Positions 1 through 47,475 of a DNA stretch of 47,475 nt are shown piece after piece. The DNA is from a virus. The translations under genes and the position numbers were made by a program. Where the stretch lies: IMG/VR virus record IMGVR_UViG_3300017708_001763, positions 1 through 47,475 of that record. The stretch is one strand, 5' to 3'. The notes beneath the pieces are model-generated. The model had not been told where the DNA came from, made no database searches, and worked only from the letters and a program-made list of their open reading frames with translations. The first letter of the stretch is position 1. The number at the start of each line of letters is the position of its first letter.

Positions 1-986
1 GCATCAGGATCGTTACCAAAGATCTCTTGATATGCAGAAGTTTGATACTTAGCAAAGGCAACATTCATCTTAGGACGTTGGAACACCCCATTCTGGACAT
101 CCAGTTGCTCATCAAAATAGGTATAGACAAACTTCTGATTATCGTCGGGGAACATCCAACAAAGTTTGTGAGCAGTTCCAGAGATATAGCAGATCCGAGT
201 ATCAAGTTCTTCGCGCAGTTTGACAAACTGATCAGCAGTACCGCCAATATGTGCCTCGTCAAAGGCAACAAAGTCAACGTTCTTGATCTTGTCCAGACGC
301 TTCAAGCAAGTCTGAACCGTACCCCAGAGAACAACGTTCACATCACGTTGACGCCAGTATTCAAGATGTGTCTCCCAACCAGGTTTTTTGAGAGAGACAT
401 ACTTGACTGAAGGGAAGTATTTGTTTGAATCGTCTTTCCAGGACCCCTCAGGAGACTTCTGGCGAGAGCAAACCAGGGATACTTTATAGTCAGTATCAAC
501 AATGTGCTTCAGGACCATTGCAGACTTGCCTGCACGGCACTTAGCGAACAGCAGGAACTCGTTACTAGTACACCATGCAATCTTACTAAGGAACTTCTGC
601 TGATATGGACGCGGTTTGAATTCCTCATACACCTTCTCCTTACCTGCGAAGAATTGTTCATGGATCATCTCACCGATAATATCCAAGTTGTATCGAGACT
701 GATCATACTCAAAAGTCTCTCTACCAATCTTCTTGATACCAGGTTGTTTAATCAACCAATTATGAATAATGTCGTCGTGATGATCATCCCTGTCATCACG
801 AGTAGAAACATTCTCCCACCAACGGCAGCGAATATACTTGGAATCAAATTGGGCAGCAATCTGCTTTGCCTTACCATAATCACTTCCACGATGCCGATGC
901 TCCCAAGCAAAGTGGGTCTCTCCAACATTAAAAGATGGAACTGTGGCACCTTTGGCAGTGTCGAAGTAGATGTTGACGAGGGACAC
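1..986 (-). CDS. SF2 DNA helicase with GIY-YIG-like N-terminus (partial)
   Basis: This is the first 328 codons of a minus-strand gene that runs off the left edge. A superfamily 2 helicase core is visible: Walker A AKCRAGKS at residues 148-155, DEAH at 243-246 and the motif III-like SGT at 269-271, with a Q-motif-like RPYQQ just before Walker A. Residues 1-60 look like a GIY-YIG or T5orf172-type domain: an N-terminal IYF strand, then FNVGET and a downstream WEHRHR. No ATG lies between the in-frame TAA at 1014-1016 and the domain, so the GTG at 986 is chosen; no strong ribosome site precedes it. The combination resembles restriction-type ATPase/nuclease subunits more than T4 UvsW, which has a different N-terminus. 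The helicase call is firm and the nuclease domain is an inference. Confidence 0.75.
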   Translation of the reverse strand, partial: MSLVNIYFDTAKGATVPSFNVGETHFAWEHRHRGSDYGKAKQIAAQFDSKYIRCRWWENVSTRDDRDDHHDDIIHNWLIKQPGIKKIGRETFEYDQSRYNLDIIGEMIHEQFFAGKEKVYEEFKPRPYQQKFLSKIAWCTSNEFLLFAKCRAGKSAMVLKHIVDTDYKVSLVCSRQKSPEGSWKDDSNKYFPSVKYVSLKKPGWETHLEYWRQRDVNVVLWGTVQTCLKRLDKIKNVDFVAFDEAHIGGTADQFVKLREELDTRICYISGTAHKLCWMFPDDNQKFVYTYFDEQLDVQNGVFQRPKMNVAFAKYQTSAYQEIFGNDPD

Positions 987-1024
987 GAATGTAAGAATTG
1001 GTTTACCCCGTAATTATACCCCAT

Positions 1025-1047
1025 AAAAAAGGGGGGCAATGCCCCCC
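1025..1047 (-). terminator. Intrinsic terminator after the large structural gene
   Basis: On the minus strand GGGGGGC-ATT-GCCCCCC forms a 7-bp GC-only hairpin (1031-1047) followed by six T residues (1025-1030). It lies 8 nt past the stop of the 1943-residue structural gene and before the helicase start, so it should separate late structural transcription from the helicase gene. Confidence 0.85.
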
Positions 1048-1055
1048 GTGACAGT

Positions 1056-4000
1056 TTAGAGATTGTCCAACCTGTCCTTCAACTCGTTGATCTGTTCTTG
1101 CTGCTCCTTGATTGCCTCAATCAGAACCGCAACCATATTCTGGTATGCAACAGATTTAACTCCATCACCCGCCTCAAGAACTAATTCAGGTAGAACCTTC
1201 TCAACTTCTTGTGCAATTACACCAATCTGGCGTTCTGGATCACCTATTCTATTGAAGAATACACCACGCAGATCGAGAACCTTATCAAGTGCGTTAGTGA
1301 TACCAACAACATTTTCTTTAAGTCTCTCGTCAGAGTTTGCAGTAATAGTTCCAGAGAAGGTTGCATTACCTGCAGAATTAATTCTGAGTCTTTCCTGAGG
1401 ATTCGATACTCCGCTTCCCTGTGTACCAAATATTATACCAAATTGACCCGTAGTTCCTTCAGATACACCCTGTACGTATCCACGCACACCATCATTACTA
1501 ATATCTCGTCCCTCAAATTTGATTCCACCATATCCAAACGAAGCATCTAGTGCCTGATCAGTCTGAGTAAATCTTATAAAATTGCCCGATACATCACCAG
1601 TTGTGTTTGGATCGGTAGTAACGATAACATCATTTACGAAGGTAGAGATGCCAATATGATTTGTAGTATTAAAATTAACCTGTTGATTGAAGGTACTAAT
1701 ACCTGTTTCAACAATCCAACCATCAGATATATTCCATATCAAGGAAGACATTCTAAATTCAACGTTATTCTCAAAGAGAACAGGTCCAGCAGCATATAAA
1801 GAGAATCCTGCCTTCGCTTGAGTAGTTTCAATACCAACTTGTGCGGTAGTTGAGATACCAACACCATCAAATACCCAAATATCAGATACGTTGTTTAATT
1901 GAGATCCGTCACCTCGGAATGAACCACTCCATAGTCCAACATAATAATTATCTGGGTTTGACTGGACAGGACCAAATCTCTTCCAAGTATTATCGTTAGT
2001 GTATACCCATCCAATCTCACCACCAGATTTGGGTTCTGCATCATATACTACATCACCAACGTTACCAGCAATTTGTGGTGTAGCAATACCAACAGTATAT
2101 TCTCTGGCAATCGTTTGATCACCTTGAATAAGGATACTATTAGATTCGGATGATGCATTTACAGTTATCTTCTCATTGAAGATAGTAGGTCCATCAAATT
2201 GAGAGATGATGTTGTTATCCTTACCACCATCAACTTTAATACCCCTATTAATAGTAATTTGTTCAGTAGATGTTACATCAAATCCAATCTCACCACTATT
2301 GCTGGTGATATCCTCACCCCTAACCGTTGGAATTGGAGCATTAGTAATTAAATCTTTACCAGTTGTTCCACTAGTAAATTTGTTAACTGTGTAGGAATTA
2401 CCCCTATCATCCAAACCATTATAGAAGGGAGTACCTCCATTAACAGATACTGACTGAGAAAGAAGTCTTTCAACCTGACGGAACTTTCTATCCTGACGCT
2501 CTGGAAGTGCAGTAGAATAGTTACCAGGTCCAAATCCAAGATACTCAAAGGTATGTCCAGATGCTCTCTGAATTGAGTTTCTTCTAAATTCAACTGGTTT
2601 TAACTTAATCTTTCTAATAATAGATCCAACTGGGTGAGATTGCTTCTCAGATCCGAACAGACCACGGAATACGCCAATAGCAGTGTCACTAGCAACCGTT
2701 TGGTTGATACGCATGATTTCATTATCAATAATAATGTAATCACCAACATCCCATCCCATGTTCAACGCATTGGTTACTGTTAAAGTATTAAGAGTGGGAT
2801 CAGTTAATCCAGCAGACAAAGAACTAGTGATACCAGCATATGTTGGAACAAGTCTTGCAGATGATGATTCATCATTAAAGTCTATACTATCTGCTTGAGC
2901 AGCAATACCCTTGATATAAATTGTACCACCACCAGTAGGATTAACTACAGTAGATCCAGAACCAACATTAAGAGTAAAGTTCTTAACCGATAATACAGAT
3001 TCAACAGTAAAATCACCATTAAGTACATCGCTTGGCAACCCACCAATTTTAATATTATTACCAACTAATAATCCATGGGAATTTGTAGAGGTAACACTAG
3101 CAATACCACTGTTATTATCATAGGTGATTGAAGTAATGCCAATAGACTCAGATACCAGATAAGCAGTAACATCAGAAAGAACAGCAGCACTGACATTAGT
3201 GAGACCATTAGTATTAACCCCAACAATGTCCTTCGTACCAATAAATGGATATTCTGCAAAAATTGTAGATGCAGATGAGACATTTATCTGAGAATCATTG
3301 CCAGATTCTATAGATTCAATTTTATAGAGATTATTGTAATCCTTAAAAATTTCATCCCGAATACCATCAATTCGGATAACATCACCAACACTGTTGTGAA
3401 TTTCTTCTACAGTTACATAACCTTGGGCAAAACCAGCAGTACTACCAACACCAACAACAGCAAGCGTATTACCAATTCCATATGCAGATCCACCATCAAC
3501 TATCCTAATATCAGTAATAGATCCATTAGAATCAACTCTTATGTTTGCAGTGGCATTTTTACCAGTGAGTGATGCGCCAAATCCAACAAGATCTGCATTA
3601 TATAAAGTTTGAATACTTCCACTTCCATCACCATAGTTTAATCCAACACTAGTGATGCCAACTTTTGTAATATAGTTTAATCCATGATCATTAGTTGTTG
3701 TAATTGTATGAGCAATACCACTTTGAGATTCAATTTCTAGAACATCAATGCCAGTTCTAAAATCTTTAATATTCTTATTAATAACCTCTTTAGTTAAGTT
3801 ATTTTGAGGATCATTAACCTCGGTCAAACCAAGAGGTGTTGGTAAAGCAAAGGTTCTTGTTTGTACTGGATCAGAAGATGGATTGTCTCTATCAAATTGT
3901 GGATAGAGATTCTTTAATGGTTGATTATATCTTAAATTTTGGAATGGTGTAACTACAGGTTGAGAAGATGAATCAATCAGAGTTAAGTGATAGACACCAT

Positions 4001-6887
4001 CTTTGGCATTCGGCACATACTCCTGCACTTCCTCTTTTCTATAGACGAAAAGAGTATTAGAGAACTCTTTTCTCTCAAATCTAGGAAGATCAACAGTTCT
4101 AACATTAATATCATTAGCAAATAAACCTGGATTTGTAGTCATTCCAACAGTAAATGACTTTCTAGTTGGTCTTCCAGTTACAAAATACTCACCATTAAAT
4201 CCAGTATTACCAAGACCAGTAGTATTTGCACTAGATACAACATTAATAAGTTTTACTTTAGATCCAACAGATAACTCGTGAGGTGACTCAGTGAAAACTG
4301 TAGCAACACCAACAATACCATCCCATTCTGTACCAGAAATATATCTTGGATTCCTTAATTCAGCACTATTAGATAGAACAACTGGTTGAACACTCTTATA
4401 TTTTGCAATCTCATTATTTGAAAGACCTACAGTTTGACCAGATTCCTGCATAACAAAGGAATCTTCTGGTGGTCTACCAAGAACAGCAGAATCTTTGGGG
4501 ACAACATATCTAACTTTATAAATTTTATCATCTAAAGTTCTGTTATCTGGTGTTCTGGTGAAGAATGATTTGGGAGTAGCTGCGCCAAGTGCTACCGTCC
4601 CAAGTCCAACAATAGAACTATAGATATCATTATCATCATTACTTACAGTGATATACCACTGTCCCTCACCAGTATCATACTGTATTGGGTGACCAATATC
4701 GCCAGTGCTCTTATCAGATACTCTAGACTCAATACTAAGAATACCACCCTTACTGTTAATATTCAATGCAGATGCACTGATAGTATCATTCAAGGTTTGA
4801 GCTAACTTAACTTGATCACTATTAATTCCAGCAGTAATCGCGTAATAAACGCTATTATGCTCTAAACCATCAGGAAGTTCTCCGTCATCACTAAGAACAC
4901 GAAGAGACTCGCCACTTGCAAACTGGTGAGGTTCTGTCAGTGTGAAGATATTTGAGGTAATACTATTAATACCAATTGCAGTTCTACCAACAGTACTATT
5001 CTTCTCAGAAGAAACCTCATAACTAGTAACTCCAATACCAGTTCCCTGAGTATCGGGCATAATAATAGTTGCCTGTTTGGTTTCAGGAGTACCATTAATA
5101 TTAAGAATAACCTTCAACTTATCATCAATCTTAGCACCAACTCTATATCCTTGAATAACAGAGTTTGGAGAATTCTTTTGATTGTTTTGATTATACAAAT
5201 ATAATCTGGTAGTATTACCTACCCCAACTGTTTTATCTACATCAATTGCTTCAAATTCAATATTTACTTCATCAGTAGAAACCTGTTGAGGTGGTAGAAT
5301 ATGGGTAATAAATCCAGTATCATCTCTTGGGAAAGCATTCGCCCTAAATCCAGAGCAAACAAGAGCTTTTGCCCCGAAGTTGGAGTTTGAGTTTGTAATG
5401 GACATATCGCCACCAGTCTCACAAACGAAGTGATTGGCGTATCCAATAGCAAACACTGAGACCAACTGTAAGAAGGCATCATTAGATCCCTTAATATGGA
5501 AGTTCTCATAAACTGGTTTGTATATAGCAGAAGTATCTGTATGTAAATTCTCTACAGCAGTAGAATCTTCATATACACCAGATATAGAATTATATTTTAC
5601 AAATGCATTATCATCTTTTTGTAATCCAATTCCAGTGAATTGAGCTACAACCATAGACTTAAATCCAGTCGCCTTACTACCATCAGCATGAAGACCACAC
5701 ATACCAAATACTGATCTCAAAGAACAGTTAAAAATGTATGGAGATGCAGAAGTAACCGAGTCAACTACAATGTTAAGTGTTGCCGATCCAGCAACAACTG
5801 AAGGTAATGCATTTGCTGGAGGGGAAGATACCTCATAATTAATTCTGGTAGTACTCTCTACAGAACTGATAACAAATGATCCATTATATCCACCAGTAGG
5901 CACACCCTCAATTCTAATGGGAGTATCTACATCAAGACCCCCAAGTTCTTCTACAAGATCAACAGTAATAGTATTTGAAGAAGTTACACCATCTCCAGCT
6001 TTGATACTACTAATACCAACATTATCTCCCTTAGATCCAACAATTCTATACTCATCAATCTTTGTTTCAATATCTTTATCAACATCAGGGAAGTTTGGTG
6101 CAATACTTCTACCACTAGATGCACCATAAAGAAGTCCAATTCTGTCATAATACATATCCAGATCAGTTCTGGACGAATCATAGTTTAAGAATCCATCTTG
6201 AAATTTAACTGGATTAACACCATCAGCATACTCAAAGCATGTCAGTTTATGGTGTGAATAGTTTGGAACATAATCAGATGTTCCATAATCTTTATATACT
6301 CTAGCATTAGGATCTGCATCAAAAAAAGTAAACTGATAAAAGTAACAAGTACCAGTTACACGGAATAAACAAGTTTGGGTGATCGCATTGTCTGTTGGAT
6401 CTGGGACAAACTTTGGCCTAATTTTAGTTTTACGAAGATCTAAACCAACGATAGAAGTACCACGGGGAATAATTACACCACCGTATACCGAGTTCATCTT
6501 ATAAAGATCATTGTCTTTATCATCAATGTCAAAATTAGTATCTAAAGTAAACTGTTGAAGTGCATCAGAAGATGACCCACTGCGAGTTAACCAATTATTT
6601 GCATTGACAGGAGAATCATGAACAGGAATCCATCCTGGTCTATTATCAATAACGTGCTCGCCAGGATATACAATGATAGTAGTTCTACTAAACCTATCAT
6701 TATCAAATCCTTTCTGGTATGAGAACCTTGCCGCCTCTAAAAGTGCCCTTTGGATAGTTTTGAAGGGTCTAACAAGGGAGTTACCCTGGTTCTCAATACT
6801 ATCCGTTGAGTCAATACTAGAGGGATCGACGTAAAGGATATCACCTTTACTGTTCTTCAAGAAATTATCTAAGCGACTAAGACCCAT
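1056..6887 (-). CDS. Giant virion structural protein with S74 intramolecular chaperone
   Basis: This 1943-residue protein is a tail-fibre or appendage-type virion component. The C-terminus carries the endosialidase-chaperone (peptidase S74) signature SDERLKENV, then a DLRGVFFNRI segment, IGVIAQEVEKVLPEL and a final coiled coil (IKEQQEQINELKDRLDNL). In this family the chaperone trimerises and cuts itself off at the Ser of the SDERLKEN motif. The N-terminus (MGLSRLDNFLKNSKGDILYV, then RPFKTIQRALLEAARF and a pectate-lyase-like stretch) resembles large structural proteins of cyanomyoviruses. The middle is repetitive beta-rich sequence with many Gly-Ile-Gly and VGITS elements. A NATAAATA late box lies about 31 bp upstream and a strong terminator follows. 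The exact location in the virion is not determinable here. Confidence 0.85.
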   Translation of the reverse strand: MGLSRLDNFLKNSKGDILYVDPSSIDSTDSIENQGNSLVRPFKTIQRALLEAARFSYQKGFDNDRFSRTTIIVYPGEHVIDNRPGWIPVHDSPVNANNWLTRSGSSSDALQQFTLDTNFDIDDKDNDLYKMNSVYGGVIIPRGTSIVGLDLRKTKIRPKFVPDPTDNAITQTCLFRVTGTCYFYQFTFFDADPNARVYKDYGTSDYVPNYSHHKLTCFEYADGVNPVKFQDGFLNYDSSRTDLDMYYDRIGLLYGASSGRSIAPNFPDVDKDIETKIDEYRIVGSKGDNVGISSIKAGDGVTSSNTITVDLVEELGGLDVDTPIRIEGVPTGGYNGSFVISSVESTTRINYEVSSPPANALPSVVAGSATLNIVVDSVTSASPYIFNCSLRSVFGMCGLHADGSKATGFKSMVVAQFTGIGLQKDDNAFVKYNSISGVYEDSTAVENLHTDTSAIYKPVYENFHIKGSNDAFLQLVSVFAIGYANHFVCETGGDMSITNSNSNFGAKALVCSGFRANAFPRDDTGFITHILPPQQVSTDEVNIEFEAIDVDKTVGVGNTTRLYLYNQNNQKNSPNSVIQGYRVGAKIDDKLKVILNINGTPETKQATIIMPDTQGTGIGVTSYEVSSEKNSTVGRTAIGINSITSNIFTLTEPHQFASGESLRVLSDDGELPDGLEHNSVYYAITAGINSDQVKLAQTLNDTISASALNINSKGGILSIESRVSDKSTGDIGHPIQYDTGEGQWYITVSNDDNDIYSSIVGLGTVALGAATPKSFFTRTPDNRTLDDKIYKVRYVVPKDSAVLGRPPEDSFVMQESGQTVGLSNNEIAKYKSVQPVVLSNSAELRNPRYISGTEWDGIVGVATVFTESPHELSVGSKVKLINVVSSANTTGLGNTGFNGEYFVTGRPTRKSFTVGMTTNPGLFANDINVRTVDLPRFERKEFSNTLFVYRKEEVQEYVPNAKDGVYHLTLIDSSSQPVVTPFQNLRYNQPLKNLYPQFDRDNPSSDPVQTRTFALPTPLGLTEVNDPQNNLTKEVINKNIKDFRTGIDVLEIESQSGIAHTITTTNDHGLNYITKVGITSVGLNYGDGSGSIQTLYNADLVGFGASLTGKNATANIRVDSNGSITDIRIVDGGSAYGIGNTLAVVGVGSTAGFAQGYVTVEEIHNSVGDVIRIDGIRDEIFKDYNNLYKIESIESGNDSQINVSSASTIFAEYPFIGTKDIVGVNTNGLTNVSAAVLSDVTAYLVSESIGITSITYDNNSGIASVTSTNSHGLLVGNNIKIGGLPSDVLNGDFTVESVLSVKNFTLNVGSGSTVVNPTGGGTIYIKGIAAQADSIDFNDESSSARLVPTYAGITSSLSAGLTDPTLNTLTVTNALNMGWDVGDYIIIDNEIMRINQTVASDTAIGVFRGLFGSEKQSHPVGSIIRKIKLKPVEFRRNSIQRASGHTFEYLGFGPGNYSTALPERQDRKFRQVERLLSQSVSVNGGTPFYNGLDDRGNSYTVNKFTSGTTGKDLITNAPIPTVRGEDITSNSGEIGFDVTSTEQITINRGIKVDGGKDNNIISQFDGPTIFNEKITVNASSESNSILIQGDQTIAREYTVGIATPQIAGNVGDVVYDAEPKSGGEIGWVYTNDNTWKRFGPVQSNPDNYYVGLWSGSFRGDGSQLNNVSDIWVFDGVGISTTAQVGIETTQAKAGFSLYAAGPVLFENNVEFRMSSLIWNISDGWIVETGISTFNQQVNFNTTNHIGISTFVNDVIVTTDPNTTGDVSGNFIRFTQTDQALDASFGYGGIKFEGRDISNDGVRGYVQGVSEGTTGQFGIIFGTQGSGVSNPQERLRINSAGNATFSGTITANSDERLKENVVGITNALDKVLDLRGVFFNRIGDPERQIGVIAQEVEKVLPELVLEAGDGVKSVAYQNMVAVLIEAIKEQQEQINELKDRLDNL

Positions 6888-6917
6888 TTTATTCCACTAG
6901 ATGCTATTGCTATGATT

Positions 6918-6925
6918 TATTTATT
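6918..6925 (-). promoter_or_regulatory. Late promoter box (AATAAATA)
   Basis: The minus strand reads AATAAATA about 31 bp before the ATG of the S74-containing structural gene. This fits the T4-type late -10 box in its relaxed cyanophage form NATAAATA. It overlaps the 3' end of the 50-residue gene upstream. Confidence 0.6.
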
Positions 6926-7073
6926 CATTCTCTTTTGCATCTAAAATGTACTCTACAGTGTTTGCAACATCTTCCATAGCATTGCGTAAAATTGGTTGTT
7001 GCCCAGAATGCTGTTCTGTTTTAGTGACACCGTTTTGCCATTCTTCTACAAGAGTCCATCTCCATTGATTCAT
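6921..7073 (-). CDS. Small conserved-looking protein (50 aa)
   Basis: I do not recognise a family. The product starts MNQWRWTLVEEWQNG and ends acidic (ILDAKENE), with no membrane segment or cysteine. The ATG at 7073 is chosen because it follows an AAGAG ribosome site and lies 4 nt after the stop of the upstream oxygenase gene. A longer reading of the frame would overlap that gene. It is probably co-transcribed with the oxygenase and tRNA genes upstream. The downstream late box lies within its last codons. Confidence 0.6.
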   Translation of the reverse strand: MNQWRWTLVEEWQNGVTKTEQHSGQQPILRNAMEDVANTVEYILDAKENE

Positions 7074-7077
7074 ACTC

Positions 7078-8193
7078 TTAGAATACCATAAATTTATTTT
7101 CATTGACAGGGTTACTCCAATCTTTAGTAAAATTGCGTATATATTCGATTTTGTCAAGTACTTCTTGATTATCAAGGACAAATTCTTCATTGGCAAAGTG
7201 CAACTTTACACCCTTATCCAAAGAAAGATTCATAATATAATTTCTTCTATCTATATCATCGGGAAGAGAAAATATACTAAACATCAGTATATGATCAACT
7301 TTACCCTGATTAATCAGATACTCCAAATACACATGATTTCTACCCTCATTGTCTCCAGTTTGATGGGGAAATATGTAACCCATCCTATTACAGTACTCTT
7401 TAACAGTCAATGTTTGAAAATATAAATCTATATATTGAGTTTTAAATCCCTCATATTCAGCATACATCACAACATTATCAGTATCAGATATCTCCACATT
7501 TCTAGACTGAATATTACTATCACCCAAAATTCTAAAGTAAGATCCTGGCCATTTTCTATGTGGTTGTCCATCCCTCAAAAGAACTCTAACATCAATACTA
7601 ATTCTAGTATAACCAGTTCTATTTGGAACAGCACCATGAATATTTTCTTGAGTAAACAAGATAAATTGGTCAGTATTAATATTAACTGGTTTACATGAAT
7701 TTAAACAATGCTCCTCAAAATCTTCACAACTCCAATTATATCTGAGGCATTGTTTGGTTAGGAGTCTACTTTCATATTGCTCAATTATTTGTAGAGAATT
7801 TGATTCAAAACATTCTGTAAATGGCAACCAAATAGTTCTTAATCCCAATCCATTACCAACCCACTGTCCTTGGTGAAATGGAATAACTGTTCCACTTTCA
7901 TCCTGATTAGGAACATTAATTCTAATATTTCCAAACCTCTGAACCAACAAATCACTAGGAACCAATGGAAGAACATATTCAGCAATTAGATTATCAAATC
8001 TCTCATAAAAATCAGTATCTGCTAAATCCTTGCCAACCTTTTTTGATAAACTGCCTACAGAATTATAAGGAACAATCTTATGAAGAAGATTTAATTCTTC
8101 GACTCCAGGATAATATTTTTGTATACATTTTAATACAATGTCACTAAATTGATACTTTATGTGATCGTAATCGTATACTTGTGCATCAAACAT
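7078..8193 (-). CDS. Two-domain protein: 2OG-Fe(II) oxygenase-like + LIC12192-like carbohydrate-cluster domain
   Basis: Residues 1-235 resemble the 2-oxoglutarate/Fe(II) oxygenase of sporadic carbohydrate clusters: PFHQGQW at 105-111, a distal His in ENIHGAVPNRTGYTRISIDVR (His186) and following arginines. Residues about 243-355 resemble the small LIC12192-type sporadic carbohydrate cluster protein (KTQYIDLYFQTLTVKEYC, then ILMFSIFSLPDDIDRRNYI and LHFANEEFVL). The two are usually separate neighbouring genes, so this looks like a fusion. The proximal motif reads H107-Q-G rather than the usual HxD. A longer frame would run into the tRNA-Thr gene, so the ATG at 8193, 3 nt beyond the tRNA 3' end, is taken. 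A role in glycan modification is inferred from the families only. Confidence 0.6.
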   Translation of the reverse strand: MFDAQVYDYDHIKYQFSDIVLKCIQKYYPGVEELNLLHKIVPYNSVGSLSKKVGKDLADTDFYERFDNLIAEYVLPLVPSDLLVQRFGNIRINVPNQDESGTVIPFHQGQWVGNGLGLRTIWLPFTECFESNSLQIIEQYESRLLTKQCLRYNWSCEDFEEHCLNSCKPVNINTDQFILFTQENIHGAVPNRTGYTRISIDVRVLLRDGQPHRKWPGSYFRILGDSNIQSRNVEISDTDNVVMYAEYEGFKTQYIDLYFQTLTVKEYCNRMGYIFPHQTGDNEGRNHVYLEYLINQGKVDHILMFSIFSLPDDIDRRNYIMNLSLDKGVKLHFANEEFVLDNQEVLDKIEYIRNFTKDWSNPVNENKFMVF

Positions 8194-8196
8194 ATA

Positions 8197-8268
8197 AGCC
8201 CCCAGTCGGATTTGAACCAACGACATCGGCTTTACAAAAGCCGCGCTCTACCACTGAGCTATAAGGGC
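8197..8268 (-). tRNA. tRNA-Thr (UGU)
   Basis: A 72-nt cloverleaf on the minus strand. The acceptor GCCCTTA pairs with TGGGGGC (two G-U pairs), the D-arm contains AGTGGTAGA, the anticodon stem-loop is GGCTT-TTGTAAA-GCC with anticodon TGT, and the T-loop is TTCAAAT. The discriminator base is U and no 3' CCA is encoded. It sits 2 nt after the stop of the 94-residue gene and 3 nt before the oxygenase start. Confidence 0.93.
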
Positions 8269-8270
8269 AA

Positions 8271-8555
8271 TTAATCATCAAGTTCTGCAAGAAGTTCTGG
8301 ATTTTCTAAGTCTACATCAAAAAAACAAGGATGACATTGTTCCATAATTAAATACCCAGATGATAAAAATAAGTCTTCAGAAGTATAAACTCTTTTATGA
8401 TCATTAGCTTTAACTTGAAGAGAAGTGTCAGCCTCTTCAATTTCAGTTAATTCATCCCAAGTAAAAGGAATACCATTAAGAAAAAACATATTAACAACTC
8501 TCATAAACCCTTCAGTCTGATTCCAAACATAATCTTTGGTAATCTTTAACTTCAT
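8271..8555 (-). CDS. Hypothetical protein (94 aa)
   Basis: No family recognised. The product (MKLKITKDYVWNQTEGFMRV start) is acidic in its C-terminal half and ends AELDD; there is no signal peptide or membrane segment. It lies between tRNA-Leu and tRNA-Thr on the same strand with only 2 nt to the Thr tRNA, so it is almost certainly read on the tRNA-containing transcript and freed by tRNA processing. Confidence 0.65.
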   Translation of the reverse strand: MKLKITKDYVWNQTEGFMRVVNMFFLNGIPFTWDELTEIEEADTSLQVKANDHKRVYTSEDLFLSSGYLIMEQCHPCFFDVDLENPELLAELDD

Positions 8556-8587
8556 TTTGGTTATGACATTTTCCTAATATTTAGGGA

Positions 8588-8672
8588 TAGGAGTAGGGGG
8601 ACTTGAACCCCCACGACCTTAATGGTCAACAGATTTTAAGTCTGGTGCGTCTACCGATTCCGCCACACTCCC
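8588..8672 (-). tRNA. tRNA-Leu (UAA)
   Basis: An 85-nt class II tRNA on the minus strand. Acceptor GGGAGTG pairs with TACTCCT (G-U at both ends), the anticodon stem-loop is CAGA-CTTAAAA-TCTG with anticodon TAA, there is a long variable arm, and the T-arm is GGGGG-TTCAAGT-CCCCC. The discriminator is A, as expected for Leu, and no CCA is encoded. Its 5' two-thirds overlaps the end of a 77-codon reading frame. Confidence 0.94.
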
Positions 8673-8852
8673 ATTAACATAAATCACACCAATTTGTTTA
8701 TCAACTTCATAAGTGGGAGGATGAAAAGCACAATACTCATTGAATGTAATTTTCATTTCCTTATTAGTAAGGTTAGCATGTCGTGCTGCTTTTGGCAAGT
8801 TCCACTTTGCTGACCAAAGGTTTTCCATTGATTGACGTGTTTCAGGTCTCAT
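8619..8852 (-). CDS. Small protein whose C-terminus is encoded by the tRNA-Leu gene (77 aa)
   Basis: The first 60 residues (start MRPETRQSMENLWSAKWNL, later KAARHANLTNKEMKI) read like a genuine basic, possibly nucleic-acid-binding protein; the family is not known to me. The frame then continues into tRNA-Leu, and the last 17 residues (about GSVAESVDAPDLKSVDH) are encoded by the tRNA sequence, with the stop at the variable arm. Translation and tRNA maturation from the same RNA would compete. The ATG at 8852 lies 20 nt beyond tRNA-Gly. The function is unknown; the overlap is the notable feature. Confidence 0.6.
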   Translation of the reverse strand: MRPETRQSMENLWSAKWNLPKAARHANLTNKEMKITFNEYCAFHPPTYEVDKQIGVIYVNGSVAESVDAPDLKSVDH

Positions 8853-8872
8853 AAAATTTTAATCCATAAAAA

Positions 8873-8944
8873 AGCGGAGTATCGGAATCGAACCGACGAC
8901 ATCTAACTTGGAAGGATAGCGTTCTACCGCTGAACTAACTCCGC
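8873..8944 (-). tRNA. tRNA-Gly (UCC)
   Basis: A 72-nt minus-strand cloverleaf: GCGGAGT/ACTCCGC acceptor (perfect), GTTC-AGCGGTA-GAAC D-arm, anticodon loop CTTCCAA giving TCC, and T-arm GTCGG-TTCGATT-CCGAT. The anticodon stem CTATC/GTTAG contains one U-U mismatch. The discriminator is U and no CCA is encoded. It is the first tRNA after a sigma70-type promoter. Confidence 0.93.
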
Positions 8945-8955
8945 GTTATTCATAC

Positions 8956-8984
8956 AGCATACCTCATATTTTTATATTAGTCAA
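8956..8984 (-). promoter_or_regulatory. Sigma70-type promoter for the tRNA cluster
   Basis: On the minus strand TTGACT (8979-8984) and TATGCT (8956-8961) are separated by exactly 17 bp, just beyond the stop of the upstream structural gene and about 12 bp before tRNA-Gly. The -35 is strong and the -10 matches 4 of 6. It would drive tRNA-Gly, tRNA-Leu, tRNA-Thr and the genes between and after them. Confidence 0.55.
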
Positions 8985-8986
8985 CC

Positions 8987-9730
8987 TTACCAAGGACCAC
9001 CAGTCTCAGGGTCTTGTGCAATACCGACAGCAGTATTAATCTCTGATATTTTTTCACTATTTTCTTGCACTTGCCTTTGCAATCCCCATACTTGCAACTC
9101 ATAGTCACCCTTCATGCTCTGAGTGGTAGTAGCAAGATTTTCTTCTCCTTGAATATTAGACCAAGAAGAATTATAATCAGATACTAAAGTCCCCAAACTA
9201 GCAGAGTATCCAAAGACCTTACCAATTTCAGATCCACCGTGTCGAACCAATTTAGTACTAACACCACTTCCAACATTTGATGAAGTCAAAGTATTGTATG
9301 ACCCACCAGTAAATGGATAATCAGATCCAACATTGCCTCCACTTATTTTAGGATAGTCATATATTTGAGCAATATCTTTTTTAATTATTCCATACGCAAT
9401 AGCAGCTGTACCAGCACTAGCAACACCTAATGAAGCACCTGTTGCAGTAGCAACTCCTGTAACGGAATCACCATATACACTAGTTATAGAAGATAAAGTT
9501 GTTCCATATGATGCAGAAGACAATCCAGTATTACCACCAGCAGATTGAATAGATGTTTTTATAGTGTTAATGTCATCTAAAGCTGATACTATTGCTGACG
9601 ATTGAGTTCTAGCAGGTCCCATAAAAGAATCTCGAAGAGCAATAGCTTCTTCAAGTCTCTTCGGCAACCTCTCCTGCTGCAATTCATACATTGCCTTATC
9701 GGCAAGCAATTTGTCGTTTACAACTCCCAT
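8987..9730 (-). CDS. Putative virion structural protein (247 aa)
   Basis: A Gly/Ser/Ala-rich protein with an N-terminal helical region (residues 5-35, LLADKAMYELQQERLPKRLE) and a C-terminal helix (WGLQRQVQENSEKISEINTA). A small-residue stretch near 85-115 (GVATATGASLGVASAGTAAIA) could insert in a membrane or act as a linker. No family is recognised. The structural call rests on composition, on a late box 24 bp upstream of the ATG, and on location beside other late genes. The promoter of the tRNA cluster begins immediately after its stop. Confidence 0.55.
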   Translation of the reverse strand: MGVVNDKLLADKAMYELQQERLPKRLEEAIALRDSFMGPARTQSSAIVSALDDINTIKTSIQSAGGNTGLSSASYGTTLSSITSVYGDSVTGVATATGASLGVASAGTAAIAYGIIKKDIAQIYDYPKISGGNVGSDYPFTGGSYNTLTSSNVGSGVSTKLVRHGGSEIGKVFGYSASLGTLVSDYNSSWSNIQGEENLATTTQSMKGDYELQVWGLQRQVQENSEKISEINTAVGIAQDPETGGPW

Positions 9731-9753
9731 AAATTATATAAGGCATTTGATTC

Positions 9754-9761
9754 TATTTATT
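9754..9761 (-). promoter_or_regulatory. Late promoter box (AATAAATA)
   Basis: The minus strand reads AATAAATA 24 bp upstream of the 247-residue gene. It abuts the probable GTG start (9762) of the divergent plus-strand gene, so the two 5' ends share a very short control region. Confidence 0.55.
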
Positions 9762-10547
9762 GTGAAAGTTGCACTGCTAATGACGGGATACATGAGAAAT
9801 TGGGAACAACACCTCCCAAATATCAAATCAAACATCATTGATAAGTATTCTGCAGACGTTTATATTTCATCATATAATTATTCAGAACTGTATATGGGTT
9901 CTGGTGTAGTTAATGTAGATACTGATAGTCTGATAAGAGAGTATCAACCAAAAAACTATCTATTCAGAAATAAAGAAACTCTACCCGAATTTGAATTTAA
10001 ATCGGATGGTTTAGAAATGAATGGTAGAGAGTGGTCATATAGGATATTGAAGCAATGGTATTGCATATATTTGAGTCTATCTCTATTTGACCCAGAAGAT
10101 TATGACATAGTGGTCAAATGTAGAAGTGATTTCTCAACAAAGAACTTCAACATAAAAAATGAGGATATAGTTATCCCTGCATGGAAGGTCCATCCAGGTC
10201 CATGCGAACCAGAAGATTCATATGTTGATTACTTCGCTCATGGCAAAGGTTACTGGATGAAGCAATACTTCAAATTTTATGAGAAAATAAAAGAGATGCA
10301 TGATAATGATTGGGGAGATGTCTCTTTAGGAGAGACCCTAATCAAGTCATACATCGACAGATATATTGGAAAGAACCATATCAAGTTTGATTATGATATG
10401 GATTGGATGCTCAGGAATGAAATGTGGGCATCAGATTATAGGAGATTGTTTGAGATTGGGGATCCTGATAAACTACTCAAAGTTCCAGCCACTGAGAAGG
10501 ATGCGTTGATCCTTGATGATAGTCTGGATTCTGTGGGTTCAAAGTAA
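9762..10547 (+). CDS. Glycosyltransferase-like protein (261 aa)
   Basis: The N-terminus KVALLMTGYMRNWEQHLPNI followed by SADVYISSYN and later DIVVKCRSDFSTKNFNI resembles phage and bacterial glycosyltransferase-like proteins that begin with a kvallisGqlR strand. The GTG at 9762 places that strand at the N-terminus, so it is preferred over the longer frame (which would overlap the divergent gene) and over an internal ATG at 9780; no clear ribosome site is seen. A potential acidic metal-site motif is KCRSD. The 3' end overlaps the convergent oxygenase gene by 71 bp. The donor and acceptor sugars cannot be read from the sequence. Confidence 0.6.
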   Translation: MKVALLMTGYMRNWEQHLPNIKSNIIDKYSADVYISSYNYSELYMGSGVVNVDTDSLIREYQPKNYLFRNKETLPEFEFKSDGLEMNGREWSYRILKQWYCIYLSLSLFDPEDYDIVVKCRSDFSTKNFNIKNEDIVIPAWKVHPGPCEPEDSYVDYFAHGKGYWMKQYFKFYEKIKEMHDNDWGDVSLGETLIKSYIDRYIGKNHIKFDYDMDWMLRNEMWASDYRRLFEIGDPDKLLKVPATEKDALILDDSLDSVGSK

Positions 10548-11151
10548 CCCTAATATCACCAGGAATCACTAACCTCTCTTCTTTTCTCTCAGAGATCTTT
10601 TGAGTAAAATGCCCAATCTTACTTGGAAAAATTACAATACTTCCTTCAATGGGTGTAATACCATAAACATTGCAGTTATATTTGTTATATTCAGTAATTA
10701 GATTTTTCTTAATTGACTCAGTAAACATATCTCCAACGCATTCATTGGGATTTTTTTCTTGAGCAATGCAAAACCTATCAGATGTCTCTCCAGTATTTAC
10801 ATAGTAAACAAAACTCAAATCAGATGCATTGTGATTATGAGGTTTAACTGAAGGTGTGGCATCATCCTTATGATACCCAACCCAGGATTTAATGATGTGA
10901 TAGTCTAACTTTGAATGATCAACTTTTAAATAATCAAAATAATTATCTACATGTTGCCGAAGTTCTTCAAAAAACGGTTTGCATGATACCTTTTGATGTG
11001 CAAAAATTCTTCCAGAATATTCTGGACTTTCATTTTGATATCCATCAAACCAATAATCACGAAGTTCATCAATATGCTTTTTGATTTCTTCATGACACTC
11101 TACCATTCCCTGGTACACAATCGTAGGGAATGCTTCATGTACTCGATGCAT
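10477..11151 (-). CDS. 2OG-Fe(II) oxygenase (PF13759-like)
   Basis: A 224-residue protein of the cyanophage-type 2-oxoglutarate/Fe(II) oxygenases. Residues 103-120 (KPHNHNASDLSFVYYVNT) match the conserved HxH region, and the distal His181 (PSKIGHFTQ) and Arg201 (GDIRVTL) complete the usual jelly-roll signature. The ATG overlaps the stop of the upstream fibre-like gene as TGATG, so it is translationally coupled to the gp5/spike/fibre operon and is probably expressed late. The last 24 codons overlap the convergent glycosyltransferase-like gene. The substrate is unknown. Confidence 0.8.
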   Translation of the reverse strand: MHRVHEAFPTIVYQGMVECHEEIKKHIDELRDYWFDGYQNESPEYSGRIFAHQKVSCKPFFEELRQHVDNYFDYLKVDHSKLDYHIIKSWVGYHKDDATPSVKPHNHNASDLSFVYYVNTGETSDRFCIAQEKNPNECVGDMFTESIKKNLITEYNKYNCNVYGITPIEGSIVIFPSKIGHFTQKISERKEERLVIPGDIRVTLNPQNPDYHQGSTHPSQWLEL

Positions 11152-11798
11152 CAGATACCATTAATATTATATTCTCTATTATCTCCTGGATAGTCCTCTG
11201 GTGTCAAGCCCTCATACTCAGGAATATTTTTAGTTGTATCCTTACGTTCACCAAATACAACATAATCACAATTAATACCAGTTCCTGCATTATTTTTAAT
11301 AATAATCCTATTTCCCCACTCAATCTTATAAACAAATAATTCTTGCCAATGTCCATTGGGAGTTAGATTAACAGATATATTATCCATATCAACTAAATCT
11401 TTCCAATAATAAGGAAGTTCAATATAAGATTGATTGACTAATTTACCTTTAATATACACATCCGCAGTTGGTCCCTCAAGAGTAATATACCTAAGACGAT
11501 GATTTTCTTTAGATGGGTGCTTAATGTCAAATGATTTTTTAGCATCCCAAATTGCAGATTTTGCATTTAGAGAGGATACTGCAGAACTTACAATATCTGA
11601 TGCCTGAACAATGGCATCTGCCTTAATATTACCACATAATATATTGTAATGAATCCAAGGTGTACATGCCTCAGCAGGATAATTTGGATCACCAGTTGTT
11701 GCTTTTAACAAATAATCATATTTGCTTGAAAAAGGACCACTGATACCTTCATCTGCACATCCCGTGGTATTACTTGCCTGTGGAATAAACTCTGCCAT
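11151..11798 (-). CDS. Virion structural protein, paralogue B (215 aa)
   Basis: The C-terminal 120 residues share a clear pattern with the next upstream gene: AKKSFDIKHPSKE, LRYITLEGPTADVYIKGKL, ELPYYWKDLVD, then a VxFGER segment and a YEGLTPEDYPGDN ending. The same pattern is familiar from tail-fibre-like proteins of cyanomyoviruses. The unique N-terminal 85 residues are Ala/Ser-rich. It is coupled to the 2OG oxygenase downstream (TGATG) and 2 nt from the paralogue upstream. A trimeric fibre or baseplate decoration role is inferred. Confidence 0.65.
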   Translation of the reverse strand: MAEFIPQASNTTGCADEGISGPFSSKYDYLLKATTGDPNYPAEACTPWIHYNILCGNIKADAIVQASDIVSSAVSSLNAKSAIWDAKKSFDIKHPSKENHRLRYITLEGPTADVYIKGKLVNQSYIELPYYWKDLVDMDNISVNLTPNGHWQELFVYKIEWGNRIIIKNNAGTGINCDYVVFGERKDTTKNIPEYEGLTPEDYPGDNREYNINGI

Positions 11799-11800
11799 AA

Positions 11801-12571
11801 TTACCTCTTAGTATCATAATGATATCCAGATACCGAATATTCATCGTTATTACCTGGATAGTCTGCTGGGGTTGTACCCTCGTATTCTGGAATTAGCTTC
11901 TCACCATCTACTCGCTCACCATAAACATGATAATGGCAGTTAATAGGTCTGGAAGAGTGTAGAAAAACTTTATTGTCTTCAATTTTATGAACTATAATAT
12001 CTTGATGAATTCCAACTGGAGTAATAGATACTGTAATTGAATCAGGATCTACCAATTCTCCCCAATATTCTGGAAGTTCAATTACACTATCATTCTTCAA
12101 TTTACCTCTTATGTATACGTCATTTGTTGGTCCTTCAGGACAAGTGTGACGCAATCTCCAACCTTCCTTTGTTGGATGAGGAATATCAAAATTCTTTTTA
12201 GCAGATAATATATGTCCACCACAGCGAGACATAACTTCTCCCTGAGCAATAATATTCATCCCAGCATTAATGCTCTGAGCAGTATCTACCACACCCAAAA
12301 ATGCTGCTGGTCCATCGACAGCGAGTGAATATGGATTATTAATTCCAGTACATAGAGCACCAGGAATAATTGGTGGAATTATCATGTCAGGATTCTGACA
12401 TGGACCAATCATTACAGTCGCTGTTAAGAATGGCGGAAGAGCCCCAAAAATAGATGGACCCTCCATAAAAGATCCTCCTCTAATCTGTAGAGGACCCTTG
12501 CCCAATACGAGACTAGGATCGCCCTGACCGACATACAAAGTCTTTTTAACTTCTAAATCGGGTACTTTCAT
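11801..12571 (-). CDS. Virion structural protein, paralogue A (256 aa)
   Basis: A paralogue of the following gene: AKKNFDIPHPTKEGWRLR, EGPTNDVYIRGKL, ELPEYWGELVD, VYGER and YEGTTPADYPGNN occur in the same order and spacing. The N-terminal 120 residues differ and are Gly/Pro-rich. The start overlaps the stop of the spike-like gene by 4 nt (ATGA), so the two are coupled. The order gp5, spike-like, paralogue A, paralogue B suggests that these proteins attach at the baseplate. Confidence 0.65.
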   Translation of the reverse strand: MKVPDLEVKKTLYVGQGDPSLVLGKGPLQIRGGSFMEGPSIFGALPPFLTATVMIGPCQNPDMIIPPIIPGALCTGINNPYSLAVDGPAAFLGVVDTAQSINAGMNIIAQGEVMSRCGGHILSAKKNFDIPHPTKEGWRLRHTCPEGPTNDVYIRGKLKNDSVIELPEYWGELVDPDSITVSITPVGIHQDIIVHKIEDNKVFLHSSRPINCHYHVYGERVDGEKLIPEYEGTTPADYPGNNDEYSVSGYHYDTKR

Positions 12572-13158
12572 CCTAAAAATCCTCCAAGTCTTTGCTGTGT
12601 TTCAAATAATGATGCTCCTTTTGATGGTTTTATTGTTGTAGAGGCATCTGCACAATCAACTAAACCACCGTAAAAATTTAACGAACTGCTTCCAACTAGT
12701 TCACATGTCCCTGAAGATATAAATTTAGCAACTGAATCACCGTTAATCTCTATATTCTTAGATTTTATATTAATTTTTTCATTAGATTCAATATTGATGT
12801 TTCCAGTTTTATTGTTAAACCCTGTTGCCTTTATATCAATATCTCGGGCTTCTATCCTAATCCTACCACCAGGTGCTCTCAATACAATATCACCTCTTGC
12901 AGCATTTAGCATATAAGATACATCATTAACAGGAACTTCGCCACAATGTACCTGATATACACCAGGACACCTATTAATAGTTCCTCCCTTCATTTTACCA
13001 GAAGACATGAACATTGTATAGTGCTCAGATGCTTGCGCTGGTTCTCCATTACGAATCAATACTCCAGCATATGTACTATTTGGACTTATATGACCAAATT
13101 TTATATGACCGTAGTCATTTCCCAATTCGATTGGGGTATGTATTCTTGGTTTTGCCAT
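12568..13158 (-). CDS. Baseplate spike-like beta-helix protein (196 aa)
   Basis: Residues about 85-150 show short alternating beta repeats (GDIVLRAPGGRIRIEARDIDI, then NINIESNEKINIKSKNIEING), the pattern of gp5/VgrG C-terminal beta-helices that form membrane-piercing needles. It lies 12 nt after the gp5 gene, which itself lacks such a region, so the spike function of T4 gp5 may be encoded separately here. Whether a metal-tipped PAAR end exists cannot be seen. Confidence 0.55.
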   Translation of the reverse strand: MAKPRIHTPIELGNDYGHIKFGHISPNSTYAGVLIRNGEPAQASEHYTMFMSSGKMKGGTINRCPGVYQVHCGEVPVNDVSYMLNAARGDIVLRAPGGRIRIEARDIDIKATGFNNKTGNINIESNEKINIKSKNIEINGDSVAKFISSGTCELVGSSSLNFYGGLVDCADASTTIKPSKGASLFETQQRLGGFLG

Positions 13159-13170
13159 GATTACCTAGAG

Positions 13171-16119
13171 TTAATATCCATATCCACCACCTGATGGAGG
13201 TGATGGTGGTGGTGCCGATGGAGGTGATGGTGGTGGTGCTGATGGAGGTGATGGTGGTGGTGCCGATGGTGGTGCCGATGGTGGCGGTGCTGATGGAGGT
13301 GCTGATGGAGGTGCAGGTGCAGATGAAGTTGTAGATGATTCAGGTGCAGATGCATATGATTGTTCAGAATTAGTATCTGTCATAGGATCAGAGAACTGCT
13401 CAGATTGTCTAGATGCTGTACCGTAAGTAGATGAAGTACTAGTTTCTTGACCTGACATTGTTGAGACACCTTGCCCCATATTCTGAGCAAGAACTCCATT
13501 TCTCCAAACAAATCTTTCGTCAGAGTATTGCAAACTTTCAGATGCGGTTTCGTAAATATATGGATGAGGTCTACCCTGATAAGATTCATGGGTTCTACCA
13601 GTCATCTTTCTCCCCATATGAGTATGGAATGGTCCATAATATGGTTGTCCATTAACAAATCCAACAAAAGATTGACCTTCAATATTTCCAACACAATCAA
13701 CAACAGATACAACTGATTTAAGAATATCATCACCGTAAACTGTCCCTTCTGGATCATCACCAATTCTCTCTACACAAAGAACTGGATTTAAAACAGCATT
13801 ATATCCAGTTTCAGAATCAATATAAATTTCTGGTCTCTCTACAAATCCTCTACCTGGTTTTAATATTTCCAGGGAATCCAAAACCCCAAAAGGTCCAAAT
13901 TTAGGAATTACTTCCGCACCATTGCTTGGTTTGATAACAATTTTATCCCCATCGGAGTAATTCATCCCAGCACTTTCAATATCAATAGCACAAAGAACAA
14001 GAATAACGGGATAACTACCAATATTTAATGTTGGGAAGGCATTTATATCAGTCTCACCATTTAAACCAGTACCTGGTATCTTAGTTATCCCCCTAAGTCT
14101 TCCCAACGTTTCATCACTATTCTCACCAATCCCAAGACCGTTAATACCACCACCATCAGAATTTGCGTTTCCGCCAGATCCCCCAGGATAAATTCCAGGA
14201 GTAATTATGACTCCACCACCAGGAAAACCACCAATAATATTCCGATCATCTGGGGTAATAATAAGGTCTCCTCCACCAGATCCCGAATCACCACCTCCTC
14301 CATCATCATCACCACCATCACCACCATCTCCTGGTGTCACTGGATTAATAATATCATTGCTAGTTCCTGGTGGATATTTTTCCCACTTACCGTCTCCCCT
14401 CTTAATTATAGTCCAATCTTTTGGTGCCCAAGTTCTATTATCTCCACCAAGATCACCATTAGGTCCAGGCAAATATCCAGATCCTGGATCTTCGATTATA
14501 ACTCTTCTAATTCGTTTTGTTGGAACACCACCCTCACCAATTCCACCATCAGGCTCCATTTCAACTCTAGCTCTACTACCACCACCTTTACCACAATTAT
14601 CAGATATATCTACAAATGGTGCTTTTGAATATCCAATCCCAGGTGCTATCAAATCAACTCCAAGAAGATCTCCAGCAGCACTAACTATTGCATTGCCTCT
14701 TCCTCCAGATCCTCCACCACCCCAAAAAGTTACTTGAGGTGGACCACAAAATACAGGACCAACATTACACCCATTTGCAGAATTTACTGCACTATCAATT
14801 AACTCACCAAAATCAATACTAGCAATATTATCAATATCAACCAAATTTGCAGCATTTGCAGCTAGACTTTTTGCACTACTAATGATCCCTTCTATGTTAA
14901 AAGTAGTTGGGGGTTTTGATCCTTCAAAAATATTCCACTCTTTTGTTTCTGGACATTCTTGGTCTTCTTCACATGCAAGAAAACCTGCAATTTGACCCAA
15001 AATTCCCAGAATTCCATTTACAAGACTAAATGCCCCACCAATCAAAGAAGATAAAGAACCAATAATGGAATCAATAGCACCACTTAATGCTCCTAAAGTG
15101 CTACCAAGAAGAGATCCAACAAAGTTCTGAACGGCACATGCAGGTACATTAATATACCTATCCAACATTTTACTAAGGAAATTGCCAACAAGACCTTTCA
15201 GATTGCCGATCATCTTATTAAAAAGACAGACAATTAACTCAATAATAGCATCCTTTGCAACCTTTGCCTTGTCCCTGTCTGGTGGATTAATTAACTCATA
15301 TAGTTTTTTAGTTTGTTTATTTATCTCCTCCTCAACAAATTTTCTAATGTTTTTAAATAAGTCTTTTAACCCAAGTGACACAAACTCAGACGCTGTACTA
15401 ATCTGTTCCTGAATCCATTCTTGCTTCTCAGAAATCCACCCCTGAGCAGCATCCTGCCATGTATTAAGTTGGTTAGTTGCTCTCTCAATCTTTGCAATCA
15501 ATTCTTGCATAGACTTCTGAATAGAAGTCATAGGAACCTTTTCACAGGCAGTCGGAGATTGTAAAGCATATGCAGGTTCCTGCATCATAGTGGTATCCGA
15601 CAAAGTTGACATATTAGGATAAAATATGCCCTCAAATAAATTTGTTTGAAAATTTGCTATAGAATACCCAGGAGCTCTATCACTGGATGTATCAAATCCA
15701 CTAAAAGGATCAAAACCCCTATTATCTCGTTGTTTTCTGGGAAGAAGCAGATGGTCATTATTACCAATCGTTCCAATATGCATTGGACCAGATTTGGTTA
15801 CAGGATCAATCCACATCCCCCATATTTGTGAACCCTGAGTTATACCAATTGACCCACCAGTTCTTTTATGTCCACTTCCAAGACTACCAAGATTTATTTG
15901 CACCCAAGGAAGTTGTGCATCAGGATATTCGGTTTTGTCCGCAGGATGAACTCCTTCAATACGAACCTTAACTCTAAATCCATAATTTTTTATAGCCTCT
16001 CTCCCCTCCAACAGTTCACCATCTCTCTCCCAGGTCTCTCTAGGAGCGACAATACCCTGCCAATAGTTGTAAGGTTGATCAGATGTAAAAAGTGGATTAA
16101 ATATACTTCCTTGGGGCAT
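13171..16119 (-). CDS. 5: gp5-like baseplate hub protein (982 aa)
   Basis: The N-terminus (GFRVKVRIEGVHPADKTEYP, then LPWVQINLGS and GSQIWGMWIDP) is the OB-fold region of the T4 gp5 family. Instead of the T4 lysozyme domain there is a helical region (about 200-320), a small-residue hydrophobic stretch (about 350-400), GxGY-type beta modules, and the segment GPFHTHMGRKMTG near residue 835 that is usual in cyanophage gp5 proteins. The last 60 residues are Pro/Ser/Ala repeats ending GGGYGY. The protein is far longer than T4 gp5 (575 aa). It follows the CP12-like gene by 5 nt under one late box and heads a run of spike and fibre-like genes. Confidence 0.82.
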   Translation of the reverse strand: MPQGSIFNPLFTSDQPYNYWQGIVAPRETWERDGELLEGREAIKNYGFRVKVRIEGVHPADKTEYPDAQLPWVQINLGSLGSGHKRTGGSIGITQGSQIWGMWIDPVTKSGPMHIGTIGNNDHLLLPRKQRDNRGFDPFSGFDTSSDRAPGYSIANFQTNLFEGIFYPNMSTLSDTTMMQEPAYALQSPTACEKVPMTSIQKSMQELIAKIERATNQLNTWQDAAQGWISEKQEWIQEQISTASEFVSLGLKDLFKNIRKFVEEEINKQTKKLYELINPPDRDKAKVAKDAIIELIVCLFNKMIGNLKGLVGNFLSKMLDRYINVPACAVQNFVGSLLGSTLGALSGAIDSIIGSLSSLIGGAFSLVNGILGILGQIAGFLACEEDQECPETKEWNIFEGSKPPTTFNIEGIISSAKSLAANAANLVDIDNIASIDFGELIDSAVNSANGCNVGPVFCGPPQVTFWGGGGSGGRGNAIVSAAGDLLGVDLIAPGIGYSKAPFVDISDNCGKGGGSRARVEMEPDGGIGEGGVPTKRIRRVIIEDPGSGYLPGPNGDLGGDNRTWAPKDWTIIKRGDGKWEKYPPGTSNDIINPVTPGDGGDGGDDDGGGGDSGSGGGDLIITPDDRNIIGGFPGGGVIITPGIYPGGSGGNANSDGGGINGLGIGENSDETLGRLRGITKIPGTGLNGETDINAFPTLNIGSYPVILVLCAIDIESAGMNYSDGDKIVIKPSNGAEVIPKFGPFGVLDSLEILKPGRGFVERPEIYIDSETGYNAVLNPVLCVERIGDDPEGTVYGDDILKSVVSVVDCVGNIEGQSFVGFVNGQPYYGPFHTHMGRKMTGRTHESYQGRPHPYIYETASESLQYSDERFVWRNGVLAQNMGQGVSTMSGQETSTSSTYGTASRQSEQFSDPMTDTNSEQSYASAPESSTTSSAPAPPSAPPSAPPPSAPPSAPPPSPPSAPPPSPPSAPPPSPPSGGGYGY
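13193..13264. repeat. Tandem 24-bp repeat encoding SAPPPSPP
   Basis: Three nearly identical 24-bp units (13193-13216, 13217-13240, 13241-13264; one C/T difference) followed by degenerate partial units. They encode the proline-rich tail of the gp5-like protein. Slippage could change the tail length between strains. Confidence 0.9.
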
Positions 16120-16124
16120 TTAAA

Positions 16125-16352
16125 TCAATCCTCGTATACCAAACATTCTGGTTCTGATGGATTTGCATCACAATATAATTCTAGAGGTGTGGGATCATGA
16201 TGATCTCCTGCTTCAATCTCTTTTTTATGATGTTCCACGTAATCTTCCAATTCATGCAATTCACCTTCAATATGGCGACGTTGATTTGGAGAGATCATAG
16301 GATTGTCTAAGATCTCCTTATCCTTTTCAATATGCTCTTCGATACTTTCCAT
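16125..16352 (-). CDS. CP12-like C-terminal-domain protein (75 aa)
   Basis: The final 24 residues (DPTPLELYCDANPSEPECLV and the YED terminus) match the C-terminal GAPDH-binding loop of CP12, the redox switch that inhibits the Calvin cycle enzymes GAPDH and PRK: the C-x8-C pair (Cys61, Cys70), the NP-x-x-x-EC core and the final YED are all present. The N-terminal CP12 cysteine pair and AWDxVEEL core are absent, replaced by a charged coiled-coil helix (residues 1-48). A perfect TATAAATA late box lies 22 bp upstream, and gp5 follows after 5 nt, so it is expressed with virion genes. It could inhibit host GAPDH late in infection, or be a structural protein with a chance tail; the former is inference. 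Confidence 0.6.
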   Translation of the reverse strand: MESIEEHIEKDKEILDNPMISPNQRRHIEGELHELEDYVEHHKKEIEAGDHHDPTPLELYCDANPSEPECLVYED

Positions 16353-16373
16353 AATAGTTGATGGAGTTAATGT

Positions 16374-16381
16374 TATTTATA
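16374..16381 (-). promoter_or_regulatory. Late promoter box (TATAAATA)
   Basis: An exact T4 late -10 box on the minus strand, 22 bp before the CP12-like start. It should drive the CP12-like, gp5, spike-like, fibre-like and oxygenase genes as one late unit. Confidence 0.8.
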
Positions 16382-16448
16382 GGGATTAAAGATCAAATTT
16401 TTGTATTTGTCAGGATTAAAGTTAAGGTCATTAAATCAAGGAGATAAA

Positions 16449-17876
16449 TCAATATTTACCAGATTGACCAGTAAAATCTTTAATGTTAAAGTTACCCGAA
16501 GATCCAATTAGATTTGCCCAATTACTTTGTGATTCAGATGAAGAATTTGAAGTGTTATTTTTCTTTGGTACTCTACCATAAGAATCTCGAATTAAATGCA
16601 TCTTAGTCAAAAGAGTCTTTGATGTCAAGTGAGTGCAAATATCACATATTATATACAATCCACTCAATTCTTTATCAATGCCAGTTTGATCTTTTGAACT
16701 TTGTTCTGGAAAATCACAATGTACCAATTGTCCCGCCCTTAAAGAATAATCACCTACGACAACAATTTCCACACTTAATGAGAATAATTTATTATAAGTC
16801 ATTGCAGACTGCAAAATAACCTCTTCTAAGATAAGATTTGAGTCCCTCTGTTTTTCAATCTGTTCTTTAACATTTCCATCTGGAAATTCTCCCTTAGCGT
16901 CTACTCTTGTAAATCTTCTAGAAGCAAGTTGACCATCTGTTGCAAATTCAGACTCAAATTCATCATTTAATTTTGCAACTTCTGAACCACCATGAATCTT
17001 TTGCTCATCACTACCAATCTCTTGAGATTTTGTATTAAAAATGTGGGTATATGTATCAAATGTCTCCAATTTAGATCCATAAGTACCAGCAACAAGATTT
17101 TGCCTCACATTTACAGTCTTATTAGCGTCAAAAGTAATTATCTTTCCGTCGTATCCACCAGGCAATTCTGTTGTAGAGTTATATATAAATGACTTATAGT
17201 TTTCCTCCCCATCATCGAATAAAGTATCTATTGATCTAAAATTAAATCCTTCATAAGTTTCGTAAATCAGATATCCAGCACTGCTTTCAGATGATTGAGA
17301 TACTGCTTTTGTAGCAATTTCTGCTAATAGAGTAAATGGTTTCTTACCTTTACCAGCAAAATTGTGAACATTTGCGGTTGCATCCAGATTAATATTTTTT
17401 TTAGTTTTTAAATTTTCATTTAGAATTAAAGCTACAGACTGACTAATTTCTCCATCAAATCGTTTATACACTTCACATGCTAACAAATCATTAGCAATCA
17501 ACTCTCTAGACACAAGATCCAGAGTAAATATAGTGTTTTCTGCAGAAGATATTATGTTACGTATTTCTAAAATATATAGATCATTATCTCCAGCAAATTT
17601 CAGTTTATTTCCTAAGTTGTCCTCAATCGTAAGATTGACTTTCTCAGATCCTGTAAGTTTAAGATCTTGAAGAATGGTAATGCTATTCTTTTTCCCATCA
17701 CTAGTATTACCAGTATCAACTATAACAATACTAAACCTGACTGAACTATCCAATATACTCTCATAATAATCACAAAGAACTACACCAGCAGAAACATCAA
17801 CTATATCTCCAGATTTTGATGTAATCTCAAGTTTACTAATATTACCAGATTGTGATGCTTGAAGTGGAGTTGACAT
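16449..17876 (-). CDS. Baseplate hub protein, gp27-like (475 aa)
   Basis: The N-terminus (LEITSKSGDIVDVSAGVVLCDYYESILDSSVRFSIVIVDTG pattern, cut here by description) and the layout of two beta-barrel-like halves suggest a gp27/VgrG-type hub that binds gp5; the late part LRAGQLVHCDFPEQ followed by SGLYIICDICTHL fits the hub barrel seen in such proteins. Sequence similarity to T4 gp27 is not directly obvious, so the call rests on pattern and position: directly downstream of the M23 hub protein and before the gp5 unit. It starts 2 nt after the stop of the upstream gene. Confidence 0.55.
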   Translation of the reverse strand: MSTPLQASQSGNISKLEITSKSGDIVDVSAGVVLCDYYESILDSSVRFSIVIVDTGNTSDGKKNSITILQDLKLTGSEKVNLTIEDNLGNKLKFAGDNDLYILEIRNIISSAENTIFTLDLVSRELIANDLLACEVYKRFDGEISQSVALILNENLKTKKNINLDATANVHNFAGKGKKPFTLLAEIATKAVSQSSESSAGYLIYETYEGFNFRSIDTLFDDGEENYKSFIYNSTTELPGGYDGKIITFDANKTVNVRQNLVAGTYGSKLETFDTYTHIFNTKSQEIGSDEQKIHGGSEVAKLNDEFESEFATDGQLASRRFTRVDAKGEFPDGNVKEQIEKQRDSNLILEEVILQSAMTYNKLFSLSVEIVVVGDYSLRAGQLVHCDFPEQSSKDQTGIDKELSGLYIICDICTHLTSKTLLTKMHLIRDSYGRVPKKNNTSNSSSESQSNWANLIGSSGNFNIKDFTGQSGKY

Positions 17877-17878
17877 TT

Positions 17879-26044: not shown

Positions 26045-27559
26045 ATGGCAACTCCCGCAAACATAACTAAAATAGGTGCAGCATTTAAGCCAGGAGAGGA
26101 TGAGGACGGAAACGAAGTTGCTCTGCCTGATGCTAATGAAGATATATGGATCTCTCCACCCCACGTACTGTCGCAACCAAAACCGAAACCACCAGAAAAA
26201 AGTAATACCAATATAAATTTAACTTTACCATCAGATGCTAAAGCTGCTGCTAATACTAGAGTCGTATATGTTACTACCTATAACCCCAAAACAAAAATAA
26301 CAGCGGTTTATGAACAAGAGTATGAAGGTATCCTCAATCGCACACCCAAACTACTTGATCCTGCAAAAAGGATTGCAACAAGAAACGAAAAGGATGGTAC
26401 ATATGAACCAACAAAATATGCAAAGGAGAATTATACAGCCAGTACAGTCAGCAATATAGCAAATAATGCCGCAACTAGGGCAGATATAGAGCGGACTAGA
26501 GCATATACTTATCAAAATGGTTATCAGCAAATTAATAAGAAACCACCATCACCTGTTCAAGTCGCAACTGCTCTTCAAGATCCACTTCCAGTAGCAGATC
26601 CAGATGCAATTCCTCTACCAGGTGCTGAGGATAATGATGGTTCATCAATAACAGGGGCATCTCTTAGTTCTATAGATATAGATGACGTTCAGACTGCATC
26701 CGAAGTGGCAAGTGGTCTTTCAGATGATTTAAAATACCCATCTAATAGTCCAACATATTTGCAATCAGATTACATAAGGTTCTCTGCAGTTAAATATGAA
26801 CCAGCACAAGTCAGTTCAAATAGCTTTGCAATATCATACAACCCTGGACAAATCATAGGGAAATCAGTATATTTACCAATACAAGGTGGAATATCAGATT
26901 CAAATGGTGTTGGTTGGAATGAAGAAGTAATAAATCCATTACAAATTGCTGGTGCTCAAATTGCAATGGGAACCATCCAAGAGGGTGGTCCAGGATTAAT
27001 GGATGCGTTTACGAAAGTAGCGGGTAATGTGGTAGGTCACGCGCCTGGTGTAAAAGCAGCACTTAAAGCATCCGTCACTGAGTCTGCTATTGGTGCAAAT
27101 ATATTACCCAGAACATCAAGAGCAATATTTAACCCAAATACAGAACTTTTATTTAATGGTCCTCAATTAAGAGCATTTACATTTTCATTTAAACTTATGC
27201 CTAGAAGTGATAGTGAAGCTAAGGAAATTAAAAAAATCATCAGATTTTTTAAAGTTAATATGGCAGCAAGAACAACAGAATCAGCATTGTTTTTAAAAGC
27301 GCCAAATGTATTTCGCATAGAATATATACATAAGGATGAGGGCGCTAATTCTCATCCTGGCATAAATCTAATCAAAGATTGTGCTCTTCAGAACTTTTCT
27401 GTTGACTATACACCAGATGGCACATATATGACCGTTGGTGATGATGGTATAGGTGCAATGTTCTCATACAATCTCACAATGAGTTTTATGGAACTTACTC
27501 CAGTATATTCCAAAGATTATGATGATGAAAAAGCAGATGATCACCCAATCGGTTACTAA
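26045..27559 (+). CDS. 48: gp48 baseplate tail tube cap (504 aa)
   Basis: The C-terminal half (SRAIFNPNTELLFNGPQLRA, FTFSFKLMPRSDSEAKEIKK, IIRFFKVNMAARTT) is the gp48 signature of T4-like phages, a tail-tube-like fold that caps the hub before tube polymerisation. The N-terminal 230 residues are low-complexity, Pro/Ala/Asp-rich and probably disordered, making the protein longer than T4 gp48 (364 aa). It lies 3 nt before gp53. Confidence 0.85.
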   Translation: MATPANITKIGAAFKPGEDEDGNEVALPDANEDIWISPPHVLSQPKPKPPEKSNTNINLTLPSDAKAAANTRVVYVTTYNPKTKITAVYEQEYEGILNRTPKLLDPAKRIATRNEKDGTYEPTKYAKENYTASTVSNIANNAATRADIERTRAYTYQNGYQQINKKPPSPVQVATALQDPLPVADPDAIPLPGAEDNDGSSITGASLSSIDIDDVQTASEVASGLSDDLKYPSNSPTYLQSDYIRFSAVKYEPAQVSSNSFAISYNPGQIIGKSVYLPIQGGISDSNGVGWNEEVINPLQIAGAQIAMGTIQEGGPGLMDAFTKVAGNVVGHAPGVKAALKASVTESAIGANILPRTSRAIFNPNTELLFNGPQLRAFTFSFKLMPRSDSEAKEIKKIIRFFKVNMAARTTESALFLKAPNVFRIEYIHKDEGANSHPGINLIKDCALQNFSVDYTPDGTYMTVGDDGIGAMFSYNLTMSFMELTPVYSKDYDDEKADDHPIGY

Positions 27560-27562
27560 AAA

Positions 27563-29944
27563 ATGGCAAATTATTTCAGTCACGTACCATTTCTTGAGTA
27601 TATATCTAGAGATAATGAAAGGTCAACTTTAAGTGACTATACTGTTGTCAAAAATTTATTCAAAAGAGCAAAAATACGAGAAGACGTATTTTCAAATTTA
27701 AGTTATTTTAACAAATATCAAATCAAAGGTGAAGAAAGACCTGATGAAGTAGCAGATAAAATATACAAAGATCCAAGTTTGGACTGGGTAGTTTTATTAT
27801 CAAATAATATTCAAAATGTTTATGACGAGTGGCCAAAAACTCAACAGGCACTTGATAAATTCCTTTTAGATAAGTATGGATCTTATGAAGAATTATATGG
27901 TGGAATACATCACTATGAGACAGTAAAAACAACTACATTGGATGGTTACACTATTGTAGAGTCTGGTGTAGAAGTAAATGAAGGATTTTTCAAAGCACCA
28001 GAATATGAAATTGAATTAGATCCAAATATTGTTTTGCCCTCAGAAATTCCTGGAGATTTTGCAGAAGCAACTGCAGAGTATAATTCAAATAGTGGACAAG
28101 TAACAAAGTTGACATTAGTAAATGCTGGATCTGGGTATACTGGATTTGCTGAAGTAACAATAGAAGATCCACCATCTCCAATAACTGGTATTGCATCTTG
28201 TCAACTAAATGTATTTCCAGATGAACGAGAAGTTGGTCAAATAACAATTATCGATACTGGCAGTGGATATAACTTTCAACCAATAGCAACATTTAGTGAT
28301 CCACCACCAACAATTACTGCAGTATTAGAACCTGTTATTGGTGTTGGAGGATCTATTTTAAGTGTTGGAATTACATCTGCTGGAGATGGATACACATTTA
28401 CACCAATAGTTACATTTCCACCACCACCAAATATCATTGAGAGTGCAGCTTTTATATCTGCTAGTTCATTCACAGTAGAGAGTGGATTTGAGGGTATGTT
28501 CTTAAATGCTACTGGAAAAAGACTGTTCACTGCACATGGAGCAAATACATATACTTCTGGAATTATTGAACAATATGAGCTGTCATCTGCACATGATATG
28601 TCAACAGGTTCTCTTCTTAGAACGAGAACATTAAATTTTGATGGACTAGTCTTTGAATACTGCACTGGAATCGAATTTAAACCAGATGGAACCAGAATGT
28701 ATGTAAGTGGTCTTACAAACGCTGGTAATAAATTAGCACAATATGACCTTTCAACAGCATGGGATATTAGTACAGCATCATTAGATGTTAGTATATCTAT
28801 GCCAGCGATGTCTGGAGTAAGAATACAAGATACTGGAGAACATATTTTTATTCTTGATATTCAAGATCCAGATAAGATCAAAAAATATCAACTAACTTCA
28901 AACTGGGATATTGGATCTATGTTCCCACTCCCAGTTCAAATAGCAAATATCTCAACTATCTGTATACCTAACGAATCTTCTATTCGTGGATTTTCCTTCA
29001 AAGATGACGGAACAAAACTATATGTTTCTGGTACAGACAATAACTCAACATTTGTTATAACATTGACAACAGCATGGGATATTAGTGGATTATCATTACT
29101 AGGAGTACTAAACGTACAAAATGCTAGTGGAGACTCTACCCCATTAGATGTATATACAAATGCAACAGAAACTCTATTTTTTATTGGTGGTTCTATCAAT
29201 AGAAAAGTTTACACTTATGATACTGATGTAACTGCAACAGCAACTGCTACTGTAGGTGTAGGAACTAGAGCAGAAACTATTTTCAGCATAAATGTGACAA
29301 AACCTGGAGCTGGATATACCTCAACACCAGCACCAGTGATACAAATACAACCACCAATCCCCCATAGAACGGCAACAGGTTATACTCTAGTCACAAATGG
29401 ATCAGTCGTTGGTATTGTAATGCAAGATCGTGGTTATAACTATAGAACTGCACCAACTATACAAATAGAAGATCCACTCTCTGCCATCACAGCAAGAGCA
29501 AATATAAAAGCAGAGAATGGACTTATAAAGGAAATAAAAATTATCGACAACGGAAGAGGATATAACTCCATTCCCCAGGTATTCTTTAGTAAACCAGGAC
29601 CACTATACCTCCCATCAAAAAATGAAGTATTTGAGAGAAATGGTCAGGAATGGAAATTTGACGGATTTAACTGGAGAAGAAGAATTACTTTCGGAACAGT
29701 TTATTATGATGACATAAAAGATGACTTACTAGAAATTCCTGGTGCAGTAGCAGCAACAGCAATTACAAATTATCAGTATGAAGACAGAGTAGAAGCAAAT
29801 AAAAGAAGTATTTATTTACTTAAACCAGAATTCTTAAGTATTCTTTTTAATGATCTTGACGATATCATGCCATACAAAAAAGGTTCTGGACAATTTGTGT
29901 CTCAGAACCTTAAGAGGGGTGATAACCCTAGATTATATGAGTAA
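27563..29944 (+). CDS. 53: gp53 baseplate wedge protein with large inserted repeat domains (793 aa)
   Basis: The first 130 residues (MANYFSHVPFLEYISRDNER, then SNLSYFNKYQIKGEERPDEV and DWVVLLSNNI) and the last 110 (FERNGQEWKFDGFNWRRRI to the C-terminus) are gp53. T4 gp53 has only 196 residues; here about 550 residues are inserted. The insert holds GxGY-xxx-P modules at its edges (at least six) and in the middle a propeller-like array in which FKPDGTRMYVSG alternates with YDLSTAWDISTASL three to four times. The insert may form a lobe on the baseplate wedge that touches the host surface; this is inference. Confidence 0.82.
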   Translation: MANYFSHVPFLEYISRDNERSTLSDYTVVKNLFKRAKIREDVFSNLSYFNKYQIKGEERPDEVADKIYKDPSLDWVVLLSNNIQNVYDEWPKTQQALDKFLLDKYGSYEELYGGIHHYETVKTTTLDGYTIVESGVEVNEGFFKAPEYEIELDPNIVLPSEIPGDFAEATAEYNSNSGQVTKLTLVNAGSGYTGFAEVTIEDPPSPITGIASCQLNVFPDEREVGQITIIDTGSGYNFQPIATFSDPPPTITAVLEPVIGVGGSILSVGITSAGDGYTFTPIVTFPPPPNIIESAAFISASSFTVESGFEGMFLNATGKRLFTAHGANTYTSGIIEQYELSSAHDMSTGSLLRTRTLNFDGLVFEYCTGIEFKPDGTRMYVSGLTNAGNKLAQYDLSTAWDISTASLDVSISMPAMSGVRIQDTGEHIFILDIQDPDKIKKYQLTSNWDIGSMFPLPVQIANISTICIPNESSIRGFSFKDDGTKLYVSGTDNNSTFVITLTTAWDISGLSLLGVLNVQNASGDSTPLDVYTNATETLFFIGGSINRKVYTYDTDVTATATATVGVGTRAETIFSINVTKPGAGYTSTPAPVIQIQPPIPHRTATGYTLVTNGSVVGIVMQDRGYNYRTAPTIQIEDPLSAITARANIKAENGLIKEIKIIDNGRGYNSIPQVFFSKPGPLYLPSKNEVFERNGQEWKFDGFNWRRRITFGTVYYDDIKDDLLEIPGAVAATAITNYQYEDRVEANKRSIYLLKPEFLSILFNDLDDIMPYKKGSGQFVSQNLKRGDNPRLYE

Positions 29945-29949
29945 GTATA

Positions 29950-30930
29950 TTAACTCTCAGCAAGTTTTTGGAAGTAACTCAAAGCATCATCCTCCTCTTC
30001 AGTAGAGTTAGAAGAATCCTTCGCCATAATATCAGGAGAATTAAATCCGCCGCTTGAAGGAAGATCGTTAAGTTCTTTCTTCAATTCCGCAGGTAGTTGA
30101 GTCTCTTCTTGGCGTCCACCAAAACTAGGCGTGAAGTTACCACGCATATCATCTTCACCCTGAAGTTCCTCATCTTGCCTACGAGAAGATCCTTTACGTC
30201 CAAGAACATAATCCAGACGTGTCTGAAGTGCTTCATAAGACTTAAACTGATCTTGAGCAGTCATGGCAGTAAGAGAATACTCCTTCTTCCAAAGTGCTTC
30301 AAGAGCGTCATCATCATCTAGTAGAACACTAGTAGAATCAAATTCAGACTTATCATAATTCCAATAACCATCAACCTTACGAATCTTCAGTTTGAAGTTC
30401 GCACCTTGCCAAAAATCAAATGGATTAATAGGAGTCTCATCTTCAAATTCAGGTTGCATTGCTGCCATAACCTTATCGAAGATTTTTTTACCAAACTTGA
30501 ACAAGAAAACTTGCCCTTCATTGTGAGGATTAGCAGGATCCTTCACAACGTAAATATTGCTATAATATGACAATTTACGTTTTTGCTTACGTACAATTTC
30601 TTTGTTGCTATTATCTCCACTGTTCCAAAGAGTACGATTATATTCGGATACAGGATCTTTCTGACCTAAAGTAGTCAGAGAATTCTCAATATACCAACCA
30701 CCAGGACCCTGGAATCCATGAGAGTACATCTTCACCCATGGAAGATCTTCACTATCAGGAGCAGGAAGGAATCGAATAACGGCATAACCATTACCCGTCT
30801 TATCCATTTCAGGTTTCCAGAGACGATCATCACCGCCACTAGAGTTGCTATTCATCTTCTCAACCTCTTTGACTAGTTTGGAAGTCAAAGATCCAAGAGA
30901 AGACTGTTTTTTGAGATTAGCAAAAGACAT
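29950..30930 (-). CDS. 32: gp32 single-stranded DNA-binding protein (326 aa)
   Basis: The start MSFANLKKQSSLGSLTSKLV and the core DRLWKPEMDKTGNGYAVIRF, LPWVKMYSHGFQGPGGWYIE, then the acidic C-terminal tail ending SSNSTEEEDDALSYFQKLAE identify gp32, which coats ssDNA and recruits gp59, polymerase and recombination proteins. The ATG at 30930 follows a GAGG site; a longer frame reaches into the promoter and is rejected. The T4 zinc-binding cysteines are absent: the chosen protein has no cysteine. A TTGACA-17-TAATAT promoter with an inverted repeat lies about 70-100 bp upstream. Confidence 0.92.
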   Translation of the reverse strand: MSFANLKKQSSLGSLTSKLVKEVEKMNSNSSGGDDRLWKPEMDKTGNGYAVIRFLPAPDSEDLPWVKMYSHGFQGPGGWYIENSLTTLGQKDPVSEYNRTLWNSGDNSNKEIVRKQKRKLSYYSNIYVVKDPANPHNEGQVFLFKFGKKIFDKVMAAMQPEFEDETPINPFDFWQGANFKLKIRKVDGYWNYDKSEFDSTSVLLDDDDALEALWKKEYSLTAMTAQDQFKSYEALQTRLDYVLGRKGSSRRQDEELQGEDDMRGNFTPSFGGRQEETQLPAELKKELNDLPSSGGFNSPDIMAKDSSNSTEEEDDALSYFQKLAES

Positions 30931-30976
30931 TCGTATTACCTCGTATTTGTTTTGTATTTGGCCTTTATGTACTCTA

Positions 30977-31017
30977 GGCACTTGCGGCGAGTACGGACCT
31001 ATATTAGTGCAAGTGCC
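30977..31017. repeat. Inverted repeat around the gp32 promoter -10
   Basis: GGCACTTGC at 30977-30985 and GCAAGTGCC at 31009-31017 are perfect 9-bp arms 23 bp apart, flanking the -10 box. One arm lies upstream of the predicted start site, so it would act in DNA rather than as a leader hairpin. Confidence 0.7.
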
Positions 31018-31029
31018 CGTAGTTGTCAA
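31001..31029 (-). promoter_or_regulatory. Sigma70-type promoter for gp32
   Basis: The minus strand has TTGACA (31024-31029), a 17-bp spacer and TAATAT (31001-31006). The -35 box overlaps the last codons of the DUF1825 gene. The -10 lies inside a 9-bp inverted repeat (30977-30985 and 31009-31017), which could be an operator. Confidence 0.75.
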
Positions 31030-31370
31030 TCAATATTTCCAGTTTGCTCGACCTGATCTTTCATGTGATCGATCAGTTTTTCCATATTACTAAAAATCAC
31101 ATTCATATCCACATTTTCGGGCATCCCAAGCATGGTAGCAGATTTAACGATATTATGCTTCATTTTTATTGCTTCTGGATCGTCTGATAGGGACAATCTA
31201 GCATAAAGTATTTTTTGCTTGTCGATAAGAGTTTTTAGTAACTCAACATGATCAAGTTTATCCTGTTTACCCATAGTATAAAAACTAAACATCTTGCTGT
31301 AAAGTTTTTCTTGAAGTTCATTGATATGGACAATTTCTGCCCTTACAACATCAGAATCAAAAAACGTCAT
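31026..31370 (-). CDS. DUF1825 family protein (114 aa)
   Basis: The start TFFDSDVVRAEIVHINELQE, then HVELLKTLIDKQKILYARLS and LSDDPEAIKMKHNI match the DUF1825 family of cyanobacteria and their phages, all-helical proteins of unknown role. It is placed between gp59 and gp32, so a replication-linked role is likely. The ATG overlaps the gp59 stop by 4 nt; its 3' end holds the -35 of the gp32 promoter. Confidence 0.72.
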   Translation of the reverse strand: MTFFDSDVVRAEIVHINELQEKLYSKMFSFYTMGKQDKLDHVELLKTLIDKQKILYARLSLSDDPEAIKMKHNIVKSATMLGMPENVDMNVIFSNMEKLIDHMKDQVEQTGNID

Positions 31371-31972
31371 AAAACACAGTCCTTTAAAATTTTGCGAAAT
31401 TTAAATATATCGATATTTAGGAAAGGATCATACTTCCTCATTGTTTTAGATACTGTCTCCCAAACAGGATCATTTAATTTTTTATCAAAATTATTTTTAA
31501 ATGCCAAGATACGATCAAGAATAATCAAAGTCTCAATAGATATATGCCCCTGAAGATGTAACTTAAGTATTCGCGGATGTTGACCAGATTTAGATTCAAA
31601 CAAAGAATCCAAATCAGTATTTACAATCATATTTTCAACTTCCTCTCTGAAAAGATAACTCAAACTTTGAACTCTTTTTTGCCATCCAGTGTATGCAGAT
31701 TCTCCTTCTTGGATCATCTGCCCAATCCAAACACTTTCTCCAGAATTGACAAAATTAGATACAAAAAAATCTACAACTTCTTTGTCGTTTTTTTGCCTAC
31801 TCATTTTCTCAAACCAATACCTATCCTTCCGCCTATAAAAAGATTGAAGGGAAGCACGAGTTTTACCACAATATTTGTGGTAGTCGTATTTATCTTTTGT
31901 GAAGTGATTCTTCATTGCAAGATATGTTTTATATACGTCAAAGGGAGTCATTTTTACAAAAAGGGTTTTCAC
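31367..31972 (-). CDS. 59: gp59 helicase loader (201 aa)
   Basis: T4 gp59 is 217 residues and loads the gp41 helicase onto gp32-coated ssDNA. The same order of motifs is visible: MTPFDVYKTYLAMKNHF, KDRYWFEKMSRQKN (T4 has a similar RDKYFFQKLSEK), SGESVWIGQM, HLQGHISIETLIILD and a C-terminal KFRKILKD. The GTG at 31972 is preceded by GGGGA, while the ATG at 31951 has no ribosome site, so the GTG is chosen; the ATG remains possible. It lies in the gp33-gp59-DUF1825-gp32 run. Confidence 0.86.
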   Translation of the reverse strand: MKTLFVKMTPFDVYKTYLAMKNHFTKDKYDYHKYCGKTRASLQSFYRRKDRYWFEKMSRQKNDKEVVDFFVSNFVNSGESVWIGQMIQEGESAYTGWQKRVQSLSYLFREEVENMIVNTDLDSLFESKSGQHPRILKLHLQGHISIETLIILDRILAFKNNFDKKLNDPVWETVSKTMRKYDPFLNIDIFKFRKILKDCVL

Positions 31973-32011
31973 GCAATTTTCCCCGCGATAAATTTCTCGA
32001 CTTTTTCTTAA

Positions 32012-32281
32012 TTAAAAAACCAATTTCGCCATGGAAGTTCTCTTAAGAAAGTTCAACTCCGTCGCATCACATTTAATCTTTTCTTTGAGTGGTTTAGATA
32101 TAAGTTTAGGTACAGATTCTAAATCAATACTATTACGTTCACAAAAATGAACGATAGCATCAATGTAATTCATCTCTCTATTGTCTCTAACTAAAATCTC
32201 AATTTCTTGAGCGAACTTAGCAGGACAAAAAAACTTTTTCTCTAGTGCCTTTTCAAATTCATCTTCGATTTTACTCGGCAT
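32012..32281 (-). CDS. 33: gp33 late-transcription coactivator (89 aa)
   Basis: Residues 38-80 (YIDAIVHFCERNSIDLESVP, then LISKPLKEKI) parallel T4 gp33 (YLEATTAFLEENSI region), which bridges the host RNA polymerase flap to the gp45 sliding clamp for late transcription. The C-terminus FLKRTSMAKLVF ends with hydrophobic residues in the place of the T4 clamp-binding tail. The ATG at 32281 overlaps the upstream nuclease gene by 11 nt; a longer frame would run far into that gene. Confidence 0.8.
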   Translation of the reverse strand: MPSKIEDEFEKALEKKFFCPAKFAQEIEILVRDNREMNYIDAIVHFCERNSIDLESVPKLISKPLKEKIKCDATELNFLKRTSMAKLVF

Positions 32282-32948
32282 AAGTCTCCAGCTTGTAGTT
32301 AACAAACTCTCTAATGTATTCTTGTAGTAACTTGATGTATTTTGTTTTGTCATGTTCTTCATAAACAACGCAGTCTCCGTCTTCACATGCCATAATAATG
32401 ACAAGTTTTTTTACACTAATACCAGTAAGTTCATAGAGCATACATCCATATGCCATACACTGAACAAAATAATGCTCAACCCATTCTACTGGTTTTGGTT
32501 TTTTTGATGTCTTAAAATCAATAATTGCTAACTCACCATCAAATTCAGCAATACAGTCTACGGTGCCAGCGATACCTAGCACCTTACTATATAGAGACCT
32601 TTCTAGCGCGTGAATATTAGTAATTTTATCCAACTCTGGTTTGGCAATCTTGAAAAGATATTCTGACAGAGGTTGAACTTTTGGAAGATCACTATTTTTT
32701 AAGTAATATTCCGTAAGCGTGTGCATATCTGTTCCACGGCTTGTAGATTGCTTAGTAATCTTATCAGCCTTTGCATTGCCAACTTTTTTTCTCCAGTTAA
32801 TAAAAATCTCACGATTTTTATGACTAGTGACAGAGGTAATGGAGACCAACTTTAGAAGATCCCCACCATCTGGAACAGAATAAAAACGAACTCCATCAAT
32901 AGTCTCGCGACTTAGAGTAGGCAAATCAATTTCAACGTGATCAAACAT
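32271..32948 (-). CDS. PD-(D/E)XK exonuclease, MGME1/Cas4-like (225 aa)
   Basis: A single-domain nuclease: R71-G-T-D-M-H76, E116, then GTVD131 and the catalytic D144-F-K146 in AIIDFKTSKKP, followed by Q in HYFVQCMAY. This order (H, D, D-x-K, Q) fits RecB/Cas4/MGME1-type exonucleases. The neighbours gp33, gp59 and gp32 indicate a replication or recombination role. It overlaps PhoH by 1 nt and gp33 by 11 nt. Confidence 0.8.
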   Translation of the reverse strand: MFDHVEIDLPTLSRETIDGVRFYSVPDGGDLLKLVSITSVTSHKNREIFINWRKKVGNAKADKITKQSTSRGTDMHTLTEYYLKNSDLPKVQPLSEYLFKIAKPELDKITNIHALERSLYSKVLGIAGTVDCIAEFDGELAIIDFKTSKKPKPVEWVEHYFVQCMAYGCMLYELTGISVKKLVIIMACEDGDCVVYEEHDKTKYIKLLQEYIREFVNYKLETYAE

Positions 32949-33703
32949 TAAAAACCTAATTCATGTTTTGCAATGAGGTATTCTTTACAGAGACCTGATC
33001 TTACAATGTCATCAAGACCGAACTCAATAATATCAAAAGATGGCATAACTCTAAGAATCTTCATAAAATCGACGATCCCATTCCTCTCATTAGTTTTTTG
33101 CAAATCAGATTGAGTTGCATCACCACAGAAACAAATTTTTGTGTTTTCGCCCGACCTAGTAATTATACTATCAAGTTCGTGAAAGTTCAAGTTTTGAAAT
33201 TCATCAACAATAATAATAGCTTTATCAAGGGTTGTTCCCCTAAGAAAAGAAGTAGACCAAAAACTTACGCTGCCCTGAGTTTTTAAGTTACCATACAGCA
33301 TCTCAAATTCAGCATCAGATGCCATCTGGAACATATATTTAACCATGTTCTTGTATGGAATTTGATAGATGTCTGCCTTATCTTCATGAGTTCCAGGAAG
33401 GAATCCAATTTCTCTAGTAGCAACTAAAGAACGAACGATATAAATCTTCTCGTAAGGTGTATTCTCATCAAGAACATCTCGCAAGGCGTTGTAAAAAGTA
33501 ATAAACGTCTTACCAGTTCCAGCACAACCATATGCTACAAGATTTTTATCATTACTGTATGATTCATACAGTGTTGCTTGATTATCTGTAAGTGGTTCGA
33601 TGTCAAGTAAAAAGTCCGTGTTAATTGGTTTCTTCCTTTTCATCTGCTTAGCAGTCATGCCAACACCAATTTGTTGTAGTTCAGTCTTTCTCTTCCTTGC
33701 CAT
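32948..33703 (-). CDS. phoH: PhoH-like P-loop ATPase (251 aa)
   Basis: Walker A GCAGTGKT at residues 59-66 and Walker B AIIIVDEFQN near 165 define the PhoH family, which is very common in marine phages. The basic N-terminus (MARKRKTELQQ) is short and no KH or PIN domain is attached. In phages the role is not settled; RNA or phosphate-stress links are suggested for hosts. It begins a run shared with the nuclease and gp33. Confidence 0.9.
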   Translation of the reverse strand: MARKRKTELQQIGVGMTAKQMKRKKPINTDFLLDIEPLTDNQATLYESYSNDKNLVAYGCAGTGKTFITFYNALRDVLDENTPYEKIYIVRSLVATREIGFLPGTHEDKADIYQIPYKNMVKYMFQMASDAEFEMLYGNLKTQGSVSFWSTSFLRGTTLDKAIIIVDEFQNLNFHELDSIITRSGENTKICFCGDATQSDLQKTNERNGIVDFMKILRVMPSFDIIEFGLDDIVRSGLCKEYLIAKHELGF

Positions 33704-33712
33704 AGAATTTAA

Positions 33713-34762
33713 TTACCTAGAGGGATGATTTTTATTTAGAACATGATGCCACAAAAACTTAGCAGCACCTATTGAGATGCCGCCATCATGGCATACGGGA
33801 TCGATGTAAAAGTTCACATCTGGAAACTCTTTCAAGTATTCATAATTATTCACGCAGTTTAAAAAATAACCGCCTGACAATACAATATTTTTTGTTTTGG
33901 TTTTACTTAACAATTGCTTAATCAATCGAATTGTATGATCTCTTGTCTCTTCTTGTGCTTTTTTAGCCAAATCAGAGGCAGCTTGACCTTCAATGTTTGG
34001 AGGTTCATCATCATACGGTGTGTATTTTGAGTTTCCAGCCAATGTCCTATATGTATTTAATATTTTTTGATTGTCAGTAATCCAAGTTTCAGTTTCGTTG
34101 TCATACTTAAACCAATCATCGTCAAACCTATCAGAATTACCATAAGAAGATAGACCCATAACTTTTCCTGGTTCTAAACCAAGAACTCCCTGAAGAGTAT
34201 TAAAGATCCACCCACAACTTATAGTAGAAGACATTACATCAGTAGCATTTAATTTATAATTAGTATAATCTACTTCAAGTGCATCCCATCCATAATAAAC
34301 CTTTTTAAGAACCTCATACTTACCTTCAGTAAAGTAGTACATAGATTCTCCTTCTTTACGATCAAGGAATGAGACTCCCCCTCCGTCAAGAATCAAAGCA
34401 GCAGATTCATTAAATCCAGAACCGTAGAATGCACTACAGGCATGATAAAGGTGATGTTCCCACTCATAATGTATCTTACCAAAACTTAAATTATATTTTG
34501 ATAGATCACGAATAATACTATCAATTAAATCTGAATCATTATCACAATGTTCACCTGCCTTGCCCCAAGATGCAAATATAATATGATCTAGGTGAGTAGT
34601 ATAATTTTTAATGTCCCCTAAACACCTCTTTTCATCATGATATTTCCACTCTTCTTCCTTGTTACCACTATACCTATCATCTTCCATATAATATACCACC
34701 TCACCATCATGCAAGAGAGATATTGATGCATGATGTGATATATTGATTCCAAGAATATACAT
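33713..34762 (-). CDS. Carbamoyltransferase N-terminal domain only (349 aa)
   Basis: This matches the Kae1-like N-terminal domain of NodU/CmcH/TobZ O-carbamoyltransferases: MYILGINISHHASISLLHDG, the metal-binding WEHHLYHACSAFYGSGF (His103, His104, His107), LILDGGG, GKVMGLSSYGN, and VLSGGYFLNCVNN. The YrdC-like C-terminal domain (GQRALGNRSI motif) that makes carbamoyl adenylate in such enzymes is missing; the protein ends at the domain boundary. It may need activated carbamoyl groups from the full-length homologue at 41955-43619, or may have another role. Confidence 0.82.
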   Translation of the reverse strand: MYILGINISHHASISLLHDGEVVYYMEDDRYSGNKEEEWKYHDEKRCLGDIKNYTTHLDHIIFASWGKAGEHCDNDSDLIDSIIRDLSKYNLSFGKIHYEWEHHLYHACSAFYGSGFNESAALILDGGGVSFLDRKEGESMYYFTEGKYEVLKKVYYGWDALEVDYTNYKLNATDVMSSTISCGWIFNTLQGVLGLEPGKVMGLSSYGNSDRFDDDWFKYDNETETWITDNQKILNTYRTLAGNSKYTPYDDEPPNIEGQAASDLAKKAQEETRDHTIRLIKQLLSKTKTKNIVLSGGYFLNCVNNYEYLKEFPDVNFYIDPVCHDGGISIGAAKFLWHHVLNKNHPSR

Positions 34763-34764
34763 AA

Positions 34765-35013
34765 TTAAATCTTTGTGACTACAGATCCAGGAGCTTTAGA
34801 TGCTTTATTAAGGATCTCATTCCATTCTGGTTTCTGTTTAATCAAACGATCTTTCCATTCACCAACTTCAAGTCCCAATAATGGGGCGTTGTCTGGGGTA
34901 TAATACCGTTGCCAATCTGGGTTATCTTCACACCACTTATCCCAGTCATGAATACTCATGACAACTTCTTTAGTTTCGCCAGTCTCTTGGTGCTTTACAG
35001 GGTATGTTGCCAT
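34765..35013 (-). CDS. Conserved cyanophage-type small protein (82 aa)
   Basis: The sequence MATYPVKHQETGETKEVVMS, IHDWDKWCEDNPDW and EVGEWKDRLIKQKPEW resembles a small protein often seen near ThyX in cyanophages; the function is unknown. The ATG at 35013 overlaps the thyX stop (TAATG), so the two are coupled. An in-frame ATG 9 nt upstream lies within thyX and is less likely. Confidence 0.65.
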   Translation of the reverse strand: MATYPVKHQETGETKEVVMSIHDWDKWCEDNPDWQRYYTPDNAPLLGLEVGEWKDRLIKQKPEWNEILNKASKAPGSVVTKI

Positions 35014-35648
35014 TAATTCCACTCCAATGCTTCTGAGATAATTGGAAACTGCTCAATGAAGATGGCACGAATGTCTTCAGCGAGTTCCATGTGTTCCTTT
35101 TGTGTACCATTTGCGGTACGCAAATCGAGATAATGTGCCCATGAACGAATATTTCCGCTCATGTAGAGTCTGGTTTGTGTATTTTGTGGGAGCACAAAAC
35201 GAGCACATTCCTTTGCCACACCCTTGTCAAGCAGTGCATTATAAACTTCAAGACTTTGCTTAAAGTGATTCTCAATCATCGCTTCCATGTATGCTTTATC
35301 GCGTGGATTAATATCATCAATAGAATTTTGACGATTCTTTGTATCCTGACGACGAAGATCTGGAATAGGAATTTCTAATTGAAGTTCCTTGCTATCAGCA
35401 TAGCGTTGTGAAAACTGTTGATATGTAAATGAACGGTGACGAAGCACTTGAGTTGCCACTGCTAGTGATGTATTTAGTTCTACCGTCATGAATGCATGTT
35501 CAAAGATACTCCAGTGACGATGTTTAATACAATACTTAAGGAGACCAGCAAAACTATCGTTCTCCTGGTTCTTGGGGTTTGAGACACGGGCACAGTATGC
35601 AATCTGCTTCTCCGCATCAGGTGTAACACTAATAAGTTTGGCGCTCAT
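35013..35648 (-). CDS. thyX: ThyX flavin-dependent thymidylate synthase (211 aa)
   Basis: The ThyX motif RHR-x7-S is present at residues 70-80 (RHRSFTYQQFS), followed by QRY, and the later ARFVLPQNTQTRLYMSGNI and SWAHYLDLRTANGTQKE segments hold the conserved flavin and dUMP contacts. It makes dTMP from dUMP using methylene-tetrahydrofolate and FADH2. It is coupled by TAATG to the small downstream gene. Confidence 0.93.
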   Translation of the reverse strand: MSAKLISVTPDAEKQIAYCARVSNPKNQENDSFAGLLKYCIKHRHWSIFEHAFMTVELNTSLAVATQVLRHRSFTYQQFSQRYADSKELQLEIPIPDLRRQDTKNRQNSIDDINPRDKAYMEAMIENHFKQSLEVYNALLDKGVAKECARFVLPQNTQTRLYMSGNIRSWAHYLDLRTANGTQKEHMELAEDIRAIFIEQFPIISEALEWN

Positions 35649-36221
35649 TTAATTCTCCAAATAATCTTTAAAAATTTCCAATGCACTATTCCAATGAATA
35701 AATTGACCCCTCTCATTTAATGGAACAAAACAAATAGTCCACCGCCCAAGAGGACTTGGATTATTAGTCCCATGCAACATACCAACGTTTACTAAACTTG
35801 GTCTGTTTGTGTTTACTTCATAGAGAAATTCGCAGTCTTCCTCATTTGCCCATAAATTGTCATGATATTCAGAGGTCACCTCAGAATGACCATCAATTTT
35901 CTTTCTATATGTTTTATCAGATTTCCACCATTGTATCACCCCATCATCAGGACCCCAAGTAATATTGATCTTTGCATGATGAGTATACATTCCATGATCA
36001 GTATGAATAGGAATTTTAGAATATGGTGGAGTATAAAAAACCTCTTTTAGTCCAAGAGTAAGACCAAGATCATTAAACCAATCTTCTACGGGATAAAAAG
36101 GATAATCATTGATATAAAAATGCTTTACCTTACTACCATTCTTCTTGAATATATCTAATGGGGCAATAGTAAATGGTAGATTAATATATCTATGATACCA
36201 ATTTTTAGATACACTAACCAT
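35649..36221 (-). CDS. 2OG-Fe(II) oxygenase-like protein (190 aa)
   Basis: Residues 73-75 HTD, His150 (GMLHGTNNPSPLGRW) and Arg160 supply the facial triad and 2-oxoglutarate contact of the double-stranded beta-helix dioxygenases. The family resembles those acting on peptidyl or small substrates; the true substrate is unknown. Three consecutive ATGs occur; the third (36221) has a GAGG 6 nt upstream and is chosen. It overlaps the 58-codon gene by 8 nt and ends 1 nt from thyX. Confidence 0.72.
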   Translation of the reverse strand: MVSVSKNWYHRYINLPFTIAPLDIFKKNGSKVKHFYINDYPFYPVEDWFNDLGLTLGLKEVFYTPPYSKIPIHTDHGMYTHHAKINITWGPDDGVIQWWKSDKTYRKKIDGHSEVTSEYHDNLWANEEDCEFLYEVNTNRPSLVNVGMLHGTNNPSPLGRWTICFVPLNERGQFIHWNSALEIFKDYLEN

Positions 36222-36390
36222 CATCATCCTCAAAAACTTCGTCGTAATCTAGTATATAATTTGCAGCAGGATCGTCAAAGTTTTCTTGCACTGTTGTATA
36301 CATGTCAACATCAGAATAAACTTCAGACTTCAGACACCCCACTAGAGACTCAAGGTTATTAATAATCAACTTGAGTTTTTCTTTGTCCAT
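36214..36390 (-). CDS. Small acidic protein (58 aa)
   Basis: The sequence MDKEKLKLIINNLESLVGCL then a very acidic tail (YDEVFEDDDG) has no family I recognise. The ATG follows a GGAGG ribosome site. It is the first gene after a combined terminator and promoter, so it heads the transcript for the oxygenase, thyX, carbamoyltransferase and PhoH genes. Confidence 0.7.
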   Translation of the reverse strand: MDKEKLKLIINNLESLVGCLKSEVYSDVDMYTTVQENFDDPAANYILDYDEVFEDDDG

Positions 36391-36412
36391 AAAAAAGAAT
36401 AATCCTCCACTA

Positions 36413-36449
36413 ATTATATACAAAAAAAGAGGACCCGTCAAGGTCCTCT
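36413..36449 (-). promoter_or_regulatory. Fused terminator hairpin and sigma70 promoter
   Basis: The minus strand forms AGAGGACC-TTGACG-GGTCCTCT (36428-36449; 8-bp stem) followed by a T-tract (36422-36428). The six-base loop TTGACG (36436-36441) is also the -35 of a promoter whose -10 TATAAT lies at 36413-36418 after exactly 17 bp. This would end the DUF4278-containing transcript and start the next. Similar promoter/stem-loop cassettes are known from T-even phages. Confidence 0.8.
36428..36449 (-). terminator. Intrinsic terminator (8-bp hairpin plus T7)
   Basis: The hairpin part of the fused element: 8-bp stem, 6-nt loop and seven T residues counting the base of the stem, located 26 nt after the stop of the DUF4278 gene. 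Confidence 0.82.
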
Positions 36450-36474
36450 ACAGATTTATAGATGTAATTTCAAT

Positions 36475-36642
36475 TTACTTTACGTAAGTTTGACCACGAT
36501 AACAGAAAGTCCCATGGGACTCTTTGTTTTCTACGCAACGTGTATCATATTCAACACCACGATATGAGGTGTGACTAATCTGTGCGTTGTGAAGTGCAGA
36601 TGCTTTGTTGATCTGCTTCTTGATCATGTTTAGTGTGTTCAT
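36475..36642 (-). CDS. DUF4278-like small protein (55 aa)
   Basis: Two copies of the YRG motif, HTSYRGVEYDT and FCYRGQTYVK, match DUF4278, small beta proteins common in cyanobacteria and cyanophages with unknown function. Two cysteines (Cys36 and Cys47) are present. The ATG has an AGGAG ribosome site 7 nt upstream. The gene ends just before the fused terminator/promoter. Confidence 0.75.
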   Translation of the reverse strand: MNTLNMIKKQINKASALHNAQISHTSYRGVEYDTRCVENKESHGTFCYRGQTYVK

Positions 36643-36712
36643 GAGTTGACTCCTGAAGTTGGGTGAAAATTAACCTTCTCATCTTTCGATGGATCCGTTT
36701 TTTCCCGTTCCT

Positions 36713-36880
36713 TCAGTCGTTTGCGTCCCAATACCATTGACATTCTGGTGCTGAGTCCTTAAGGGTCTCAATCAACTCTACCTTCAAGACAGAAGATAGA
36801 TTCGCATTGTTCTCAATCTTCAGCATGATAGCATCGGTTTGAGTACATGAGAGTGTTGTATAGAATAATAGTTCTAGCAT
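36713..36880 (-). CDS. Small protein (55 aa)
   Basis: The sequence starts MLELLFYTTLSCTQTDAIML and ends APECQWYWDAND; a short hydrophobic N-terminus may be a signal or membrane segment. A larger frame would begin in the promoter, so the ATG at 36880 is used, with GGAG about 10 nt upstream. It is the first gene after a near-consensus early promoter, and its leader carries a hairpin and a repeated 10-mer that includes the start codon region. Confidence 0.65.
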   Translation of the reverse strand: MLELLFYTTLSCTQTDAIMLKIENNANLSSVLKVELIETLKDSAPECQWYWDAND

Positions 36881-36914
36881 GGGATGAACGACTCCGTTCC
36901 GCGACTTACTTGCG

Positions 36915-36932
36915 TCCCACCCAAGAGTGGGA
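36915..36932 (-). other. Leader hairpin with alternative pairing partner at the start codon
   Basis: In the minus-strand leader TCCCAC-TCTTGG-GTGGGA forms a 6-bp hairpin. The 10-mer CGTTCATCCC occurs at 36929-36938 and again at 36881-36890, directly before the ATG, so GTGGGA could pair instead with TCCCAT over the start codon. Confidence 0.4.
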
Positions 36933-36946
36933 TGAACGTCAGGTCT

Positions 36947-36975
36947 ATTATAGACCTTATACATTATTTAGTCAA
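36947..36975 (-). promoter_or_regulatory. Strong sigma70-type promoter with palindromic -10
   Basis: TTGACT (36970-36975), 17 bp, TATAAT (36947-36952). The -10 is the centre of the 17-bp palindrome AGGTCTAT-A-ATAGACCT (36941-36957). It precedes the 55-aa gene at 36880 and the DUF4278 gene and lies just after the oxygenase-like gene at 37007. Confidence 0.85.
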
Positions 36976-37006
36976 GTGACTCGGTATCAACACAAACATT
37001 TACATA

Positions 37007-37510
37007 TCATTCTTCTTCATGATCAAAAAAGAATACTTGAGTCAACCTACCAGTCTCTGGAGTAGTCCCAAACCCAGGAACAATGCTCCTATGCAACAAA
37101 TCACCTCTATACAAAACCATCCTATTATAAACATTCCCAACCATTGTGATTAGATTATCTCTACTATCAAAAATACCAGTTCCAGAATCAATAGGAGCAT
37201 TTGGAGTTAAGTATAAAACTCCTGCCCACTGACTCTTATCCTTATGTATCCATGTCTTTTCATTCTCTAGACACAATTGAAAGGTAAAACTATCCATGTT
37301 CTTTCTAAACTGGACAGGACCATACTCAAGCATATTACCAAAGATACGATCCAATTTATCTCCAATCATCTCTTGATACTTTGGGTCAGCAGCATCTGAT
37401 CTCACACCAGGAAAAGAACCTGTGGTTTTAAAATCAATTTTTAAAGCAGAATTTCTGACTACATCAGGACTATCCAAAAAGTCATCAACAACGATTGTAT
37501 TAACTCTCAT
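37007..37510 (-). CDS. Dioxygenase-like protein, DUF6445/2OG-type (167 aa)
   Basis: H89-K-D91 in WIHKDKSQWAGVLYLTPNAP, His140 in GDLLHRSIVPGFG and Arg155 in ETGRLTQVFFF form a clear Fe(II)/2-oxoglutarate-type set. The GSFPGVRS phrase near residue 31 is familiar from DUF6445-like proteins. The substrate is unknown. It lies 12 nt after the glutaredoxin-like gene, and the strong early promoter begins just past its stop. Confidence 0.68.
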   Translation of the reverse strand: MRVNTIVVDDFLDSPDVVRNSALKIDFKTTGSFPGVRSDAADPKYQEMIGDKLDRIFGNMLEYGPVQFRKNMDSFTFQLCLENEKTWIHKDKSQWAGVLYLTPNAPIDSGTGIFDSRDNLITMVGNVYNRMVLYRGDLLHRSIVPGFGTTPETGRLTQVFFFDHEEE

Positions 37511-37522
37511 TTTATTACAGAA

Positions 37523-37756
37523 TCAAATCAACTTTCTTGATTTAAAAAATTGAAGAGTTTCTTTCATGCCCCCAATATGCTTATTACCAATAGAACATTG
37601 GGGATAAGTAGCTTCCTCACCAAACTCTTGGTTAAATGCTTTTTGAGTAAAGTCATAATTCAACCTATACTCTAAGAATTCTCCACCAAGAGAACGTACT
37701 AATGACGCGATACGATCACACTCTTGACTACCATTTGAATAAATTACTGATTGCAT
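37523..37756 (-). CDS. Glutaredoxin-like protein lacking the first catalytic Cys (77 aa)
   Basis: A thioredoxin fold of glutaredoxin size: MQSVIYSNGSQECDR in the active-site position, cis-proline in TYPQCSIG and IGGMKETLQF near the end. The CPYC motif is replaced by S10-Q-E-C13, so only the second cysteine position remains. It could be redox-inactive or act differently. The ATG overlaps the upstream gene's end by 13 nt. Confidence 0.75.
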   Translation of the reverse strand: MQSVIYSNGSQECDRIASLVRSLGGEFLEYRLNYDFTQKAFNQEFGEEATYPQCSIGNKHIGGMKETLQFFKSRKLI

Positions 37757-37947
37757 GAGTTTTCTTTATAAATGATTGTGATTTTATTGTATATATCTTT
37801 CCTATTATCACTATAAGTGACGCGACAACGTTCAATGTCAGCGTCTAATAGTTTTGCAACATTAGAAAGTTGCCATTCAGCAGCATACTTTTTAAAATTA
37901 TCGTCAATTTTAAATTTATTCTGACCAGGGCGATTAAAGTCTTCCAT
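37744..37947 (-). CDS. Small conserved-looking protein (67 aa)
   Basis: The sequence MEDFNRPGQNKFKIDDNFKK then AAEWQLSNVAKLLDADIERC is mostly helical with no recognised domain. The ATG at 37947 is used; a TTG 9 nt upstream is the alternative. It overlaps genes on both sides (14 nt and 13 nt), typical of this cluster. Confidence 0.6.
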   Translation of the reverse strand: MEDFNRPGQNKFKIDDNFKKYAAEWQLSNVAKLLDADIERCRVTYSDNRKDIYNKITIIYKENSCNQ

Positions 37948-38107
37948 AATATTCAATTAGTCGTTGTACTTGTTTCTTGTTCGTTCCACATGGTGCATTA
38001 TTTAAGCAAATAAGAATACATTCTGTATCACTAATAGAGGGTTTAATAGTAAACCCCCACTTGTCAACTTCACCTTCGATAGGTGCTTCTACATTATCAA
38101 TCATCAT
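37934..38107 (-). CDS. Small protein (57 aa)
   Basis: Too short to stand out, but open from ATG-ATG at 38107/38104 to TAA at 37934, overlapping the stop of the upstream gene and the start of the next. The product (MMIDNVEAPIEGEVDKWGFT start; CILICLNNAPCGTNKKQVQR later) has three cysteines. No family recognised. Confidence 0.6.
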   Translation of the reverse strand: MMIDNVEAPIEGEVDKWGFTIKPSISDTECILICLNNAPCGTNKKQVQRLIEYYGRL

Positions 38108-38252
38108 ATTCAATAATAAATTTATCCTTTAAGTGCCAGTGAATGTCATCATGCACTTGTTGCATTGCATTGTGTTTGATTGCCCAGTGATCATCATCAT
38201 CGTTAATGAGGACATTGACTTGGGTTTTTATATCAACTCTAATTGCTTTCAT
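38097..38252 (-). CDS. Small protein (51 aa)
   Basis: The product begins MKAIRVDIKTQVNVLINDDD and contains HWAIKHNAMQQVHDDIHWHL, a His-rich helix. The ATG follows GAGGAAAG, a good ribosome site. It overlaps the AbrB-like gene upstream by 14 nt and the next gene by 11 nt. No family recognised; metal binding by the histidines is possible. Confidence 0.65.
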   Translation of the reverse strand: MKAIRVDIKTQVNVLINDDDDHWAIKHNAMQQVHDDIHWHLKDKFIIEYDD

Positions 38253-38391
38253 CTTTCCTCAAAGTAAAGGAACCATCATCATTAGGAATCCATTCTAGCA
38301 TATCATTCTCCTTCCACCCAAGTTCTTCCATAAGTTTATCGGGGAAGGTTAGAATCCCATTTTCATCAACTGTCAAAGTAGTCTTCATCAT
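38239..38391 (-). CDS. AbrB/MazE-like small protein (50 aa)
   Basis: The sequence MKTTLTVDENGILTFPDKLM, EELGWKENDMLEWI and SFTLRK has the swapped-hairpin AbrB/SpoVT pattern: a short strand, a DENG turn, P-x-x-L-M-x-x-L-G-W and a W-K-E-N-D-x-L-E-W strand. Such proteins bind DNA as dimers and often serve as transcription regulators or antitoxins. The ATG (38391) overlaps the previous stop as ATGA. No toxin partner is obvious nearby. Confidence 0.65.
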   Translation of the reverse strand: MMKTTLTVDENGILTFPDKLMEELGWKENDMLEWIPNDDGSFTLRKDESN

Positions 38392-38900
38392 ACCCACTCA
38401 GGTTTACGATCGGGAATACGAAGGTAATTATCGCATACCCATGGTTTAGATGCAATATACATCTTATAAGCAGTGATAGTATCAATACTGTCATCAAACT
38501 TATACCCATCAGGCATTGCACGAACAAAAGGAGTATGACTATTCCATTTTACATAAGGAATAATTTCGTCAGCAGCAAGGAGGGTCTTAAAGCAAGTATG
38601 GATTTTTCCATACCGAGCAAAATACTCTTCACATAATGCCATACCATGCTCAAGCAACCATCTAGTGTTTGCTACAGTCTCGTTTGCCCAGATAGTGCAA
38701 GGATGATTACGGAACGCTCCCTTGTCCGTAGCATAGGGTGTGCCGTCTTTCTTGGGTAATGTACCATAACCATGTCCCCACTTGTCTGAGGCGACTATAG
38801 AGAGCATCTGGCAGGTCTCTAGCGGCATCTTGACGATGTGCTTGTCAGGCAGAACTTCTGCTGACTTCCATGGAGACTCGTCAGTGACGAAGATGTTCAT
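38388..38900 (-). CDS. Conserved phage protein of unknown function (170 aa)
   Basis: The sequence MNIFVTDESPWKSAEVLPDK, HIVKMPLETCQMLSIVASDK, NHPCTIWANETVANTRWLLE and ALCEEYFARYGKIHTCFKTL is a family often found in T4-like and cyanophages; conserved His, Glu and Cys residues (DKHIVKM, NHPCTIW) suggest an enzyme, but no function is known to me. The ATG at 38900 is chosen because homologues start MNIFVTDESP; it overlaps the zinc-ribbon gene by 20 nt. Confidence 0.7.
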   Translation of the reverse strand: MNIFVTDESPWKSAEVLPDKHIVKMPLETCQMLSIVASDKWGHGYGTLPKKDGTPYATDKGAFRNHPCTIWANETVANTRWLLEHGMALCEEYFARYGKIHTCFKTLLAADEIIPYVKWNSHTPFVRAMPDGYKFDDSIDTITAYKMYIASKPWVCDNYLRIPDRKPEWV

Positions 38901-39039
38901 TTTTTGACTCAACCCAACAAGGTTTGCAAAGCGAATTCTTATACCTGTTCTCAGATGGGACATAACATCCAACCTGAGGGCATTCATTCGCTGGTGTCAG
39001 CTTACCACACCCAACACACCTTGTCTCCCACATCTTCAT
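38881..39039 (-). CDS. Small zinc-ribbon protein (52 aa)
   Basis: Six cysteines are arranged as C8-x2-C11, C20, C25 and C38-x2-C41, with the flanks CVGCGKLTP and CKPCWVE, typical of a small treble-clef or zinc ribbon. The ATG (39039) overlaps the previous stop as ATGA. It may regulate transcription or bind RNA; no specific family is known. Confidence 0.72.
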   Translation of the reverse strand: MKMWETRCVGCGKLTPANECPQVGCYVPSENRYKNSLCKPCWVESKNEHLRH

Positions 39040-39335
39040 AATGTCCTCTCAAGTCTATTTGTTGCTTGATCTGGGAAGTCTCTTGGTCTACTATCAGTAG
39101 CGTTATCGGTCCTAGGAGACCCCTCATTCGCCTTCATAGTATGTTGATAGTTTGGTCTTGGATATCTAATACAGAATGGATCTGGCATCCAGTATGTTAC
39201 CTGCCATTCTTGATCAGGACATAGCTCAAGATGCTTCTCTACACTGTGAGAAAAACTACCGATTTGAATGTACCCATCATGACTTATACATCTGCCATTG
39301 CCAGCATCAACCAAGAATAACATCTTACTACTCAT
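39036..39335 (-). CDS. Hypothetical protein (99 aa)
   Basis: The product begins MSSKMLFLVDAGNGRCISHD and contains QVTYWMPDPFCIRYPRPNYQ; the C-terminal 35 residues are polar and probably disordered. No family recognised. It overlaps both neighbours by 4 nt (ATGA), so translation is coupled. Confidence 0.6.
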   Translation of the reverse strand: MSSKMLFLVDAGNGRCISHDGYIQIGSFSHSVEKHLELCPDQEWQVTYWMPDPFCIRYPRPNYQHTMKANEGSPRTDNATDSRPRDFPDQATNRLERTL

Positions 39336-39478
39336 AGTATTTGTTGCTCTGGATTTAGACTCTTGACAAATTGCACAGGATTCTTTTCAGATTTATGTAC
39401 CCAATGATACCGCATCATCTCAAAGATAGGATCCCATGTTGCGACACAAACATAATCAGTCACGTTGTCTCCAGTCAT
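39332..39478 (-). CDS. Small protein (48 aa)
   Basis: The product MTGDNVTDYVCVATWDPIFE then MMRYHWVHKSEKNPVQFV has no recognised domain. The ATG at 39478 lies within the 3' end of the upstream gene (23-nt overlap). A longer upstream frame exists but would overlap that gene by 65 nt. Confidence 0.55.
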   Translation of the reverse strand: MTGDNVTDYVCVATWDPIFEMMRYHWVHKSEKNPVQFVKSLNPEQQIL

Positions 39479-39770
39479 CTGGTTTGTCTCTTTGGAACCA
39501 ATCATTAATATCATCAGCACTAGTAAACCCCGTTTTATGATTGGATGGATCGGGGTCTCCTAGTCCCATCCTATTCAGAAAATCGTCGGTACTACCTTCC
39601 TCAATATCTTGTGCTGCTTGGCGTCTTGCTTTTTGCATCCAATCCCTAGCAAGTGTATGTGCCTTTGCTAGTTTTTCTGCCCAGATCATGTCATCTAATT
39701 GGACTTCCTCCTTGTTTGCAATCTTCTTACAGATAGATTCTAGTCGTAGTCTGTATTGGGTAGATAGCAT
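39456..39770 (-). CDS. Helical protein of unknown function (104 aa)
   Basis: The sequence MLSTQYRLRLESICKKIANK, DDMIWAEKLAKAHTLARDWM and KARRQAAQDIEEGSTDDFLN forms two amphipathic helices followed by a polar tail. It resembles a small protein often present in cyanophages; the function is unknown. It starts 1 nt after the upstream gene's stop. Confidence 0.65.
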   Translation of the reverse strand: MLSTQYRLRLESICKKIANKEEVQLDDMIWAEKLAKAHTLARDWMQKARRQAAQDIEEGSTDDFLNRMGLGDPDPSNHKTGFTSADDINDWFQRDKPDDWRQRD

Positions 39771-39771
39771 A

Positions 39772-39975
39772 TTAGTCTCTGAAATCTAGTTTTAACTCAA
39801 GATCCTCTAATTTGAGGTATTCAGTGTGTGCAGTCTCTTGACGCTCACATACAATATTTAGAATATCAGTCATTATTATATCGTTGTCAACGTAGTCATC
39901 GATATACTTGTAGATCGCTTCCTTCAGGTATCGATATCTATGCCACTCTGGCGAATATGGTTTGTAGTTTGTCAT
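39772..39975 (-). CDS. Helical protein of unknown function (67 aa)
   Basis: The sequence MTNYKPYSPEWHRYRYLKEA, IYKYIDDYVDNDIIMTDILN and a C-terminal coiled-coil segment (TEYLKLEDLELKLDF) is of a type common in cyanophages with no known function. A strong early promoter lies 23 bp upstream, so it is the first gene of a transcript. Confidence 0.65.
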   Translation of the reverse strand: MTNYKPYSPEWHRYRYLKEAIYKYIDDYVDNDIIMTDILNIVCERQETAHTEYLKLEDLELKLDFRD

Positions 39976-39997
39976 AAAGTATCAAATTTGTAACTGA

Positions 39998-40026
39998 AAT
40001 ATAGATCAGAAAAAGATAGATGTCAA
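39998..40026 (-). promoter_or_regulatory. Sigma70-type promoter
   Basis: TTGACA (40021-40026), 17 bp, TATATT (39998-40003) on the minus strand. It begins directly after the TAG stop of the small membrane protein (40027-40029) and drives the 67-aa gene and the overlapping genes that follow. Confidence 0.82.
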
Positions 40027-40158
40027 CTATTCTTCACTATAATTCTTAGGATTTTTTTTAACATCAAAAACAAAGTATGTGAAGGGAACTAAAAGAAACG
40101 TTCCCAAAATTGACCCAACCAGAATTGGATCAACAATTGTGAATAATTTATGAATCAT
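40027..40158 (-). CDS. Small single-span membrane protein (43 aa)
   Basis: The product MIHKLFTIVDPILVGSILGT then FLLVPFTYFVFDVKKNPKNY has one hydrophobic segment of about 22 residues and a Lys/Asn-rich C-terminal tail. It overlaps the preceding gene by 11 nt. No family recognised. A structural or membrane-modifying role is possible but unproven. Confidence 0.6.
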   Translation of the reverse strand: MIHKLFTIVDPILVGSILGTFLLVPFTYFVFDVKKNPKNYSEE

Positions 40159-40345
40159 CTTCTTCGCCGTAATTGTCTACAAGATTTTTTACATAAGTCT
40201 CATTACCATCCAAATTTTTAATCTGAAAGATAGGAGACTTCATATACTTTTTAATTTTTTTATACTCTTTAATTAGTTTTTCAACTTCTTCTTTTTGAAC
40301 AAACACTTTTGCCTTTCCATCACCAACTCCAAATCCACCACTCAT
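40148..40345 (-). CDS. Small Lys-rich coiled-coil protein (65 aa)
   Basis: The product begins MSGGFGVGDGKAKVFVQKEE and continues with a charged helix (VEKLIKEYKKIKKYMKSPIF), ending NYGEEDDS. No family recognised. It overlaps the small membrane protein gene by 11 nt. Confidence 0.6.
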   Translation of the reverse strand: MSGGFGVGDGKAKVFVQKEEVEKLIKEYKKIKKYMKSPIFQIKNLDGNETYVKNLVDNYGEEDDS

Positions 40346-40355
40346 AACATTACTC

Positions 40356-40619
40356 CTACTTTTTATCCTTTCCTTTATTGGGAGGTCCCCAATTCTTTGG
40401 ATTTATTCTACCTTCAGATTGTTTCATACCAACAAATCCTTGCTTATATTTGTCCCAATACTCATCAAAAATGTCAACCTGCTTTACGGCAGTAACCAAA
40501 TCATAATGAACCTTACCTTCAGAGTAATACTCTACCAAATAACATGTATATGGGAGTGTCTTATCCTCCGCTGCACTTTTATCACAGTCTTGTTGGAGGA
40601 CTTTTAGACTCTTCGTCAT
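40356..40619 (-). CDS. Small basic protein (87 aa)
   Basis: The product MTKSLKVLQQDCDKSAAEDK, CYLVEYYSEGKVHYDLVTAV and FDEYWDKYKQGFVGMKQSEG has no family known to me. It is similar in style to small cyanophage proteins with a short conserved beta segment. The ATG at 40619 overlaps the upstream stop (TAATG). The C-terminus is Lys/Pro-rich. Confidence 0.6.
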   Translation of the reverse strand: MTKSLKVLQQDCDKSAAEDKTLPYTCYLVEYYSEGKVHYDLVTAVKQVDIFDEYWDKYKQGFVGMKQSEGRINPKNWGPPNKGKDKK

Positions 40620-41179
40620 TAAGAACGACCTCCCCACTGAATATCTGGATATGCTTCTGCGATAGAAGCTTTAGTAATTTTATATTTCGTTTGAAGTTTC
40701 TTATCCTTCACAAGAATCATAATCTCTGCTTCTCTCGGATGCAGTCCTTCAAGCATCTGAATAAACATAGTCTCTCTACGAAGACCAGTCAAAGATGTGT
40801 TGCCTCCCTGCAAATAGTTATAAAAATTTTGCCACTCTTTACGAATAGATGTTGCTCTATTACGAACAACTTCATCCATTTTAGAGAGACCATCTACTTG
40901 ATTCAATTTTTCAATTGAGGATGAAAGAGATTCATTCTGTGCAGATTGTTCTTCAGAACGAGAATATGGAACTTCTCCCTCAGGAAGTGCTGATACTGCA
41001 GTATCATCAAAGTTCCAAATAAGAATAGCAATCAAACCTTCAGTTCTATACTTTTGAAGAACCTCTGCTTTTTTTGCATTAGTTCTCTGAGCATGAACTG
41101 CTTGAAGAATCTCATGCATGAATGGGTTTGGTTGCAATTCAGGAACTGGATTACTCTTGGTCTTCGTCTTCGTAGTCAT
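40619..41179 (-). CDS. DUF6433-like protein (186 aa)
   Basis: The sequence PNPFMHEILQAVHAQRTNAK, KAEVLQKYRTEGLIAILIWN and FDDTAVSALPEGEVPY resembles the DUF6433 family found in cyanophages; the middle is helical and the C-terminus (KASIAEAYPDIQWGG) is conserved in that family. The function is unknown. The ATG at 41179 lies within the end of the upstream membrane protein gene. Confidence 0.6.
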   Translation of the reverse strand: MTTKTKTKSNPVPELQPNPFMHEILQAVHAQRTNAKKAEVLQKYRTEGLIAILIWNFDDTAVSALPEGEVPYSRSEEQSAQNESLSSSIEKLNQVDGLSKMDEVVRNRATSIRKEWQNFYNYLQGGNTSLTGLRRETMFIQMLEGLHPREAEIMILVKDKKLQTKYKITKASIAEAYPDIQWGGRS

Positions 41180-41372
41180 AATCGTTTTCAAATCTCACGG
41201 CTAAAATTTCATCTGGTAAAAGATTACCATTCTCATCAAACATTTCGGGATGTGTATATGCAATTGCAGTAGTCTCGTACTGATTTTGTTTTGCCATCCA
41301 TCCAATTACACTGCCCAGCAATAAGAACATTACTGAGAATAGGGCGGAAAATGTGAGTGTAATAGCTAACAT
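41151..41372 (-). CDS. Small membrane protein (73 aa)
   Basis: A single N-terminal hydrophobic span (ITLTFSALFSVMFLLLGSVI) is followed by a soluble part HPEMFDENGNLLPDEILAVR and an acidic end. It starts with a GGAG ribosome site (CGGAGTAG) and is similar to small membrane proteins common in cyanophages. It overlaps the DUF6433-like gene by 29 nt. Confidence 0.68.
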   Translation of the reverse strand: MLAITLTFSALFSVMFLLLGSVIGWMAKQNQYETTAIAYTHPEMFDENGNLLPDEILAVRFENDYDYEDEDQE

Positions 41373-41387
41373 TGGTCTACTCCGAGA

Positions 41388-41606
41388 TTAACTCTTTTTA
41401 ATAATTCCAAATTTTAATTCAAAATGGAAATGTATCTCTCGGTTTAAGAGAGAAATAACCTTCCCAAACATTATTCCAAATGTTCTAGGCTTTGGGTCTT
41501 CCCTCCTGCTGCGATGACGCAACATTAACTCGAATCCACGATTTATATCGACAGATTCATCTGGTTTATTTAGTTGTCCTCTTCCGTCTTCCTGGTTTTC
41601 TGTCAT
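41388..41606 (-). CDS. Small protein (72 aa)
   Basis: The product MTENQEDGRGQLNKPDESVD then FELMLRHRSRREDPKPRTFG has no recognised domain. The ATG at 41606 is within the 3' end of the upstream gene (41-nt overlap). A longer frame would need a start deeper inside that gene and is rejected. Confidence 0.5.
   Translation of the reverse strand: MTENQEDGRGQLNKPDESVDINRGFELMLRHRSRREDPKPRTFGIMFGKVISLLNREIHFHFELKFGIIKKS

Positions 41607-47475: not shown

Follow-up and report, generated by a model that had tools for sequence, protein, structure and literature searches.

A standard cyanophage CP12 gene between a tail-protein gene and gp5 in a T4-like cyanomyovirus fragment

Phage CP12 is studied as one of the clearest examples of viral redirection of carbon flow in a photosynthetic host, and a short reading frame with a CP12-like end placed directly before the baseplate gene gp5 raises the question of whether its product serves host metabolism, serves it only late in infection, or belongs to the virus particle. 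The first-pass annotation of this locus had described a shortened CP12 tied to virion genes, acting either as a late metabolic switch or as a particle component. The window, that is, the whole stretch of 47,475 bases that was analysed, is a T4-like cyanomyovirus record, a fragment. Besides the genes given below it encodes head closure, a single-strand DNA-binding protein and PhoH, and beyond the tail protein, upstream in transcription order, lie genes for cell-wall-lysin-like proteins, a baseplate hub protein and a tail tube protein. The features of the locus are as follows.

13171..16119, minus strand: gp5, baseplate hub / tail lysozyme, 982 amino acids (phrog_1922, E=4.1e-60), 5 nt downstream of cp12
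16125..16352, minus strand: cp12, 75 amino acids, cyanophage CP12 (T4-GC337 / phrog_627)
16125..16190, minus strand: predicted GAPDH-binding tail, residues 55-75 (TPLELYCDANPSEPECLVYED) plus stop, aligning to the CP12 peptide in 3zdf and to CP12 in 6gfo
16374..16381, minus strand: late-type (T4-like) promoter box TATAAATA, 21 nt before the cp12 start
16385..16413, minus strand: possible sigma-70 promoter, weak, CTGACA - 17 nt - TTTAAT (10/12 consensus positions), just upstream of the late box
16449..17876, minus strand: tail protein, T4-GC15 type, 475 amino acids (phrog_350, E=1.3e-74), directly upstream of cp12 with a gap of 96 nt

Every feature listed for the interval 16125-16381 was found, though the strand, which had been left unstated, is the minus one; the plus strand of the interval is full of stops. 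Translation from 16352 to 16125 gives MESIEEHIEKDKEILDNPMISPNQRRHIEGELHELEDYVEHHKKEIEAGDHHDPTPLELYCDANPSEPECLVYED, in which a charged helical front precedes a C-x8-C loop formed by C61 and C70, the only cysteines of the 75-residue protein, both C-terminal, so that the N-terminal pair is absent as described. The loop carries the NP-x3-EC core (NPSEPEC), the protein ends in YED, and the cysteines stand in the CxxxPxxxxC arrangement of the CP12 family (C61-D-A-N-P-S-E-P-E-C70). The reported flanks are likewise in place, with the gp5 start at 16119, 5 nt past the cp12 stop, and the TATAAATA box at 16381..16374, 21 nt ahead of the ATG.

The Pfam CP12 family (PF02672) matches residues 2-74 with an E-value of 1.5e-11 and 45.3 bits against a cut-off of 22.7, which is the single PF02672 match within the window, and phrog_627 spans the protein end to end (E=1.3e-44). 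A profile made only from host picocyanobacterial CP12s scores the protein at 82 bits, and at E<=100 it listed neither another ORF of the window nor any of 2000 shuffles of the protein. When phage and host sequences were combined into one profile and run against the PDB, the best seven matches were all CP12, one of them deposited as CBS-CP12 and the other six as CP12 chains or peptides; next came, weakly, plant GAPDH-B (2pkq, E=0.35), whose C-terminal extension resembles CP12 (PMC9406205); that extension carries a CP12-like tail as here, but fused to a GAPDH subunit. A tblastn search returned 371 phage records at E<=10, of which 363 match over 80% or more of its length, each matching record at one place and with no second phage CP12 of this kind found in the same genomes. 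Identity is highest to S-MbCM6 (96%) and amounts to 77% for S-SCSM1. The matching records are labelled CP12, carbon metabolic regulator or hypothetical protein, and the full-length matches include the CP12s of S-ShM2 and S-MbCM6 labelled T4-GC337, in line with orthology to annotated phage CP12. A scan of viral contigs with an approximate freshwater CP12 query gave no match.

Comparison of folds is less telling than comparison of sequences. The AlphaFold2 model, with a mean pLDDT of 93.5, has a confident N-terminal helical hairpin, more short helices and a tail that is looser, and it matches CP12 in 6gfo weakly (Z 4.6, rmsd 5.1, 68 residues aligned, 28% identity), with 6gfo sitting among unrelated helical hairpins in the structural comparison. 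Foldseek against the PDB found nothing at E<=0.001, and CP12 was not among the matches listed. Sequence evidence, in the form of the Pfam and PHROGs matches, the profile matches to solved CP12 and the invariant cysteines, nevertheless supports both the CP12 identity and the predicted GAPDH-binding tail that the annotation had proposed. The alternative that the protein is not a CP12 at all, its charged helix and its short cysteine loop being products of convergence, would account for the absence of two canonical CP12 features, the AWD_VEEL core and the N-terminal cysteines. It deserves almost no credence, since the protein aligns over its full length both to host CP12, at 49-59% identity, and to solved CP12, since shuffles never match the host profile (0 of 2000), and since host CP12s are without the same features too. 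Among T4-like cyanophages this is the standard CP12, related to the Calvin-cycle inhibitor of host picocyanobacteria, and as such already known.

Host sequences also decide the question of length. The 60 distinct CP12s compared, from Prochlorococcus, Synechococcus and the Cyanobium type, all have 72 residues and two C-terminal cysteines; an N-terminal cysteine pair occurs in none of the 60, and the AWD_VEEL core in 0 of 76 distinct phage and 0 of 60 distinct host sequences. The term "shortened" therefore does not apply, as 75 residues is full length for the type and the host proteins are without the same features, and a review counts cyanophage CP12s among the exceptions that are without some canonical features (PMC3906501). 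Like the window protein, host picocyanobacterial CP12 of the Prochlorococcus PMM0220 type has the C-x8-C tail, no N-terminal cysteines and no AWD_VEEL, with homology over the full length, but at 72 residues it is without the linker of the phage proteins (KEIEAGD region). Canonical CP12 from Thermosynechococcus and plants (6gfo, 3qv1, 6kez) shares the C-terminal GAPDH-binding tail and the helical N-terminal part with the window protein and differs in having AWD_VEEL and usually the N-terminal cysteine pair. In a quick tree, many forks of which are poorly supported, one branch parts host from phage CP12.

C61, P65, E69 and C70 are invariant in 76/76 distinct phage and 60/60 distinct host sequences; one ORF filter demanded the cysteine motif, yet every phage locus passed it, and three host loci that were missed showed the motif when read directly. 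The annotation had named failing conservation of the cysteines and of the EC-YED end in relatives as evidence against its reading; this check does not refute it. Two unusual forms turned up among the loci compared. The CP12 of Prochlorococcus AG-402-N21 (L125:3001-3234) is of host type but with a phage-type linker, KEEIEAGDHHDP; some of its flanking sequence matches other host loci, and the gene may be a host-phage recombinant or an ancestral form. P-SSM2 (L085:3809-4075) encodes, away from gp5, a very divergent 88-residue protein whose CP12 tail reads LEIYCDNHPDADECKVYDD and whose annotation is just conserved hypothetical.

Constraint on cp12 extends beyond the tail. Among relatives of the same layout, median identity to the window is 91% for CP12 against 32% for gp5 and 32% for the tail protein. 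Within cp12, pN is 0.12 and pS 0.70, and the median pS is 0.69, such that synonymous sites are near saturation, and pN/pS is 0.18 for residues 1-18, 0.20 for residues 19-49 and 0.14 for residues 50-75. The whole of CP12 is under strong purifying selection, not the GAPDH tail alone, and because constraint reaches the N-terminal residues, the N-terminal part matters too. A recent move of just the cp12 gene from phage to phage was considered as a source of the 91% identity between 32% flanks; with synonymous sites near saturation such a transfer is unneeded, and the high identity is due to strong constraint rather than to recent exchange.

The linkage to virion genes noted in the first-pass annotation is real, widespread in cyanophage loci and already published (PMC3037559). 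Tail proteins lie directly upstream of cp12 in 75 of the 100 loci with enough upstream sequence, and gp5 follows within 3 kb in 54, and within 150 bases in 33, of the 74 with enough downstream sequence, frequencies that are not unbiased, as most loci were picked by similarity to the window protein. The exact order of the window (tail protein, cp12, gp5) recurs in S-SSM7, S-RSM4, S-SCSM1 and the freshwater phage DSL-LC02, and a tail protein of the T4-GC15 type adjoins cp12 also in S-ShM2, S-SSM7, S-RSM4 and S-SCSM1. In S-MbCM6 and S-ShM2 cpeT and other genes intervene between cp12 and gp5, whereas none do in the window, and in P-HM2, MED4-213 and S-TIM5 cp12 lies among talC, psbA or other metabolic genes. 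Sullivan et al. (2010) found T4-GC337 (cp12) in 15 of 16 cyanomyoviruses, either near psbA or near gp5 (PMC3037559). Some loci of the survey came from records labelled as cellular. A 189-kb contig of the Prochlorococcus single cell AG-418-C09 (L107), the size of a cyanomyovirus genome, carries a phage-type CP12 and is probably a phage sorted with the cell. Phage CP12 loci, mostly with tail/gp5 flanks, also occur in assemblies labelled Nonlabens, Rhodopirellula, Euryarchaeota and Anaerolineales (L099-L106), contigs that are probably phage placed in the wrong bin.

The tight and conserved linkage with the tail protein and gp5 is what speaks for CP12 as a particle component, which would either sit at the baseplate hub, within it or on it, or be packaged, and would enter with the genome to block GAPDH from the first minutes of infection. 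A protein of 75 residues yields few tryptic peptides, and small proteins can escape proteomics; candidate peptides of the window CP12 are EILDNPMISPNQR and HIEGELHELEDYVEHHK. However, in S-SCSM1, which has the identical gene order, mass spectrometry identified 45 virion proteins, described in the text as structural, unknown or one of three that are named, and the text does not mention CP12 (PMC9602691). The GenBank record of the same phage marks the neighbouring tail proteins as virion and leaves CP12 unmarked, the virion table of S-CREM2, with 52 proteins, is also without CP12 (PMC10665884), and cp12 is found away from virion genes as well, near psbA or talC. A particle component thus appears very improbable, as CP12 goes unreported in an S-SCSM1 virion whose neighbouring tail proteins are reported. 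The slot between tail genes is shared by many cyanomyoviruses and is not evidence of particle membership.

The locus is best explained as encoding an ordinary T4-like cyanophage CP12, which very probably inhibits the Calvin cycle during infection by binding GAPDH under disulfide control. In such a scheme C61 and C70 would form a disulfide loop, freeing the acidic YED end to bind GAPDH, and binding would lower the activity of GAPDH and perhaps of PRK. Inhibition of the Calvin cycle would spare NADPH and ATP, and carbon would shift to the pentose phosphate pathway, feeding phage nucleotide synthesis. We infer that the window CP12 acts in its host as CP12 does generally: GAPDH is the partner of the C-terminal CxxxPxxxxC end, and the oxidised canonical protein forms a ternary complex with PRK as well (PMC9406205). 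Cyanophage infection is accompanied by high cp12 expression, a doubled NADPH/NADP in the light and inhibition of the Calvin cycle (PMC5082946); a direct biochemical test of phage CP12 on GAPDH was not found in the papers searched. As AWD_VEEL and the N-terminal cysteines are absent, PRK recruitment by the window CP12 may be weak or different.

The late switch, one of the two functions first suggested, would mean that a gp5-linked CP12 is made from the late promoter together with the baseplate-hub genes and inhibits late, unlike in phages with cp12 near psbA and talC. The late promoter reported for cyanomyoviruses is NATAAATA (PMC2984593), and the TATAAATA box of the window stands at -29 of cp12. 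Across the window TATAAATA occurs twice against 5.8 expected, i.e. not above chance, but upstream of cp12 the motif is strongly enriched, ATAAATA lying at -14 to -45 in 16 of the 42 loci with tail/gp5 context that remained after dereplication, against an expected 0.2. The window has no further NATAAATA from the stop of the tail-protein gene to the start of gp5, and cp12 and gp5 therefore probably share the box, which would fit joint late expression. The motif is, however, retained equally well at loci in other contexts, without gp5 as neighbour (9 of 12, same interval, 0.04 expected), so that the box appears to belong to cp12 itself. Furthermore, cp12 of P-HM2 has CATAAATA upstream at -32, and its transcripts nonetheless fall into the middle expression cluster, among the highest in the light (PMC5082946). 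Middle expression in cyanomyoviruses is thought to be due to overlapping early and late promoters (PMC2984593), and the window has its sigma-70-like site next to the box. The description of the gene as late is hence plausible from the box and unproven, and a specifically late action of the inhibitor seems rather doubtful. The window sigma-70-like site was not listed by a stricter scan, and a search for a conserved sigma-70 promoter ahead of cp12 in relatives gave no convincing enrichment over shuffles. A Syn9 transcriptome was not found in the literature searched. The timing of cp12 in gp5-linked phages is a clean and cheap question, as P-HM2, the phage measured, has cp12 elsewhere.

The window copy adds no new kind of CP12. 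What the survey adds is modest: the slot beside tail genes is widespread and reaches a freshwater phage, the late-type box occurs in both gene contexts, and purifying selection acts on the whole protein.

Two minor observations concern other genes of the window. Two separate genes, at 33713-34762 and 41955-43619, match phrog_1601 (Nol-like carbamoyltransferase family), one of them over just part of the profile. Downstream of gp5, the adjacent genes at 11151-11798 and 11801-12571 both match phrog_17490, a family of unknown function, and are likely a tandem duplication.
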